Source of the DNA: Armatimonadota bacterium
GTDB taxonomy: Bacteria; Armatimonadota; Zipacnadia; UBA1398; JAKPQA01
DNA length: 64,000 nucleotides
NCBI GenBank assembly: GCA_029547025.1
Contig: JAKPQA010000359.1
Span: forward strand, 1 to 64,000
Direction: 5' to 3'
Part shown: positions 1-64,000 of the stretch, piece by piece
Layout: each line of letters opens with the position of its first letter
How positions within the stretch are numbered: the stretch's first letter is position 1
Position numbers and translations under genes: made by a program
Notes under the pieces: model-generated
What the model was told of the DNA's origin: nothing
Seen by the model: only the letters and a program-made list of their open reading frames with translations
Database searches by the model: none

Positions 1-429
1 CTCCAGATCGGGCGCGTTGGGGGCCCACCACGCTGGGAGACGCGTGGTTCCCCCCCATGGCGCCCCGCCGCAACCAGGCTGATGGGCCACTGGAGCCCCA
101 AATTACCGCCCATGTCCCCATGTGGCCCCTCCGCCAGACCCGGACGGGCCGTCTCGGTGCTCCTGCGGCGTCATCTCGGGCCTAACCTGGCGCCAATGGG
201 AGCACGTCCCGCTCCCACTCCGGGCTGGCTGGCGCGGCCGGTCCGATCGGCCGGCCGAGTTCCGCGGGGAGAGGGTGCGCTCCTTGCCCCCCGGCCCGGC
301 ACCTGATCTCACCCCGGCTCCGGACTGACCGCAGGTTCCCGTGCGCCCACGTCCGGGATGCGAGTCGGACTCAGGAGGCCACGCCACCGGGGCGAAGCCG
401 GGCCCGCGATGCCTCCATGCACTCGCCGC
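1..429. other. Left-edge stretch with no supported gene
   Basis: Short open frames occur on both strands, but none shows a recognisable domain, a good ribosome binding site or a typical protein composition; they look like by-products of high GC content. The stretch lies downstream of the minus-strand hydrolase that stops at 430, so it may hold that operon's terminator and the end of a gene outside the window. I see no clear hairpin followed by a T run. Confidence 0.4.
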
Positions 430-1161
430 TCACACGAAGGCCGTGATCACGCCACGCTCGAGCACTCGATAGCGCGGTCCCGCCGGGTACCCTTCTGCCT
501 CCAATAACAGGTCCCGCGGATCGCGATTGCACAGGAAGCCTCCCGGCTCGAAGCCGTCATAGTGCATGAACACTGCCTCCCGGGGCTCAAGACGCTCGGC
601 GATCTCGCGCATGTAGGGGTACCATACCAGCGCCAGGTCCACTCGCCCGCGATAGGCATCCCAGCCGGTCGAGTACCCGTGTGAGTCACCGGAATGAAAG
701 ATGATCCGGTCGTTACACTCGAGGAAGAACGCGTACCGGACGCACGGGTCATCGTCCTCCGCCGCCGCGCTCGGCACGCTGAGCACGCTCCAGGGCCCCA
801 CGGCGAACCGGGCTCCCGGCGAGAGCGGGCAAAGCAGCTCCGACGGTACCCCGCGTCCTGCCAGGTCGTCCACAACGTCGCGCGGCGCCAGCACCCGGGG
901 CTCGAGCCGATCGGCCAGGCTGAGGACCGACTCGGGCTCGTAGTGGTCGGCGTGCCCATGGGTCACCAGGATGGCCGCCAGCGAGGTGATCTCAGCCGGC
1001 TTCACCGCCGCTGGCGTCAGACGCCGCTCCACATGGCCCTCCCACGGGAACGCGTCACCAAAGAACGGGTCGACGAGCAACACCTCGCCCGTCGGCGCGC
1101 CCAGTTCGAAGGTCACGTGGCCCGCATAGCGCACAAAGAAGCGCGGGACGATGCTCGACAT
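430..1161 (-). CDS. MBL-fold metal-dependent hydrolase (UlaG/YtkL-like)
   Basis: This 243-residue protein has the metallo-beta-lactamase fold signature HGHADH (H-x-H-x-D-H) near residue 80 and a second metal motif around FHSGDSHG. The strands before the motif (VLLVDPFFGD) resemble UlaG-like lactonases and other predicted Zn-dependent hydrolases. It has no signal peptide, so it should be cytoplasmic. The ATG start has an AGGTG sequence 6 nt upstream that overlaps the stop codon of the aminotransferase gene, so the two genes are very likely co-translated. The family hydrolyses lactones, phosphodiesters and other esters; the substrate cannot be told from the sequence. Confidence 0.8.
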   Translation of the reverse strand: MSSIVPRFFVRYAGHVTFELGAPTGEVLLVDPFFGDAFPWEGHVERRLTPAAVKPAEITSLAAILVTHGHADHYEPESVLSLADRLEPRVLAPRDVVDDLAGRGVPSELLCPLSPGARFAVGPWSVLSVPSAAAEDDDPCVRYAFFLECNDRIIFHSGDSHGYSTGWDAYRGRVDLALVWYPYMREIAERLEPREAVFMHYDGFEPGGFLCNRDPRDLLLEAEGYPAGPRYRVLERGVITAFV

Positions 1162-1164
1162 CGA

Positions 1165-2301
1165 CTACACCTGCCCATCCAACCGCCGGAAAGCCTCATC
1201 GATCTCGTCCTCGGTGTTGTAGGCGTGCGGCGAGAAGCGGATGCCCCCGCCCCGAGCCGCACACAGCACCCCGCCGGACACCAGCGACTCCACCAACGCT
1301 CCCGAGTCGTGGCCGGGCACGCGAAAGATCACAATGCCCGAACGCTCCTCCAGCCGCTCCATCGGTGACAGCAGCTCAAAACCCCGGCGACGCACCTGCT
1401 CGGCGACATGGTGCGTCAGCTCGAGAACCCGGGCGTACACCCAGTCGCGCCCCCAACTCGCGAGTAGCTCCACCGATGCCGCTAGCCCGCAGGCGCCCAG
1501 AACATTGAGCGAGCCCTCCTCAAAGCGCCGGGCATCCGGTCGAGGAGTGGCGTCGTAGTGCTCGAAGTCATATGCATCCCGAACGCTGTTCCATCCCATA
1601 TAGGTCGGCGCCAACTGGTCCAGGATCTCCGGCCTGCAGTACAGGTACCCGATGCCCTCGGGCCCCAACAGCCACTTGTGTCCGTCAGCCGCACCGACAT
1701 CAAAAGGGGTCTCCGACACATCCATGGGCACGGCACCGACACACTGGATCATGTCCACCACGAAGTAGGCGCCGCGCGCGCGACACAAGTCGCCGATGGC
1801 ACCGAGATCCGCCCGGAACCCGGAGCCGAACTGAACGGCGCTCAGGGCCACGGCCCGTGTGCGAGAGTCCATCACCGACGCGACCAAGCCGGGCGGTATG
1901 CGCCGGTCAGGCTCCGGACGAACTAGCCGTGTCTCTACCCCCCGGCGCGCCAGCGCCAGCCACGGATACACGTTGGCCGGAAACTCGCCATGGAACACGA
2001 CCACGTTGTCACCCTCGCCTAGCGGAAGGCTGTTCGCGGCCAAGAGCAAGCCCTGCGATGTGTTCTTCACGTACGCAATGTCACCGGGTGCCGCGCCGAT
2101 CATCCGGGCGAACAGCACCCGGCCCCGGTCGACGAGCCGGCCCCAGCGTTTGCGATTCAGCCACCCGTTGCGAGCCATGTCGGCCGCGGCCGCGGCAACG
2201 ACTTCGGCCGCCGGCCCGCTCAAGGGCGCTACACCCGCGTGGTCGAGGTAGATGCGCTCCTGGCAGGCGGGCATGTCGGCTCGGGCTCTCGCGACGTCCA
2301 T
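1165..2301 (-). CDS. Class V aminotransferase (PLP-dependent, NifS/epimerase-like)
   Basis: This fold-type I PLP enzyme begins IYLDHAGVAPL, has the cofactor Asp in FVVDMIQCVGAVP, and has the Schiff-base lysine in ADGHKWLLGPEG roughly 200 residues in. About 378 residues is normal for class V enzymes of the cysteine desulfurase / isopenicillin N epimerase / kynureninase-like type. I chose the ATG at 2301 because AGAGGTGAG lies just upstream; an in-frame GTG at 2319 would place that site inside the gene. No catalytic Cys loop typical of IscS is evident, so true cysteine desulfurase activity is doubtful. It forms a two-gene operon with the MBL hydrolase 3 bp downstream. Confidence 0.82.
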   Translation of the reverse strand: MDVARARADMPACQERIYLDHAGVAPLSGPAAEVVAAAAADMARNGWLNRKRWGRLVDRGRVLFARMIGAAPGDIAYVKNTSQGLLLAANSLPLGEGDNVVVFHGEFPANVYPWLALARRGVETRLVRPEPDRRIPPGLVASVMDSRTRAVALSAVQFGSGFRADLGAIGDLCRARGAYFVVDMIQCVGAVPMDVSETPFDVGAADGHKWLLGPEGIGYLYCRPEILDQLAPTYMGWNSVRDAYDFEHYDATPRPDARRFEEGSLNVLGACGLAASVELLASWGRDWVYARVLELTHHVAEQVRRRGFELLSPMERLEERSGIVIFRVPGHDSGALVESLVSGGVLCAARGGGIRFSPHAYNTEDEIDEAFRRLDGQV

Positions 2302-2483
2302 GCTCTCACCTCTCGGCACGGCGATGGGTGCGGGATCGCATTCTCCTCCCGGTAGGTCGGGTCGTCAACGGCCGCAGGACATCCGGGCGGCCGCCACGAG
2401 GGGCCTCCGCAGTAAGGTTGTTTGGTATGCTTGCGGGACCAATGGATGACTCAGACGCGATGGCCGAGAAGGAGGATGGTCGC

Positions 2484-4271
2484 GTGATCGTGCCGTGGCT
2501 GGCGGGGCTGGGCGTATTCGTGGCGATTCTCACTGCGAGCCAGGCAGCGGAGGTCGATCATGAGGGCCGCCCGTTCGTTACCCAGCCGGCAGCCGATCTG
2601 CGGTTTGAGAGGCGCACGGAACCACGGCCCCACGGCATCGACTACCCCTTCGCTGAGCAGACGGCTCGCGGCGTGGCCCTCTTCTCGCGCTTTCCAGCCT
2701 TCACCCTGAGCGACCGGCGCATCCATGTGTCAGGCCCCTGGTACTCGGATCCCGCGGCGAACCTTCACTTCTCCCGAGGTATCACCAGCGTCGAGGCGAT
2801 GCCGAACTTCCGGCTCGAGGGTGCACCCAACAGCGTGCGGGCGATCCCGGCCCCGCACAAGTGGCAGCTAATGTGCGATCCGCTGTTCTGGGACTATGCG
2901 GCCCGGCTCGCCGACGAGATGGAGGCCGCCGATCCGACCGATAGCCGCATCGCCCCACTTCGGACATTTGCCGTCGATCACCAGTTCACTCCTCACGAGA
3001 TGGCCTTCGTCGCGCTGGGCCGCCGCGTATGGCTCGGTGAGCGCGGACCTACGGATGAGCATCTCGAGGGGGTGCTCTACCCGTGCATCGATATCGAGCA
3101 GACCGGCGGGTGGGAGCACCAGCGCGACTGCTTTGGCTGGCTATACCGCGGCATGGCCGAAGCCGCGGCAGAGAACGGATGCCGCATCGTGCCCATCACC
3201 TATGGCCAATGGACCTACTCCGTGGGTGCCGTGTGGGAATCGATGCGGCAGGGCGGGACCGGCGATCCCGAGTACCTCCTGCCCGAGAGAGACTTCCTGG
3301 CCCAGCCGGACCCCACGCTGACCATCTGCGAGCAGCTGGGCGGCGTCATTTCCATGGATGGCTACATGCAGGCGATCTGGGGCAATGAGCCCTTCTACCA
3401 GCGCCAGGCCGACGGGTCGTTACTGCTCGTGGACGGCCAGCCGGTCTTCAGCGAGGCCACCCAGACCACGGCTTACGGCCAGCCGATTCCCCTCGAGCCC
3501 GGCGAGGCCGAGCACTGCCTCCAGGATCTGTACCGGCAGGCAGTCCGATTGTACTTGATGTACCACCGACTCGCTGGTGGATACCCGGACCGGAGTGACC
3601 AACGCAAAGCCTTCCTCAGGAACGTCCGCGTGGGGGCATGGAGCCGCATCACCAATGAGGGGCTACAGGGCATCCAGCAGAACGACCGCCCACTCCCTCC
3701 GTGGCTCATCGAGACACTGGTGATGATGTACCTGTTCACGGCCGATGACATTGTCATCTGGTCATCGGACACCAATGTGCCCAGCGGCCCTCCGGGTGCC
3801 GACTACAGCCAGGCATGGAAGTACAACGCCCACGGCGTAATCGAATACGTGGTCAAAGCGGCGCACCGGTACAGCGCGCTGGATCCCCTACACCAGGGAC
3901 CGTTCCGCTGGTGCTGGTTTCGGCTGCCGATGGTCAACAAGAACCAGACCGATGGGGATCGGTACTTCGAGAAGCCCCTGGTGTTCGCCAAGCTCCGGGC
4001 TTTCGAGGGCCAGCCCTGGATCGAGCTGTTCGCCGCCTGGCCGGCGCTCGACGGGCAGCCCGCAACGCTGACGGTCTGGGCAGAGAAGGACGGGGCACGC
4101 ACGCCCGAGTACCGCGTCGAGCTAGCCAACGGGCGCAGCTCGTTCCTGGATGCCTGGCAGCTCCCCGACGGCTTCGAGAGCGTCGAAGGACGCGACGTGT
4201 TCGTGCGCTTCACCGATCCACTGGGCCGTGCACATACCTGGTGCGGCGACTGGCGAGAGACGGCGGACTAG
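2484..4271 (+). CDS. Secreted protein of unknown function, glycosidase-like context
   Basis: This is a roughly 595-residue exported protein. The frame is open far upstream, but the start is best placed at the GTG at 2484: AAGGAGG lies 8 nt before it and the product then begins with a clean signal peptide (IVPWLAGLGVFVAILTASQAA). The mature part is rich in Trp, Tyr and acidic residues. A segment with YPCIDIEQTGGWEHQ and later DDIVIWSSDTN looks like strands of a TIM-barrel hydrolase, and the C-terminal 100 residues look like a beta-sandwich. I do not recognise a named family. Its 3' end overlaps the convergent glycosidase gene by 62 bp. A role in polysaccharide breakdown is inferred from neighbours only. 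Confidence 0.65.
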   Translation: MIVPWLAGLGVFVAILTASQAAEVDHEGRPFVTQPAADLRFERRTEPRPHGIDYPFAEQTARGVALFSRFPAFTLSDRRIHVSGPWYSDPAANLHFSRGITSVEAMPNFRLEGAPNSVRAIPAPHKWQLMCDPLFWDYAARLADEMEAADPTDSRIAPLRTFAVDHQFTPHEMAFVALGRRVWLGERGPTDEHLEGVLYPCIDIEQTGGWEHQRDCFGWLYRGMAEAAAENGCRIVPITYGQWTYSVGAVWESMRQGGTGDPEYLLPERDFLAQPDPTLTICEQLGGVISMDGYMQAIWGNEPFYQRQADGSLLLVDGQPVFSEATQTTAYGQPIPLEPGEAEHCLQDLYRQAVRLYLMYHRLAGGYPDRSDQRKAFLRNVRVGAWSRITNEGLQGIQQNDRPLPPWLIETLVMMYLFTADDIVIWSSDTNVPSGPPGADYSQAWKYNAHGVIEYVVKAAHRYSALDPLHQGPFRWCWFRLPMVNKNQTDGDRYFEKPLVFAKLRAFEGQPWIELFAAWPALDGQPATLTVWAEKDGARTPEYRVELANGRSSFLDAWQLPDGFESVEGRDVFVRFTDPLGRAHTWCGDWRETAD

Positions 4272-6222
4272 CGGCAGGACCAACGAACACGGCCATCACT
4301 CGGTCGACCTGCTGGTCCTGGCCCTTGCACTGGAGGTAGAGGTCGCCGGCATCGACATGGGCGATGGCGGCCGTGCGCGGCTCCGGCCAGCTCTGGCCGG
4401 ACAGCAGGGGCGTCCAGGTGGCGCCATCTTGGGACCAACTCACGCTCCACGGCCGGCCGTTGTGAGCGCCCACCGTAATGGTCAAGTCGACCCGCCCGGG
4501 CCGGGCCACGGGAAGCTTGTAGACCCACTCACTGCCGAACCGGCGCGACTCGCTGAGCCCGCAGCTGGCGCCCGGCTGCACGTACAGGCTCCGCTCGAGG
4601 TGGCTGTTCGCGAGGAACTCGACCACCGGCCCCGCAGCCACGCGGATCGGTGTGGCGTAGGCCGCCAGGTCGATGCCGCCCACCCGGCCCGAGACGCGCA
4701 GTTCGCTCATCCCCTCGGGGCTGCCCTCGGGGACCGACAGGGCCACCCACTGACGGTCCAGGCTCATCGAGGGCACATCCACGTGCGCCCAGAAGGCCTG
4801 CCCGCCCAGCTCGAGGACGACTTCGCCTGAGGCTGCCTGGTCGGTCCCGTTGAAGACCCGCAGATCGACCTCGCGCGGCTCCCCCGGCACCAGCCAGACG
4901 TGCTCGGTGCCGGGAGGCGGATGGACGGAAGCCCAGATCAGCGGACGAGTGCCCGGGTCGGGCTTCGATGCCGAGAACTCCCGCGGCTCCGGCCGCTGGG
5001 CCAGGGTCGCCGCCGAAGCGGGGACGTCGATGTAGACCGGGTCGGGCAGGGCCGTCAGGGCCAGGCCGTCGGTTGAGCCGACCTGGCGGGCCTCGCCGAG
5101 CAGGTCCCGGGCCTCGAAGGGCCCGCCGGCGATGGGCAGGGACACGTCGACGGCGTCAGTGCCAGGGGCCCAGGCGACGAGCAGAATCGTCTCCTGCCCC
5201 TCCCTCGGGCCGAACAGGTAGGCCCGGGCATCGCCGGCCTCGACCCGCCCCAGGCACTCGCGGCCGCGCACCTCTATGATCATATGCTTATATGACCAGA
5301 ACGCTCTCTTCTTCTTACCATCATCGCCATACAACCCATATCCTGGACCGCCCCAGTCCTTCACACAGAACCAGAACGCGCGTTCGGCACCCAGGTGCCC
5401 GAGCCCGAGGGCGGTCACATAGCACTGGACCAGCAGACGGGCCTGGACGTCCTCGGTGACCCCCGCATCACCCGTCGACCAGCCCAGCTCGTTGAGCCAA
5501 ATGGGCTTGCTCCGGTCGCCCCACCGATCGAGCGCATCGCGGATGGACGAGACCTTGGTGGTGAACCATCCGTCGTTGAACGTGGTCCCCCACTGGTATG
5601 GGTGCATGGCCATGATGTCGAAGTAGGGCCCCACGCCCTGCTCGTAGCAGCGCTCGAGGAATGGCACATCGGCCCCGGCCAGGCCGCCGAAGAGGACGCG
5701 CGCCTCTGGGTCGCCGCGGAGGACGCCGACTGCCATGGCCTTCTGCAGGTCGGCGAACTCGGCGATGGTGCCGGCGAAGAACTCGATGTTAGGCTCGTTC
5801 CAGCACTCCCAGGTGGCGATGCGGCCGGCGAAGCGCCGGCTGATGGCTTCGGCGAACCGGGCGAAGTCGGCCAGGTCGCTCGGGGGATAGCTGGCCTCGG
5901 ACTTGGGTCCCGTCGACGCCCAAGCGGGCGTGTAGCCGAGGATGGGGGCGAAGATCAGCCCCTCGTCCTGCCAGGCCCTGAACTCATCGTCGGCCGGCCC
6001 CCAGTCGTACTTCCCCCGCTCGGGTTCAAGCACGGGCCAGTTGCCGAGCTGCGTGGCCCCGGCGCCACAGCGGATCCACGGCGCACCGATCGCCCCCACG
6101 TCCGGCCACGGGCACACGATGCCGAAGGGGGAGTCGGCGCCCTCGCCGATCGGGGCGGCCGGGGCGGGCAGGCAGAGCAGGGCCGCCAGAGCGGCCAGTT
6201 CGAGTGTACGCCGCATGGTCAT
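4210..6222 (-). CDS. Secreted clan GH-A glycoside hydrolase (GH39/GH5-like)
   Basis: This 670-residue protein has a signal peptide at residues 1-22 (LELAALAALLCLPAPAAP). A TIM barrel follows, with the two clan GH-A glutamates: the acid/base in ECWNEPN (E143) and the likely nucleophile in IWLNELGWST (E245). A beta-rich C-terminal half (from about residue 330) resembles the accessory domains of GH39 and related enzymes. It therefore likely cleaves a retaining beta-glycosidic bond outside the cell; the sugar is unknown. An AAGGGG site lies a few bases before two possible ATG starts (6222 and 6216). The next gene downstream on the opposite strand ends inside this gene. Confidence 0.8.
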   Translation of the reverse strand: MTMRRTLELAALAALLCLPAPAAPIGEGADSPFGIVCPWPDVGAIGAPWIRCGAGATQLGNWPVLEPERGKYDWGPADDEFRAWQDEGLIFAPILGYTPAWASTGPKSEASYPPSDLADFARFAEAISRRFAGRIATWECWNEPNIEFFAGTIAEFADLQKAMAVGVLRGDPEARVLFGGLAGADVPFLERCYEQGVGPYFDIMAMHPYQWGTTFNDGWFTTKVSSIRDALDRWGDRSKPIWLNELGWSTGDAGVTEDVQARLLVQCYVTALGLGHLGAERAFWFCVKDWGGPGYGLYGDDGKKKRAFWSYKHMIIEVRGRECLGRVEAGDARAYLFGPREGQETILLVAWAPGTDAVDVSLPIAGGPFEARDLLGEARQVGSTDGLALTALPDPVYIDVPASAATLAQRPEPREFSASKPDPGTRPLIWASVHPPPGTEHVWLVPGEPREVDLRVFNGTDQAASGEVVLELGGQAFWAHVDVPSMSLDRQWVALSVPEGSPEGMSELRVSGRVGGIDLAAYATPIRVAAGPVVEFLANSHLERSLYVQPGASCGLSESRRFGSEWVYKLPVARPGRVDLTITVGAHNGRPWSVSWSQDGATWTPLLSGQSWPEPRTAAIAHVDAGDLYLQCKGQDQQVDRVMAVFVGPAASPPSLASRRTRYVHGPVDR

Positions 6223-6314
6223 CGCCCCTTGTCGGCCTGACGGCCGACCTGGGCCGGATAGGGTCCCACCAGGCTTCGCCTGGTCCTCCCTATGCGGCCC
6301 CTCCTCAACACCGT

Positions 6315-8270
6315 CTACCCGCCGTTGACGAGGAAGTCGGTGATCCGCGCCGCGGTGCCCTTGCTGCCCGGGTTGCGGGTTTCAGCCGTCCGCAGAGTCA
6401 ACTCGTGCGGGCCGTCGGGCAGGTCAGAGGCCAGCATGGTGGTCCAGTTCAGGTGGAGGCCGCTGCTCCACGGCGTGAACAGATCGTGCTGGACCCATGG
6501 TCCGCCGTCGATGCTCGACTCGACAATGCCCGCATCGGGCCCGGCGGCGACGAACATCCCCACGGCTGTGCCGGAGAAGGAGAGCTTCAGCGTGGCCCCC
6601 GGTGCCTCGGCGATCAGCACTGGCACATCGGCGATGCGCGTATCGGCGCCATCGGTCGGCCGCCAGGCCGGGTCGATGTGCCAGCCATCGACCAACTCGG
6701 CCTGGTCGATGCCGACCAGCCTGCCGCGCAAGTAGCTGTTCGGATCCAGCGGCTCGGCGGGGAGCGGGTACGCCGTGGTCGCGGCACCATCGGCCATCGG
6801 CTGGGGCCATGCGGCATCGAACAGCCGGCAAATGGAGCGGAAGTAGACCCCATGGCCGAATGGGCTCGGGTGGAGGTCGACGAAGTCTTTCTCCCAGGAG
6901 AACTCGCCCGCATGGATCCGCTCGGCCACCTCGCGGGCCAGGTTGATCGACGGGACCGCATAGTGCTCGGCGACGCGCTCGTGGCTGACGATGACCTCGG
7001 GCGTCCGGCCGGCGAGGGTCTCAGCCACCTTGCCGGGGTCGGCGAAGTGCAGCAGCACGATATCCATCTCCGGGTTGGCGAGCCTCGCCTGGCGGACGAT
7101 GCCCTCCATCCCACGCACCTGCTCGACCGGTGGGAAGGCGTTCGTGTCGTCGTTGACGGCGGCTTCGGCGAACAGGAGATCGACCGTACCGTTCTTGAGC
7201 ACATCGCGGGCGAAGCGGAAGGCATCCGGCGTCGACCCGTAGGACGGAATGCCCGCGTTGATGAAGTCGAACTCCGTCTGTGGGAACCGCCGCTGGAGCT
7301 CCTCACACACCATGTCGCGCCAGCCGCCGCCAGCGGTGATCGATCCGCCCAGGAAGGCCACGCGGCCACGCTTCTCCGTGACGAACCGGATGCGGCAGTT
7401 GCCCAGGCCGCTCCGGAGAACGAAGTAGTCATAGCCGTAGGGGGTCTGCGGCTCGCGGATGGGCACATCGGGCAAACCGGGCACGTGCGCGAGGATGAAG
7501 TTCACGATTCGCGTGGGATCCTGCAGACTGTGCGGGTGGTGGTCGCAGTTGGGCTTCGAGATCACCAAGATCTCGCCGCCGAGCTCCCGGTACCGCGCCT
7601 CGACGATCCGCGTGTTCTCCTCGATGGGCACTCCCGTGTCGACCTCGCCGCAGACGTGTAGCAACGGGATCTTGGCGGCGGCCAGCGGCGCCAGGTTGTC
7701 GATGGGGTTGCCCGTGTAGGCCAAGGCATCCTCTTCGGTGAGGCCATAGACATCCAGCAGCCGCTGCCAGTCCTCGGTGTGCTCCTGCGCTCTGCCCTTG
7801 CCGGCAGGCCAGCTCTTGAAGTCGCACACGGGGGCGTCATTGTAGATGCAGGCCACGCGGTCGGGGTGGCGCGCCGCCCAGTTGAACGAGAAGAGCCCGC
7901 CGCGGCTGAATCCCTCGAGCACCGCCTTCGGCGACAGACCCCACGGCCCGGTGAGATGGTCGTAGAAGGCATCCATATGGTCCAGGGCCACCGGGGCGCC
8001 ATACATGTTCTGCACATCCATGTAGGCGACGTGGAAGCCGTGCTCGAGCAGGGCGAGGTCGGCCTGGGGCTCGTGGCCGAAGAACTCCATCCGCCAGATC
8101 CAGGGCTTGCCCTCGGCAGCGCGCTTGGGGAGGACGAGGAGACAGTCACGGCCGTTGATGACGAAGTCGAGCCGCTCATAACCGAACCAGTCGGACCGCG
8201 GCTCCTCTGGGGCGGCGAATGCGCCCGCGCATGTGCACCCGATTGTAATACTCACCATCAGCCCACGCAT
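6315..8270 (-). CDS. Secreted alpha/beta-hydrolase fused to SGNH/GDSL esterase
   Basis: This 651-residue protein has a weak signal peptide (MRGLMVSITIGCTCAGAFAA) and two complete hydrolase modules. Residues ~25-265 form an alpha/beta-hydrolase with nucleophile elbow GFSRGG (S122), Asp in GEVDTGVP (D211) and His in CDHHPHS (H244/H245). Residues ~280-490 form an SGNH hydrolase with block I AFLGGSITAG (S310), block II NAGIP, block III VND and block V DLHPSPFGH (D465, H467). A beta-sandwich follows to the end. Such modules commonly remove acetyl or feruloyl groups from plant-type polysaccharides, which would fit the glycosidase next door. Two active sites in one chain is the notable point. Confidence 0.82.
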   Translation of the reverse strand: MRGLMVSITIGCTCAGAFAAPEEPRSDWFGYERLDFVINGRDCLLVLPKRAAEGKPWIWRMEFFGHEPQADLALLEHGFHVAYMDVQNMYGAPVALDHMDAFYDHLTGPWGLSPKAVLEGFSRGGLFSFNWAARHPDRVACIYNDAPVCDFKSWPAGKGRAQEHTEDWQRLLDVYGLTEEDALAYTGNPIDNLAPLAAAKIPLLHVCGEVDTGVPIEENTRIVEARYRELGGEILVISKPNCDHHPHSLQDPTRIVNFILAHVPGLPDVPIREPQTPYGYDYFVLRSGLGNCRIRFVTEKRGRVAFLGGSITAGGGWRDMVCEELQRRFPQTEFDFINAGIPSYGSTPDAFRFARDVLKNGTVDLLFAEAAVNDDTNAFPPVEQVRGMEGIVRQARLANPEMDIVLLHFADPGKVAETLAGRTPEVIVSHERVAEHYAVPSINLAREVAERIHAGEFSWEKDFVDLHPSPFGHGVYFRSICRLFDAAWPQPMADGAATTAYPLPAEPLDPNSYLRGRLVGIDQAELVDGWHIDPAWRPTDGADTRIADVPVLIAEAPGATLKLSFSGTAVGMFVAAGPDAGIVESSIDGGPWVQHDLFTPWSSGLHLNWTTMLASDLPDGPHELTLRTAETRNPGSKGTAARITDFLVNGG

Positions 8271-8423
8271 TCCGGTCTCCGTCTGCGGCGGTGTCGATCA
8301 GCCGATCACAGTCCGTTCGGCGGGGAGGAGGCATGACCTGCCGGCGGCCCACGGAGCAGCGCGCAGTCTGGGCGTCCACGTCCGACACCGCCGCGGCGAG
8401 CTCCCCAGGCCTCATCGCCGCCG

Positions 8424-8459
8424 CCCTTGGTCACGCCGCGTGGACGCGGCGGCTCAGGG
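8424..8459. repeat. Hairpin repeat copy 1 (REP-like)
   Basis: The core CGCCGCGT-GG-ACGCGGCG (8434-8451) is a perfect 8-bp inverted repeat with a 2-nt loop. It is flanked by CCCTTGGTCA on the left and CTCAGGG on the right, which also recur in copy 2. The flanks CCCT and AGGG can extend the stem. Confidence 0.5.
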
Positions 8460-8504
8460 TCGGCGGGTTGGGGCGTGCGGGGCACGGGCGTCTCTGGCCC
8501 GCTG

Positions 8505-8541
8505 CCCTTCGTCATGCCGCGCGCCACCCGCGGCGCTCGGG
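8505..8541. repeat. Hairpin repeat copy 2 (REP-like)
   Basis: CCCTTCGTCATGCCGCG is followed by a 6-nt spacer and then CGCGGCGCTCGGG. It matches copy 1 in order and in most positions (flank, GCCGCG arm, CGCGGC arm, CTC(A)GGG flank) while the loop differs. A conserved stem with a variable loop suggests a structured element, not chance GC richness. Confidence 0.45.
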
Positions 8542-8635
8542 CCGAATAGAAGGGTCCAGCGCGCCGGCCGGGAAGCACACCACGAGGCCGAGGGTGCTGA
8601 GGCCGGGCGAGAGGGTGAGTTCGATAGGGCACGCG

Positions 8636-10966
8636 ATGATTCGGCTTGCGGGTGTGCTCCTGTTGGCGAGCAGCGCCTACGGCGCTGAGTTCCACGTGGC
8701 GACGGACGGGAACGACGCCAACCCCGGCACGAAAGCGGAACCGTTTCGGACCATTCAGCGCGCGGCCGATCTGGCCCGGCCGGGCGACATCGTCACGGTG
8801 CACGAGGGAGTCTACCGGGAGCGGGTGAACCCGCCGCGGGGCGGCGAGTCCGAGGCCAAGCGCATCGTCTACCGCGCCGCCCCCGGCGAGAGAGTCGAGA
8901 TCCGGGGCTCGGAGGTCATCAGGGGCTGGGTACGCGAGCGGGGCGACGTCTGGAAGGTCACACTATCGAACGCCTTCTTCGGCGGCTTCAACCCTTACGC
9001 CGACGTGATCCACGGCGACTGGTTCGACCCTCAGGGGCGTGAGCACCACACGGGCGCCGTGTACCTGGATGGCGACTGGCTTACCGAGGCGGCGAGTCTC
9101 GACGAAGTGATGATGCCCGGCGGAACGAAACCCGCGTGGCTGACGGCCGCGAGCCGGCAGACGCTTCTGAACGTCGCCTGGCTGCGTCCGGGTGGAGCGG
9201 GCAAGGGCGAGCGCACTCCGGCGGCCGGCTTCACGGCACAGCGGGGGATTCAGACCGCGCCGTGCACCGAGGGGGGAGAGTGCATCGGCTGGATTGAGGA
9301 AGGTGACTGGGCGCGCTACGAGGGGATCGAGCTGGGGCAGCGGACCGAGGCGATGGAGCTCCGCGTGGCGTCGGCGACGTCGGGGGGCCTCATCGAGATC
9401 CGTCTGGGCACGCCGGAGGGCGAACTGCTGGGCATGGTGGATGTTCCCACCACCGGCGACTGGCAGCGATGGATCTCTGTGGTCGCCCCGATGAAGCCGC
9501 TGGGCGGCAAGCGGGACCTGTGCCTCACGTTCCGGGCACGGGGTACCGAGGAGGAGCGCCTGGCGGCGCGTCGCCTGAACCGGCAGCTGTGGTTCGCGAG
9601 AGTCGACGCCGCACACACCACCATTTGGGCGCAGTTTGAGGGCGTGGACCCCAACCAGAGACTGGTCGAGATCAATGTGCGCCAGTCGGTGTTCTACCCG
9701 GACCAGCCGGGGCGCGACTACATCACGGTGCGCGGGTTCATCATGCGGCACGCGGCCACGCCCTGGGCTCCGCCGACGGCCCAGCAGATCGGCCTGATCG
9801 GCACCCACTGGAGCAAGGGGTGGATCATCGAAGACAACGTCGTCAGCCACTCGGTCTGTGTCGGCATCGCGCTGGGCAAGCACGGCGACCCGTACGACAA
9901 CACATCGGCCAACAGCGCCGAGGGCTATGTGAAAACCATCGAGCGAGCTCACGCATTTGCCATCCCGTGGACGAAGGCGCGCATCGGCCACCACGTGGTG
10001 CGCCGCAACACGATCTCGCACTGCGAGCAGGCCGGTGTCGTCGGCAGCCTCGGTGCCGCGTTCAGCACCATCGAGGGGAACGTCATCCACGACATCCATC
10101 TGCGCCACCTGTTCGGGGGCGCCGAGATGGCCGGCATCAAGATCCACGGCGCCATTGACACGGTGATCCGGCGCAACCACGTCTACCGCACGTGCCTGGG
10201 GCTCTGGCTGGACTGGATGGCCCAGGGGACACGGGTGTCGGCCAACCTGTTCCATGACAACACGGGGCAGGATCTGTTCGTCGAGGTCAACCACGGGCCA
10301 TTCATCGTCGACAACAACCTGTTCCTGTCGTCCACCAGCCTGCTCGACATGTCGGAGGGTGGGGCCTATGCCCACAACCTGTTCGCGGGACGGATCACGA
10401 ACTGCCCTGAACCGAACCGTGAGACGCCTTACCACCGTGCGCACAGCACGCGGCTGGCCGGGCTCGCCCGGATCACGGGCGGCGATGATCGCTTCTACAA
10501 CAACATGTTCATCGGCGACGGGAAGGCGCTCACCGGGGCGGAGAAGGGCGACGTGGAGGAGGTGCGCTGGATCAGCGGCCATGGGCTCTGGGGCTACGAT
10601 GGCCGGCCGTTCCCGCTCGAGGCGGCCGGCAACGTGTACTACCACGGCGCCGAGCCCTACGCGGGTGAGGCGGATCCGGTCGTCCTGCTCCAACACGACC
10701 CGCAGCTGGACCTGGAGGTAGACGAGGATGGTGGGGCCCATCTGAGCCTGAGGCTGACGGGTCTGCCGGGTGGCACGGGTCCGGCCATCGTGACGACGGC
10801 GCTGCTCGGGAAGACCCGAGTCGCCGGCCTCCCGTATGAGAACCGCGACCGGTCGCCCCTGGAGATCGACACCGACTACCTCGGTCACCGTCGCAGCCGT
10901 TCGCGGTCGGTCGCCGGTCCGTTCGCGTCTCTTCGCGGCGGCTCGGTGCGACTACGGGTGTGGTGA
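8636..10966 (+). CDS. Secreted right-handed beta-helix protein with inserted CBM6-like segment
   Basis: This ~776-residue protein has a short signal peptide (MIRLAGVLLLASSAYG) that ends just before EFHVATDGNDANPGT. That sequence opens a DUF1565/pectate-lyase-like beta-helix, continuing PFRTIQRAADLARPGDIV. Residues ~220-310 contain a beta-sandwich-like insert (EGDWARYEGIELGQ...) that resembles a family 6 carbohydrate-binding module. Helix coils then resume with repeated short rungs such as IIEDNVVSHS, VVRRNTISHCEQAGV, TIEGNVIHDIH and VIRRNHVYRT. It probably binds or cleaves polysaccharide outside the cell. The ATG at 8636 was chosen over longer in-frame options because it gives the signal peptide; an AGGG lies about 5 nt upstream. 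Confidence 0.78.
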   Translation: MIRLAGVLLLASSAYGAEFHVATDGNDANPGTKAEPFRTIQRAADLARPGDIVTVHEGVYRERVNPPRGGESEAKRIVYRAAPGERVEIRGSEVIRGWVRERGDVWKVTLSNAFFGGFNPYADVIHGDWFDPQGREHHTGAVYLDGDWLTEAASLDEVMMPGGTKPAWLTAASRQTLLNVAWLRPGGAGKGERTPAAGFTAQRGIQTAPCTEGGECIGWIEEGDWARYEGIELGQRTEAMELRVASATSGGLIEIRLGTPEGELLGMVDVPTTGDWQRWISVVAPMKPLGGKRDLCLTFRARGTEEERLAARRLNRQLWFARVDAAHTTIWAQFEGVDPNQRLVEINVRQSVFYPDQPGRDYITVRGFIMRHAATPWAPPTAQQIGLIGTHWSKGWIIEDNVVSHSVCVGIALGKHGDPYDNTSANSAEGYVKTIERAHAFAIPWTKARIGHHVVRRNTISHCEQAGVVGSLGAAFSTIEGNVIHDIHLRHLFGGAEMAGIKIHGAIDTVIRRNHVYRTCLGLWLDWMAQGTRVSANLFHDNTGQDLFVEVNHGPFIVDNNLFLSSTSLLDMSEGGAYAHNLFAGRITNCPEPNRETPYHRAHSTRLAGLARITGGDDRFYNNMFIGDGKALTGAEKGDVEEVRWISGHGLWGYDGRPFPLEAAGNVYYHGAEPYAGEADPVVLLQHDPQLDLEVDEDGGAHLSLRLTGLPGGTGPAIVTTALLGKTRVAGLPYENRDRSPLEIDTDYLGHRRSRSRSVAGPFASLRGGSVRLRVW

Positions 10967-11010
10967 GTAGCGGGGCTCCGTGCTCAGCCCTGGGCCGCCC
11001 CCGGCTACTC
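10965..11010. terminator. Bidirectional terminator-like hairpin between convergent genes
   Basis: GAGTAGCGGGG (10965-10975) pairs with CCCCG-G-CTACTC (10999-11010), an 11-bp stem with one bulged G. It covers the stop codons of both converging genes. No T run follows, so termination would have to rely on the stem itself or on Rho. Confidence 0.5.
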
Positions 11011-12072
11011 CAACGGCCTGCCCAGGGCTTCCTCATAGATGGCGACGACGTTCTCGACGGGGGTGTCGGGCTGGATGCAGTGGGCGGGTGAGAAGATGTA
11101 GCCACCGCCCTTGGCGATGACGCGGAGCCGGTGCCGAGCCTCCTCACGGCACTGCTCGACCGTGCCGTGGGGAAGTGTCTCTTGCGTGGAGATCATCCCG
11201 CAGTAGGCCAAGCGGTCGCCGAACTCGCGTTTGAGCTCCTCGGGGTCCATGCCGGCCGGCTCGGGCTGGACGGCATCGAGCAGGTCGAGGCCCATTTCGA
11301 TGAGTCTCGGCTGGAGCGCCCGGGTGGAGCCGCAGGAGTGCATGGCCGCCCTGGCGCCGTAGTGGTGGGCCAGGTCGATGAACCGCTGGAGGCGCGGGCG
11401 GAAGAAGGCATCGAAGGTGGCCGGGCTGATGACCGGGCCGTTCTGGGTGCCGAGATCCTCGCCGAGCCAGAGGATGTCGATCTCGCCGCGTCCGGCTTCG
11501 AGGGTCCGCTTGAGTACCTCATAGTAGAAGTCGACGCGATGGTCGATGATGGCGCAGCCGACCTCGTCCTGCAGTGCGATATCACACAGGACCTGTTCCA
11601 TGCCTCTCCCACGCGAGACCCCGTTGATGATGTCTGGTGCTCCGGCATGGCCGGCGTGGACACAGAAGGGCCGCTCCCGGGCGATGGCATCGGGGATGGC
11701 GGAGTAGTCGTAGTCGTCTGGGTTGGGCCACGGGTAGCGCTCGACCTCGTCCATCGTCTGGAGCCGCGCCAGGGTGAGGTCGGAGGCCTCGTGGTAGACC
11801 CCGCCGGTGGCGTTGGCCACGGCGGAGTAGCCGATGCCCCACTCATCGTAGAGCTCGGCCTTGCCGGTGGCGATGGGCGGAGGCTTCCGTGCGGGACCGA
11901 CGTAGGGCGCGGCGATACCGCGGATGTCGACTTCAAACACCTCGATGGGCGAGCGGCCGGCGAACCGTTCGACGAGGGACCCGTGCATCTCGGGCGTCAG
12001 GTAGATCTGAATGGGGACCCGGTCGGTCTCTCTGTGGTCGATGGCCTGTAGTACGCGTTCGCGCGGGGTCAT
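11005..12072 (-). CDS. Uroporphyrinogen decarboxylase (URO-D) family protein, MtaA/MtbA-like
   Basis: This 355-residue protein starts MTPRERVLQAIDHRETDRVPI, the usual opening of URO-D family members that are not HemE. It has the zinc/thiol-ligand motif H-x-C in AMHSCGS and a C-terminal Cys in SPAHCIQPDTP, as in cobamide:coenzyme M methyltransferases (MtaA/MtbA). Whether it transfers methyl groups or acts on sugar-derived substrates is unknown; many environmental genomes carry such genes in glycan loci. The ATG at 12072 has AAGGGTG 9 nt upstream; a longer frame to 12123 is less likely. It lies 69 bp after the spermidine-synthase-like gene on the same strand. Confidence 0.8.
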   Translation of the reverse strand: MTPRERVLQAIDHRETDRVPIQIYLTPEMHGSLVERFAGRSPIEVFEVDIRGIAAPYVGPARKPPPIATGKAELYDEWGIGYSAVANATGGVYHEASDLTLARLQTMDEVERYPWPNPDDYDYSAIPDAIARERPFCVHAGHAGAPDIINGVSRGRGMEQVLCDIALQDEVGCAIIDHRVDFYYEVLKRTLEAGRGEIDILWLGEDLGTQNGPVISPATFDAFFRPRLQRFIDLAHHYGARAAMHSCGSTRALQPRLIEMGLDLLDAVQPEPAGMDPEELKREFGDRLAYCGMISTQETLPHGTVEQCREEARHRLRVIAKGGGYIFSPAHCIQPDTPVENVVAIYEEALGRPLE

Positions 12073-12141
12073 GGTCGGCGACACCCTTCCGCGGGGTATC
12101 TGGCTCGCCCGGCGGCTGAGCACCGGACGAAGGGCGATTCG

Positions 12142-14487
12142 CTAGGGCTGCGGATGACGCCTGCGGACCAGCACGATCGCGCCAGCCAGTGACCAGGCGG
12201 CGATCACCCAGAGGGCGGAACCGACACCGAGCACGGGGATCAGTAGGCTGCCGATGGCGGCGGCGCCGAGCGCCCCGCCGAGGTGGTCGGCCGCCTGCAT
12301 CGCGCCGGCAGAGCGGGCGGTTGCGCCGGGTCCCGACTCGAGATGCACGGCGGCGGCCAGCGGGAACGCAGCGCCCGTCAGGAGGCCTGCCAGGGCGACG
12401 CCGAACACGAGTACTCCTGCCGCGACCGGGGGCCAGCTCGCCGCGAGCACTCGGGCCACCGACAGCACCTCTGGGGTGATGCCGACGGCGAAGGCGGCCG
12501 AGGCCATGCACACCCCGATGAGCCACGTGCGGGGTGGCCGTGCCCAGAGCGAGAGGCCCTTCGTTGCCCACATGCCACCGAGGGCCAGGCCGCACATGAA
12601 GGCGGCTACGACGAGGGCAAGACGGGTGTAGAGCGATCCGAAGAGGTTCTGGAAACTGAAGAGGTACACAACCTCGAAGCCCATGGCGGCGAGGCCGCAG
12701 GCGAAGATGGCGACGGCGGAGTCGGCCCGATCTGCCGTGCTCCGCGACCACCGCCTCGCCCGGCCCCAGGCCAGCCGGAGCGCCACCAGGATGGCGACTC
12801 CGAGCAGCCACGTGCCTACACCGGCTGCGCGGAGTCTCCGGAGCGCGGGCCCGAAGTTGGACTCGGAGAACCGGTCCCACAGCAGCAGGTTGTAGAAGTA
12901 GGACACCGGCTCACGGTCGGTGTTGAGGTGGTAGAAGCGGGCGTCGTCCAGGGCCGAGTGGATTGCCTCGGTGCGGCCCTCGGGGAGCAGGATCTCGGGG
13001 TGAGCGTCGCTGAAGTATTCCGTTATAATGCCTCGCTTCTGAAAACGCCGCCCGATCACTTGCGGGTCGGCGCTGAGGACACCGCGTTCCTCGGTGGCGA
13101 AAAGGTAGTTGGCCGTGTCCCATGTGACGAGCACATGCGGGAAGACCTGCCGCAAGGAGTGGTAGACAGCGCCGGTGTGGAGGCCGATCTCTTCACCCAC
13201 CACATTGACGGCCGATGAGACGCGCGTGGCGAACACGCCGCCGGGGGCGAGGATCCGTCGGACCTCCTCGAAGAACTCGGTCGTGAAGTAGCGATTGAGT
13301 GCGGCCGTCGATGGGTCACCGACGTTGGCGAAGACGACATCGTACCGGTCACGGGCGTGTTGTACGTAGACGCGTGCGTCGACATGGTGCACATGGACAC
13401 GTGGACTGGCGAGAGCGGCACGGTCGCCCGGCGCGAGGAACGCTTCGACGGCCCGCAGCAGGCCCTCGTCGACCTGCACGTAGTCGATAAGCTCCAGGGG
13501 GCTTTTGAGCATCTCCTGTATGAGCCCCTCGGCGCCCCAGCCCAGCAGGAGAACGCGCCGCGGACTGGGGTGCTGCAGGAGCACGAAGTTCGCCTCGAGG
13601 CCGGACTGATAGGGATCGGGAAATGACACGCAGGTCTGGCCGTTGGCATAGACGGTGTAGAGCCCATCGTACTCCGACAGCATGACGTTCTGATAGGGAG
13701 TGTCGACGACGCGGACCAGGCGACAACCAGGGGAAGGCGCCAGTCCGGCCCAGCGGCCCATGCGGGTGGCTTGATCCCATTCCGCTGAGCGCCAGCCCAC
13801 GGTGCCCCCCAACACCATGGCGAGCGCTGCGATGACGCCCAGGAAGGCCGGGCATGGCTTGCCGCGATGCAGTCCGACACACACGGAGACCATGGCCGCG
13901 CAGAGGACGGCCATCACCACTTCGAGCACGCCGAAGGCTGACAGGCGAGTCAGCAGCACAAAGGTGTACGCGAGGCCGCCGACCAGGAACCCGACGGCCT
14001 CGGCAGCGTAGAGGCGGCCCACCGGACGCGCGTCGGCCTCGATGCTCCCGGCGTAGAGGCGGGCCCCGAGGGGGAAAGTGAGGCCGATCATGGCCGAGAA
14101 GGGTGCCGCCGCCACCAGGATGAGCAGAGCAGCCTGGGCCAGAGGGACGTATTCGCCGGTGGGAATCCGGAGGAGCAGCCGAGCCTCACGGATGGCCGCG
14201 ACCTGAGCGAATGGGACCACCGCCGCGACGAGGCCACCCAGACCGAACAACCATGGCGCAGCGACAGAGCGGGCGGCGACGGCCCCGATCCGGGCGCCGA
14301 GGCCGATCCAGAGCAGCCAGGCGCCGAACACCAGGCCGAGGCAGAGCTCGCTCCCGTGCAGCACCGACAGCAGCTCGCGGGCGAGTACAGCCTGGACGAT
14401 GACCGAGGAGACCCCAAAGCCCATGAAGGAGAGTAGGAGTGTCCGTTCGGGTACCCGGTGCGAGCTCAGGCTGCTCGGCGCTTCCAT
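12142..14487 (-). CDS. Membrane protein with spermidine-synthase-like methyltransferase fold
   Basis: This 781-residue polytopic protein has roughly seven transmembrane helices in residues 15-235, a soluble Rossmann-like aminopropyltransferase domain (~265-530), and about seven more helices to the C-terminus. The cofactor loop is GWGAEG where soluble spermidine synthases have GGGDG, and the active-site region reads NVGDPSTAALNRYFTTEFF. TM-fused spermidine synthase homologues are common in environmental bacteria but mostly uncharacterised. It starts 27 bp after the metal ATPase stop, so the two are likely co-transcribed. No clear ribosome binding site precedes the ATG. Polyamine synthesis is possible but not shown. 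Confidence 0.78.
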   Translation of the reverse strand: MEAPSSLSSHRVPERTLLLSFMGFGVSSVIVQAVLARELLSVLHGSELCLGLVFGAWLLWIGLGARIGAVAARSVAAPWLFGLGGLVAAVVPFAQVAAIREARLLLRIPTGEYVPLAQAALLILVAAAPFSAMIGLTFPLGARLYAGSIEADARPVGRLYAAEAVGFLVGGLAYTFVLLTRLSAFGVLEVVMAVLCAAMVSVCVGLHRGKPCPAFLGVIAALAMVLGGTVGWRSAEWDQATRMGRWAGLAPSPGCRLVRVVDTPYQNVMLSEYDGLYTVYANGQTCVSFPDPYQSGLEANFVLLQHPSPRRVLLLGWGAEGLIQEMLKSPLELIDYVQVDEGLLRAVEAFLAPGDRAALASPRVHVHHVDARVYVQHARDRYDVVFANVGDPSTAALNRYFTTEFFEEVRRILAPGGVFATRVSSAVNVVGEEIGLHTGAVYHSLRQVFPHVLVTWDTANYLFATEERGVLSADPQVIGRRFQKRGIITEYFSDAHPEILLPEGRTEAIHSALDDARFYHLNTDREPVSYFYNLLLWDRFSESNFGPALRRLRAAGVGTWLLGVAILVALRLAWGRARRWSRSTADRADSAVAIFACGLAAMGFEVVYLFSFQNLFGSLYTRLALVVAAFMCGLALGGMWATKGLSLWARPPRTWLIGVCMASAAFAVGITPEVLSVARVLAASWPPVAAGVLVFGVALAGLLTGAAFPLAAAVHLESGPGATARSAGAMQAADHLGGALGAAAIGSLLIPVLGVGSALWVIAAWSLAGAIVLVRRRHPQP

Positions 14488-14514
14488 GGCACGGGATGCA
14501 TTCGCGGGGGCCGA

Positions 14515-16611
14515 TCAGTTGTCCTCGGCCTCTGGCAGGCCGGCCCAGTAGAGCAGGCGGGCCGAGTTGAGGAACACACCGACATCGGGCAGGACATGTG
14601 TCGCGGCCGCGGCGGCTGGCGGGAGCACGCCGGAGGCGGCGAGGGCGACGCCAGCGATGTTGAAGGCCAGGGCGATGACCAGGTTGCGGCGGATGGTCGC
14701 GACCGCCTGCCGGCCCAGCGCCACGGCCTCCGGAATGCGGCGGAGATCGTCGGTCATGAGGGCGACATCGGCCGCCTCGATGGCGGCGTCGGTCCCGGCC
14801 GCGCCCATGGCGATGCCCACATGGGCCTCGGCAAGCGCGGGTGCGTCGTTGATGCCGTCGCCAACCATGGCCACGCGGTGCGTCTGGCCCAACTCGCGGA
14901 CCAGAGCCGTCTTGTCTCCCGGGAGCAGATTCGAGTGGCTGAACGACAGAGGGAGCTCGCGGGCCACTGCCTGGGCGGCGCCGTTGCCGTCGCCGGTCAT
15001 CATCACCAGGCGGCGGATGCCCAGCCGGGTCAGGGAAGCGAGTGCCGAAGCGGCCTCGGGCCTGAGCTGGTCGCGCACGGCGACATAGCCGCAGGGGACT
15101 CCGTCGTGTGCCACCAGCAGCACGCTGGCTCCTCTTGCTTCCTCGGTCTGGACCCGGCGTTCGGCATCGGGGGAGAGCTCGGCGCCGTGGTCTCGCAGCA
15201 GGTCGGCGGTGCCGACCACGATCATCGAGCCGCTGACCGGATCGGTCGCGATCACGCCCCGTCCGGGCACGGGAGTGAAGCCTGAGGGCTCGATCGGCGG
15301 AAGCCCGCACTCGGTGGCTCGGCGGCGGATGGCTCGCGCGAGGGGGTGCTCGGAGAAGCGCTCGACCATCGCTGCGGCCGAGAGGATCTCGCGCTCGGTG
15401 TGGCCGTCGAACGAGGCGACGGCCAGGACCTCGGGCCGGCCCGTCGTCAGGGTGCCGGTCTTGTCGAACACGAAGGCATCGGCCCGGGCCAGGGCCTCGA
15501 GGTGGGCCCCGCCTTTGACGAGGATCCCGCGGCGAGCTGCGTTGCCTACGGCAGCCACCACGGCCAGAGGCGTGGCCAAGGCCACGGCGCACGGACAAGC
15601 CACGACGATCACCGACACGGCTGCGAGCACATCGTCGGTCCACAGATACGCCCCGGCGGCGGCCGCGAGGACGGCGGGCGTGAAGTAGGTGGCGAAGCGG
15701 TCGGCCAGGCGCTGCACGGGGGCCTTCCGCTCCTGGGCCTCCTCGACCATGGTGATGATGCGGCCCAGAGTTGTTTCGCGCCCGACGCGGTCGACGTGGA
15801 TTTCGAGAGCACCGGCATCCGTGATACTACCGGCGAAGACGCGGTCACCCGGCCCCTTCTCCTTGGGTGTGGATTCGCCGGTGATGGGTGCTTCGTTGAC
15901 GGCCGCCTGCCCGCTGAGCACGTGGCCGTCGGCCGGGATGCGGGTGCCCGGGCGTACGAGCACCGTGTCGCCGCAGGTGAGTTGGTCGGCCGGGATGCGG
16001 GCCACGTCGCCCCCGCGGCGCACGAGGGCCGAGTGGGGTGTGGCGGCCACGAGCTCTCGGATCCCGCGGCGGCTCCGGTCGGATGTGTGGATCTCCAGTA
16101 CTTGGGCAACGAGCACGAAGACACCGATGGTGGCGGCGGCCAGGAACTCGCCCACGGCGCAGCATGCGACAATGCCCAGCGACAGGAACGTCTCGACATC
16201 CATGGCCCGGCGGCGGACGGAGCGCCCGGCCTGCCAGAGGATCGAGTAGCCGGTGACGATGGTGGCCGCGATCGCGAGCGGGGTCGAGGTGGCCTCCGGC
16301 CCCTTCCAGGCGAGGGGGAGCAGGACGGCAGCGAGGCCGATCCGCAGAAGAAGCCTCTGCTCTTGGCGGCGGATGGGATGGCGGCGGGGCTCGAGGGTGG
16401 CTGCCGGGTGGTAGCCGAGTTCGCGGACGGCCGCGTACAGGTCAGCCTCCGAGACGGCGGCTCCATCGCACAGCACGATGCAATGCTCGGTCACCGCGTC
16501 AACGGTGGCATCACTCACGCCGTCAATGGCGCGCAGACGGTTCTCGACGTGCCGCGCGCACGCCGCGCAGTCCATGCCCCGGATGCTGAAAGTGACGCGA
16601 TAGGCAGTCAC
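14515..16611 (-). CDS. Heavy-metal translocating P1B-type ATPase
   Basis: This 698-residue pump has one N-terminal HMA domain with GMDCAAC, then the A-domain TGES, the membrane metal site CPC (CPCAVALATP), the phosphorylation site DKTGTLTTG, the SEHPLA motif of the N-domain and the hinge VGDGINDAPA. These identify a soft-metal exporter. CPC points to Cu(I) or a related ion, but the last helices read AFNIAG and HVLPDVGVFLNSARLL, not the YN and MxxSS residues of classical CopA, so metal specificity is open. The GTG start has GGAG 6 nt upstream. It heads a minus-strand run with the spermidine-synthase-like and URO-D genes. Confidence 0.88.
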   Translation of the reverse strand: MTAYRVTFSIRGMDCAACARHVENRLRAIDGVSDATVDAVTEHCIVLCDGAAVSEADLYAAVRELGYHPAATLEPRRHPIRRQEQRLLLRIGLAAVLLPLAWKGPEATSTPLAIAATIVTGYSILWQAGRSVRRRAMDVETFLSLGIVACCAVGEFLAAATIGVFVLVAQVLEIHTSDRSRRGIRELVAATPHSALVRRGGDVARIPADQLTCGDTVLVRPGTRIPADGHVLSGQAAVNEAPITGESTPKEKGPGDRVFAGSITDAGALEIHVDRVGRETTLGRIITMVEEAQERKAPVQRLADRFATYFTPAVLAAAAGAYLWTDDVLAAVSVIVVACPCAVALATPLAVVAAVGNAARRGILVKGGAHLEALARADAFVFDKTGTLTTGRPEVLAVASFDGHTEREILSAAAMVERFSEHPLARAIRRRATECGLPPIEPSGFTPVPGRGVIATDPVSGSMIVVGTADLLRDHGAELSPDAERRVQTEEARGASVLLVAHDGVPCGYVAVRDQLRPEAASALASLTRLGIRRLVMMTGDGNGAAQAVARELPLSFSHSNLLPGDKTALVRELGQTHRVAMVGDGINDAPALAEAHVGIAMGAAGTDAAIEAADVALMTDDLRRIPEAVALGRQAVATIRRNLVIALAFNIAGVALAASGVLPPAAAAATHVLPDVGVFLNSARLLYWAGLPEAEDN

Positions 16612-16805
16612 GGGTTACTCCGTCCGGCCTCCAGTGCCATCGGCGAGGCCCATGGGGATCAACGCCATCGACCTGGCGGCAGTTCCCCGCGTTCATTGTG
16701 CCGCATGGCGGCACGCAGGAGACCCGGTTTGGCCCTGGGAAGATCCGGACGAACACACCCCGCGGCTGCCCCCGAGGGGGCGCGCTCGGCCTGGAGGAGC
16801 ACATC

Positions 16806-17945
16806 GTGGACAGGGTACGTATGGGCATCATTGGTACCGGCGGGATGGGCAGCGCCCACGTCGCCATTGCGAGGGAGCTGGACTGCGTCACACTGGCGGC
16901 CGTGTGCGATATCGACGAGGCCGTATGCCGCGCCAAGTCGGAGGAGTGTGGCGTTCCGGGCTTCACGAACGCTGAGGAGTTACTCGACAGCGGTCTGGTG
17001 GACGCGGTCATCATCGCCACGCCGCACTATTTCCATCCGCCCATTGCCATTGCGGCTTTTCGCCGGGGGATCCATGTGCTGTCCGAGAAACCCATCGCGG
17101 TCACCGTTTCGGCCGCGGACGCGATGATCGCAGCCGCCAAGGCATCGGGCTGTAAGTTCGCCGTTATGTACCAGATGCGTACGGAGTCCATCCACATCGC
17201 GGCGCGCCGGATTATTGAGGAAGGCGGACTCGGCGACATCTACCGCACATCGATGATCATGGGCTGGTACCGGAGCCAGGCCTACTACGACTCGGGGGGC
17301 TGGCGGGCCACATGGACCGGTGAGGGCGGTGGCGTGCTGATCAACCAGGCGCCGCATATGCTCGATATCTTCACATGGCTGGGTGGCCTCCCGACGATGA
17401 TCCACGGCCGGACGCGCACGCGCCTGCACGAGATCGAGGTGGAGGACGAGGCCTTCGCGGTCCTCGAGTATGCCAACGGCGCTCACGGGTACCTCTATGC
17501 CAGCACTACTGAAGCGCCGGGGACCGATGTGCTCGAGATCGCCGGGGACCGGGGCAAGATCCGGATTCAGGAAGGCCGGCTGCGCTACTGGCGTCTGGAG
17601 GAGGCGCGGAGCGAGCATGCCGCCGGCGCGACCGAGATGTGGAGCTCGCCCAAGAGCGAGGAGGTTGAGGTCCCGTTGCCCGAGGTGCAGTCGGGCCACA
17701 AGGCGGTGCAGGCCAACTTCGTCGACGCCATTCTTCATGACACACCGCTGGTGACGCCAGGCGAGGAGGGGATCAACGCACTGGAGATGATCAATGGCAT
17801 GATCCTCTCGGGCCACAAGGGCCAGCCGGTGACTGTGCCGGTTGACCGCGCCGAGTACGACGCCCTGATCGAGTCGCTCAAGGCGTCGTCGAGCGGGAAG
17901 GCGCGGGTCCGCGAGCAGCGGGTCACGGATCCGAAGTTCCAGTAG
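16806..17945 (+). CDS. Gfo/Idh/MocA family NAD(P)-dependent oxidoreductase
   Basis: This 379-residue enzyme has an N-terminal Rossmann fold (MGIIGTGGMGSAHVA) and the catalytic lysine in LSEKPIAVT, followed by the C-terminal alpha/beta substrate domain. It would oxidise or reduce a sugar or inositol hydroxyl in the cytoplasm. The GTG start at 16806 has a strong GGAGGAG 6 nt upstream; upstream codons in the same frame lack a site. It ends 10 bp before mnmE, so read-through into mnmE is likely. The substrate is unknown; another family member lies at 44594. Confidence 0.87.
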   Translation: MDRVRMGIIGTGGMGSAHVAIARELDCVTLAAVCDIDEAVCRAKSEECGVPGFTNAEELLDSGLVDAVIIATPHYFHPPIAIAAFRRGIHVLSEKPIAVTVSAADAMIAAAKASGCKFAVMYQMRTESIHIAARRIIEEGGLGDIYRTSMIMGWYRSQAYYDSGGWRATWTGEGGGVLINQAPHMLDIFTWLGGLPTMIHGRTRTRLHEIEVEDEAFAVLEYANGAHGYLYASTTEAPGTDVLEIAGDRGKIRIQEGRLRYWRLEEARSEHAAGATEMWSSPKSEEVEVPLPEVQSGHKAVQANFVDAILHDTPLVTPGEEGINALEMINGMILSGHKGQPVTVPVDRAEYDALIESLKASSSGKARVREQRVTDPKFQ

Positions 17946-17955
17946 CCGCGCACGC

Positions 17956-19353
17956 ATGGGAGACCACGGCCTGAACCCCGACACGATCGTCCAGCGGGCC
18001 ACGCCAGCCGGCGAGGGTGGCCTGGCGGTCGTGCGCGTGAGCGGCCCAGAGGCCCGGAGCATGGCCGAGGCCGTGTTCCGCCGGGCCACAGCGCCAGCCC
18101 GGCCACTCCGCTGGCGGCATGCGTACTATGGACGCCTCGTCGATCCGGCCTCGGGCCGGGATGTGGACGAGGTCGTTCTGACGCTGTATGCCCCCGGGGC
18201 CAGCTTCACGGGCGAGGCCATGGCGGAGATCGGGTGTCACGCCGGGCCGATCGCGGTGGGCCGCGTGATCGAGCTGTTCCAGCGGCTCGGGGCGCGCCCG
18301 GCCGAACCGGGCGAGTTCTCGAAACGGGCCTTTCTCAATGGCCGGCTCGATCTGTGCCAGGCCGAGGCCATATGCGACCTGGTCCGCGCCCGGAGCGACG
18401 AGGCGGCCCAGGCTGCCCTTCGGCAGCTCGATGGCGGCCTGTCGGAACGCGTGCGTGGCCTGCGCGACTCGCTGATGGGTCTACTGGCGGAGATCGAGGT
18501 CACCATCGACTTCCCCGATGACGATCTGGTGCCCGTGACCACGGATCATGCCGAACGGCGGTGCGAGGAGGCCATGCGGGCGCTCGATGACTTGCTGTCA
18601 CGAGCGGAGGTGGGGCGGTCGCTGAGGGAGGGTGTGGTGGTTGCCATCGCCGGGCGGCCCAATGTGGGCAAGTCCAGCTTGCTCAATGGGCTGCTTGGGC
18701 GCCAGAGGGCCATCGTAACGTCCGAGCCGGGGACGACGCGGGATCTGATCGAGGAGCAGATTACGCTTGCCGGTATCCCCTTCCGGCTTGTGGATACCGC
18801 CGGCCTGCGGGCGGCGTCCGGTGAGGTCGAGGCCATGGGGGTCGATCTCGCGTTGAGGGCCATCGAGACGGCGGATATATGCCTCGTGGTGCTCGATGCG
18901 TCGATGCCTATCGAGGCCGAGGACCGGCGAGTGATGGACCAGGTACGCGAGCGCTGCGCCCGGCGCGTTGGTGTGCTCAACAAGCGTGACCTCCCGGCGA
19001 GACTGACCGCGGAACAGGCGTCGGCCGCACTGGCGTGTAGCGCCTGGGTGCACACGTCCGCCATCGAGCCGGGCGGTACCACAGAACTCGAGAGGGCCCT
19101 GGCTGAGCTCGTGGCGGGCGGGGGGATCTCGGCTGAGGGCGAGTTGCTTACCAACGCTCGGCACGCACACCTGATGCGCATGGCCCGGGCCGAGCTGGAT
19201 TCGGCAGCGGCCGCAGCGCGCGAGGGCGTGCCCGTCGACCTCGTGTCGATTCGGATTCGCGCTGCGGCCGAGCACCTGGGCGAGATCACGGGCGAGACCC
19301 TCGTGCCCGAGCTTGTCGACCGGATCTTCTCGACGTTCTGCCTGGGGAAATAG
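17956..19353 (+). CDS. mnmE: tRNA modification GTPase MnmE (TrmE)
   Basis: This 465-residue protein has the full MnmE plan: an N-terminal folate-binding domain (TIVQRATPAGEGGLAVVRVSG, then EPGEFSKRAFLNGRLDLCQAEA), a helical domain interrupted by a G domain with P-loop GRPNVGKSS, switch motif PGTTRDL, DTAGLR and NKRD, and the conserved C-terminal FCLGK. It modifies the wobble uridine of certain tRNAs (5-carboxymethylaminomethyl-U) with MnmG. mnmG, rnpA and oxaA, its usual neighbours, are absent here. The family-normal length and ATG start need no adjustment. Confidence 0.96.
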   Translation: MGDHGLNPDTIVQRATPAGEGGLAVVRVSGPEARSMAEAVFRRATAPARPLRWRHAYYGRLVDPASGRDVDEVVLTLYAPGASFTGEAMAEIGCHAGPIAVGRVIELFQRLGARPAEPGEFSKRAFLNGRLDLCQAEAICDLVRARSDEAAQAALRQLDGGLSERVRGLRDSLMGLLAEIEVTIDFPDDDLVPVTTDHAERRCEEAMRALDDLLSRAEVGRSLREGVVVAIAGRPNVGKSSLLNGLLGRQRAIVTSEPGTTRDLIEEQITLAGIPFRLVDTAGLRAASGEVEAMGVDLALRAIETADICLVVLDASMPIEAEDRRVMDQVRERCARRVGVLNKRDLPARLTAEQASAALACSAWVHTSAIEPGGTTELERALAELVAGGGISAEGELLTNARHAHLMRMARAELDSAAAAAREGVPVDLVSIRIRAAAEHLGEITGETLVPELVDRIFSTFCLGK

Positions 19354-19384
19354 GGCCGTCAGCGTTCGGTATCCCCGGGTGCGG

Positions 19385-20218
19385 CTACGCCTCCGCATCC
19401 CTCATCCAGGCCAGGAACTCTTCACCGAACCACCGCTCGGGCTCGGCCTCCAGCACGGCCAGGATGTTCGGCACCATGTCCTGCGTCCGGATGCAGCGCA
19501 GGGTGGCCGAGCCAATGCGGCTGAACCGGACGAGGCCCATGGCGGCCAGACGCTCGCCCATGGCCTGGAAGCTGTGCCGCGGCCAGACCCCCGGCTTCTC
19601 CCAGCGGTGCAGCCGCGCCTCGAGTGCCGCCCGCCGGTTGGCCGGGCAGCGGTTGAGCACGCGTTCGGCGAACTCGGTCTCGCAGAAGTGCCCCATGGTG
19701 TTGACTGTGAAGTCCACGCCGACGAAGCAGTAGGCGGCGTTCCAGTCGAGGAGACGTTGCCACGGACTGACACGAGCGAATGCTGTATCGCCGAACACGC
19801 ACGGCCGGAGACCACCGGTCCCGTGACCCTGGGTCAGTTCGACGGCACGAGCGCCGATGGCCGAGACCGAGTGTGTGGGGTGGTTGCTCCGCACGCTGTC
19901 GGGTCGCTGACGGAATATCTCGGTGATGAGTCCCGGGTAGGAGGGCGAGGTGTCAACATCCCAGTCGTCGATACGCATGGGCGGGTCGGTGTGGTGCCAC
20001 CACAAGGTGGGCACGCACACGGTCCCTGTCGGCCCCACGGCGTCGAGGAAACCGTCGATGACCGTGTTGGGACCACCGACCACGCTCCCCATGCTACTCA
20101 GGGAACTGTGAAACATGACCACATCGCCCGGGACGATCCCGACCGCCGCACATGCAGCGGAGACGTCGCCGCGATGGACCTGGATGCTCGGATCGCCTGG
20201 TTCATGTGGGGTAGCCAT
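19385..20218 (-). CDS. AAC(3)-type aminoglycoside N-acetyltransferase family protein
   Basis: This 277-residue protein has VVMFHSSLSSMG near the N-terminus and RSNHPTHSVSAIG in the middle, the acetyl-CoA and substrate motifs of the AAC(3)/YokD fold, plus VGVDFTVNTMGHFCE. Environmental homologues often act on unknown amino-sugars or peptides, so antibiotic resistance should not be assumed. The ATG at 20218 was preferred over an in-frame ATG at 20284 because AGAGGA lies 8 nt before it. It converges on mnmE with a 31-bp gap. Confidence 0.82.
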   Translation of the reverse strand: MATPHEPGDPSIQVHRGDVSAACAAVGIVPGDVVMFHSSLSSMGSVVGGPNTVIDGFLDAVGPTGTVCVPTLWWHHTDPPMRIDDWDVDTSPSYPGLITEIFRQRPDSVRSNHPTHSVSAIGARAVELTQGHGTGGLRPCVFGDTAFARVSPWQRLLDWNAAYCFVGVDFTVNTMGHFCETEFAERVLNRCPANRRAALEARLHRWEKPGVWPRHSFQAMGERLAAMGLVRFSRIGSATLRCIRTQDMVPNILAVLEAEPERWFGEEFLAWMRDAEA

Positions 20219-20493
20219 CCGCAGCTTCCTCTCAGTCAGGCCGACGGACCGGGGGCGTGTCGGTTGCGCCGGGCCCGAGTGCATGCGCGACCGAGCCGCA
20301 CCGCGCTGACCCTATGCCTTCTGCCGCGGCGCAGGCGTCCCTGCCCGCCATGGCCCCGGGCAGGGTGATTGGCCAGGAGGTTGGCCCGTGGCCCTGCCGG
20401 ACGGGGCAGCGCGTGCTTCGTCCGCCTCCGTCGCACGGGGGCCGTCGGCCGTGGGTCGAAGGGCTGGACCATGGGGTCCAGGTGCCTGGCGTC

Positions 20494-22293
20494 CTATGGC
20501 CCGCAGTGGGCGCACCCCGCGCGCCAGTTCGCCACGGCTTCGCCCACCATCAGCGCCCGTTTGTAGATGCGAAGGGCAGCCAGCTCGCCGACGAGCACCG
20601 GCGCGACGCGGAGCTCCGGGCCACCGGTCACGTTGTACAGGTTCGGGCTGAAACGGCCCCAGCCGAACTGACGGGCCTCCCCGCCATCGCACAGCACACC
20701 ATCGACCACAAACAGGATAAGCTTGGGCCCGCCGTCGATGATCGCAGACACGTGGTGCCAACGGGCGACCTGTAGCAGGCCTGGGTCGCAGTCCCACCGG
20801 CACTCGGAGCGTCCATCGTTGAGCACGAGTTCGAGTGTCCCGCGCGGTGTGGTCAGCCAGGCGATGCCGGCGCCGGCGGGCGCACGACTGTCGATCAGCA
20901 CCTGACCGCGTTCGAGGGAGCCAAACCGGACCCACACATCGAGGCTGAACCCTTGGCGGGTATCGCGGCGGCCCATGTCGGGCCGCGCGGTGTCGCGCAC
21001 CGTCAAGTCCGGGAGGCGAGGCATGGGAACGGTGGCCGCCATGCCGGGCGACCACTGCAGCGTCAGGCCCTCGGTGGCCACGGTGCCGGCTTCCCGCTGG
21101 CCGAACAAGCACTCGGTGATCCGGGCGGACACCTCGTGCACGCGCCCGACGGTCTTCTGGGTCTCTGTGAGGAAGAAGCGGCCGTCCTCCTCGATCAGGT
21201 CGGGATAACTCATCCGGATGTAGGGGTCATCGTCGTAGAGGACGATCTCGGGTTGCGACCACTCCAGCATCAGACCACCGGGGGTCTCGACCTCATGTCC
21301 CGCCATGAGCCAGGCCGGATTGCGGTCGTCATAGGGGCCCCACTCGGGCATTTGGGCCACAGGCCCGCCGCCGTGGTTGTGGAACCAGTAGAGGAATCGG
21401 CCGTTGGCGCATCGCCAGACGAAGTTGGCCGCCCGCGGGTGTTTGACTCGCCGCCCGCCGGGTGAGTAGGTGTGGTACGCCGGTGGCGTCCACGTGTGGC
21501 CGCCATCGCGGCTGTAGGCGCAAGCGGGCCAGCCATCGGCGGTACGATAGACGCAGAAGAGGGAACCGTCGCTGAGGGCGGTCACGCTCTGTTCCTCGGC
21601 GACGCGCCCGCCACCGGCGGGCGCCCGGAGGCCGACGTCGCCGTCGGGGAGGGTCTCGAACTCAATGGCGGCGGGATCGCGCTCGGTCAGGATGTTGCGG
21701 CTTCGGAGGAACACGCCTTCGGATTGGGAGAAGAAGCCCGCGCCCATGGCACCCACCTTGTGAAGGACCATGATCGCGGCATCGCCGAGCACCAGAGGGC
21801 GGCCGACGTTCCAGAAGAACCGCAATGCCCCCCCGTAGATGTTGTGGCGGTCGCAAGCGAACTCGCGCACCGGGACCTCGTACCTCTCGGCCGACCACGT
21901 ACGACCATGGTCGTCAGAGTACTTGAACACATAGTGGCCGAGCGAGTCGACGCGCGTGTAGATGCCGCCGTCCTCACGTCTCACCTCGGCGACTCGGTCC
22001 GTGTTGTGGTTGTAGAAACAGTAGACGCGGCCAAAGGGGACCTTGAGCAGGACCGCATAGGACGCCTCGGGACCGTCGGAGGGCTCGATATCGACGGGTC
22101 TGGACCAGGTCTGGCCCCGGTCGGTGCTGCGGAGCGCAATGATGTGCTGACCGGCGGCGCCCTCGACTCCGGGGCCAGTCGTCATGACACACAACCACGC
22201 GCCATCGTCCGTCTGCACGACGTAGGGCTGGTCGGCATAGCCCTCACTCGGGATAGGTCTACCCGTGGTGATGAGCCGGGGATCTGTTGCCAT
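20494..22293 (-). CDS. BNR-repeat (sialidase-like) protein with C-terminal LamG-type domain
   Basis: This 599-residue protein has three Asp-box motifs typical of six-bladed sialidase propellers (STDRGQTW, SDDHGRTW, SRDGGHTW), followed from about residue 430 by a concanavalin/LamG-like beta-sandwich (SLDVWVRFGSLERGQVLIDS). There is no signal peptide, which is unusual for a glycan-binding propeller and suggests a cytoplasmic or non-classically exported role. The ATG has GGGAGGA 7 nt upstream. It diverges from the PmoA-like gene, with a 139-bp shared upstream region. Catalytic Arg triad residues of true sialidases are not obvious. Confidence 0.8.
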   Translation of the reverse strand: MATDPRLITTGRPIPSEGYADQPYVVQTDDGAWLCVMTTGPGVEGAAGQHIIALRSTDRGQTWSRPVDIEPSDGPEASYAVLLKVPFGRVYCFYNHNTDRVAEVRREDGGIYTRVDSLGHYVFKYSDDHGRTWSAERYEVPVREFACDRHNIYGGALRFFWNVGRPLVLGDAAIMVLHKVGAMGAGFFSQSEGVFLRSRNILTERDPAAIEFETLPDGDVGLRAPAGGGRVAEEQSVTALSDGSLFCVYRTADGWPACAYSRDGGHTWTPPAYHTYSPGGRRVKHPRAANFVWRCANGRFLYWFHNHGGGPVAQMPEWGPYDDRNPAWLMAGHEVETPGGLMLEWSQPEIVLYDDDPYIRMSYPDLIEEDGRFFLTETQKTVGRVHEVSARITECLFGQREAGTVATEGLTLQWSPGMAATVPMPRLPDLTVRDTARPDMGRRDTRQGFSLDVWVRFGSLERGQVLIDSRAPAGAGIAWLTTPRGTLELVLNDGRSECRWDCDPGLLQVARWHHVSAIIDGGPKLILFVVDGVLCDGGEARQFGWGRFSPNLYNVTGGPELRVAPVLVGELAALRIYKRALMVGEAVANWRAGCAHCGP

Positions 22294-22432
22294 GGCGGTT
22301 CCTCCCTTTGCGCCGCCGCGCGCGGGACGCGGGTTTCCCTTCGCCGAGGGACTGCCCGCGCCCCTCGCGAATGCACTTCCGGTGTGGCCGCGGCGCCGCG
22401 GCCGGACTGTTCACGAGGGGTGCGTGGTTTGC

Positions 22433-23659
22433 ATGCGTCGTGTCCCTGGAACGCTGGTTCTTGGCATGGCCGCCATGGGATGCGGGATGGGCCTGGCGGC
22501 GCCGGCCCGTTACGAGATCACGGTGACGGCCCGGGACTATGCGGTTGGCCAGGCACCGGTCTTGGCCGAGCTGGGCCGGCCGGCGATGATGCCGCGCGGT
22601 GCCTCGCTGAGGGCGCCCGACGGCACGCGGGTCCCCTGCCAGCTCGTGACCGACGGCGAGGCGACGCAGCTCGTGTTCGTCGTGCGGGACCTGGCCCCGG
22701 GCGAGTCGCGGACCTACGCCCTGCTGCTCAGAGACGCGCCCACTCCTCCACTGGGCCCCTGCGTAACCGTCAGGGAGCGTGACGGTGATGCGGAGGTCTG
22801 TGTCGAAGGCGAGTTCTTCACACGTTACGTCACCCATGGCGGGCCCAAGCCGTACCTCTATCCCATCATCGGGCCCACCGGGAAGCCCGTGACTCGGGAC
22901 TATCCGATGAAAGAGGACACGCCCGGTGAGGACCATGACCACGTGCACCACCGATCGCTGTGGTTCACTCACGACCAGGTCAACGGCGTCAACTTCTGGG
23001 CCGAAGGGGAGCAGGCGGGCCGCACGGTGCACCGCGCGTTCGAGTCGCTCGAGAGTGGGCCCGTGATGGGGCGTGTGGTCGCCACGACGGACTGGATCGG
23101 CCCCGATGGCAGGAAGATCTGCGAGGACCGGCGCGATATGCGCATCTACGCGACGGCCGGGGCACGGGTGCTCGACTTCGATATCACCTGGCGCGCGAGC
23201 GAGGGCCCGCTGCACCTGGGCGACACCAAGGAGGGCGTGTTCGGCGTCCGCGTGGCTGAGACCATGAAGGTGGACCGGGGGCAGGGCCACATCGTCATGT
23301 CCACCGGTTACCGAGACGGCGAGGCCTGGGGCAAGGCGGCCGAGTGGTGCGACTATTCGGGCCCAGTCGACGGCCAGACGGTGGGCATTGCCATTCTGGA
23401 CCACCCGGGCAATCCCGGCCATCCAACCCACTGGCATGTGCGGACCTACGGCCTGTTCTGCGCCAACATCTTCGGGCTGTCGTACTTCGAGCCGGGGTCG
23501 GGAAAGGATGGCAGCCTCGACCTGAAGCCGGGCGAGGCCCTGCGCTTCCGCTATCGGGTCCTGATCCACCCGGGTGACGCGGAGGAGGCCGGCCTCTCTG
23601 ATGCCTACGCGGTCTACGCGACGCCGCCCGAAGTGACGGTGCGGCCGATGGAGCGCTAG
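22433..23659 (+). CDS. PmoA-like family protein (secreted)
   Basis: This 408-residue protein has an N-terminal signal sequence (RRVPGTLVLGMAAMGCGMGLAAP) and the family core: YPIIGPTGKPVTRDYPM followed by GEDHDHVHHRSLWF, which carries a cluster of histidines and acidic residues. It continues with VNGVNFW and, near the end, FCANIFGLSYF. Despite the database name (methane oxygenase PmoA), this family is not a methane monooxygenase subunit; it sits in glycan or keto-sugar loci. The ATG at 22433 has no ideal ribosome binding site (GAGGGG is 12 nt away); a GTG nine bases upstream is an alternative. The sugar isomerase follows 127 bp downstream on the same strand. Confidence 0.75.
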   Translation: MRRVPGTLVLGMAAMGCGMGLAAPARYEITVTARDYAVGQAPVLAELGRPAMMPRGASLRAPDGTRVPCQLVTDGEATQLVFVVRDLAPGESRTYALLLRDAPTPPLGPCVTVRERDGDAEVCVEGEFFTRYVTHGGPKPYLYPIIGPTGKPVTRDYPMKEDTPGEDHDHVHHRSLWFTHDQVNGVNFWAEGEQAGRTVHRAFESLESGPVMGRVVATTDWIGPDGRKICEDRRDMRIYATAGARVLDFDITWRASEGPLHLGDTKEGVFGVRVAETMKVDRGQGHIVMSTGYRDGEAWGKAAEWCDYSGPVDGQTVGIAILDHPGNPGHPTHWHVRTYGLFCANIFGLSYFEPGSGKDGSLDLKPGEALRFRYRVLIHPGDAEEAGLSDAYAVYATPPEVTVRPMER

Positions 23660-23786
23660 GGGCCGGAGTCCGGACGATGCCGCACGGCCAATGAGACGGC
23701 GGGGATGGCCCTGCACGACGGCCGAACGCTACCCGGGCGCTGTATGGCGGCCGGAGGCCACGCAGGGGTAGAGAAGAGGACGTGCC

Positions 23787-24611
23787 TTGAAGCCGTGGAT
23801 CATGTTCACGAAGCACCTCGAGGGCTGGGATCTGGCGCGGATCATCGACGGTCTGAAGCGCGCCGGCGTGCAGGGCGCGGATCTGTGTGTCCGGCCCGGC
23901 TATCCGGTGAACCCGGAGAATGCGGCCACGGAACTGCCCGCGGCCGCACGCCGCTTCGCCGATGAGGGGCTCTGCATCCCGCTCGTCACCACACCCGGTG
24001 ACTTTGGCGATGCGGGTATCACCTACGCCGAGCCGCTGTTCGCCGCGTGTGCGGAGGCGGGGGTGGGCCTGGTGAAGCTGGGCTATTGGTATGTGGAAGA
24101 GGGGGGCTACTGGGAGACCGTAGACCGGTGCCGGACGCGCCTGGAGGGTTTCGCCAAGCTGGCTGAGAGAACGGGCGTCAAGGCCCTGGTTCACAACCAT
24201 TCGGGCGCGACCATGGGGTTGAACTCGTCGTCGGTGATGAACCTGGTGGATGGCTTCGACCCGGACCACATCGGCGTGTTCGCCGATGTCGGGCATCTAT
24301 CGATTGTGGGCGAACCCTACCCGATGGCCTTCGACATCGTGGGCGACTACATGGCGGCCGTGGCGTTCAAGGACCTGGTTCGCACCCGGATCCCCCAAGC
24401 CGACGGCACAGCCCCGTGGGGGATCGATGTGTGGCCGCTGGGCATGGGCTACGGCGACTTTCCTCTGGTGATGCGCCTCCTGAAGGAACGCGGCTTCGCG
24501 GGGCCGATCAGCTTCCACTGCGAGTACAGCCGCATGCCGGCCGAGTCGATCATCCACCAGTGCGCGATCGACACCCGGTACATCCAGCAGATCCTGGACG
24601 CGCAAGCGTAG
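23787..24611 (+). CDS. Sugar phosphate isomerase/epimerase (xylose isomerase-like TIM barrel)
   Basis: This 274-residue TIM-barrel protein of the AP endonuclease 2 / xylose isomerase-like family carries metal-ligand segments LVHNHSG, VFADVGHLS and SFHCEYS. It should isomerise or epimerise a sugar or keto-sugar in the cytoplasm. The TTG start at 23787 is supported by AAGAGGA 6 nt upstream. It likely forms a unit with the PmoA-like gene and may handle the same sugar. Confidence 0.8.
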   Translation: MKPWIMFTKHLEGWDLARIIDGLKRAGVQGADLCVRPGYPVNPENAATELPAAARRFADEGLCIPLVTTPGDFGDAGITYAEPLFAACAEAGVGLVKLGYWYVEEGGYWETVDRCRTRLEGFAKLAERTGVKALVHNHSGATMGLNSSSVMNLVDGFDPDHIGVFADVGHLSIVGEPYPMAFDIVGDYMAAVAFKDLVRTRIPQADGTAPWGIDVWPLGMGYGDFPLVMRLLKERGFAGPISFHCEYSRMPAESIIHQCAIDTRYIQQILDAQA

Positions 24612-24779
24612 CAGGAGCGAGAGCCATGCTGCTGATCCGGCCCTGACCATGGCCATCGCTCTTGGTCTGCATGGCGCGGCGTCGAACACGTCAGCATCGT
24701 CGCCGTAGCAGGGGCCGGGCTGAAGCGCAACTCGGAGTGCGTGTATCCGATCGTTGCCGAGTCTGGCGGCGGGCGGACG

Positions 24780-24795
24780 GCCGCCCCGGGGCGGC
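24780..24795. promoter_or_regulatory. Perfect 16-bp GC palindrome, possible operator
   Basis: GCCGCCCCGGGGCGGC is an exact palindrome directly upstream of the predicted -35 element. Its position suggests a repressor or activator site; it could equally be the stem of a terminator for the upstream gene, though no T run follows. Confidence 0.35.
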
Positions 24796-24798
24796 TTC

Positions 24799-24828
24799 TC
24801 GTCAGCACAGACTGTAGTAGGATATACT
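24799..24828 (+). promoter_or_regulatory. Candidate sigma-70 promoter for fabI
   Basis: TCGTCA at 24799-24804 (-35, 4 of 6 matches) and TATACT at 24823-24828 (-10, 5 of 6) are separated by 18 bp. The locally AT-rich -10 stands out in this GC-rich genome. Confidence 0.4.
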
Positions 24829-25048
24829 GCTTTCGGTAGTTGAGGCGCAGCGCGAACGACGGGTTCTGTGCGGGTTCCACCGGAGTCACTCCCCTTCGCC
24901 GGCGCGGCCGCCTTCGGGGACTGCGTGCGGGTACTCCTCATGGATCGCGCGCCCATTGGGTGTCGGCCGAGGGCCGCGTCGTATGCCACTGGCTGTGCGC
25001 GTACTGCTCATTCGTTCGCGGGCCAGAGATGGGAAAGGTGCCGTACCA

Positions 25049-25909
25049 ATGGGTCTTCTATCCGGCAGGAATGCCGTGATCATGGGCGTGGCCAATGAGC
25101 ATTCCATCGCCTGGGGCATCGCTGAAGCGTTCCGGCGCGAGGGTGCGCGGCTGGCGTTCAGCTATGCCGTGGATAGCATGGAGCGGCGCGTTCGGCCTCT
25201 CGGCGAGTCCATCGGGGCCGCGTACATCGGGCCATGTGATGTGCGGGAGGATGAGCAGCTGGACGCCTTCTTCGAGGAGGCCTCTGCCGCGCTGGGCCGG
25301 ATCGACACGGTCGTTCATGCCATCGCCTTCTCGAACAAGGATGACCTGCGGCGACCGGTCCACGAGGTGAGCCGCGCGGGCTACCTGGAGGCCATCGATA
25401 TCTCCGCCTACTCTCTCATCGGCGTGGCCCAGGCGGCTCTGCCCTATATGGGAACAGGGTCAAACCTTCTCACCATCACCTACATGGGTGCCGAGAAGGT
25501 GGTGCCGGGTTATGGCCTCATGGGGCCCGTGAAGGCGGATCTGGAGGCCATCGCCCGCTATCTGGCCGCCAGCCTGGGCGCGTACGGCATTCGCGTGAAC
25601 GCCATCTCGGCGGGGCCGGTGCGCACGTTGGCCGCCCGGGGCATCCCGCGCTTCGGCGGACTGCTGGATGTGGCGGCGACGGCTTCGCCTCTCGGGTGCA
25701 ACGTGTCGACTCAGTGCATCGGCGATGTGGCCGCATGCCTGTGCTCGCCCATGTTCTGTTCGGTGACGGGCGAGGTGATCCACGTGGACTGCGGATTTCA
25801 CATCATGGGTGTTCCCGCGCAGCTCGAGGCGTGGAAGGAAGCCGGTCGCGCCGAGGCCCTCAAAGAGCAGGAGGAGCGCGCGTCGGGCGTCCAGTCTGAG
25901 GCGGAGTGA
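25049..25909 (+). CDS. fabI: Enoyl-[acyl-carrier-protein] reductase FabI
   Basis: This 286-residue short-chain dehydrogenase of the FabI type carries out the last reduction of type II fatty acid synthesis, normally with NADH. The cofactor motif is GVANEHSIAWGIAEA. The two active-site tyrosines are in TYMGAEK and PGYGLMGPVK, which gives the Y-x6-K spacing that separates FabI from Y-x3-K dehydrogenases. It is slightly longer than average because of an acidic C-terminal tail. The ATG at 25049 has AAAGGTG 8 nt upstream; longer in-frame starts lack support. Confidence 0.93.
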   Translation: MGLLSGRNAVIMGVANEHSIAWGIAEAFRREGARLAFSYAVDSMERRVRPLGESIGAAYIGPCDVREDEQLDAFFEEASAALGRIDTVVHAIAFSNKDDLRRPVHEVSRAGYLEAIDISAYSLIGVAQAALPYMGTGSNLLTITYMGAEKVVPGYGLMGPVKADLEAIARYLAASLGAYGIRVNAISAGPVRTLAARGIPRFGGLLDVAATASPLGCNVSTQCIGDVAACLCSPMFCSVTGEVIHVDCGFHIMGVPAQLEAWKEAGRAEALKEQEERASGVQSEAE

Positions 25910-26233
25910 GGGGGCCTTGCCAGCCACCGGCTGCTCCGTGTGTGAGGCCAGCACGACCCCACACGAGCCGCCGAGCAGATGATCGTGGAGGCCAACCTCG
26001 CCAGCGTCCGGGTTCCTGTCTTCGGGTAGGTACCGGGTCAATGTACGGCCAACTCGCGCCGGGGCGTGGCAGTCCATTGCCGAGTCAGAGCGCGTGGTGC
26101 GTGCGCGCCCGGGGGAGCGTGGTCTGCCTTGACACGCATCCTGAACCTGGACAATCATGACGCCCGGCCCCCAGACGCTCCGCCGGGGGAAGAGGTCTGC
26201 CTGAGTGGCGGTTGCTGGGCAGACAGAAGGGGG
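25910..26233. other. Intergenic region before the acyl-CoA dehydrogenase operon
   Basis: No gene is supported in this 324-bp gap. It holds the candidate promoter at 26129-26158. The rest shows no structured element that I can identify. Confidence 0.5.
26129..26158 (+). promoter_or_regulatory. Candidate sigma-70 promoter for acyl-CoA dehydrogenase/etf operon
   Basis: A perfect TTGACA (26129-26134) is followed after 18 bp by AATCAT (26153-26158, 4 of 6 matches to TATAAT). It lies about 75 bp before the predicted TTG start. Confidence 0.4.
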
Positions 26234-27388
26234 TTGAGTCCGATCGTATTCGACCTCAACGAGGACCAGCAGGCCATCCTGGATGCCGTGCGGGAGTTTT
26301 GTGATGATGAACTCGTGCCCAAGGCCGAGGCGACGGATGCGGCGGGCGTCTGGCCCGCGGAGAACGTCGCCAAGCTCGGAGAGCTCGACCTGATGGGCAT
26401 CACCGTGCCCGAGGAGTACGGCGGCTTGGGCATGGACCATATCACCTGGACGTTGGTGGCCGAGGAGCTCTCCCGGGCCTGTACCACGACGGGTGCGGCG
26501 TTCGGTGCCCACATCCTCTGCGTGGAGCCCATCCGTCTGTTTGGTACGGACGAGCAGAAGAAGAAGTATCTGACGCGCCTGGCCAAGGGCGAATGCGTGG
26601 GCGCCTTTGGTTTGACCGAGCCGGGTGCGGGCTCTGACGCGGGTGCCGTTCAGACCCGAGCGGAGCCTGATGGGGACGACTATGTCCTTAACGGCACCAA
26701 GATCTTCATTACGAATGCTGGCGAGGCTGAGATTTACGTTATTATTGCTAATATCGACATTGAACGCGGCCCGCGCGGCATGACGGCGTTCATCGTCGAG
26801 AAGGGCACCCCGGGCTTCGAGTTCGGCAAGAACGAGAAGAAGATGGGCTTCGGCTCGCTGCCGAATCGTGAGTTGATTTTCACTGACTGCCGGGTCCCCA
26901 AGGAGAACATTCTGGGCCGTGAGCGTCGTGGTTTCCGCGTGGCGCTCGAGACCCTGGGCATGGGCCGCATCGGCATGGGCATCGGCGCCGTGGGAGTGGC
27001 GCGGGCCGCCTTCGAGGCCGCCTTGCCCTATACCAAGCAGCGGCATCAGTTCGGCAAGCCCATCTCGTCGTTCCAGCTCGTTCAGGCCATGCTGGCGGAC
27101 ATGGCGACCCAGATCGAGGCGGCGCGCCTGCTGTGTCTCAAGGCCGCCTACCTCAAAGACATGGGTCGGCCTTTCGAGAAGGAAGCGGCCATGGCCAAGG
27201 TCTATGCCTCCGAGGTGGCCGCCTTTGTGACTTCGAAGGCTGTTCAGTGCCTGGGCGGTTACGGCTATACCAAGGACTTCCCCGTGGAGCGCTACATGCG
27301 TGAGGCAAAGCTCTTTGAGATCGTCGAGGGCACCTCAGAGATCCAGCGGCTGGTTATTGCAAACTTGCTGCTGAAGGAGGGCTCCTAG
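26234..27388 (+). CDS. Acyl-CoA dehydrogenase
   Basis: This ~384-residue flavoprotein has the family signature blocks GAFGLTEPGAGSDAG, the QCLGGYGYTKDFPVERYMREAK segment shortened here to its core CLGGYGYTKDF, and the active-site glutamate in EIVEGTSEIQ near residue 367, as in short-chain (butyryl) enzymes. It would introduce or, run in reverse, reduce a 2,3-double bond of an acyl-CoA and exchange electrons with the EtfAB encoded directly downstream (4-bp gap). The start is a TTG at 26234 preceded closely by AGAAGGGGG; the spacing is short, so the exact start is uncertain. Confidence 0.92.
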   Translation: MSPIVFDLNEDQQAILDAVREFCDDELVPKAEATDAAGVWPAENVAKLGELDLMGITVPEEYGGLGMDHITWTLVAEELSRACTTTGAAFGAHILCVEPIRLFGTDEQKKKYLTRLAKGECVGAFGLTEPGAGSDAGAVQTRAEPDGDDYVLNGTKIFITNAGEAEIYVIIANIDIERGPRGMTAFIVEKGTPGFEFGKNEKKMGFGSLPNRELIFTDCRVPKENILGRERRGFRVALETLGMGRIGMGIGAVGVARAAFEAALPYTKQRHQFGKPISSFQLVQAMLADMATQIEAARLLCLKAAYLKDMGRPFEKEAAMAKVYASEVAAFVTSKAVQCLGGYGYTKDFPVERYMREAKLFEIVEGTSEIQRLVIANLLLKEGS

Positions 27389-27392
27389 CCCC

Positions 27393-28184
27393 GTGAACAT
27401 TGTTGTCTGCGTCAAACAGGTGCCCGACACCACCGACGTGCGTATCGATCCTGAGACCAACTCGCTGATACGCGAGGGCGTCGAGAGCATCCTCAATCCT
27501 TTTGACGAGAACGGGGTCGAAGCGGCCCTGCAGCTTCGCGAGCAGCATGGGGGCAAGGTCACCGTCATCACCATGGGCCCGCCTCAGGCCGAGGCGATTC
27601 TTCGGCACGCCCTCGCCATGGGGGCAGATGAGGTGTACCTGGTGTGTGACCGCGCCATCCGCGGCAGTGACACCCTGGCCACGAGCTACACACTGGCCAA
27701 GGCCATCGAGTACTTGGGCGAGTTCGATCTGGTGATTTGCGGCAAGCAGGCCATCGATGGCGACACGGCTCAGGTGGGTCCCGGCGTGGCCGAGCGCCTG
27801 GGGATTCCGCAGGTCTCACTCGCCATCGCGCTCGAGGTCGAGGGCCGCAAGCTACGCGCGAGGCGCCTGTTGGATGATGCCTCCGAGACAGTCGAGGTTC
27901 GCCTGCCCGCGCTGGTCACTGTCGTGAAGCAGATCAACGAGCCCCGGCATCCGCCCATGAAGGGTGTACTCAAGGCCAAGAAGGCTCAGATCCCGGTGCT
28001 TGATGCCGAGACGCTGGAGCTCGATCCGAAGCTCACGGGTTTCGCGGGGTCACCCACCTTCGTGTGGAAGATCTTCACGCCGCCTCGCCGCGCTCGGGGT
28101 CAGATCATCGAGGGGGAGCCCGAGGAAGCGGCCAAGGAGCTGGCGCAGAAGATCCTTGGCCTCAACGTGATTTCCATATCGTGA
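27393..28184 (+). CDS. etfB: Electron transfer flavoprotein subunit beta, bifurcation-type signature
   Basis: This 263-residue protein begins MNIVVCVKQVPDTTDVRIDP. Around residue 120 it has GKQAIDGDTAQVGPGVAE. In family comparisons the DGDTAQVGP form is typical of Etfs that bind a second FAD and can bifurcate electrons, whereas mitochondrial-type EtfB has AIDDDCNQT at the same place. The GTG start overlaps a GGAGG-containing stretch at the end of the dehydrogenase gene. It pairs with the ferredoxin-fused EtfA downstream. Confidence 0.92.
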   Translation: MNIVVCVKQVPDTTDVRIDPETNSLIREGVESILNPFDENGVEAALQLREQHGGKVTVITMGPPQAEAILRHALAMGADEVYLVCDRAIRGSDTLATSYTLAKAIEYLGEFDLVICGKQAIDGDTAQVGPGVAERLGIPQVSLAIALEVEGRKLRARRLLDDASETVEVRLPALVTVVKQINEPRHPPMKGVLKAKKAQIPVLDAETLELDPKLTGFAGSPTFVWKIFTPPRRARGQIIEGEPEEAAKELAQKILGLNVISIS

Positions 28185-28265
28185 CGAGGTATCCCGGCGA
28201 GGGCGCCTGGGGCCGAGTGAGGCCATGGGCCGCCCCGTTGGTCTGACCCGGCTAAGGAATGGTCC

Positions 28266-29459
28266 ATGCTCATCAGAGTCGACCCCGAGAAGTGCAATGG
28301 CTGCAGCCAGTGTGTGCGCGTGTGTCCTTATGGCGGGATCGATGTCCATGACGGCAAAGCAGTCATCGATGAGATGTGCAACCTCTGCGGTGCTTGTGTG
28401 CAGTCGTGCCGCTTCGGTGCCATCATCATGGAGCTGCCGAGCCGGGATGATATCGACACCTCGGCCTACTCGGGCGTGTGGGTGATTGCGGAGTGCAGTG
28501 ATGGGGCGCCCAAGAAGTGCACGCTCGAGTTGCTGGGCGAGGGGCGCAAGCTGGCGGATGCGCTGGGCGTGTCACTGGAGGCCGTGGTGCTGGGGGCAGA
28601 CGTGGGGGGCCTGGGGCCCGTCCTGGCACATCATGGGGCCGACAAGGTCTACCTGTGCGATCATCCCGTGCTGGGCCACTACCGCACTGGTCCCTACGCC
28701 GATGTGCTGACGGGCTTGATCAATGACAAGAAGCCCGAGATCGTCTTGGTATCGGCCACGAGTCAGGGGCGTGATCTGGGTCCTCGCGTGGCCGCGCGTA
28801 TCGGCGCCGGTCTGACGGCCGACTGCACGGGTCTAACGATCGACCTCGACGAGCGGCTTCTCCAGCAGACCCGGCCCGCGTTCGGCGGCAACCTGATGGC
28901 GACCATCTTGTGTCGCCAGGCACGGCCGCAGATGGCCACGGTGCGCCCGAACGTGATGAAGAAGGCCGAGCCGGACACAAGGCGGCCTGTGAACATTGAG
29001 AGTGTGCCCATTCACCTGGATGAGCGCGGGGTCACGACCAAGATCCTCGAGTTCGTACCGCACAACACAGGCGAGACGGTGAATCTGGTGGATGCTCAGA
29101 TCATCGTCTCGGGCGGCCGTGGTCTTGGCAAGGCCGAGAACTTTTCGGTGGTTCGCGAGCTGGCGGACACCATCGGCGCAGCGGTGGGCGCTTCCCGGGC
29201 GACGGTGGATGCCGGCTGGATTCCCGCCCATCATCAGGTGGGACAGACGGGCAAGACGGTGCAGCCCAAGCTGTACATTGCCTGTGGGATCTCCGGAGCC
29301 GTGCAGCATCTGGCCGGGATGGGGTCTTCTGAGGTCATTGTGGCCATCAACAAGGACAAGAACGCGCCCATCTTCGACTTCGCGACCTACGGCATCGTCG
29401 GCGACCTGTTCGAGGTGGTCCCAGCGTTGACGCGGGAGCTCAAGAAGGCGCTGTCGTAG
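28266..29459 (+). CDS. etfA: Electron transfer flavoprotein subunit alpha fused to a 2x[4Fe-4S] ferredoxin domain
   Basis: This 397-residue protein starts with a ~65-residue ferredoxin domain carrying two clusters, [12 protein letters not shown] and [11 protein letters not shown] (both C-x2-C-x2-C-x3-C). It continues as a normal EtfA: an N-terminal domain from WVIAECSDG and the FAD-binding C-terminus with [20 protein letters not shown] and [12 protein letters not shown]. The same layout is known for CarE of the caffeyl-CoA reductase complex of Acetobacterium. It likely gives the Etf an additional route to ferredoxin. The ATG has AAGGA 7 nt upstream; an 81-bp gap follows etfB. Confidence 0.93.
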
Positions 29460-29469
29460 GGGAGTGCCC

Positions 29470-29805
29470 GTGTTCGGCGACCTTGCGAAGTTGCTCAGGC
29501 AGGCGGCGACGCTCAAGGCTGAGGCGGCGCGGATGAAGGACGCCCTGGAGGCGCTTCGGATCGAAGCGCTGGGGGCTGGCGGACAGGTGCGTGCCGTTGT
29601 CGATGGCTATGGTCGCCTGCAGTCGCTCGATCTGGCGCCCGAACTGGTCGCATCGGGCGATAAGGATCGCCTGGAGGCCGCAGTGATCGAGGCCGTTCAG
29701 CAGGCCCAGGATGCAGCCGCCGATGCGCAGCGCAGCCGGGCCGAGGCGCTGACCTCGCCGCTGGGGCTGGATCTGGACAGCCTATCGGGCGCCGCGGGGG
29801 ATTGA
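29470..29805 (+). CDS. YbaB/EbfC family nucleoid-associated protein
   Basis: This small (~111 aa) protein begins MFGDLAKLLRQAATLKAEAARM, has the beta-core (AVVDGYGRLQSLDL) and C-terminal helix of YbaB. YbaB dimers bind DNA without strong sequence preference and are nearly always encoded next to recR, as here. The GTG at 29470 with AGGGGAG 5 nt upstream is preferred to the GTG six bases earlier. The usual upstream partner dnaX is missing; etfA takes its place. Confidence 0.88.
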   Translation: MFGDLAKLLRQAATLKAEAARMKDALEALRIEALGAGGQVRAVVDGYGRLQSLDLAPELVASGDKDRLEAAVIEAVQQAQDAAADAQRSRAEALTSPLGLDLDSLSGAAGD

Positions 29806-29818
29806 GGGGCGAGGGGCA

Positions 29819-30421
29819 GTGCTGAACTACGCCGCGCCGCTGGCCAGGCTCATTGAGGAGCTCGGGCGTCTGCCGAGCATTGGTCCCAAGTCGGCCCAGC
29901 GGCTGGCGTTTCATCTGCTTCGTCAGCCCCAGGAGCGCGTTGAGGGCCTCGCCGAGGCGATCCTTGACGCCAAGCGCCGGATTCGGGCATGCCGTCAGTG
30001 CTTCAACTATACTGACGACGAGCTCTGCCCCATCTGTTCGGATGCGCGGCGTGACTCATCAATCATTTGTGTGGTGGGCCAGCCGCAGGACCTCCTGGCG
30101 ATGGAGCGGACCCGTGAGTATAATGGGGTCTACCACGTTCTGCAGGGGCTGCTCACCCCGATCGATGGCATCGGCCCAGACGATCTGAGGATCCGCGAGC
30201 TCGTCAGCTGGGTTCGTGGCGGCGGTGTTCGCGAGGTGATCCTGGCGACGAGTCCCGTGATCGAGGGGGATGCCACGGCGATGTTCATCGCCGGCCTTCT
30301 GGCGGGAGTCGAGGGCCTGACGGTCACCCGTCTGGCCAGCGGCCTGCCGGCAGGGGGCGACCTGGACTATGCGGACGAGGCGACGGTGAGCAAAGCGCTG
30401 GAAGGCCGCCGCCCCATTTAG
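29819..30421 (+). CDS. recR: Recombination mediator RecR
   Basis: This 200-residue protein has an N-terminal helix-hairpin-helix (LGRLPSIGPKSAQRLAF), a four-cysteine zinc finger (CRQCFNYTDDELCPIC), a Toprim domain (IICVVGQPQDLLAMERT) and a C-terminal Walker B-like end (GGDLDYADEATVSKAL). RecR works with RecO/RecF to load RecA at gaps. It starts with GTG 13 bp after ybaB. Length and order match the family. Confidence 0.95.
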   Translation: MLNYAAPLARLIEELGRLPSIGPKSAQRLAFHLLRQPQERVEGLAEAILDAKRRIRACRQCFNYTDDELCPICSDARRDSSIICVVGQPQDLLAMERTREYNGVYHVLQGLLTPIDGIGPDDLRIRELVSWVRGGGVREVILATSPVIEGDATAMFIAGLLAGVEGLTVTRLASGLPAGGDLDYADEATVSKALEGRRPI

Positions 30422-30485
30422 GGGGCGTGCCGCCCGGCGCTCAGGCCCGGACGGCTGGCAGGGAATCGGGAGGTGACTCCGCGCG

Positions 30486-31367
30486 ATGGAGCGTTCCACG
30501 TGGCGGACTAAGGTCGGACTGGCGGAGATGCTCAAGGGTGGCGTCATCATGGATGTCACCAGTGCGGAGCAGGCCAAGATCGCGGAGGACGCCGGTGCCG
30601 AGGCGGTCATGGCGCTGGAGCGAGTTCCCGCACAGATCCGGGCCGAGGGCGGCGTTGCCCGCATGGCCGATCTCGAGAAGATCGCCGAGATCCAAGAGGC
30701 CGTAACCATTCCGGTCATGGCCAAGGCGCGCATCGGCCATTTCGTCGAGGCCCAGATTCTCCAGGCCATGAAGGTGGACTACATCGACGAGAGCGAGGTG
30801 CTCACCCCCGCCGACGAGGAGCACCACATTGACAAGCACGCGTTCGAGGTTCCCTTCGTCTGCGGGGCACGCGACCTGGGCGAGGCGCTGCGCCGGTGCG
30901 GCGAGGGAGCGGCCATGATCCGCACCAAGGGCGAGGCGGGGACCGGGAACATCGTCGAGGCCGTTCGCCACATGCGGAAGGTCATGAGCCAGATCCGATG
31001 GGTTCAGTCGCTCCGGGCCGACGAGCTCATGGCGGCCTCGAAGCAGCTCCAGGCGCCCTACGAACTCGTTCGCGAGGTGCACGAGTCGGGCCGGCTGCCG
31101 GTTCCCAACTTTGCCGCCGGCGGCATTGCGACGCCGGCGGACGCCGCGCTGATGATGCAGCTGGGGGCCGAAGCCGTGTTCGTGGGCTCTGGCATCTTCC
31201 TGTCAGAGGATCCGGCCAAGCGCGCCAAGGCCATCGTGGACGCTGTGACGTTCCACGATGACCCCGAGCGGCTTGTGGCCGTCACCAAGGGTCTGGCCGG
31301 CGCCATGCCGAGCCTCGACATTCGCAAGCTGGACGAGTCCGAGCTCATGGCGCCCCGCGGCTGGTAG
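30486..31367 (+). CDS. pdxS: Pyridoxal 5'-phosphate synthase subunit PdxS
   Basis: This 293-residue TIM barrel contains [15 protein letters not shown], the lysine-bearing [10 protein letters not shown], and [12 protein letters not shown] of the PdxS family. It condenses ribose 5-phosphate, glyceraldehyde 3-phosphate and ammonia to PLP. Ammonia comes from PdxT, encoded 32 bp downstream. GGGAGGTGA lies 10 nt before the ATG. This is the DXP-independent route, so no PdxA/PdxJ is needed. Confidence 0.97.
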
Positions 31368-31399
31368 CCTCTCGCTCGACAGTAGAGGAGTGCACTTCG

Positions 31400-31969
31400 T
31401 TGTCCATCGGCGTTCTCGCCCTCCAGGGCGACTACGACGCGCATGCGCGTATGGTGGAGCGTTGTGGCACCACGGCGCAGAGAGTTCGCTGCCCGCAGGA
31501 GCTCAAGCGAGTCTCGGGTCTCATCATCCCCGGCGGAGAGAGCACGACCATCGGCAAGCTCATTGACCGCTGGGGCCTTCATGAGCCGCTGCTTGAGCGT
31601 GCCCGGCAGGGCATGCCGATCTGGGGCACCTGCGCGGGGCTGATCCTCCTGGCGCGGCGGGTCGAGGGCAGCGATCAGTACCGCATGGGTCTGCTCGACG
31701 TGACGGTGCGGCGGAATGCCTTTGGGCGCCAGATCGACAGCTTCGAGACGGACCTGCCCATCCGCGGCTTTCCCGGTGGCCCGATCCGCGCGGTCTTCAT
31801 CCGCGCGCCCCTGATCATCGAAGTGGGCCCCGAGGCCGAGGCTTTGTGTGAGACGGACGCGGGTGTGGTCATGGTTCGCCAGGGGAATCTATGGGGCACC
31901 TCTTTCCATCCCGAACTCACCGATGACTGCCGGATGCACCGGGCTTTCATCGAGCTAGCGCGCGGGTAG
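31400..31969 (+). CDS. pdxT: Pyridoxal 5'-phosphate synthase glutaminase subunit PdxT
   Basis: This 189-residue class I glutamine amidotransferase has IGVLALQGDYDAH, the oxyanion region GLIIPGGESTTI, nucleophile Cys in GTCAGLILLA and the His-Glu pair in SFHPELTDD. It supplies ammonia to PdxS. The TTG start has AGAGGAGTG 8 nt upstream. A hairpin cluster follows directly after the stop codon. Confidence 0.96.
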   Translation: MSIGVLALQGDYDAHARMVERCGTTAQRVRCPQELKRVSGLIIPGGESTTIGKLIDRWGLHEPLLERARQGMPIWGTCAGLILLARRVEGSDQYRMGLLDVTVRRNAFGRQIDSFETDLPIRGFPGGPIRAVFIRAPLIIEVGPEAEALCETDAGVVMVRQGNLWGTSFHPELTDDCRMHRAFIELARG

Positions 31970-31970
31970 G

Positions 31971-32003
31971 CGAGCCGAAAGGCTCGGGCCCTTTCGCCCC
32001 GAG
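31971..32003. terminator. Bidirectional terminator-like hairpin cluster between pdxT and queH
   Basis: CGAGCC-GAAA-GGCTCG (31971-31986) is a 6-bp stem closed by a GNRA tetraloop right after the pdxT stop. CTCGGG (31983-31988) can instead pair with CCCGAG (31998-32003), and CGAAAGG with CCTTTCG. The folds exclude one another and together separate the convergent pdxT and queH genes. No T run is present. Confidence 0.45.
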
Positions 32004-32009
32004 TGCCCG

Positions 32010-32612
32010 TTAGCCGGCGCTCAGTCTTGGCCTCGGCCTCCTGAGCTTCCGCTCGTAGCGCTCGGCCTCGCTGAAGACGCAGCCACAGTAGGGCTGGCGG
32101 TACAGGCCGAGTTCATCCGCAGCCTGTTGCGCCTCCCGGAATCGCGGCCGGAAGTCACGGTAGAGGAAGCGCACACCCGTCTGGAGGGCGAGCGCCTCCC
32201 CCAGCTGGCGGATCTCATCGTGGCGCTGGTAGACGCTGATCAGCAGCGTGGTGGAGAACGCCGGGATGCCACGCTGGGCCGCCAGAGAGGCGGTCTCGCG
32301 CAGCCTCAGTGCCGCGCAGCGACGGCAGCGTTCGGCGGCCGTTGGGCTGGAGCCCACCTCCGCGAGAAACCGCTCGAGACCGTACTCGGCCCGGATTGTC
32401 GCGACGAGTCCGCGCCGTTCCGCCAGCAGCTCGAAGGCTTCGAGGCGCCGTATGAACTCTGTCACCGGGTGGATGTTCGGGTTGCAGAACAGCGCTTCGA
32501 CCTGCAGCCCTTCGGCAGCCAAGTGGTCGAGGGCCCCGATGGCACACGGCGCGCAGCACGTGTGGAGGAGCACATCGGCAGCAGGCGCGGTCGCGGGGGC
32601 GTCACCGCCCAT
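32010..32612 (-). CDS. queH: Epoxyqueuosine reductase QueH
   Basis: This 200-residue protein of the former DUF208 family has the cysteine pairs LHTCCAPC near the N-terminus, CRRCAALR in the middle and YCGCVFSEAERY at the C-terminus, which bind a 4Fe-4S cluster and an iron ion. It carries out the last step of queuosine synthesis in tRNA, replacing QueG. The ATG lies inside the end of the PilZ gene (ATGGGCGGTGA), so translation is probably coupled. No other que genes are in the window. Confidence 0.9.
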   Translation of the reverse strand: MGGDAPATAPAADVLLHTCCAPCAIGALDHLAAEGLQVEALFCNPNIHPVTEFIRRLEAFELLAERRGLVATIRAEYGLERFLAEVGSSPTAAERCRRCAALRLRETASLAAQRGIPAFSTTLLISVYQRHDEIRQLGEALALQTGVRFLYRDFRPRFREAQQAADELGLYRQPYCGCVFSEAERYERKLRRPRPRLSAG

Positions 32613-33609
32613 GGGCTCTCGCCATCTCGTCGCGCTTGTCCGCTTCCTGGTCGCGGGCCCGTTTGCGGTTGAGGCGCTCCACCGTGCGGACGTAGCGCAC
32701 GATTCGCTCCCGGTCGCGCCGGGAGATCTGGGTGAACTGCGCGCCGAAGACGTACCCTCCGCCCCGGCTGGGTCGCATGGTCTGCGCCACGGCCTGGCAT
32801 TCGGCGGCAATGGCGCCCGCTTGGCCGTCGGGCAGAGCGAAGGTGACCGAGAGGAAGCGGAGCTTGCGCACCGCCATGCCGATCTCGAGGCCAATGCCCG
32901 AGCCACTGAGGCTGACCACACGCCCCTCGAGCATGCGTACCCTGGGTCCACCGCGCGCGCCGGACATCCGGAGCTGAACCTGGGCCGGGAAGCGCACCGA
33001 GACTCGCAGGTACTCACGCCGCTGGTAGCGCAAGACTCGAGGCGGTGTGGTGATGGTGATCGTCGGGATGCGGCCGGAAGCGCGTTCGAGGACGTTCGTC
33101 TCGAACCGGTAGGCGAAGGGGCTCTTGCGCACGACGACACCAATGCGTTGGCCCACGCGCAGCGGGACGGTGACCCCATCCTCCATGGGGGAGGCCACCT
33201 CGGCCGTTCCGCCCTCGGCGGACTCGACGACGCTGTGATAGACCCGTTGGGCACCATGCTGCTCGACCTCGAGCGCGATGCGTACGCCGGGGACGAGTAG
33301 GTTGGGGAAATGCACCCAGCCGTAGATGCGATCGAGCTTGTTCCCCAGAACGCGCTGCTCCTGGTCGTCCGCCCGCCGCTTGAACCGGAGATACAGCAGG
33401 TAGAGGCCGACAGCGATGGTGACAGCGAGGAGGATGATCAGAAAGCCCAGCCAGTTACGGCCGGGCCCCGGGCCGCCCCAGTAGAAGTCCTCCGGGCGCG
33501 CCCCAAAGGCCTGGGCCTTTCCCTGGACCTGGGCCAGGCAGGGAACCACCCACCCGGCACACCCGGCCAGGGCTGCCAGGACGAGCTGTCGAGGTCGCCT
33601 GTCCGTCAT
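32602..33609 (-). CDS. PilZ domain protein with YcgR-like N-domain and membrane anchor
   Basis: This ~335-residue protein has a signal-like hydrophobic start (residues 8-26), a transmembrane helix at ~53-75, a YcgR-like N-domain (~95-190) and a PilZ domain (~195-315). PilZ binds cyclic di-GMP through RxxxR, present as RREYLR (R198, R202), and a (D/N)xSxxG motif. Here the second motif reads SLSGSG, so the acidic/amide first residue is replaced by Ser233. Binding may be weakened or altered. It overlaps queH by 11 bp and follows the TPR gene after 163 bp. A long in-frame upstream extension to 33729 was rejected for lack of hydrophobic or domain sequence. Confidence 0.8.
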   Translation of the reverse strand: MTDRRPRQLVLAALAGCAGWVVPCLAQVQGKAQAFGARPEDFYWGGPGPGRNWLGFLIILLAVTIAVGLYLLYLRFKRRADDQEQRVLGNKLDRIYGWVHFPNLLVPGVRIALEVEQHGAQRVYHSVVESAEGGTAEVASPMEDGVTVPLRVGQRIGVVVRKSPFAYRFETNVLERASGRIPTITITTPPRVLRYQRREYLRVSVRFPAQVQLRMSGARGGPRVRMLEGRVVSLSGSGIGLEIGMAVRKLRFLSVTFALPDGQAGAIAAECQAVAQTMRPSRGGGYVFGAQFTQISRRDRERIVRYVRTVERLNRKRARDQEADKRDEMARAHGR

Positions 33610-33772
33610 GGTCGTGTGCGGAGCTCCATCGGGCCGGGGCCCGGCGCCAGGTACCGGTGCGAGATGCTTCGCCGGGCCGGTGATGCCATCCTCCAGGCTC
33701 GGCGTCCATTCGAGCGCAGGGCGCGTCACAGTCCGCGTGGTTTCACATTGGCCGACACCTTCGGCCGTCAGC

Positions 33773-35644
33773 CTAGCGGGGCGTCGAAGGTGCTGGTGGC
33801 ACGAGCTGCCGATGCAGCCGGACCGCCTCCTCCAGCGACGTCAAGGCGTAGTCACGCGTCCAGAGAGCCGTCTCGAGGGCGGACTTGCTGTTCTCATCAA
33901 GGGCCACCAGAAGGTTCACGAGGGCCTGTGCCGTAAGCCCCGCCGCTGCCACGTATTGGTCGTGCATGGCCGAGGCGCTGGGAGGGGGCTCGACGACACT
34001 GAGCATCTTGGTCAGCGAGTCGGCATCGTCGCGAAACGCGGACACCGCCCGATAGAGAGACTCTCTACGTGCGCTGCCCTGGCTCTCATCCGCGCTGCCC
34101 AGCAGTGCCCCACGCAGCATTGTCAGCGGTTCGACGGCTCCGTCGAGTGCTGCCACCAGCACTGTCTTCGCCGTCTCCATCAGGGCGTAGTAGGTGGGCG
34201 ACTCGAGGGCTTGCTGTTCACGCCACGAGGCCGATGCCTTCACGAAGCGCCGGAAGGCCTCCCGATGATCACCTTCGACGGACAAGATGCGGGCCAGTTC
34301 CTGGTTGCCGGCCGGGTCTTTGGGCTCCCAGAGCAAGAGTTGCTCGAGTTCGCGCTTGGCGCTGTCGAGGTCCTTCATGCGCGAATACGTCAGCGCGATC
34401 TTGCGCTGCACCTCGATGTCCTTGACCAGCAGTTCCTGCAGACGGGAGTACCACCTGAGCGCGGCCGGGAGGTCTGACTGTTTCTCACAGACGTCGGCCA
34501 GAGCCCGCAGCAACTCAGGGTTGGATGGGTCAGCCTGAACCATGGCCTCAAGTTGCTCGCGCCCCACATTCGCCAGTGCCCGGCTGGGCTCCGTGGGGTC
34601 GGCTTCAAGCTCCGCCAGTTCGCGGGCGAGCGCGACGTTCTTCGGGTCATACTGGAGGGCCGTCTTGTACGCCGCGATGGCCTGTTGCGGTTCACCGATG
34701 CGGCGGTACGCACGCCCGGTCTCGATCCAGATGGGCGCGCTGGTTGGATCGATGCGTCGCGCCCGGGCGAGAGTATCGAGCGCCTTCTGGGGCTCATTCT
34801 GTTGCGCCAGCGCCAGCGCCTCGAGGTAGAGCGCTTCGGCCTGTGGGTCCGGGCTGGCGGCGTAGGCGGGGGCGGCAGACGCGGGGCCGGGCCCGGGGGC
34901 AACCTGCGGCCCGTCGTCGACGGTCACGGTTCCGCTGTCCGGAGGCGTGGTTCCGCCTCCGGCGGGGGGGCTCGCGCCCGGGTCAGCGGTGGGGGCCGGT
35001 CCAGACGGTGTTGCGGGCCCAGCTGGTTGCGCCGCGCCCTGCGGTTCGGTCACCGCAGTGGGCCCGGTGCCGCCGCCTCCGGCACCCGCCGCGTTGCCCT
35101 CGCGGATCTGGGCCAGTGCGGCGAGCACCTGGCGGCCGATGTCCTCCCCCGTGGTCGACTCGCCCCAGACCGCGTCGAACTGCACCTGATTCGACGAGGC
35201 CACATCGACCACATGCAGATGCAGCTTCGCGGTCTGGTCGGGGCCGGGCGAGACCTTGCCGAACACACACGAGTCGACATAGATGAGTGCCCGGGCAATG
35301 GCCAAGGCCCTTGCGGGTGCGTTGGGGTCATCGAGCGACATGCGATCCCACTCGCGGAGCTCGCGCGCGGTGATCCGCCGCTCCTCGACAGCCCGCATGG
35401 CACTTCCCGACGTGATGTCGTAGTGGCAGAGCCGCTTGGTGGTGAGCTTGTCCAGCGCGGTCATCACGGCGCCGGAATAGGTGAGGGCTTCGGCCTGGTC
35501 CATTCCATCGCCGCGCAGGCTGAAGAAGAGCATGAACGTGGCCGTGCCAGGACCTTGGGCGATGGCCGGCCCAGGCCCGAGGCCCCGGAGCGCGCACATC
35601 ACCACAAGAGCCATGCCCAGTCGCCGGTGGCAGCCGGACCCCAC
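33773..35644 (-). CDS. Secreted TPR-repeat protein
   Basis: This ~623-residue protein has a signal peptide (ALVVMCALRGLGPGPAIAQ). The N-terminal globular part (~45-200) resembles a curli/LPP-type assembly domain, with YSGAVMTALDKL and VDVASSNQV. A Pro/Gly/Ala/Thr-rich linker (~205-275) leads to TPR motifs from ~280 (AEALYLEALALAQQNEPQKAL, APIWIETGRAYRRIGEPQQAI and others) and a helical C-terminal domain. The GTG at 35644 was preferred because AGAGGTGA lies 5 nt upstream; another GTG at 35653 overlaps the previous gene's stop (GTGA). The function is unknown; TPRs suggest a protein scaffold in the envelope. Confidence 0.75.
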   Translation of the reverse strand: MGSGCHRRLGMALVVMCALRGLGPGPAIAQGPGTATFMLFFSLRGDGMDQAEALTYSGAVMTALDKLTTKRLCHYDITSGSAMRAVEERRITARELREWDRMSLDDPNAPARALAIARALIYVDSCVFGKVSPGPDQTAKLHLHVVDVASSNQVQFDAVWGESTTGEDIGRQVLAALAQIREGNAAGAGGGGTGPTAVTEPQGAAQPAGPATPSGPAPTADPGASPPAGGGTTPPDSGTVTVDDGPQVAPGPGPASAAPAYAASPDPQAEALYLEALALAQQNEPQKALDTLARARRIDPTSAPIWIETGRAYRRIGEPQQAIAAYKTALQYDPKNVALARELAELEADPTEPSRALANVGREQLEAMVQADPSNPELLRALADVCEKQSDLPAALRWYSRLQELLVKDIEVQRKIALTYSRMKDLDSAKRELEQLLLWEPKDPAGNQELARILSVEGDHREAFRRFVKASASWREQQALESPTYYALMETAKTVLVAALDGAVEPLTMLRGALLGSADESQGSARRESLYRAVSAFRDDADSLTKMLSVVEPPPSASAMHDQYVAAAGLTAQALVNLLVALDENSKSALETALWTRDYALTSLEEAVRLHRQLVPPAPSTPR

Positions 35645-35649
35645 AGATG

Positions 35650-37284
35650 TCACCTCTGCCGGAGTGTTCGAAGAACGGCATCGCAAGCCTGGGCTCCCGC
35701 CCGTCCGCGCTCGCCGCCTTCCTTCAAGTAGAGCTCCTTCGCGCGCTGCAGCTCGTCCGCGGCCTGCTGCGGGCTGGTTCGGGAGAGTTCCAGACCACGC
35801 CGCTGGTGCTCGTCGGCTGACGATGCCGAGCCGGACGCTCCCTTTGCTCCGGGGCCCTTGGCGCCGACTCGCGTGACATTGATGACGGGCTTCTTGGCGG
35901 ATCCCGAGTCACTTGGCGCCACGCGGCCCGCCCCGCCCCCGATGATGTCGCGGAGGCTGCCGCGGACCGCCGGGTTCGTCGACATCGGGACCGATGGCGT
36001 GTCGAGGCCGGTCTCGCCGACGATCTGAGCCTTGGGCGCCTGCGAGCCCCCGCCGCCCGCCGGAGGCGTCTGCGCCGCGCCACTGGGCCACCGGGTTGCC
36101 GTGCCCGCGGCAGACCACTGGAACTGGGGAGACTGCACCGAGCCGCCGTCGGCCAGAACCATGCCACGTGGGTCAGCGCCGGTGGTTCCGGGAAGCCCGC
36201 TCCCGGCCAGGCCGCCCCCGGCGGCCGTCGGGGTTGCCCCCATGGCGGGTGGCACGCCACCGGCGCCTTCGGTACCGGCTGTCGCGGTGGCGACGGCCCC
36301 CGCCTGACCGGTGTCGGCAGGTGCGGGCAGCCCCTGGCCTGTCTGGGTCCCCGTCGATGCCGTGCCGTCATCCGTCTTCTCGGCCGTTTTGGTGCTCTGG
36401 TCGCCGGAGCCCATGCGGTCAACACACTGGTCGAGCCAGTAGCGCGCTTCCTGGTTGGCGGGATCGGCTGCCAAGGCAAGGCGGAAGAGCCCGGCTGCCC
36501 GGGGGTAGTCGCCGGTGTCGAAGATGTCGCGGCCGCGTTGGGTCTGCCCGGCCGACAGGGCGGTCTCGGCCGTGCTGGCCGCCCGCGCCGGCGTCATCAG
36601 GCCTGCCGTCGATACACCGAGGTCTGATGGCTGGGATGGGCGGGTCAGCAGCACCGCTCCGGCAGCGATGGCAATCACAAACACGCAGGCGGCCACGGCG
36701 ACGGGGCTGACGCGGAAGCGCCGCACCGCGCGGGTCGTCTCGTCCCGTGGATGGGGCTGGGCCGCCGGGTCGGGTTGGGGGCTCCGCGCCAGCCGCTCCT
36801 GCAGCAGCCGGATCCGGTAGAGGTCCACTCGGTTCGACGGGTCCAGGTCGACGGCCGACTGGTACTCTTCGATCGCCTCACGGTACCGCCCGGCCGACTC
36901 ATAGAGGTTAGCGAGAAGGGAGTGGGGCCTCGGATCATCCGGAGCGGCCGTCACCGCCTGGAGCGCCGCATCCACGGCGCGCGCCAGGTCGCCTGAGTTC
37001 CGGGCGTCGTAGGCCTCCGCCAGCAGTGCATCGACACCGTTGGGCGCGTGGGGCGAGGCATCATGCTCCGGCAAGACGCCGCGCGCCGGCGGAGCCGTGG
37101 GGGGCTCAGCGTGCATGTCGGACGGCAGGAGGCCCGGATCGACCTCCACCGGATTGGCCTGCTCAGGCGCCTCGGGCACCGGGGCGTCGGTCGGGTTGGC
37201 TGTGTCGGCTTTCAGCACATGGCCACACCTCCGACAGAAATGGTTGTTGATCGAGTTACGAGTCCCACACTCGGGGCAGAACAA
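35650..37284 (-). CDS. Zinc-ribbon, TPR and transmembrane protein with low-complexity C-terminus
   Basis: This 544-residue protein starts with a zinc ribbon (FCPECGTRN...FCRRCGHVL). A Pro-rich linker follows, then TPR-like helices (~85-165; DLARAVDAALQAVTAAPDD), a transmembrane helix at ~192-215 (VAACVFVIAIAAGAVLL), and further TPR (TGDYPRAAGLFRLALAADP) before a long Gly/Thr/Ala/Pro stretch with an ordered helical tail (ELQRAKELYLKEGG). The TTG start with GGTGAG 6 nt upstream is the only good choice. It overlaps the next TPR gene start region. The layout (cytoplasmic zinc ribbon and TPR joined to an outer repeat region) suggests a membrane scaffold; I cannot assign a pathway. Confidence 0.72.
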   Translation of the reverse strand: MFCPECGTRNSINNHFCRRCGHVLKADTANPTDAPVPEAPEQANPVEVDPGLLPSDMHAEPPTAPPARGVLPEHDASPHAPNGVDALLAEAYDARNSGDLARAVDAALQAVTAAPDDPRPHSLLANLYESAGRYREAIEEYQSAVDLDPSNRVDLYRIRLLQERLARSPQPDPAAQPHPRDETTRAVRRFRVSPVAVAACVFVIAIAAGAVLLTRPSQPSDLGVSTAGLMTPARAASTAETALSAGQTQRGRDIFDTGDYPRAAGLFRLALAADPANQEARYWLDQCVDRMGSGDQSTKTAEKTDDGTASTGTQTGQGLPAPADTGQAGAVATATAGTEGAGGVPPAMGATPTAAGGGLAGSGLPGTTGADPRGMVLADGGSVQSPQFQWSAAGTATRWPSGAAQTPPAGGGGSQAPKAQIVGETGLDTPSVPMSTNPAVRGSLRDIIGGGAGRVAPSDSGSAKKPVINVTRVGAKGPGAKGASGSASSADEHQRRGLELSRTSPQQAADELQRAKELYLKEGGERGRAGAQACDAVLRTLRQR

Positions 37285-37379
37285 GGCCGCTCACCCCCAA
37301 AGCACCATGGACGCTCGACACCGTCCGATCGATCGATGCCTGTGTGCCAGTCGGCGCGATCTGTCATGCTGCCGGATCA

Positions 37380-38267
37380 CTACGGAATGACCTTATTCAG
37401 CGGATACTCGATGATCCCCGAGGCTCCGGCTGTCTTGAGCGCAGGGATGATCTCCCGCACGGTGGCTTCATCCACGATCGTCTCCACGGCGACCCACTCC
37501 GGATCGGACAGCGCCGACACCGTGGGGTTCTGGAGCGCGGGCAGCAGAGCGAGCACTCCTTCCAGGCCGTCGCGCCGGACGTTCATCTTCAGCCCCACCT
37601 TGGCGGATGCCCGGAGTGCCCCCTCGAGCAACAGGGCAATGTTCTCCATCTTCCGGCGCTTCCATGCATCGGCGTACGCCTCGTGGTTGGCGATGAACCG
37701 CGTCGTCGTCTCGAGCAGAGTCTCGACGATCCTCAACCGGTTCGCGCGCAGTGAGCTGCCCGTCTCGGTGATATCAACCACGGCATCCGCCATGCCGCGT
37801 AGCTTGGCTTCGGTGGCACCCCACGAAAACTCGACCTCGGCCTCAACACCACGTTCGGCGAGCAGGCGCTTGGTGACGCCCACGAGCTCGGTGGCGATAC
37901 GCTTGCCCCGGAGCTGCTCGATACAGACGATCTCGGATTCCTCGGGGACAACGAGCACCCACCGCGCCTTGCCGGCCCCCTGCTTGGCGTAGGCCAGGTC
38001 GCAGAGCTCGACCACATCGGCCTCGGTCTCGATCACCCAGTCGTGTCCGGTTAGACCACAGTCGAACACGCCATGTTCCACGTAGCGAGCCATTTCCTGG
38101 GCGCGGATGAACCGGGCTTCGAGCTCGGGATCGCCGGTGGAGGGCGCATAGGACCGGCGCGAGGCCACCGCCACGGGGAACCCCGCGCGACGGAAGAGCT
38201 CGATGGTCGATTCCTGCATGCTGCCCGCGGGCAGACCGATCTTCAGGACACGCTGCTCGTCGTTCAT
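37380..38267 (-). CDS. hisG: ATP phosphoribosyltransferase HisG (long form)
   Basis: This 295-residue protein begins [19 protein letters not shown], has the catalytic core ([39 protein letters not shown]) and a C-terminal regulatory domain (~215-295) that binds histidine for feedback inhibition. It catalyses the first step of histidine synthesis. An AAAGGTGA precedes the ATG. It stands alone here; hisD is 14 kb away in a different operon. Confidence 0.94.
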
Positions 38268-38499
38268 GACTCACCTTTCGCAGCCGCAGGCTCGGCAAGA
38301 CGGGGACTCCGCGGGCCCATTATGCGGGATACGCCAAGAGATGAACAGCCATGGGTGGGCGTGGAGCCGTGGGGCAGACTCCGGACTCCAGCCGAGCGCG
38401 GCCTGCCCCTCCGCCCTGGACCCATGCGCCGTTCCAGCGCGGAGGAGGAAGTATGGGCAGCCCTGAGGGGAGTGTCAACGCGAGGGCGACCTCGACCGC

Positions 38500-39567
38500 C
38501 TATGCTCCGGCCGCCGCCCTCAGATCTGCCTCGGTGACTGTCACATGCTTGATGGCCTTGCGATCCCAGGTGTAGACCACGTGGATGACCCCCTCAGCGT
38601 CCTGTGCCATGGCCGGGTATGAGAACTCGCCTTCGCCGGACTCCAGCGCCACTTCGACGGGGAAGGTGTCGCCCTCTTCATCGCTGAGTGCCAGGGCCAG
38701 GGGAGTGCGGCGGCACTCGGACGGGTTGTAGGCCAGGAGTACGGCGCCACTCGCGAGCCGGAGCAGGGCCGCCGCGGAGTCGGGGTTTGGCAGCGTGGTC
38801 GGTGTGGGCTCGGTCCACGAGTGACCGCCATCGGTCGAGGTGGACCTCAACAGCCAGTGGGGCGGGTCGGTGGTCCGCATTAGGGCCACAAGTGAGCCAT
38901 CCGCGCGCTCGATCACGGTCGGCTGGATACACCGACCTCGTGCCGACAGCACACAGGGATCGGTCCACGTCGACCCATCGTCGGGCGACAGGCTGAAGAG
39001 TGATGCATGTCGTGCACTGTCGTAGAACGGTAGCAGCCAATCGCCCGACGAGAGGACGATGGGCGGATTCCGCGGGATCCAGCCGGGGATGAAGAACATC
39101 TCGCGGGGCCGAGACCACGTGGCCCCCTCGTCCGATGAGAAGCGGGAGAACATGCGCGCGACCGACCAGGACCGCTCCGGCAGCGTCACGTAGAACAGCC
39201 ACAGGCGCCCGTCAGGCGCGCGCCCGAGCACCGGGTTGCCTTCGGAGATGCCGGGGTTATCCACCAACGCCTCGGGTCTCGACCAGGCCTAGGCCACTCG
39301 GTTGTACCGGGACCAGTATATGGCGACATCCGGATGGCGCTCTTCCGTGCCGGCGTAGAAGGCGGCCAGCACGTCTCCGCCCACCAGCGGGGCTATGGTG
39401 GCGCCGTGGTACATGGGTACGCCCGGCACGGTGGGGATCAGGGAGCTTTGCACCACGGCGGCGGGGAGCGCGGGCCCAGGCGGGCAGTGGCATCCCGAGA
39501 GCAGACCAGCGACCGCAACCGTCGCCATCGGAGCCAGGAGTGGCAGGCAGCGGGAGGAACGGCGCAT
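38500..39567 (-). pseudogene. BNR/sialidase-like lipoprotein gene interrupted by an in-frame TAG
   Basis: Reading from 39567, a lipoprotein signal (ending LLSGC) leads into VPMYHGATIAPLVGGDVLAAF, typical of the first blade of a sialidase-like propeller. The frame then meets TAG at 39289-39291 and continues in the same frame with AWSRPEALVDNPGISEGNP, RFSSDEGATW and SLSPDDGSTW (Asp-box motifs) to a stop at 38500. Both halves belong to one protein. The TAG lies in GGCCTAGGCC; deleting six bases (TAGGCC) would restore a continuous RVAWSRPE. GGGGTGA precedes the ATG. It may be a recent pseudogene, a sequencing/assembly error, or two separate short proteins. The downstream half could restart at the GTG at 39267. 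Confidence 0.75.
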
Positions 39568-39674
39568 ACTGATCACCCCACGAAGCATCCTTTCCGCGTC
39601 GGGTCCGGTCTGGCCTTGCATCCCTCCCAGGTTGGCAGCATCCCCGAAGTTGGGCGTGACGCCGCGCCGTGGCG

Positions 39675-41024
39675 CTACCGCCCATACACACCCCGGTAAG
39701 CGCGAAGGATCGACTCAGCCTGCGCCTGCATCCGGTCGGAAACGGGTGGCCGCGCAGTCATCTCGTTGATCGGGCTGCCCTGGCCCGGCGCCGATAGATG
39801 CACATCGACCATCTCGTTCCAGCTGTAGAAGCCGATGCCGTGCGCGAACCGGGCCGGCTCGAAGCCGTACAGCTCCGAGACCACGGTGGGGTCGGCCCCG
39901 CCCTCGGCCGGCGGGCGCCCCCAGTCGCTGTAGGTTCGGTAGCAGAGGACGACCTTCTGGCCCGTTGCCCGGATGTGGCTGGCCAGGGTTTGCCGCTCGA
40001 CGTCGTCCATGGGCCCGGTCATCCGCAGGAAGAGGACGTCGGCGTGGTAGGCCGTGCTGGGGTTGGCGTTGCAGCCGATGCGGTATGCGACGGCGTGGGG
40101 GTGTCTCGATCCGACTGGGTACGGCAACTCGCTGGCGATGAGTAGGTCGGGCATCTTGGCCCGGAGCCGATCCTTCATGGCCAGCAGCCCTCGGTTCACC
40201 ATCTGGGAACAGAACTCGACATGATCTTCAACGGCCTGTGGGTGGGCCGCGCGTCCCTCGATGTGTGCCGGACGATCGAACACCATGGTGTCTCTGGGGT
40301 CGATGTCGGCGAACGCGCCATATGATGTGCCCCAGGCACGATTGAGGCGAGACACTTCGTCCACGTACCGCCGGCGCAGCCAGTCGCGGAAGAGTCCATT
40401 GGTGCGCCCGTCGAAGCTGGCGCCATCCCAACCTAGCTCGACGGTGAGCGCCACGCACGGACGCGTCGTGCCCCGCCAGCGGAACCGCGCCAGGGCGCCC
40501 TCGTCGAAGTAGCGCCGGACATATTGCTCGGCATAGGCGGCCCCAGCCGCGACGGTCTCCTCGTCGTAGACCAGCAGGCTCGAGGGCTTGCCGTCCTGCG
40601 TGACGCCCTGCGTGAGGTTCGCCCCGAACCATTCGCGTGCCAGGCCGATGCGCCCGGGGTCACACCCCATATCGCTCCACGTCTTGAGCGAGAGCCAGGG
40701 CAGGATCTGCAGTCCCGCCTGCCGCGCCAGACGATGCCCGCGGTCCAGCAACCCCCAGTTGCCATCGATGGCCTGGGACCACTCGTGATCGACCAGCAGC
40801 GTGTTGATGCCCATGGCCTTCAGCCGCGCCAGGTCGCGCAGCACCGTCTCATCCGAGGTCTTCCACGGTTCCCACCAGTGGGGGAAGAAGTAGATGGCGC
40901 ACACGGGGTCGCCGTTGGGGGCGCGAAGCGGCTCGTTGGGGGTGAGCGCTCCCGCGAGGGCAGCCCCGTGGGCCAGAAGCACAGCGACGGGAGCCAGGTT
41001 GAGAGCGCGGGGGGCCCGTACCAT
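39675..41024 (-). CDS. Secreted GH42-like glycosidase
   Basis: This ~449-residue protein has a signal peptide (APRALNLAPVAVLLAHGAALA). A TIM-barrel region follows, with AIYFFPHWWEPWKTSDETVLRDLA broken here into its start, LLVDHEWSQAI, ALTVELGWDG (candidate catalytic Glu), and the GH42-like stretch RRRYVDEVSRLNRAWGTSYG. Later Tyr/Trp-rich strands (SELPYPVG, GFYSWNEM) suit sugar binding. The probable activity is a beta-galactosidase-like hydrolase, unproven. The ATG at 41024 has GGAG 10 nt upstream. The upstream BNR gene, the GH42-like gene and the glycosidase at 4210 are similar in secreted character. Confidence 0.7.
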   Translation of the reverse strand: MVRAPRALNLAPVAVLLAHGAALAGALTPNEPLRAPNGDPVCAIYFFPHWWEPWKTSDETVLRDLARLKAMGINTLLVDHEWSQAIDGNWGLLDRGHRLARQAGLQILPWLSLKTWSDMGCDPGRIGLAREWFGANLTQGVTQDGKPSSLLVYDEETVAAGAAYAEQYVRRYFDEGALARFRWRGTTRPCVALTVELGWDGASFDGRTNGLFRDWLRRRYVDEVSRLNRAWGTSYGAFADIDPRDTMVFDRPAHIEGRAAHPQAVEDHVEFCSQMVNRGLLAMKDRLRAKMPDLLIASELPYPVGSRHPHAVAYRIGCNANPSTAYHADVLFLRMTGPMDDVERQTLASHIRATGQKVVLCYRTYSDWGRPPAEGGADPTVVSELYGFEPARFAHGIGFYSWNEMVDVHLSAPGQGSPINEMTARPPVSDRMQAQAESILRAYRGVYGR

Positions 41025-41248
41025 GACGCGTGAGCTCCTCATCCGGGGGCGGTTGCCCCGCTTTGATCGTTTCCCTCCGTCGTCTCGCCGTGCCTCCCAG
41101 CGGAGTGTTCGTCTACAATACGGGCACCACCAGGCCGCGGCCAGTCTGAAGGCCGGGCGCCCATCGGTCCCAGGCCATGCGTCGAGCACCCGTGACCGAG
41201 GGATGCGGGGAGCGAACCCCGGCCGGTTCCAGCGGGGAGGCAGTGACG

Positions 41249-41566
41249 GTGCGGGGAGACGATGGATTCCGGCACATCCGGGAGGTGGCTCGGCCCACTC
41301 CCATGGACGCCGTACTGCTCATCATCTGTGCGGGGTGCTTCACTCTCCTGCTGGTGGCGACACGATACGGTTGGGAGTCCTCCGGTTACGCGTTCTGTGG
41401 AGGTTTGGCGTTTTCGCTGTGGGTGCTGAACATCGTGAACCGAGTGATTGGGACGCTGCGGGAGCTCCACGATCGGGTGCGGCGGCTCGAGCTCCGGCTC
41501 CAGGGGCTGCTGGACGACATGGGCGATGAGGAAGCGGCTCATGGGCGCGACGAACGACGTAACTGA
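41249..41566 (+). CDS. Small membrane protein with coiled-coil tail
   Basis: This ~105-residue protein has two hydrophobic stretches (VLLIICAGCFTLLLVA and AFCGGLAFSLWVLNIV) and a basic, helical C-terminus with heptad character (RELHDRVRRLELRLQGLL). The GTG at 41249 is favoured by GGGGAGG 8 nt upstream. It lies 39 bp before the double-VWA gene and probably belongs to its operon. No known family is recognised. Confidence 0.55.
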   Translation: MRGDDGFRHIREVARPTPMDAVLLIICAGCFTLLLVATRYGWESSGYAFCGGLAFSLWVLNIVNRVIGTLRELHDRVRRLELRLQGLLDDMGDEEAAHGRDERRN

Positions 41567-41605
41567 CCTGGCCACGGCGGGCCGCAAGCCTGGCCTGGGT
41601 GCCCC

Positions 41606-44548
41606 ATGACCTGGCCTTTGGCCTTCGAGTACCCGGCGGCTCTGTGGCTGCTCTGGCTGCTGCCCGTGGCGTGGCTCGCTAGCGCGCGCAGTCTTGCGGG
41701 CATGTCTACAGCGCGCCGGCGCGTCGCCACCGTGCTGCGCTCGGTGGTTCTCATCCTTCTCGTGCTCGCCGCGGCCGGGGTCCAGCGAGTCAAGCTTCGC
41801 GACTCGATGTGCGTCCTCTACTTGGTCGACACCTCGGACAGCATGGATCCCACACGGCTCGCCACCGTCCGTTCGTACATCAACGAAGCCAGCAAGCATG
41901 CCCGGCGCGACGACGTATCGGGCATCGTGGTCTTCGGCGAGGAGGCTCTTCTCGACACACTTCCGGTGCTGGATCTGAAGGTAAGGCAATTCCTTTCTGT
42001 TCCGTCGACCAACCACACCGACATCGCCCAGGCGATCCGCCTGGCGCTGGCGGCATTCCCATCAGGGTCTGCCAAGAAGATTGTCCTGTTCAGCGACGGC
42101 AATGAGAACCTGGGGAACGCCATCGAGGAGGCGCTGATTGCCGAGTCCAATGATGTGGTCATTGATGTCGTCCCCCTGGTGCGCAACTTGGAGAACGAGG
42201 TCATCCTCCACAAGCTGACAACTCCCCCGCGCGCGAAGCGCGGCGAGCCATTCGAGTGCGAGGTGGTCGCCGAGGCGACCAAGGAGACGCCCGTCATCAT
42301 CGAGTTGTGGCGCAACGACTCATTCATCGACAGCTACCGCGTGAACCTGAGCGGCGGGAGGAAGGAGCGCGTCTCGTTGCCGGCCCTTTCCCTTGCGAGC
42401 CCGGGGTTCTATACATTCGAAGCGCGTCTTCAGGTGGGCGAGGGCGATGACACCATCCCCGAGAACAACGTCGGCATGAGTTTCACGCGGGTCCAGGGCG
42501 AGCCGAAGGCCCTGCTCGTGAGCTCCGATGTGGGCCGTGCTCGATTCCTGCACCGCGCTCTGACCAACGCGCACATCGAGACCCGGCTCACCACACCCGC
42601 GGCAATCCCACTCACTCTGGGCGAGCTGGCGGCGTACGACACCGTCATCCTCGATAGCGTCAACGCGGTGAACTTCACGGCCAAACAGATGAAGATGGTG
42701 CAGGGAGCCGTCCGCGAGCTGGGCATCGGTCTGGTCATGATCGGCGGCGACGACAGCTTCGGCCTCGGTGGTTACTACAAGACGCCCATCGAGGAGGCGC
42801 TGCCGGTCGACACCGACGTGAAGCAGAAGAAGCACTTCCCCTCCACCACCGTAGTCATTGCCATCGACCAGTCGGGGAGCATGTCCGCCATGGAGGACGG
42901 GAAGCAGAAGATCGAGATGGCCAACGAGGCGGCCTGTCTGGTGACCGATCTCCTGACTCCCCGAGACGAGATCGCCGTCCTGGCCGTTGACACCATGGCC
43001 AAGGAGGTGGTCGAACTCACCCGGGTGGAGGACCCGGATGGCGTCAAGGCCAAGATCCGGACCCTGCGGGGCGGCGGCGGCGGCATCTACTGCTACACGG
43101 CGTTGTCGAAGGCGTTCGAGGTCGCCCGAGCGTCGGAGGGCAAGATCCGCCACGTGATCCTGCTCGCCGACGGCAACGATTCCGAGCAGCAGGAGGGCTG
43201 TCTAGAGCTGGTCAGGCAGATGGCTGCCGAGAGGGTCACCGTTACCACCGTGTCCATCGGCGCCGGCATCCACAGTGATTTCCTGCGCGACGTCGCCCAC
43301 TGGGGCAAAGGCCGGTTCTACATCGCCAACAAGATGGCCGAGCTCCCGCGCATCTACACCAAGGAGACGTTTCTTGTGGCCCGGTCCATCGTGATCGAGG
43401 AGCCGTTCAGGGTCCAGGTGACCGATCCGTACGACGAGGCGTCCCGCGGGGTCGACTGGGCCGCGGCTCCTCCCCTCCTTGGGTACGTGGGCACGACGGC
43501 CAAGGGCCGGGCCCACACGCCGCTGCTGACCCACAAGGCCGACCCGCTCATGGCCCACTGGCAGTACGGTCTGGGACGTTCGCTGGCATTCACGTCCGAC
43601 GCCACCAACCGGTGGGCCGCGCGGTGGCTCGAGTGGGAGCAGTTCGGGAAGCTGTGGGCCCAATGGATCCGCTGGACCCTCAAACCCAGCGATCCGGCCG
43701 CGTTCGAAACCTCCGTGACCATCGAGCGGGGACGGGGGACCATCACCGTCGACGCCGTGGGCGATAACCACGAGTACCTGAACTTCATGGAGAGCCGGGC
43801 GCGGCTGCTCCCGCCAGATCTCGAAGGCAAGACGCTCGAGCTGGAGCAAACGGCCCCGGGCCGCTACCAGGCGACGTTTGAGGCCAGGGGCACGGGTGTC
43901 TATATGATCAACGTGACCCAGAAAGACGGCCAAGGGAATTCTGCTTCGCAGACCACCGGCGCGGTCGTGCCCTACCCGGACGAGTACCGGGACCTGAAGC
44001 CCGACACGTACCTGCTGTCGCGGCTCGCCGACACGACTCACGGCAAGATGCTCGACCTGAAGGATACCGCATCGCCGTTCCGCAGGGACCGCCGAGCTGC
44101 GCGCACCCCGGTGGACATCTGGTGGCAGCTCCTCCTCTGGGCCGTGAGCCTGTTCATTCTCGATGTGGCAGTTCGCCGGGTCGCCATCGAGCGGCAGCAG
44201 GTTGAGGCGGTCTGGGCCAGGATCGCGGCCGTTCGGCACCGGGCTCGCTCTCGTGGCGAGGTGCAGCCTCACGCGACTCTCGGCCGGCTCAAGGGCGTGA
44301 AGCAGGCCGGTCGCGCTTCCGGGGCGGCCGCCACAGCGCCACCGATCGCGGCGACGCCGACGCCATCCGAGGCCCTGTCGGAGACGGCGGCGCTCCAGCG
44401 GCAGCTCGACGAAGCGGTGCGACGCGCCCAGCCGCCTGTCACACCCGGCGCCGCTGAGTCCGCGCCAGACTCCACCGAGCCGCCAGATGCCCCGTCGGGC
44501 GACACCATGGGCCGGCTGCTGGCCGCCAAGCGCCGAGCGAGGAGGTAG
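41606..44548 (+). CDS. Membrane protein with two VWA domains and a glutamine amidotransferase-like domain
   Basis: This 980-residue protein has two N-terminal transmembrane helices (~10-27, 42-60). A first VWA domain has the metal site DTSDSM (75-80). A beta-sandwich (~195-295) leads to a GATase1-like domain (~300-395, with GGDDSFGLGGYY but no clear catalytic Cys). A second VWA domain (~405-600) starts at VVIAIDQSGSMSAM, and a third transmembrane helix is at ~838-860. The C-terminus is Pro/Ala-rich and charged. Such proteins are common in Planctomycetota-type genomes; their role is unknown, but VWA domains normally hold metal-dependent protein contacts. The sensor-like or envelope-assembly role is inference. 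Confidence 0.78.
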   Translation: MTWPLAFEYPAALWLLWLLPVAWLASARSLAGMSTARRRVATVLRSVVLILLVLAAAGVQRVKLRDSMCVLYLVDTSDSMDPTRLATVRSYINEASKHARRDDVSGIVVFGEEALLDTLPVLDLKVRQFLSVPSTNHTDIAQAIRLALAAFPSGSAKKIVLFSDGNENLGNAIEEALIAESNDVVIDVVPLVRNLENEVILHKLTTPPRAKRGEPFECEVVAEATKETPVIIELWRNDSFIDSYRVNLSGGRKERVSLPALSLASPGFYTFEARLQVGEGDDTIPENNVGMSFTRVQGEPKALLVSSDVGRARFLHRALTNAHIETRLTTPAAIPLTLGELAAYDTVILDSVNAVNFTAKQMKMVQGAVRELGIGLVMIGGDDSFGLGGYYKTPIEEALPVDTDVKQKKHFPSTTVVIAIDQSGSMSAMEDGKQKIEMANEAACLVTDLLTPRDEIAVLAVDTMAKEVVELTRVEDPDGVKAKIRTLRGGGGGIYCYTALSKAFEVARASEGKIRHVILLADGNDSEQQEGCLELVRQMAAERVTVTTVSIGAGIHSDFLRDVAHWGKGRFYIANKMAELPRIYTKETFLVARSIVIEEPFRVQVTDPYDEASRGVDWAAAPPLLGYVGTTAKGRAHTPLLTHKADPLMAHWQYGLGRSLAFTSDATNRWAARWLEWEQFGKLWAQWIRWTLKPSDPAAFETSVTIERGRGTITVDAVGDNHEYLNFMESRARLLPPDLEGKTLELEQTAPGRYQATFEARGTGVYMINVTQKDGQGNSASQTTGAVVPYPDEYRDLKPDTYLLSRLADTTHGKMLDLKDTASPFRRDRRAARTPVDIWWQLLLWAVSLFILDVAVRRVAIERQQVEAVWARIAAVRHRARSRGEVQPHATLGRLKGVKQAGRASGAAATAPPIAATPTPSEALSETAALQRQLDEAVRRAQPPVTPGAAESAPDSTEPPDAPSGDTMGRLLAAKRRARR

Positions 44549-44593
44549 GCACCGGGCACTGGCGAGCACGCGTCGGCGAAAGGGGATCACAGC

Positions 44594-45646
44594 ATGCCTT
44601 CCAGGAAGCGCGCGGTAATGATCGGCACCGGTGGATTCGGCGGCTGGTGGCTCCATAACTGCCTTCCCCGGTTCGCTGGTGAGCTCGAGATCGCGGCGAT
44701 CGCCGACGTGAACGCCGAGGCCCGGTCCGCGGCTGGCGAGCTGCTCGGGCTCGAGCCCTCGAGATGCTTCGCCGACATGCACGAGGCCATGGCCAAGGCC
44801 GACGCCGAGCTCTGCATCGTGGTCATCCCGCCGGCGCACCACCGCGAGGCGATCCTGGCCGCCTGCGAGCGGGGGCTGCACATCCTGACTGAGAAACCCA
44901 TTGCCGACACGTGGGAGGCCTGCCTCGACATCTACCACGCGGTGCGCTCGGCCGGCGTGAAGTGCCAGGTGGTCCAGAACTACCGTTTCGCGCCGCACAA
45001 CCTGACGCTCAAACAGGCCATCCAGGAGGGTCGGATCGGCCAGCTCGTCTACGTCGTGGGGCGCTTCGCCGCCGACTACCGTACGCGCGGGGCCTGGGGC
45101 ATGTTCCGGCACGAGATGCCCCATGGCCTCCTGGTGGAGGGAGCCGTGCACCATCTTGACCAGATCCGCAACTTGACGGGTGCGGACTGCTCCATGGTGG
45201 CCGGATGGGACTGGAACCCGGGCCATGGGAGTTTCGACGGCGAGTGCTGCGCCTTGCTGACCTTGCGGATGGAGACTGGAGTGCACGCCCAGTACGAGGG
45301 CCACTGTCTTGCCGCCGGCTGGCGGAATGCCTGGTATGAGGAGGCCTACCGCGCCGAGGGGCTCGAGGGCTCGCTGGTCGTCGACCGCGACCAGACGGTT
45401 CGCCTGCTGCAGCATCGCCCCGGCCGAGGCCTGCGCACGGAGGAGTTGACCACCCTCCAGCCCGAGTACGCATCGCACCAGGCGATCATCCGGCAGTTCC
45501 TCGACTGGCTTGACGGGGGCCCGGAGCCGCCGACGGCCATCGAGGACAACATCCGGAGCGCCGCCCTCCTGTTCGGTGCCATTCGAGCATCGGAAACCCA
45601 CGCCGTGGTGGACGTGGGGCAACTGGTTCGTCAGGTGCAGGCGTGA
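44594..45646 (+). CDS. Gfo/Idh/MocA family oxidoreductase (second copy type)
   Basis: This 350-residue protein has a Rossmann motif (VMIGTGGFGGWWLHN), the catalytic lysine in LTEKPIADT and the C-terminal substrate domain (HEMPHGLLVEGAVHHLDQIR, with a conserved His pair). It differs from the enzyme at 16806 in sequence, so it likely uses another sugar. AAGGGGA precedes the ATG. The last codon overlaps the start of the lyase-like gene, implying translational coupling. Confidence 0.87.
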   Translation: MPSRKRAVMIGTGGFGGWWLHNCLPRFAGELEIAAIADVNAEARSAAGELLGLEPSRCFADMHEAMAKADAELCIVVIPPAHHREAILAACERGLHILTEKPIADTWEACLDIYHAVRSAGVKCQVVQNYRFAPHNLTLKQAIQEGRIGQLVYVVGRFAADYRTRGAWGMFRHEMPHGLLVEGAVHHLDQIRNLTGADCSMVAGWDWNPGHGSFDGECCALLTLRMETGVHAQYEGHCLAAGWRNAWYEEAYRAEGLEGSLVVDRDQTVRLLQHRPGRGLRTEELTTLQPEYASHQAIIRQFLDWLDGGPEPPTAIEDNIRSAALLFGAIRASETHAVVDVGQLVRQVQA

Positions 45647-46848
45647 TAGCCGACCGGCCCACGAGCGTCCAATGTGGCAGGATGAGCCGCTCTCTCTGCT
45701 GGATCGGAATACTGTGCCTGGGGACCGGGTTGGCTGCAGCCGGCGGCGCACGCGCTGCGGACGGTTTCCGGCTCCAGTGCCCGTACCCCGGTCCTCATCT
45801 GCTCCTCTCGGCGCGCGATCTCGAATACCAGCGGTGGCTGGTCACGCGGCACGCGTTCAAGCAGGATGCGCTGCGTGCCATGCGCCGAAGGCTGGTTCGC
45901 GTGACGGAGAGGCCGCCGACCGTTCCACCTCTCGAGGCCGTAAAGCGTCCGCCGAACCTCTACACGACCGGCCCCGGCCGAGACGGAGGAGTTCGTGAGT
46001 TCTTCTTCGAGAAGGGCACGCTGGCCGCGGACGACGCCCGAGACTGCGCGTTGGTGTTCCAGTTCACGCGAGAGCTGCCATACCTCCACAAGGCCTCCGA
46101 GATCCTCATGGCATATGTCGGCACGCTGAACCCCCTTCCCCAGGACTACGCCAACAACATGGCCGCCGTCCATTACGTGTCCATGCCGGTTCTCAAGTTC
46201 GCGTGGACGTACGACCTCATCGCCGAGCACCTCTCGGCATCGGACCGGGCGGCGGTCGAGGACTGGTTGCTGCAGGCGGCGCTGTTCATCACGGAGCACG
46301 ACGACCCCGCGGCGTCGCTCTCGACGCTGCTGTGGGCCGATGCGTGCGTGCTGGCCATCGGTTACGTGACCGACCGGGGCGAGCTCGTGGACTGGGCCCT
46401 CAATCGGCCCGAGCGCGGACTCACGGCTCAGATGGTTACGTCCATCGCCCCCCACGGCGAGATCACGGCCGAACGCGGGCGTCATACTGTCGACCGGCGG
46501 AGCCTCGATCTGGGCATCTTCGATCTGGAGGCCATGGCTGCCGCGGCGGAGATGGCCCTGCATAACGGCACTGACCTGTGGGATCCAGGGCAGCCCGGAG
46601 GAGCCCAACTCCGGCGCTGCTCCGCGTTCTACGCCGGCTATGCCTCGCGTCATATCGGAAGGCCGGTGCCCGAGGGCGATGCGTACGCGGGAGAGAAGGT
46701 CTCTCCGCACAAGGCCCCGCTCTTCGAGCTGCTCTACCTGCGCTTCCGCGACGAGGCGCTGGCCCGCGTTCTCATCCGGCACCGAGGCGGGTACGACGGC
46801 CACCTGCTAGGTGACGCGGCCCTGGCCTTCGGCGTGCCGCTGGGGTAG
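45643..46848 (+). CDS. Alginate-lyase-like (PL5/heparinase-fold) secreted protein
   Basis: This ~401-residue protein has an N-terminal signal (LCWIGILCLGTGLAAAGGARAA) and a helical toroid-type domain with FKQDALRAMRRRLV, NNMAAVHYVSMPVLKFAWTYDL split by helix breaks, and GEITAERGRHTVDRRSL followed by EMALHNGTDLWDPG, close to the alginate lyase domain (PF05426) layout. It would depolymerise an acidic glycan, although the catalytic residues are not certain. The GTG at 45643 overlaps the preceding stop and has AGGTG 5 nt upstream; the ATG at 45682 is an alternative giving a more ordinary signal peptide start. Confidence 0.7.
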   Translation: MIADRPTSVQCGRMSRSLCWIGILCLGTGLAAAGGARAADGFRLQCPYPGPHLLLSARDLEYQRWLVTRHAFKQDALRAMRRRLVRVTERPPTVPPLEAVKRPPNLYTTGPGRDGGVREFFFEKGTLAADDARDCALVFQFTRELPYLHKASEILMAYVGTLNPLPQDYANNMAAVHYVSMPVLKFAWTYDLIAEHLSASDRAAVEDWLLQAALFITEHDDPAASLSTLLWADACVLAIGYVTDRGELVDWALNRPERGLTAQMVTSIAPHGEITAERGRHTVDRRSLDLGIFDLEAMAAAAEMALHNGTDLWDPGQPGGAQLRRCSAFYAGYASRHIGRPVPEGDAYAGEKVSPHKAPLFELLYLRFRDEALARVLIRHRGGYDGHLLGDAALAFGVPLG

Positions 46849-46859
46849 GGGCGCCCGGC

Positions 46860-48134
46860 TCACTCGTCGAGGTAGGCCCTCACGGGCCCGTTGAGCAGCG
46901 TGCTGCCCCCCTCGATGGTTCGATCGGGGGCCACCGTTCCATCGCGCGTGGCCAGGCTGCTGTAGGCGTAGACGCGGTTCAGCGACCGGTCCACCAGGTA
47001 CCCGGTGCCGTCGGAGGCCACGACTACGGAGGTGAGCGTGCCGGCACCCGGTACCGTGAGCTCCGCAGTGGGTGTCACGAGGCCGTTGAGCGTGGACGCG
47101 TCCTCGAAAATGCTGACGCGATCCGCGACCGATCCCACCACGTACATGCGATCCGACGAGTCCACGAACACGTCGTAGATCCCCGAGAAGCTGCTGCATC
47201 GGATCACGCGGGTGGCGGCGACCTCGCCCGCCAGCGTCCATGGTCTGGCGTACACCGCGACGCGGTTCGTGGCATTGTTGGCCACGTACAGTTCATCGCC
47301 GGCCAGGCATACCCCGAAGGGGTTGCTCAGGTCGGCACTGGTGATCACGCTGGCCGGAGCAACGTCGCCGCCGAAGGCGGGTAGCGAGGCGCCCGCATAC
47401 CGCATGATGCGGTCCGCACCGGTCACGTCGGCGACGTAGAGCAGGTCGCGGGCCGCGTCCACCGCCAGGCTCGTGGGGTCGACCAGCTGCGAGTTGGCCC
47501 CGGCCACAATGCTTCGGGGCGCCTCGTTCCCATGGGCGGTCTCAGCGTTCGAATACACGGTGATGCTGTCGGCGCCAAAGTTGGCCACGGCCAGAGCCTC
47601 GCCAATCACGACCACATCGGCGGGGTTCGCGAGCTCCGTGGCCGTGCCCGAAAGGACGGCGTCCGGGGCCACATTGCCGTCCAGAAGCCCCGGATCGACG
47701 AAGCCGACCACGCTGTTGCCGATGAGGTTCGCCACGTAGAGACGGGACGTGGTGGCCGCTTCGACGGTGATGGTGACCGTGTCAGAGTCGGTCCCGCCGT
47801 GGCCGTCATCGACGGTAAGCAGGAACGTGAGCACGGCGGAGCCGGCCGGCGCGGAGAACGTGGCCTGCGCGGTGTTGGCGCCGGTGAGCGCCACACCCGG
47901 CCCGCCGGTCTGCGTCCAGGCGTAGGTCAGCGCATCACCGTCCGCGTCGGTGCTGGCCGAGCCGTCGAGAGTCACTTGGGCCCCCGCCGCCACGGTCCGG
48001 TCCGCGCCGGCGCGGGCCTGTGGCTCATCGTTGCCACTTGCCGAGAGCTCGCATCCGGCGCCCGTCCAGCACAGCAGAGCTGCGAGGGCGGCCGTTGCCA
48101 CGGCGCGGCGGAGCTCGAAGCGTGAACAGGCCAT
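46860..48134 (-). CDS. Lipoprotein with PKD domain and NHL-type beta-propeller
   Basis: This ~424-residue protein has a lipoprotein signal (LCWTGAGC lipobox). A PKD-like domain (~35-130: VTLDGSASTDADGDALTYAW) leads to a beta-propeller with repeated LYVANL, VVGFVDP, LYVADVTG and MYVVGS blades. The ATG at 48134 has a perfect TAGGAGGTG 5 nt upstream. It converges on the lyase-like gene with an 11-bp gap and probably binds glycans or proteins at the cell surface. Confidence 0.78.
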   Translation of the reverse strand: MACSRFELRRAVATAALAALLCWTGAGCELSASGNDEPQARAGADRTVAAGAQVTLDGSASTDADGDALTYAWTQTGGPGVALTGANTAQATFSAPAGSAVLTFLLTVDDGHGGTDSDTVTITVEAATTSRLYVANLIGNSVVGFVDPGLLDGNVAPDAVLSGTATELANPADVVVIGEALAVANFGADSITVYSNAETAHGNEAPRSIVAGANSQLVDPTSLAVDAARDLLYVADVTGADRIMRYAGASLPAFGGDVAPASVITSADLSNPFGVCLAGDELYVANNATNRVAVYARPWTLAGEVAATRVIRCSSFSGIYDVFVDSSDRMYVVGSVADRVSIFEDASTLNGLVTPTAELTVPGAGTLTSVVVASDGTGYLVDRSLNRVYAYSSLATRDGTVAPDRTIEGGSTLLNGPVRAYLDE

Positions 48135-48502
48135 AGCGGCACCTCCTACGCGGTCGCCGGAACACAGGCATGCGGGCCGCGACGGGGCAGCCCCACGGGC
48201 AGAATCACTCACCTCGCTGCTAGTGTTCTACGTTGGCGCGCCGAGCCATTCAAGACCTGGATATCTCCCTTGGGGCGCTTGCCGGGGGCCAGCGGGGTCC
48301 GCTCCGCGCCGCCCTGCACGATTGGCCATCGATCTCCGCGGCCACAGGTCCCACCGACCTCGACTCCCCCCGTGGCCGACGCATGACCGCAGCGGGTATC
48401 CCCGGCGGCGTCGTTGGTCGGGTGCTGTTGGGCGGATTCGGGCCGCGGGGGCTGCTGTCCTATGCAGGACTCGCCGGACGTGGTCCGCGAATAGCTGATG
48501 CC

Positions 48503-49606
48503 ATGACGAGCCGAGAGCGGACCCTCACAGCCTATCGCGGTGGCCAGCCGGACCGGGTGCCGGTGCGCATATGGGGTGTCGAGCCCGGCATGGAGCCGCC
48601 CCATCCCGTCTACGCCCCTCTGGTGGCGGCAGCTCAGGAGAGGACGGACATGGTCGCGAGTTGGGCGGCCGCCACCGGTGTCTTCATGACCGTGAGTGAT
48701 GAGGTCTCGGTGCGCACCGAAGAGCGGCCCTCGCGTCATGCGGAGTACCGAGACAGCATCACGACCTACACGACGCCCGCCGGCGAGATCACCAGCGTAT
48801 TCACCTTCAGCCCAGCGGGGCGGCCCGGCTACACGGCCAAGTACCTGCTGGAGACCCGTGAGGATATTGAGAGGCTGCTCTCGATCCCCTATGTCCCGCC
48901 GCGTCCGGATGTGTCGAGCTACTTTGAGAAGCAGGAGAGGCTGGGAGACGAGGCGCCGATCTGCGTCGGGTTTGGTGTCGACGCGATGTATGCGGTGAAC
49001 TCGATCATGGGTTCCGAGACCTTCGCCATCATGAGCATCGAGGACCGGGCCACACTCCGGCGACTGCTGGATGTCTTCCAACAGCGCACATACGAGTACT
49101 TGGAGTATCTGCTCCAGCAGGGGGTAGGCCCCTTGTTCGGCTACGTCGGGCCCGAGCTGTGCATCCCGCCGCTGCAGTCACCGATGGACTTCGACGAATT
49201 CGTGGTGCCCTACGACCGGGAGCTCGCCGATCTCGTGCACCGGTACGGTGGCATCATGTGGGTACACTGCCACGGACGCATGGGGCCGGTGCTCGAGAAG
49301 TTCGCCGACATGCATGCCGACTGCCTGAATCCCATCGAGCCGCCGCCCATGGGTGACGTGACCCTGGCCGAAGCCAAGCGACGTGTCGGTGGCCGCCTGG
49401 CTCTCGAGGGGAACATCCAGAGCGGAGACTTCTACCGAGTGACGCCCGACCAGATGCGGCGCCTGGTGCGCCGAGCGCTTGAGGAGGGCGCGCCGGGAGG
49501 CGGGTTCACCCTATGCCCGACCTCGACGCCCTGGAATGATCCGACCGTCGATGGGCAGACCATCGACAACTGGCTCGCGTTCATCGACGAGGCGTCGAAC
49601 CAGTAG
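48503..49606 (+). CDS. URO-D family protein with altered zinc motif
   Basis: This ~367-residue protein begins MTSRERTLTAYRGGQPDRVPV, as in URO-D family proteins. Where the MtaA/MtbA group has H-x-C, this protein has WVHCHGRMG, which puts His where the ligand Cys would be and Cys between the two His residues. A C-terminal FTLCPTST retains one Cys. This sets it apart from the protein at 11005. It ends inside the opposite-strand stalk-protein gene (96-bp overlap). The ribosome binding site is weak. Confidence 0.78.
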   Translation: MTSRERTLTAYRGGQPDRVPVRIWGVEPGMEPPHPVYAPLVAAAQERTDMVASWAAATGVFMTVSDEVSVRTEERPSRHAEYRDSITTYTTPAGEITSVFTFSPAGRPGYTAKYLLETREDIERLLSIPYVPPRPDVSSYFEKQERLGDEAPICVGFGVDAMYAVNSIMGSETFAIMSIEDRATLRRLLDVFQQRTYEYLEYLLQQGVGPLFGYVGPELCIPPLQSPMDFDEFVVPYDRELADLVHRYGGIMWVHCHGRMGPVLEKFADMHADCLNPIEPPPMGDVTLAEAKRRVGGRLALEGNIQSGDFYRVTPDQMRRLVRRALEEGAPGGGFTLCPTSTPWNDPTVDGQTIDNWLAFIDEASNQ

Positions 49607-50404
49607 CGCCGCCCCGAGGCTCGAGGCCGCCCCGCGCTTCGCGACAACCGTGACCATCTTGGCTTCCACGAAGCCCGCCTGGGCTTTCGAGAGGCCACCC
49701 ACACCGTCCACCAGCACGATGCTGCCGATGTCGTCCAGCGGGTCCAGTCCCAGAGGAGACCGGCCGCTCACGTAGATGGCTCCGGTGGCGTCGCGGAGGA
49801 TCCAGTCGGCTCGGCGCTTGGGCCGACCCTTGTCGACGCCGGGGCCCCGCTCCGTGGGGGACCAGCCCCGGTACTCGCCCTGGATCGTGATCGGCTTGCC
49901 TCTCAGGTAGCGAGCCCATCGCACCACATCGGCGGCAGTCACCGCCTGTTTGGACCATAGGCTGGTCATCTCGATGCGCCGTGCGCTGGCGTCCCACTTG
50001 GCCTCGCACTCCAACGCGCGCGCCGCCAGCCGCGCCGGCAGGAAGCCTTTGCCGTCCATGAGCTGGAAGGCGAGACCCTCGTCGACCGCCTGACCGTTCC
50101 GCTTGGCCGTCGACTGGTTGAGGACGAAAACCGCGGTCACCCGCGGCAGGCGAACGGTCATCTCCTTGGTTTCGGGCTTCCACTCACTCTCCGCGCCCAG
50201 GGCTTCGAGGAACTCCCGAGCGGGGAGGAACACGGACTCCTGAACCAGCCGGGGACGCATACCGCCCTCGATGACGCTCCCGTCGACCACCATGGTGATC
50301 GGGCCGTCCTGGGCCTGGGCAGACACGCCCAGGACGACGGCCATGGTCATGGCCACACCCACTCGCGGCGCGGCGCTACCCCAGCCGGAACAGACGCCTC
50401 GCAT
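49511..50404 (-). CDS. Stalk-domain protein (copper amine oxidase N-terminal-like), secreted
   Basis: This ~297-residue protein has a signal peptide (VAMTMAVVLGVSAQAQ). A stalk domain (~25-150) has the family pattern ITMVVDGSVIEG, LVQESVFLPAREFLEALGA and ARRIEMTSLWSKQ. A C-terminal OB-like region follows (ITIQGEYRGWSP; GSIVLVDGVGG). The stalk domain is common in surface proteins of Firmicutes and Armatimonadota. GGAGGTGA lies 9 nt before the ATG, within the end of tatD, so it is probably the last gene of the dnaE-hisD-tatD run. Confidence 0.72.
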   Translation of the reverse strand: MRGVCSGWGSAAPRVGVAMTMAVVLGVSAQAQDGPITMVVDGSVIEGGMRPRLVQESVFLPAREFLEALGAESEWKPETKEMTVRLPRVTAVFVLNQSTAKRNGQAVDEGLAFQLMDGKGFLPARLAARALECEAKWDASARRIEMTSLWSKQAVTAADVVRWARYLRGKPITIQGEYRGWSPTERGPGVDKGRPKRRADWILRDATGAIYVSGRSPLGLDPLDDIGSIVLVDGVGGLSKAQAGFVEAKMVTVVAKRGAASSLGAALLVRRLVDEREPVVDGLPIDGRIIPGRRGRA

Positions 50405-51146
50405 TGGCCGAGGTCACCTCCGCGACGTCCTCGGGCGGACGCCCCAACGCGCCCGCCAGGGCAGAGAGCACGTGTCGCACGAAGGCGGGTTCGTTCCGCC
50501 GTCCCCGCCGCGGCTCTGGCGCTAGCCAGGGGCAGTCGGTCTCGATGAGCAACCGCTCGATGGGCACCGCCCGGGCCGCTGCCCGCAGGCTTTCAGACTT
50601 CCCGAAGGTAATAACGCCCGTGACGCCCACATGGAGCCCGAGGCCCACACACGCCGAGGCCATCTCGGTATCGCCGGAGAAGCAGTGCATCACGCCGCCG
50701 GCCGCCGGCACGCCATCACGGCGCAGGACTTCGAGTGTCTCCGCGTGAGCATCGCGGTCGTGGAGCACCACCGGCACATCGCGCTCGCGAGCCAGCGCCA
50801 GGCAGCGGCGGAACGCCGTGAGCTGGGCCGGACGGGGCGCGAGGTCGCGGTAGAAATCGAGGCCGGTCTCACCGACCGCCACGACGCCCGGTTCGGTCAG
50901 CCACTCGCCGAGCCGCGCCAGGGCCGCCTCGTCGACGTCCGTTGCGTCGTGAGGATGGATCCCCACCGCCGCGTAGCAGTCGGGCTCGCACCGCGCCATC
51001 CCGACGGCCCGGGCTGAAGATGCCAGATCGTACCCCACGTTCACGATGGCGACCACGCCCTCGCACCGCGCCCGGCCCAGTACCTCGGCACGGTCATCAT
51101 CGTAGTCGGCGTGGTTCAGGTGTGCATGGCTGTCGACGAGCTCCAC
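50376..51146 (-). CDS. tatD: TatD family metal-dependent DNase
   Basis: This 256-residue TIM-barrel hydrolase has DSHAHLNH, AVGETGLDFYRD, VLHDRDAHAETL, GGVMHCFSGD and IETDCPWLAPEPRRG, all TatD blocks with their metal ligands. It has 3'-5' exonuclease activity in the families studied. The GTG at 51146, with GGGGGA about 5 nt upstream, gives the standard length; longer upstream frames lack similarity. It sits 28 bp after hisD and overlaps the stalk-protein start by 29 bp. Confidence 0.9.
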   Translation of the reverse strand: MELVDSHAHLNHADYDDDRAEVLGRARCEGVVAIVNVGYDLASSARAVGMARCEPDCYAAVGIHPHDATDVDEAALARLGEWLTEPGVVAVGETGLDFYRDLAPRPAQLTAFRRCLALARERDVPVVLHDRDAHAETLEVLRRDGVPAAGGVMHCFSGDTEMASACVGLGLHVGVTGVITFGKSESLRAAARAVPIERLLIETDCPWLAPEPRRGRRNEPAFVRHVLSALAGALGRPPEDVAEVTSANARRLFRLG

Positions 51147-51174
51147 GGGCGTCCCCCGGCCGTCTGGCTCGCGC

Positions 51175-52467
51175 CTAGTATCCGCGCACGCGCACGCTGT
51201 TCGCGTGAGCATGCAGTCCCTCGGCTTCAGCGAGGGCAATGGTGGCTCCGGCGTCACGGCTCAGTGCGGCCGCCGAGTAGCGGAGGATGCTCGATCGCTT
51301 CATGAAGTCCTCCACGCCGAGTGGAGAGGAGAAGCGGCTGGTGCCCTCGGTGGGCAGGATGTGGCTCGGCCCCGCGATGTAGTCGCCCAACGGCTCCGGC
51401 GTGTGGGGCCCCACGAAGATCGCACCGGCGTTCCGGATACGCTCCAGCAGCGCGTCCTCTCCACTCGAGACGAGGACTTCGAGGTGCTCCGGCGCGACCG
51501 CGTTGGCTACGTCGGCGGCCTCATCCAGGTCGCGGCAAAGCACGAGAGCGCCGCGTCCGTCCAACGAGCTCAGGGCCTCGTCGCGCCTCGGAAGCCCGGC
51601 CAGCTGCCGTTCGAGCTCACGCTCCACGGCATCTGCCAAGGCAGCCGACGGCGTCGCGAGCACCGCCGACGACTCAGAGCCATGCTCGGCCTGCGACAGC
51701 ATGTCCGCTGCCACGTACGCGGGCTCCTGCTCGGCGTCCGCGATGATGAGCACATCACTGGGGCCGGGCAACGACTCGATGCCCACATGGCCGAAGACAG
51801 CGCGCTTCGCCAGCATGACGTAGATGCTCCCCGGCCCGACGATCTTATCGACGCGGGGGATGCTCTCGGTCCCAAATGCCAGCGCCGCCACGGCCCAGGC
51901 GCTGCCCACCCGGAAGACCCGGTCCACACCCGCCAGCCGCGCGGCCACGAGCACCAGCGGGTGCAACGTCCCGTCCCGCCGCGCGGGGCACGCGACGACC
52001 ACTTCGCGCACACCGGCGACACGGGCCGGTACGGCCGCCATGTACAGCGACGACGGGAGTGGCGTGCCTCCGGGAACGTATATGCCCACTCGATCCAGTG
52101 GCAGCACCCGTTGGCCCAGGGTCGCTCCGTCGAACGTGTGCTGCCAGCTCTGCGGCACCCGGTGCGCGTGGAACCGCCGGACGTGATCGCAGGCGCGCCG
52201 TATCGCGGCGATGTGCTCGGCCGGCGCCGACGCGCATGCCGCGTCGATCTCTTCGGGTCGGACCTCGAGGTCGGCCGCCGTCAGACCCGGCGTGTCGAAG
52301 CGGCGCGCGTACTCGAGCACGGCCTGGTCGCCTTCGGCGCGGACGCGATCCACGATCTCTTGCACCTGGCGCATGGGCTCGGCGTACCGCTCGTCCAGAG
52401 CTGGACGAAGCACCCGCCCGATCTCCGCCGGCGTCAGCGCCTGTGTGGATAGCTTGCGGATGGTCAC
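51175..52467 (-). CDS. hisD: Histidinol dehydrogenase HisD
   Basis: This 430-residue enzyme has VDKIVGPGSIYVMLAKRAVFG, LPGPSDVLIIAD and AEHGSESSAVL, including the metal-binding Gln/His and the catalytic His pair regions. It oxidises L-histidinol to histidine in two steps with NAD. The GTG at 52467 has AAGGAG 5 nt upstream and gives family-normal length. It lies 35 bp after dnaE, so it is part of that operon and not with hisG. Confidence 0.95.
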   Translation of the reverse strand: MTIRKLSTQALTPAEIGRVLRPALDERYAEPMRQVQEIVDRVRAEGDQAVLEYARRFDTPGLTAADLEVRPEEIDAACASAPAEHIAAIRRACDHVRRFHAHRVPQSWQHTFDGATLGQRVLPLDRVGIYVPGGTPLPSSLYMAAVPARVAGVREVVVACPARRDGTLHPLVLVAARLAGVDRVFRVGSAWAVAALAFGTESIPRVDKIVGPGSIYVMLAKRAVFGHVGIESLPGPSDVLIIADAEQEPAYVAADMLSQAEHGSESSAVLATPSAALADAVERELERQLAGLPRRDEALSSLDGRGALVLCRDLDEAADVANAVAPEHLEVLVSSGEDALLERIRNAGAIFVGPHTPEPLGDYIAGPSHILPTEGTSRFSSPLGVEDFMKRSSILRYSAAALSRDAGATIALAEAEGLHAHANSVRVRGY

Positions 52468-52502
52468 TGCGACTCCTTCTGGGCCCGACGGGCCAACCGG
52501 CC

Positions 52503-55500
52503 TCACGTGCCCGCCGCGCACCACACGGCAGCGGCATCGTCCACCACGGCACCCAGACGGCGCCGCAGATCCTCACTCCACGACGCGCGGTACTGCTCGG
52601 GCAACCGGAAGACCCGAGGACGTCCGCCATCGGCCACGTGGAGAATCACATCACGGTCCCCCGGACACGCGCCCAGTATCTGCCTCACACGGTCCAGCAG
52701 TGACCGGTCGGCCGCGCTCAGCCGAATGTGGATGGCCCCGCCGCCGCCACATTCGCTCCCGTTGCCGCCGCCGTTCTGGAGCGCATCGAACCCCGCGGTC
52801 GGGTCGTCGCTTGCGCCATTCAGCTCCTCCAAAGGCGCCCCGGTATCGTCGAGGCGCTTGGCGAACCGGACGGGCGCCCGGTCGGCCGGCACGATGGCGT
52901 CGGCGACCACCTTGGCCATTCCCGATCCGGGCGGCGCGCCCGCGTCTCGGGGCGAGTTGCGCCCCGTCACGACGATGGCGGCGTCCATCACGAGCAGCGA
53001 CCGCACGGACTCGTACGTCTTGGGCGGAACGACGATGTCTGCGTCGCCTTCCAGGTCCTGGATGGTCAGAAACATCATGGGCTTGTTTGCGCGAGTCATG
53101 TACTCCCGCACACGCGTGATGACACCGCCCACGGTGACGGTCGCGTCCGCCGCTTCCTCGGCGAGTTCGCCGCACGTGTGATCCACTCGCCCATCGAGGG
53201 CGCGGACCACATCCTTGAGCGGGTTGTCCGTGACGTACAGGCCCAGCAGCTCCTTCTCGGCTGAGAGGATCTGGTCGCGGGTCCACTCGGGCACGTCGGG
53301 CAGTACCTGCGAGTCCGTCCCCACCAGCGCATCGTCGTCATCGCCAAACAACGAGGTCTGACCGACCGCCCGGTCACGATGCAGGCTCTGAGCCTGCGCT
53401 TGCGCCATGTCGAGCACGGCCATCTGGGCCGCGCGGGAGCCCAGCGAGTCGAAGCCGCCGCAGCGGATGAGCGCCTCGGTCACCGCCCGGGTCACCTGGG
53501 TGCTCGGCACCCGCCGGCAGAAGTCGAAGATGTCGCGGAACGGCCCAGCAGACCTCGCTTCGAGAATGGCCCCCACGGCGGCGCGCCCCACGCCTTTCAC
53601 GGCGGCGAGGCCGAAGCGGATCTGTCCCTCGGCGTTCGGGGTGAAGTCCGCGTCGCTCTGGTTGACATCCGGCGGCATGACCGCCACGCCCAGACGCCGC
53701 GCCTCCTCCACATAGAGCGCCACCTTGGTCTTGTCGTCCATGTAGCTCGAGAGCTGCGCGGCCATGAACTGGGCCGGGTAGTGGGTCTTGAGATAGGCCG
53801 TCTGGAAGGCCACCCGCGCGTATGCCTCGCTGTGCGGCCGGTTGAAGCAGTACCCCGCGAACTCCGCCATGGTGTCGAACAGTGCCTTGGCCGTGTCCTC
53901 CGGCACGCCGCGCTGGCGCGCTCCCTCCATGAACTTGGGGCGCATGCGCTCCATCACGTCGACCTGTTTCTTCCCCATGGCGCGGCGCAACACATCGGCC
54001 TCACCCATGGAGAAGCCGGCCAGGTCCCGGGCGATCTGCATGACCTGTTCCTGATACACGATAACGCCATAGGTCACAGACAGAATGGGTTCCAGCAAGG
54101 GATGGAGGTACCGGATCCGCCTGCGGCCGTTCGATGTCTCGACATAGGCATCGAGCATGCCGGTCTTCATCGGCCCCGGTCGGTAGAGGGCCACCAGGGC
54201 CGAGAGGTGCGCCACACTGGTGGGCCGCAGGTTCACCGCCAACTTCCGCATCCCGGCGCTCTCCATCTGGAACACGCCCGAGGTCTCGCCTCGCGAGAGG
54301 GAAGCGAATGTCTCGGGGTCGTCCGGCGGCACCTCGTCGAGCTTCACCTTCTGCCCCGTGGTCCGCTCGATCCACATCAGGGTGTTGCGGAGCACCGTCA
54401 GCGTCTTGAGACCCAGCAGGTCCAGTTTCTCAACGCCGATCTTCTTCAGCGCGTCCATCGAGTACTGGGTGGTGATGGTCTCGTCGTTGGCATGCCGCAT
54501 GAGCGGTGTTAGCTCACTAAGGGGCTTGTGAGCAATGACCAGGGCGGCCGCGTGGGTCGAGGCATGCCGAATCAGCCCCTCGATGGCCCGGGCGTTGTCG
54601 ATCAGCTCCGCCACTCGGGTGTCGGTCTGGTACAGCTGTCGCAGCTCCGCTTGGGCTTCGAGTCCCTCATCGATGGTGGCCATGCTGGGAATGAGCTTGG
54701 CCAGACGATCCACCTCGGCCAGCGGCACGTCCAGGGCCCGGCCGGTATCACGCACGGCCGCTCGGCCTTGCAGAGTCCCGAAGGTCACCACCTGAGCCAC
54801 GCGGTCGGCCCCGTAACGCTCCACCGCGTAGCGGATGATCTCGCCCCGCGTGTCATCGGGCACGTCGAGGTCAATGTCGGGCGGATCGTCACGCTCGGGG
54901 TTCAGAAAGCGCTCGAAGACCAGGTTCAGCGCGATGGGGTCCAGGTCGTGAATGCCAATGGCATACGCCACGACACTCGACCCGGCGGAGCCGCGGAATG
55001 ACAGGGGAATGCCCCGTTCGTGCGCCCAGCGCGACAGATCCCAGACAATGAGGAAGTAATCGGCGTAGTGCTTACCGATGATCACCTCGAGCTCATACTC
55101 CGCGCGCTGCCGCACTTCTTCGGTGATGGGGTTGTACCGCTGGGGCAGCCCTTGAGCCACGAGCTCGCGGAGCATCTCCGGGGCTGTCCGGCCCTCGGGC
55201 AGTCCCGAGAAGCGCGGCATATGCACGACACCGGTCTCGATCCGCAGATCGCACTGATCGGCCACCATGAGGGTGTTGTCCAGCCAGTCTTCGCGGCCAA
55301 AGGCGTGACGCATCTCCTCGCGCGTCTTGAACCAGAACTGGTCGCTGCTGAAGCACAGGCCTGACTTGTCTTTCACCGTGCGGCCGGTCTGGATGCACAG
55401 CAGCACATCGTGCGCGCCGGCGTCGCCACGCGAGGTGTAGTGGCTGTCGTTGGTGGCGACGATAGGGATCTTCATATCGCGCCCGAGGCGCTCGAGCATC

Positions 55501-56072
55501 GGTACCAGACGCACCTCTTCGTCCAGTCCGTGAGCCATGGCCTCGAGGTAGAAGTTGCCTTCGCCCAGCGCGCTGAGATAGCGCTCACACGCCTTGCGGC
55601 CCGCCTCTTGCCCTCCACCCAACAGCGCCTGCTGGACCTCGCCCTCAATGCAGGCGCTCAGGCCGATGAGCCCCTCGCTATGCTCACGCAGCAGATCCAT
55701 GTCGATGCGGGGCTTGTAGTAGAACCCGTTCAGGTACGCCTCGGTGACCATCTGCATGAGATTCACATAGCCGCGCGCGTCCCGGGCGAGCAGAACCAGG
55801 TGCGACCGCCGCTGATCCTCCTTCGGGTCGCGGTCGAAACGGGTACGGGCGGCCATATAGACTTCGCACCCCACCAGGGGCTTGATGCCAGCCTGAGTGC
55901 ACGCCGCATAGAAGTCCAGGGCACCGAACATGGACCCGTGGTCGGTGATGGCCAGGGCCGGCATACCGTACTCCTGGGCCCGGGCGATCAGATCGGGAAT
56001 GCGGGACGCACCGTCGAGGAGGCTGTACTCCGTGTGGACGTGAAGGTGAACGAAGGGTCTGTGTTCGGCCAA
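52503..56072 (-). CDS. dnaE: DNA polymerase III subunit alpha (DnaE1 type)
   Basis: This 1189-residue replicative polymerase has an N-terminal PHP domain with HLHVHTEYS, DHGSMFG, GCEVYMA and NDSHY, so the metal ligands look intact (possible proofreading). The palm catalytic aspartates are in PDIDLDVPDD (~residue 397) and KLDLLGLK (~551). HhH and OB domains follow (IVVPPKTYESVRSLL), then a C-terminal region. The TTG start has GGAGG 6 nt upstream. Oddity: before the YRPGPM motif it reads SVAHLSALVAL, where relatives usually have an acidic residue; this is not one of the catalytic aspartates. Confidence 0.96.
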   Translation of the reverse strand: MAEHRPFVHLHVHTEYSLLDGASRIPDLIARAQEYGMPALAITDHGSMFGALDFYAACTQAGIKPLVGCEVYMAARTRFDRDPKEDQRRSHLVLLARDARGYVNLMQMVTEAYLNGFYYKPRIDMDLLREHSEGLIGLSACIEGEVQQALLGGGQEAGRKACERYLSALGEGNFYLEAMAHGLDEEVRLVPMLERLGRDMKIPIVATNDSHYTSRGDAGAHDVLLCIQTGRTVKDKSGLCFSSDQFWFKTREEMRHAFGREDWLDNTLMVADQCDLRIETGVVHMPRFSGLPEGRTAPEMLRELVAQGLPQRYNPITEEVRQRAEYELEVIIGKHYADYFLIVWDLSRWAHERGIPLSFRGSAGSSVVAYAIGIHDLDPIALNLVFERFLNPERDDPPDIDLDVPDDTRGEIIRYAVERYGADRVAQVVTFGTLQGRAAVRDTGRALDVPLAEVDRLAKLIPSMATIDEGLEAQAELRQLYQTDTRVAELIDNARAIEGLIRHASTHAAALVIAHKPLSELTPLMRHANDETITTQYSMDALKKIGVEKLDLLGLKTLTVLRNTLMWIERTTGQKVKLDEVPPDDPETFASLSRGETSGVFQMESAGMRKLAVNLRPTSVAHLSALVALYRPGPMKTGMLDAYVETSNGRRRIRYLHPLLEPILSVTYGVIVYQEQVMQIARDLAGFSMGEADVLRRAMGKKQVDVMERMRPKFMEGARQRGVPEDTAKALFDTMAEFAGYCFNRPHSEAYARVAFQTAYLKTHYPAQFMAAQLSSYMDDKTKVALYVEEARRLGVAVMPPDVNQSDADFTPNAEGQIRFGLAAVKGVGRAAVGAILEARSAGPFRDIFDFCRRVPSTQVTRAVTEALIRCGGFDSLGSRAAQMAVLDMAQAQAQSLHRDRAVGQTSLFGDDDDALVGTDSQVLPDVPEWTRDQILSAEKELLGLYVTDNPLKDVVRALDGRVDHTCGELAEEAADATVTVGGVITRVREYMTRANKPMMFLTIQDLEGDADIVVPPKTYESVRSLLVMDAAIVVTGRNSPRDAGAPPGSGMAKVVADAIVPADRAPVRFAKRLDDTGAPLEELNGASDDPTAGFDALQNGGGNGSECGGGGAIHIRLSAADRSLLDRVRQILGACPGDRDVILHVADGGRPRVFRLPEQYRASWSEDLRRRLGAVVDDAAAVWCAAGT

Positions 56073-56192
56073 GCTGTGCCTCCGTACCGCGGCGCGGTCC
56101 AGCGAGTCGCAGTCACGTCAGTCCTGGCAAACGGACCGGAGCGGCCCCAGTTGCCGAGGCGCCACCGCGGGATGGAAGCAGGCGATGCCGGT

Positions 56193-57143
56193 CTAGCCGT
56201 TCAGAGCCTCGAGCAGCTCCCACAAGCGTGCGCGCGCGCCCTTCAGCTCGGCCGCCGACACGTCCGGAACACCGCGTGCCAAAGCGCTGGCGGCTCCGTG
56301 CAAGTGCTCCGCCACCCGGTCCAGACCCTTCTGGGCCTCGACCGGCGCGATGGCCTGAGCCATAGCGATGAGCTCCTGGATGGCCTGAGAGCCCTGCCCG
56401 GACTCGATCATGCTCGATGCACTCTGCGCGTGTGCCTGAAAACTCCTCAGGGTGCCCTTCAGCTCGATATCCCCCGCGAGCTGCACCGCCCGCTGGATGG
56501 CGCTCTTGGCCCCCTGCGCATCGCCAGCATTGACCCGCGCCATGGCGCGGTCACAGTTCTGGCGAGCCACCAGTGCCGGGAACTCGGACACCACAAAGCT
56601 CAGCGCGGTCTGGGCGCGGGTCACCCGAACAGCGGCCTCCTCGGTCTTGCCCTGCGAGATCTGCCGATCGGCCTCCTCCACCTGGTTCAACGCGATGGTC
56701 AGGTCCGACCGCAACTGGGCGAGGAGTTGGTCGCGTTCGGACGGGCCGCTCGCGGTCGTGCGCGATCCCGCCGATGCACCCGCCGGAGCCGTCTTGCCCG
56801 AACCTTTCGCCGCCTGAGAGAGCGCCTCCGGCGACTTGGCTTCCTCCGCCGGCTGGCTCGAAGCGTCCGCCGCACCCTTGGTCGACTCGCCGGCGCCGGT
56901 CGTGCCCTGAGTCGCTCCTGCCTCGTCGGCGCTGGTCTTCTCGCCGGTTTCCGCCTCGGGCGGCGCTGATGGCGGCTCTGCTTCCAGATCGACCGGAGGC
57001 CGAGTGCTCTCCATCACCGGAGCCGACGGCGTGGACGGCTCGTCGCCGCTCGCGAGGCGGTCGGAGATCCGCTGGCATCCCGCCAGCACGGCGAGACTGA
57101 TCACCACGAGAAGCGCGACGATAGGGACCCGCTTTCGGACCAT
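56193..57143 (-). CDS. Lipoprotein with disordered linker and helical C-terminal domain
   Basis: This 316-residue protein has a lipobox (VISLAVLAGC), a ~110-residue low-complexity linker rich in Glu/Ala/Thr/Ser/Pro, and a helical C-terminal domain (~140-316; RDQLLAQLRSDLTIALNQVE, AKSAIQRAVQLA). No catalytic motif is seen. It lies upstream of dnaE in the same direction with a 120-bp gap, so it may be read into dnaE. Confidence 0.65.
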   Translation of the reverse strand: MVRKRVPIVALLVVISLAVLAGCQRISDRLASGDEPSTPSAPVMESTRPPVDLEAEPPSAPPEAETGEKTSADEAGATQGTTGAGESTKGAADASSQPAEEAKSPEALSQAAKGSGKTAPAGASAGSRTTASGPSERDQLLAQLRSDLTIALNQVEEADRQISQGKTEEAAVRVTRAQTALSFVVSEFPALVARQNCDRAMARVNAGDAQGAKSAIQRAVQLAGDIELKGTLRSFQAHAQSASSMIESGQGSQAIQELIAMAQAIAPVEAQKGLDRVAEHLHGAASALARGVPDVSAAELKGARARLWELLEALNG

Positions 57144-57411
57144 CCGCGATCACTCCCACCGGGGCGGCCGCATTATAGCGAAGTGGCCGGACGGGCGGCA
57201 ACCGAGGTGCACCACACTGCCACGACCGGGGGAGACACCAGGCTCCGCCCGAACGTCTATCTTCTGCGGACGTAGCCAGACCTCATGCCCGGTCGCGTGT
57301 TTGACGCCGCGCAGCGGGGGCCTCGATAATGGTTGCGGTACGCTTCGGCGCGTCCGGACCATTCCCCTGCGTCCCGCCAAACGCGGCCGGAGCCGATTCC
57401 GGGAGGCGCGC

Positions 57412-58200
57412 GTGGTACATCCAACGAGATTCCCAGGCTCACCGTGTCTGACGGCGTGGCTCGCTGCGCTCGCCGTCTTGCTCGCCGGCTGTGGCGGTTC
57501 TCCGATCGATGTCACGCCCGGTGGGAACGGCAACTCCAACAACAATGGCGGCACTGCCGCGTTCGGCGAGGGAGACGCGTTCTACATCACCGTTCCCGCG
57601 CCCAGCGGCACGGGCAACGCCTACCTGCCTGGACCCGGCCTTTCCTCACCGAGCGGCAGCGCTAACGATCCGCCTCTGCCCCCCGGCCAGGACCCGACCT
57701 CTGGCGAGGGGGTCGTCGGCGTGTTCCTGGAAGGGCTCGACGGCACACTCACTGGGTCATCATTCGACGTCGCCCGAAGCGAGGCCGACGTGAATGCGTG
57801 TGGCGGTGGGTGTCTCCTCGCCTCCCGCTCCGCGACGTCGGGGAACGCCGTGGTCCGCGTCATCCTGGCCAACGCCACCGGTACGGTCTGGGACGTGACC
57901 GCCCTTGGCACCGTCAGCGGCGATACCGTGCAGGCCAGCACATTCACGTACCCCGGGACGACGTCTCTGGGCGGTGTGGGGGCGATGACAGGCGGAACAG
58001 TGTACTTTGACTCTGGGGTTACCCACTCGCTTGCCTCTGCGGTTGCATCGGGGCAGATCACTGCGACGTTACCCGCCAGCCGAGCCGTCGGGGCCGACAT
58101 GATCTTCGAGATTGACGTCGTGACCGCCGATGGGCGGTCCCTGGCCGGTACTCTCACCGTGCCGCTTGACGACGTGTTGCCAGTCTACGCCCCCAGCTAG
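57412..58200 (+). CDS. Cell-surface lipoprotein, beta-rich, unknown function
   Basis: This 262-residue protein has a lipobox (LAALAVLLAGC), an Asn/Gly-rich linker, and a beta-rich domain with a Cys pair (NACGGGC). The GTG at 57412 has GGGAGG 5 nt upstream; the frame open further upstream has no support. Its 3' 132 bp overlap the convergent DUF123 gene. No family recognised. Confidence 0.65.
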   Translation: MVHPTRFPGSPCLTAWLAALAVLLAGCGGSPIDVTPGGNGNSNNNGGTAAFGEGDAFYITVPAPSGTGNAYLPGPGLSSPSGSANDPPLPPGQDPTSGEGVVGVFLEGLDGTLTGSSFDVARSEADVNACGGGCLLASRSATSGNAVVRVILANATGTVWDVTALGTVSGDTVQASTFTYPGTTSLGGVGAMTGGTVYFDSGVTHSLASAVASGQITATLPASRAVGADMIFEIDVVTADGRSLAGTLTVPLDDVLPVYAPS

Positions 58201-58665
58201 GTGCGCCGGCGTGTGTTGGACCAGTACGGCGACCGCCCCTTCTCCGGATTCACAGCCAGGCAGCAGGGCAAGGTGGCTTTGGCACCGGCAGTCGCTGGCA
58301 CCGAAACCGGGGATCGGCTCGCGGGCTCCCGGCACGCGCATCGCGGCTTCATGGAGCGAACACTCGAGGCGGTGGGGCGACAGCACGAACCGGATGGCGA
58401 TGATGCGGCCCACGGCCCTGAGGTAGTCGATATGCCACCGGATCGCCCCCGCTGGGCGAAGGTGGCGCAGAACGCGCTGCCGAACACCGCCCAGAGCGCT
58501 CCCGGAGTAGACATAGGTTCCTTCGTCGACCTCCCAGGTGCCGAGGGCGCCGACCGAGAGCCGAGTGGCCGGAACCCGGAGGATGAGCTGGTAGGCGCCG
58601 GGAACACTGTCCGGTACCTGGTTGCGCAGAGCTTCCAGGCCCCATACGGTGCTGGGCTCGGCCAT
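58069..58665 (-). CDS. DUF123 (GIY-YIG-related) family protein with C-terminal extension
   Basis: This 198-residue protein matches DUF123 across residues ~20-140: PGAYQLILRV, TYVYSGSALGGVRQRVLRHLR, WHIDYLRAVGRI, RLECSLHEAAM and the family end GFGASDCRCQSHLALL. DUF123 is related to GIY-YIG nucleases and often sits with RecO/DNA repair genes in archaea and bacteria; its activity is unproven. The last ~58 residues go beyond the family domain and run antisense through the neighbouring lipoprotein gene. GGGAGG lies 7 nt before the ATG. Confidence 0.8.
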   Translation of the reverse strand: MAEPSTVWGLEALRNQVPDSVPGAYQLILRVPATRLSVGALGTWEVDEGTYVYSGSALGGVRQRVLRHLRPAGAIRWHIDYLRAVGRIIAIRFVLSPHRLECSLHEAAMRVPGAREPIPGFGASDCRCQSHLALLPGCESGEGAVAVLVQHTPAHLAGGVDWQHVVKRHGESTGQGPPIGGHDVNLEDHVGPDGSAGG

Positions 58666-58778
58666 CTCGGTGCCTCCCGGTCATCGAGGAAGCGCGGGGT
58701 CTGGGACCCCTGCACCACCCACCGTTCGTAGGAGGAGGGCTTCGCGGCCGGTACGGCCGCCCGCGGAGCCCCAGCTGA

Positions 58779-61310
58779 ATGGGTCGAAGCTCGAGGGACC
58801 ATACTCCACCTGGAGGCAGGTCAGTCCGCGATATCCGCGATCCGCGTCCCGGTGAGTGCGTGTGCCATATCGCCGATGCAGGGGCTCGCAGGGCGCGGGC
58901 GACGTGCTGGGTGAGTCAGGGACTCTCTGTAGGTCGGGCGTGCACCTACGTCCTCTGCGAGGCCCATGCTTCGCATGCCCTTCACCAGCTTTCGGAGACC
59001 CACGATGTACGCGAGCTCAGTGCATCGGGCGCCCTGAACCTCTACGGCACCGCCGACCTTCGTTGCTGGATCCTGGGTGTCGCACACGGCGACGCCACGC
59101 CGTTTCTCTCGTGGGCGCCGGGGACCTGCCTGGTCCTGGACGCGGCGACTGCCGTCACGGGTGCCGAGCTGATCGAGGCCTATCCGGCGTTCTTGGGTGC
59201 CCTTACGCGGTGGGCTCGCGACGTGTCCGCCACGGTGGTCGTCCAGCATGACGCGGACGAAGACGACCCCCGTGCTGTCAACGAAGCACTGCAGCACTTG
59301 GGTGCCGTCGTGTCGGGTGATTGGGTTGTCGACAACCCCTTCTGCGCTCCCGCGATCGACGACGGCGGAGACGCCAATCGGCAGCTCCTCGCAGACCGAT
59401 TGCACGTCCTCGCCGGTCTCGCGAGCCCCCCGGAGGCGCGCGAGTTGCCGGAGCTGCTCGAGGATGCCCCGGACATCATCTACCGGGTCGATGGGCGCGG
59501 ACGTCTCACGCACCTGAACGCCGCGTTCGAGCGGGCAACGGGCCGCCCGCGCCAGCAGCTCATCGGGCGCCCGTTCTCAGACCTGCTCGCCCCCGAGGAC
59601 GCACGTCGCGGGCGCCAGTTCATCCAACGCCTGCTCAAGGGCGAAACGGTCGAGGAGGATCTGGACTTCGCAGTCGCCGGTCAGCCCGCGCGGCCCTACT
59701 CGGTGCTCGGGCATGCCGTGCCCGGTGCCGGTCGCAGCATGGCCGCCATCGGCGTGGCGCGCGACGTCTCCCTCCACAAGGAGATGGAGCGCCAGCTTCT
59801 CGAGTCCGAAACAGGCTACCGGGCCATTCTGGATTCCGCGCCCGTGTCGGTGATGCTCATCGACGAGTCCGGCGTCGTCCGCGACGTCAATGCCTGGCAT
59901 GTCGAGCGTATCGGCGGACCCAGGGCCTCTCGGGCCGACTATATCGGACAGAACCTGCGAACCTCACCTCGAGAGGCGGCAGCCGGCCTCTCAAGCTTCT
60001 ACGACCGGCTGTGCCAGGGCGAGCCGTTCGACCTCTCCGAGGTGTACCTGCCGGAGACGGCCACCGGGCGCCCCGTGTGGGTCAACATTCGCGGAGCCCC
60101 GCTCTATGGCGACGACGGCAACATGCGCGGCGCCATCGTGATCCACGAGGACATCACCGAACTCAAGCAGATGCAGCAGCACATGCTTGTGTTCGAGCGT
60201 TTCCGGGCACTGGGCGAGATGTCGGCCGGCGTGGCACACGAGTTCAACAACCTGCTGGCCATCATTCTGGGCCAGGCTGAACTGGCTCTGATGCGGCTCG
60301 ATCGAGCCGAGGATGTGGACGCGCGTCTGCGAAACATCATCAGGACCGCTACTCGAGGCGCCGAGACGGTCCGAGGATTGCAGGCGTATGCGCGGCAGCG
60401 AACCAAGCGGCCGGGAGCGACGACCGATGTCAACAGCGTCGTCGCTCGGGCCGTCGAGATCGCCTGCGAGCTGGCCCGGCGCCTCGGAGAGACCCGCGAG
60501 CGGCCGGTGCAGATCTTCACGGACCTGGGTGACCCGCCGGCCGTCGCCGCCGACGCGGCCGAGTTTGGCGATGCGGTGGGCGCCGTCATCGAGAACGCTG
60601 TCGAGGCTGCGGCGCAGGGCTGGGGCACCGTCCGTGTCACCACTCGCAGCGAGGACGCCCACGCCGTGGTCGAGGTTTCTGATGATGGCCCGGGCATCGC
60701 GGCCACCGACATGCAGCGGATCTTCGAGCCCTTCTTCACGACGAAAGGTCCCCAGCGCAACGGCTTGGGCCTGAGTGTTGCCTACGGTGTCGTCCACCGC
60801 CTCGGCGGCGGGATCGTCGCCGAGGCCAGTGATGACGGCGGGGCTCTGATCTCGATCCGAATCCCCTCTGCTCATCCCCAAATCGGGCCCGTCGAGCTCG
60901 AGGCGGCTCCGCCGCCGCGGCCGAGCGCACACAAGCCCCGGGTCCTCGTGGTCGAGGACGAGGAATCGGTACTCGAGGTCCTGGCTGATGCGGTCTCGAC
61001 GATGGGCTACGAGGTGAACGCGGTGCGCGACGGCCAAGCGGCCATCGAACTCGCCGGGCGCCACGCCTTCGACGTGGTAATCACCGATTTGGGCATGGGG
61101 CAGGTCTCGGGCCTCGACGTGGCGCGAGTCTTCAAGTCGACGCACCAGCCCCCCGTGGTCGTCCTGCTGACCGGATGGGGAGTCGAGCTCGGCGATCCTG
61201 AGATCTCACAAAGCGGGGTCGACCGTGTGATGGCCAAACCCCTGAAGATGGACGAGCTGAAGGCTTGCCTGGCTGAGTGCGTCCAGAGCCGACAGGGCGA
61301 GGCACGCTAG
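58779..61310 (+). CDS. Hybrid sensor histidine kinase: MEDS-PAS-PAS-HisKA-HATPase-REC
   Basis: This 843-residue cytoplasmic protein has an N-terminal MEDS (DcmR-sensory) domain (~22-190), starting GECVCHIAD and QGLSVGRACTYVL. Two PAS domains follow (~220-330 and ~340-460). The phospho-acceptor helix has AGVAHEFNN (H487), the ATPase domain has IENAVEAAA (N606) and SDDGPGIA, and the receiver domain has D770 in VVITDLGMG and Lys820 in AKPLKMDE. MEDS is thought to bind small hydrocarbon or halogenated ligands. It probably controls partner regulators through phosphotransfer. The ATG start is only moderately supported. Confidence 0.88.
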   Translation: MGRSSRDHTPPGGRSVRDIRDPRPGECVCHIADAGARRARATCWVSQGLSVGRACTYVLCEAHASHALHQLSETHDVRELSASGALNLYGTADLRCWILGVAHGDATPFLSWAPGTCLVLDAATAVTGAELIEAYPAFLGALTRWARDVSATVVVQHDADEDDPRAVNEALQHLGAVVSGDWVVDNPFCAPAIDDGGDANRQLLADRLHVLAGLASPPEARELPELLEDAPDIIYRVDGRGRLTHLNAAFERATGRPRQQLIGRPFSDLLAPEDARRGRQFIQRLLKGETVEEDLDFAVAGQPARPYSVLGHAVPGAGRSMAAIGVARDVSLHKEMERQLLESETGYRAILDSAPVSVMLIDESGVVRDVNAWHVERIGGPRASRADYIGQNLRTSPREAAAGLSSFYDRLCQGEPFDLSEVYLPETATGRPVWVNIRGAPLYGDDGNMRGAIVIHEDITELKQMQQHMLVFERFRALGEMSAGVAHEFNNLLAIILGQAELALMRLDRAEDVDARLRNIIRTATRGAETVRGLQAYARQRTKRPGATTDVNSVVARAVEIACELARRLGETRERPVQIFTDLGDPPAVAADAAEFGDAVGAVIENAVEAAAQGWGTVRVTTRSEDAHAVVEVSDDGPGIAATDMQRIFEPFFTTKGPQRNGLGLSVAYGVVHRLGGGIVAEASDDGGALISIRIPSAHPQIGPVELEAAPPPRPSAHKPRVLVVEDEESVLEVLADAVSTMGYEVNAVRDGQAAIELAGRHAFDVVITDLGMGQVSGLDVARVFKSTHQPPVVVLLTGWGVELGDPEISQSGVDRVMAKPLKMDELKACLAECVQSRQGEAR

Positions 61311-61330
61311 CGTCAACGGGCCGCCGCTAG
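61307..61330. terminator. Short inverted repeat at convergent stop codons
   Basis: CTAGCG (61307-61312) and CGCTAG (61325-61330) flank a 12-nt loop and contain the stop codons of the kinase gene and the SH3b/NlpC gene. The stem is only 6 bp, so terminator activity is uncertain. Confidence 0.3.
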
Positions 61331-62889
61331 TAGACCCGGCGGGCTCCGCAGTAGCTTCCGGCGCGTTCTTTGAGCGGCTGCACGATGACACCGACTCCGC
61401 TGCGGGAGGCATGGACGAAGTTCCCGTTGCCCACGTAGATCCCCACATGGGAGACGCCCGCCGTGTAGGTGTTCGCGAAGAACACCAGGTCGCCGGGAAT
61501 GAGGCGGCTCGGATCGACTGGGGTGCCCACGTCCCACTGCTCGAAGCTCGTGCGCGGCACACGGATGTTATGGTGTTTCAGCACATACTGCACCAGGCCC
61601 GAACAGTCAAATCCGCTGGGTGAGCTGCCTCCGAAAACGTAGGGCGTGCCCACGAATCCCAGGGCATACTGCGCGATCGAGTTGCCCAGACTGGTGGGCT
61701 GACCTGCCGGCGTCTGCGCCGGTGAGATCTGTTGGGCGATACTCTGATCGGTCGCCACGAGCCATCCGGCGACCCAGCCCTCGGCTCCCGACGCGAACCG
61801 GACCAGGAACCATCCATTCGTCGCGCCGATGACGCGCAAGGGCGTCCCGCGGGTCGCTTGGCCGATCAGGTTGAACCCCATGCCCGGACCGGCACGGACA
61901 TTGACCAAGCCCTCCTGAACCAACCCGTCGCCCGAGAGGGCCGTGGCAGCCACGCGCACCTGCGTCGCCGTGATCGTGGTCGGGTCGCGAGGCGCTGATG
62001 ACGCTGCGGGCTGGGAGAGCGTGTCCACGGGCCGGAAGCCCGTCGGGCTCTCACCCGACAGGATCGGCGCGCCAGTACCCGGAGCCCCTCGGCTCAGACT
62101 GCCGAACGGGTCGGCCTGAGGACCCGGGAACTGCGCCCCTCCCTGGAGGCGGATCAGCGGGGCCCCGGGGACGCTGTCGGTCACGTACTGTCGCGACACG
62201 TACCCGGTGGTTCCGGAGTCGAGCCGGACCTTACACCACTCGCTCCCCACCTCGATCACCTGGAAGCGCGTGCCCAGCGCGAGCGAGCAAAGCACCTGGT
62301 GTTGGCCGCCCGGTCCGCTGCGGAGGCACAGATCGTCCCCGCCCGCATAGCGCACCTGGCCCGCCGCGGCGGCGGGGGCGTCGTCGTTGAGGTCATCGTC
62401 GCCGCCGCTCAGGAGCCAGTCGGCAACCCAGCCGATCTCGCCGGTCTCCGGAACGCGGATCTTGCGCCACTGACCCTCGTAGGCCACCACGTCGACACGA
62501 GTTCCCTTGGGCAGGATGCCGACACGGTCGAAGCGCTGTCCGGGGCCGCTCCGGATGTTCACGTCATCGCCGCGAACGTACTTGACGTCCCGTGCCTGGC
62601 CCGCGGGTGGCGTGTCCGAAAGCAAGCGCTCGACGATCCAGCCGGTGGTCTGTTTTGAGGGGACGTAGACCTGACGCCACTCGCCCTGTTGGCCCTTGAG
62701 CCGCAGCTCAGTCCCCGGACTGAGCGTGCACTGAACTGAGGCGGTCAGGCTCGGCGCCGATCGCAGGTTGGCCGCGTCTCCGCCCACGAATCGAACAGGA
62801 TCATCAGCCCTGGACGGCGACACGGTGAGCGCGAGCCCTGCAACTGCCAGGACCCCCGCCCATCGAGAGTTCACCTTCGCTGTCTGCAT
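61327..62889 (-). CDS. Cell-wall endopeptidase with four SH3b repeats and NlpC/P60 domain
   Basis: This 520-residue exported protein has a signal peptide (AGVLAVAGLALTVSPSRA) and four bacterial SH3 repeats, near 32-95, 103-162, 180-238 and 310-380, each with an N-L/I-R-x-G/A-P type start (ANLRSAPS, VNIRSGPG, LCLRSGPG, VNVRAGPG). The NlpC/P60 catalytic domain has FDCSGLV (C429), SHVGIYV (H481) and FVHAS (H493). It likely cleaves peptidoglycan peptides. A linker of ~70 residues separates repeats 3 and 4. Confidence 0.88.
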   Translation of the reverse strand: MQTAKVNSRWAGVLAVAGLALTVSPSRADDPVRFVGGDAANLRSAPSLTASVQCTLSPGTELRLKGQQGEWRQVYVPSKQTTGWIVERLLSDTPPAGQARDVKYVRGDDVNIRSGPGQRFDRVGILPKGTRVDVVAYEGQWRKIRVPETGEIGWVADWLLSGGDDDLNDDAPAAAAGQVRYAGGDDLCLRSGPGGQHQVLCSLALGTRFQVIEVGSEWCKVRLDSGTTGYVSRQYVTDSVPGAPLIRLQGGAQFPGPQADPFGSLSRGAPGTGAPILSGESPTGFRPVDTLSQPAASSAPRDPTTITATQVRVAATALSGDGLVQEGLVNVRAGPGMGFNLIGQATRGTPLRVIGATNGWFLVRFASGAEGWVAGWLVATDQSIAQQISPAQTPAGQPTSLGNSIAQYALGFVGTPYVFGGSSPSGFDCSGLVQYVLKHHNIRVPRTSFEQWDVGTPVDPSRLIPGDLVFFANTYTAGVSHVGIYVGNGNFVHASRSGVGVIVQPLKERAGSYCGARRVY

Positions 62890-63370
62890 AGCGCTCCCGT
62901 CGCGGCGCCGAACCGCCCCCGTCTCATAGCGGGAGGGCCACTCGGCAGGTTCACACGCGACCCCGACACGGTACCATCGGACCCCACGGCCGTCAATGCC
63001 TCACGCGGCCCACGCGGCGATGCGGAGCAGTGTTTGGACACCTCATCGGCGTGGAGGTTTCCCTCTGCGAGCCAGACACGAAGGCCCGTTCGCCGGCAGG
63101 ACCGGAGGCCCATTGGGATCCCTTGGTTGTGCCGACCATCAAGCCTCCTCATGCATCGAGCTCTGGCGGGTCTCTGGTCGGCCGTCGTGCTGTGGGTGGC
63201 GGGGAGTGCATCTCCTGGCTGCATGCCGCTCGGCGGCGTACACTTCCGCCCCGTCTCGCTCTCGCCGCCGAGCTCCAGCCCTCTCGCAGCCGTGTCGAGC
63301 CAGGCGTAGTGGGGGCCGTGGGACCGGGCCGGCTAGCGGCTTCCATCGCAAGCCTGCCGCCGCGCCCTCC
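62890..63370. other. Gap with no strongly supported gene
   Basis: This 481-bp region is upstream of the minus-strand SH3b/NlpC gene and downstream of the H-X9-DG gene. Apart from a weak small lipoprotein candidate (63151-63309), I see no gene, promoter pair or repeat. Confidence 0.4.
63151..63309 (+). CDS. Possible 52-residue lipoprotein
   Basis: The frame begins MHRALAGLWSAVVLWVAGSA and reaches a lipobox-like ASPGC, followed by a short polar tail. There is no ribosome binding site upstream, and the length is marginal. It could be chance in GC-rich DNA. Confidence 0.25.
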   Translation: MHRALAGLWSAVVLWVAGSASPGCMPLGGVHFRPVSLSPPSSSPLAAVSSQA

Positions 63371-63616
63371 CTACTTGCCCTTCTTGCCCGGCTCCCAGAT
63401 CCGCTTGGCCGTCTCGTCCTCGCTGAGGAGCTTCACACGCCCGTCGCCGAAGCAGAGGCTCGCCTTGCCGTCGCGGAACACGCAACCCTCGTGCCCGCCT
63501 GTCGCTTTCCCCTCGCTCGCATCGGCCTCGAAGTAGAGCACGGCCTCGTCCGGGAGCGGGAGTTGGGCGGCCTTGGCCCCCACCGCGTGCCACCGCGCGC
63601 TGCCCCCGCGGCCCAC
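63371..63616 (-). CDS. Small H-X9-DG-type (prepilin C-terminal-like) protein
   Basis: This ~81-residue protein contains HEGCVFRDGKASLCFGDG then RVKLLSED, matching the short C-terminal motif of DUF1559-type pilin-like proteins, but there is no N-terminal prepilin leader. It starts 16 bp after the stop of the gene at 63633 on the same strand, so it is probably in its operon. It could be the detached C-terminal part of a pilin-like protein. The GTG start lacks a good binding site. Confidence 0.5.
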   Translation of the reverse strand: MGRGGSARWHAVGAKAAQLPLPDEAVLYFEADASEGKATGGHEGCVFRDGKASLCFGDGRVKLLSEDETAKRIWEPGKKGK

Positions 63617-63632
63617 CGTGGGATCCGTTCGG

Positions 63633-64000
63633 CTAGAACGTCAACGGGTCGTCTACACTGGGCCCCTGGCCGGGGCTGGGGAGAGCCTTCACTGCCAGGA
63701 TGATCGGTGACAGTCGATGCACGAGGTAGATCTTCGAGTCCTCGATGCTCACGGAGCCCGACTTGGGCAGCACGATCTTCCCCGACGGTGCCCAAGCCAG
63801 GTCCCCGGACGAGTCGACAGTGAAGCACAGCCGGATGCCCTGCTTCTGCGTGAGCGAGGTGGGGTAGGCGTCCCTGGGCAGAGGTAACGCCACCCTCTCC
63901 CCCGGCTTCAGTCTCTGCCGGGCCACCTCCTCAATGGCATTCTGCCGGAACCGCTGCAGGACGACATCGACTGGGCCCGGTGCGCCGTCGTTGAGCGACG
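63633..64000 (-). CDS. C-terminal part of an unidentified gene, cut by the window edge
   Basis: An in-frame sequence continues to the right edge with no start codon (reading ...NAIEEVARQRLKPGERV, then PLPRDAYPTSLTQKQGIRL). The C-terminal ~120 residues are beta-rich and end DPLTF. Only the 3' end is visible, so no function is assigned. The small H-X9-DG gene follows directly. Confidence 0.55.
   Translation of the reverse strand, partial: SLNDGAPGPVDVVLQRFRQNAIEEVARQRLKPGERVALPLPRDAYPTSLTQKQGIRLCFTVDSSGDLAWAPSGKIVLPKSGSVSIEDSKIYLVHRLSPIILAVKALPSPGQGPSVDDPLTF

Follow-up and report, generated by a model that had tools for sequence, protein, structure and literature searches.

Ester groups limit the breakdown of plant polysaccharides, and natural chains that combine two different esterases are few among the characterised enzymes in the portion of the literature covered here. 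In two of them, BoCE6-CE1 and FjCE6-CE1, an acetyl xylan esterase is combined with a feruloyl esterase in a chain encoded among glycosidases, and tethering of the BoCE6-CE1 modules brought a benefit on corn cob and none on beechwood (PMC7110780; this and the other papers are cited for the excerpts available). The CE6 fold is of the SGNH type (PMC12313940). CE20 enzymes (XacXaeA, Fl8CE20_II) have a DxH spacing in Block V, tolerate Asn at the acid position and are active, with water bridging the acid and the His, at about 2.9 Å in Fl8CE20_II (PMC12313940). RiCE17 of Roseburia intestinalis (family CE17, PDB 6HFZ/6HH9), a mannan acetylesterase with 2-O-acetyl mannan as its substrate, has the triad Ser41-His193-Asp190 of the DxxH type and a CBM35 clamp that includes Trp326 (PMC13276840). 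FjoAcXE-like acetyl xylan esterases likewise pair their SGNH domain with a beta domain, by which the active site is shaped (PMC9105624).

In the window, i.e. the whole stretch of 64,000 nucleotides of Armatimonadota DNA analysed here, positions 6315..8270 of the minus strand form a single open reading frame of 651 codons (651 amino acids), in which full-length homologues and an AlphaFold2 model delineate a signal-peptide-like N-terminus, an alpha/beta-hydrolase, an SGNH hydrolase and a C-terminal beta domain. Residues 1-20 (8211..8270) resemble a Sec signal peptide on inspection, by which the protein is predicted to be secreted. The alpha/beta-hydrolase module covers residues 21-265 (7476..8210; Pfam, conservation and structure superposition), and the SGNH domain covers residues 281-495 (6786..7430; Pfam, profile match and structure superposition). 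Pfam assigns residues 113-245 to a Peptidase_S9-type alpha/beta-hydrolase (24.8 bits, cut-off 22.6) and residues 306-473 to Lipase_GDSL_2 (56.9 bits, cut-off 32.9), with no match from about residue 510 to the end. The latter region is well modelled by AlphaFold2 (residues 21-651, mean pLDDT 93.9, pTM 0.85, alignment of 57 sequences) and is a CBM35-like beta domain (residues 510-651, 6318..6743) that was missing from the description given by an earlier, sequence-only reading of this DNA. Relatives align across both halves, with identity of up to 71%, and the claim of that reading that one chain contains two esterase folds is borne out by Pfam, the model, the full-length relatives and the conservation of the catalytic residues.

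We consider it reasonably probable that the gene encodes a carbohydrate esterase that is secreted and whose single chain has two serine active sites independent of each other; from its sequence, the protein is likely a bifunctional polysaccharide esterase. Both the N-terminal alpha/beta-hydrolase (S122-D211-H245) and the SGNH domain (S310/G340/N373/H467) would remove ester-linked acyl groups, most likely acetyl, from a plant polysaccharide, and the CBM35-like domain would clamp down on the SGNH site in the manner known from RiCE17. What we infer here comprises catalytic activity, the type of ester, the substrate and a benefit of tethering; the removal of two types of ester from one polymer, as suggested by the sequence-only reading, is plausible. 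Similarly to the CE6-CE1 enzymes, two unlike esterases share a chain that is encoded among glycosidases, but the families differ and the order by fold (alpha/beta vs. SGNH-type) is the opposite, the window protein joining a CE17-like module to an unclassified alpha/beta module. The SASA and CE1 modules of CE6-CE1 are not seen: the SGNH half matches Lipase_GDSL_2, and Esterase PF00756, which we take to be linked to CE1, scores 14.2 bits on the protein, below its cut-off of 22. Two-esterase chains are already known; among those in the literature covered, the combination of a CE17-like SGNH domain with its C-terminal beta domain (hereafter SGNH-C) and an unclassified alpha/beta module appears to be new, this exact fusion not being found in open-licence literature as represented by titles and the beginnings of abstracts, and no biochemically studied close relative was found in the same literature.

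Residues 276-651 (256-631 of the model) superpose on RiCE17 (6HH9/6HFZ) with Z 35.1 and rmsd 3.0 over 342 residues (VIA-align 2), and because this superposition extends over both domains, the SGNH and beta domains are arranged as in RiCE17. The family profile also matches 6HFZ across both domains (E = 8.3 × 10−28), and its alignment places W601 (6468..6470; conserved in 38/38 sequences where the region is present) at the clamp residue Trp326. The two proteins thus share the SGNH domain with a C-terminal CBM35 domain, the GGSIT motif and the clamp Trp; they differ in sequence (~20% identity), in the alpha/beta half, which is absent from the solved RiCE17 chain, and in Block V, which is DxxH in RiCE17 and DxH in the window protein, with V464 at −3 (DxH in 39/39 members of its clade). 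Classification of the SGNH half within CE17 was rejected because the DxxH acid equivalent to Asp190 is absent, and we call it CE17-like. With CE20, it has in common the DxH Block V, in which the acid position is occupied by Asp or Asn, and the closeness of a beta domain to the active site, whereas the inserted ancillary domain, the GQSNM Block I and the Block III Gln of CE20 are replaced by a C-terminal domain, GGSIT and Asn373, respectively. The FjoAcXE-like enzymes differ in having an N-terminal beta domain, a GNSI motif and a canonical DxLHP (PMC9105624); DXH is also present in AlgX and AlgJ (PMC9487903).

The Ser, Gly, Asn and His of Blocks I, II, III and V that define the SGNH superfamily are all present: S310 (GGSIT; 7341..7343), the oxyanion residues G340 (AG; 7251..7253) and N373 (VND; 7152..7154), and H467 (6870..6872), each conserved in 39/39 clade members. 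The comparison comprised 64 relatives, namely, 39 DxH sequences (the window protein included), in which the Block V loop has one residue fewer between the acid and the His, and 25 sequences of DxxH length, all of which have Asp at −3. In a tree built with the motif columns left out, the 39 DxH sequences form one side of a branch (SH-aLRT 99), so that, as judged from the sequences, the DxH spacing characterises a single clade nested in a family of DxxH type. The catalytic set proposed by the sequence-only reading, S310/N373/D465/H467, therefore holds for three of its residues; the assignment of D465 (6876..6878) as the acid of the triad is uncertain because this residue varies (D in 30, N in 8 and S in 1 of the 39), is DxH-spaced and is accompanied by a second acid, D462 (6885..6887), five residues before H467 and present in 37/39. 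Position 462 is G in the two remaining proteins (L009 and L011), both of which retain D465; conversely, all nine proteins with N or S at 465 retain D462, and none of the 39 lack both acids.

The displacement of the canonical acid raises the alternative that catalysis by the SGNH half is weakened or that this half is a binding-only module, for which the uniform Asp at −3 in the 25 DxxH-length relatives, set against the DxH clade, 9/39 members of which carry N or S at the acid position, could be taken as evidence. We consider this quite unlikely, given the invariance of S, G, N and H (39/39), the strong purifying selection on this half, and the activity of CE20 enzymes with DxH and Asp or Asn (PMC12313940) and of CE2 enzymes with a Ser-His dyad (PMC9487903, both as excerpted). 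Both halves are under purifying selection: in five pairs of relatives, dN was 0.04-0.25 and dS was about 0.5 or more, often saturated. A likely non-catalytic member, judging from its sequence, does occur among the SGNH-half relatives: L084 (genome G007, contig C334) has lost the Ser (GGGIH), the Asn and the His (DGVRPG).

Assuming two functional sites, we propose that H467 is tuned by an acid that may be either D/N465, directly or via water as in CE20, or D462, which would have taken over. In the strictest form of the second option, D462 is the triad acid that contacts H467 directly and D465 is dispensable; this is suggested by the greater conservation of D462 (37/39 vs. 30/39) and by its retention in nine of nine N/S465 proteins, but is somewhat unlikely because L009 and L011, which have G462, retain D465 and evolve under purifying selection (dN is well below dS in this pair as well), and because no precedent for a five-residue spacing between acid and His was found in the literature covered. 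The switch from DxxH to DxH on a single branch could serve to test whether the water-mediated triad of CE20 evolved more than once.

Returning to the chain with two active sites, the alpha/beta half shows the features that define the alpha/beta-hydrolase superfamily, i.e. a GxSxG nucleophile elbow, an Asp and a His in this order: S122 (GFSRGG; 7905..7907; 38/38), D211 (7638..7640; 39/39) and H245 (7536..7538; 38/38). S122 and D211 stand as the sequence-only reading had them; of the two histidines between which it did not choose, H245 is taken as the base because it is invariant, and H244 was ruled out, being conserved in 29/38. The half superposes with Z 20-22 on S9 peptidases, S-formylglutathione hydrolases and carbohydrate esterases including 6tkx and 7dwc, a range that, at the level of the model, indicates only that the fold is common. 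No carbohydrate-esterase family in Pfam matched it above the curated cut-off, peptidases being nearest, and a search by sequence gave no close solved relative, the best matches being 3wyd (E = 0.0006) and 4ftw (E = 0.004). It can therefore be asked whether one site alone is a polysaccharide esterase. In that case, the alpha/beta half would be a hydrolase that resembles peptidases or acts on small esters, its role would be unrelated, and its fusion would be due to chance or serve secretion. The Peptidase_S9 assignment, the many S9 peptidases among the top fold matches and the occurrence of the module alone in 27 of the 51 matches listed (see below) are in line with such a role; nevertheless, we regard it as unlikely, because no second S9 domain is seen in the 651 residues (by Pfam or in the model) and because the module is joined, in both orders, to at least five SGNH-type modules as well as to GH27-like and weakly GH141-like modules, a variety of partners that points to work on glycan esters.

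A scan of genome contigs gave 42 loci, of which 11 (L033-L042 and L047) encode the alpha/beta and SGNH modules in one frame (L004 lies inside L033 and L005 inside L037, each pair being counted once). By title, these derive from Abditibacteriaceae, Kiritimatiellae, Pirellulaceae, an Actinomycetota bin, Bacteroidota, Microbulbifer and an Akkermansia bin; the assignment to Actinomycetota is questionable because the same contig is placed in the phylum of the window in another collection. The search for the same domain order elsewhere, which the sequence-only reading had recommended, thus succeeded in several phyla, and the order is present in isolates (by title), Sediminicola luteus and Cyclobacterium sp. 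Fragmentation of the genome that includes the window (369 contigs) leaves room for the notion that two genes were joined artificially into this reading frame when a metagenome bin was assembled, but this is exceedingly improbable, and a chimera was ruled out, given the same order in these isolates and in many independent bins.

In the phylum sample, the alpha/beta module was detected at E = 10−20 or better in 53/291 genomes among the matches listed. Of the 51 listed matches scoring at least 250 bits (15 weaker matches, several of them fragments, were left out), 23 are fused to SGNH-type modules, one is fused to a GH27-like/NPCBM protein and 27 are alone; these counts describe this one alpha/beta family in a single phylum sample. 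With three further SGNH types labelled here xA, xB and xC, the 23 listed fusions comprise 7 alpha/beta-SGNH-C, 8 xB-alpha/beta, 6 alpha/beta-xC, 1 xA-alpha/beta and 1 xA-alpha/beta-xC. The best solved relatives by sequence are GDSL proteins such as 9OTV for xA, 7BR2 for xB and PAF acetylhydrolase Ib for xC. The fourth other partner is a SASA-type esterase (L048, L050, L073, L082 and L100); for the SASA part of L073, comparison with solved structures gave no match at E = 0.001. By sequence assignment, then, the alpha/beta module is fused to at least four SGNH-type esterases besides SGNH-C; additional partners are a weakly GH141-like/PDZ protein (L064) and a 3-keto-disaccharide hydrolase domain (L047). 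Three esterase modules (SGNH, alpha/beta, SGNH) occur per chain in L039, L041 and L096, and in L068, SGNH-C and xA-alpha/beta are encoded by adjacent genes. Two distant alpha/beta modules (L101 and L102) lie on reading frames of 861 and 895 amino acids, the other parts of which match none of six module HMMs.

The SGNH-C and alpha/beta modules are each also found alone, and we rejected the possibility that stand-alone alpha/beta genes are partnered with nearby SGNH genes: a weak SGNH-type match was present within 4 kb in 1/27, with 0/13 in control stretches and hence no enrichment, a search that used HMMs from the SGNH types of the fusions and so can miss other types, some contigs ending inside 4 kb. 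Thus, with 27 of the 51 listed matches alone and 1 of these 27 having even a weak SGNH-type neighbour, the pairing is not obligatory. On the question of whether the fusion arose once, at least 4 changes are required on the alpha/beta tree and at least 7 on the SGNH-C tree (by a quick method, long-branch rows being unsure).

Specialists may be surprised by two features: the DxH clade, and the repeated joining of one alpha/beta module to several types of SGNH domain. As a tentative and, on balance, doubtful extension, a CE17-related lineage would have undergone a single one-residue deletion in its DxxH loop and independently reached a Ser-His-(water)-Asp/Asn relay of the CE20 type, and, in a mix-and-match fashion, one alpha/beta module would be tethered to at least five SGNH-type esterases, giving two or three sites per chain that strip neighbouring esters from one polymer. 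In this family, chains with two and with three sites can be drawn from several phyla, and single-module controls occur naturally.

As for the substrate, glycosidase-like genes indeed flank the esterase gene, as the sequence-only reading stated: they encode a divergently oriented GH120-type protein with CBM6 and a beta-helix (8636..10966, plus strand; Pfam) and, 92 bp downstream on the same strand, a weakly GH39-like protein of 670 amino acids, below Pfam cut-offs (4210..6222, minus strand). Members of GH120 are known as beta-xylosidases, and because of this neighbour, xylan is our best guess for the substrate at the window locus. The chosen neighbours at nine other loci with the same order include GH95/GH127, GH29, GH20, GH97, GH3, SASA-type or sulfatase proteins, or no glycosidase. 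No common polymer emerged from Pfam scans of selected genes, a subset of the flanking reading frames (30 neighbours at the nine fused loci and 19 next to SGNH-C genes that lack the alpha/beta half), and clustering of the flanking reading frames of the window and 11 loci gave no neighbour family common to more than 3 of the twelve. With neighbour families so heterogeneous, a conserved neighbourhood was rejected as a guide to the substrate, and the differing glycosidase families argue against a fixed single polymer.

The sole cluster present in 3/12 loci is a URO-D family, with members at 11005-12123 in the window (minus strand) and near the fused esterase in L039 (15007-15516) and L041 (4937-6040). 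A reading frame of 899 amino acids beside the glycosidase genes (1572-4271, plus strand; the true start is probably later) has no Pfam match at E = 0.01. A palindromic intergenic element (fold z −4.6) lies at 6249-6305, a short distance beyond the esterase stop codon, and its core has 44 copies in the genome at two or fewer mismatches (30 forward and 14 reverse, one of them in the window; 0 for the reversed control); the element looks REP-like. It recurs at L002 (2-793; contig C134), where it is part of a tandem repeat of 159-bp units (5 copies, 92% matches) that adjoins a DxxH paralogue of the SGNH half.
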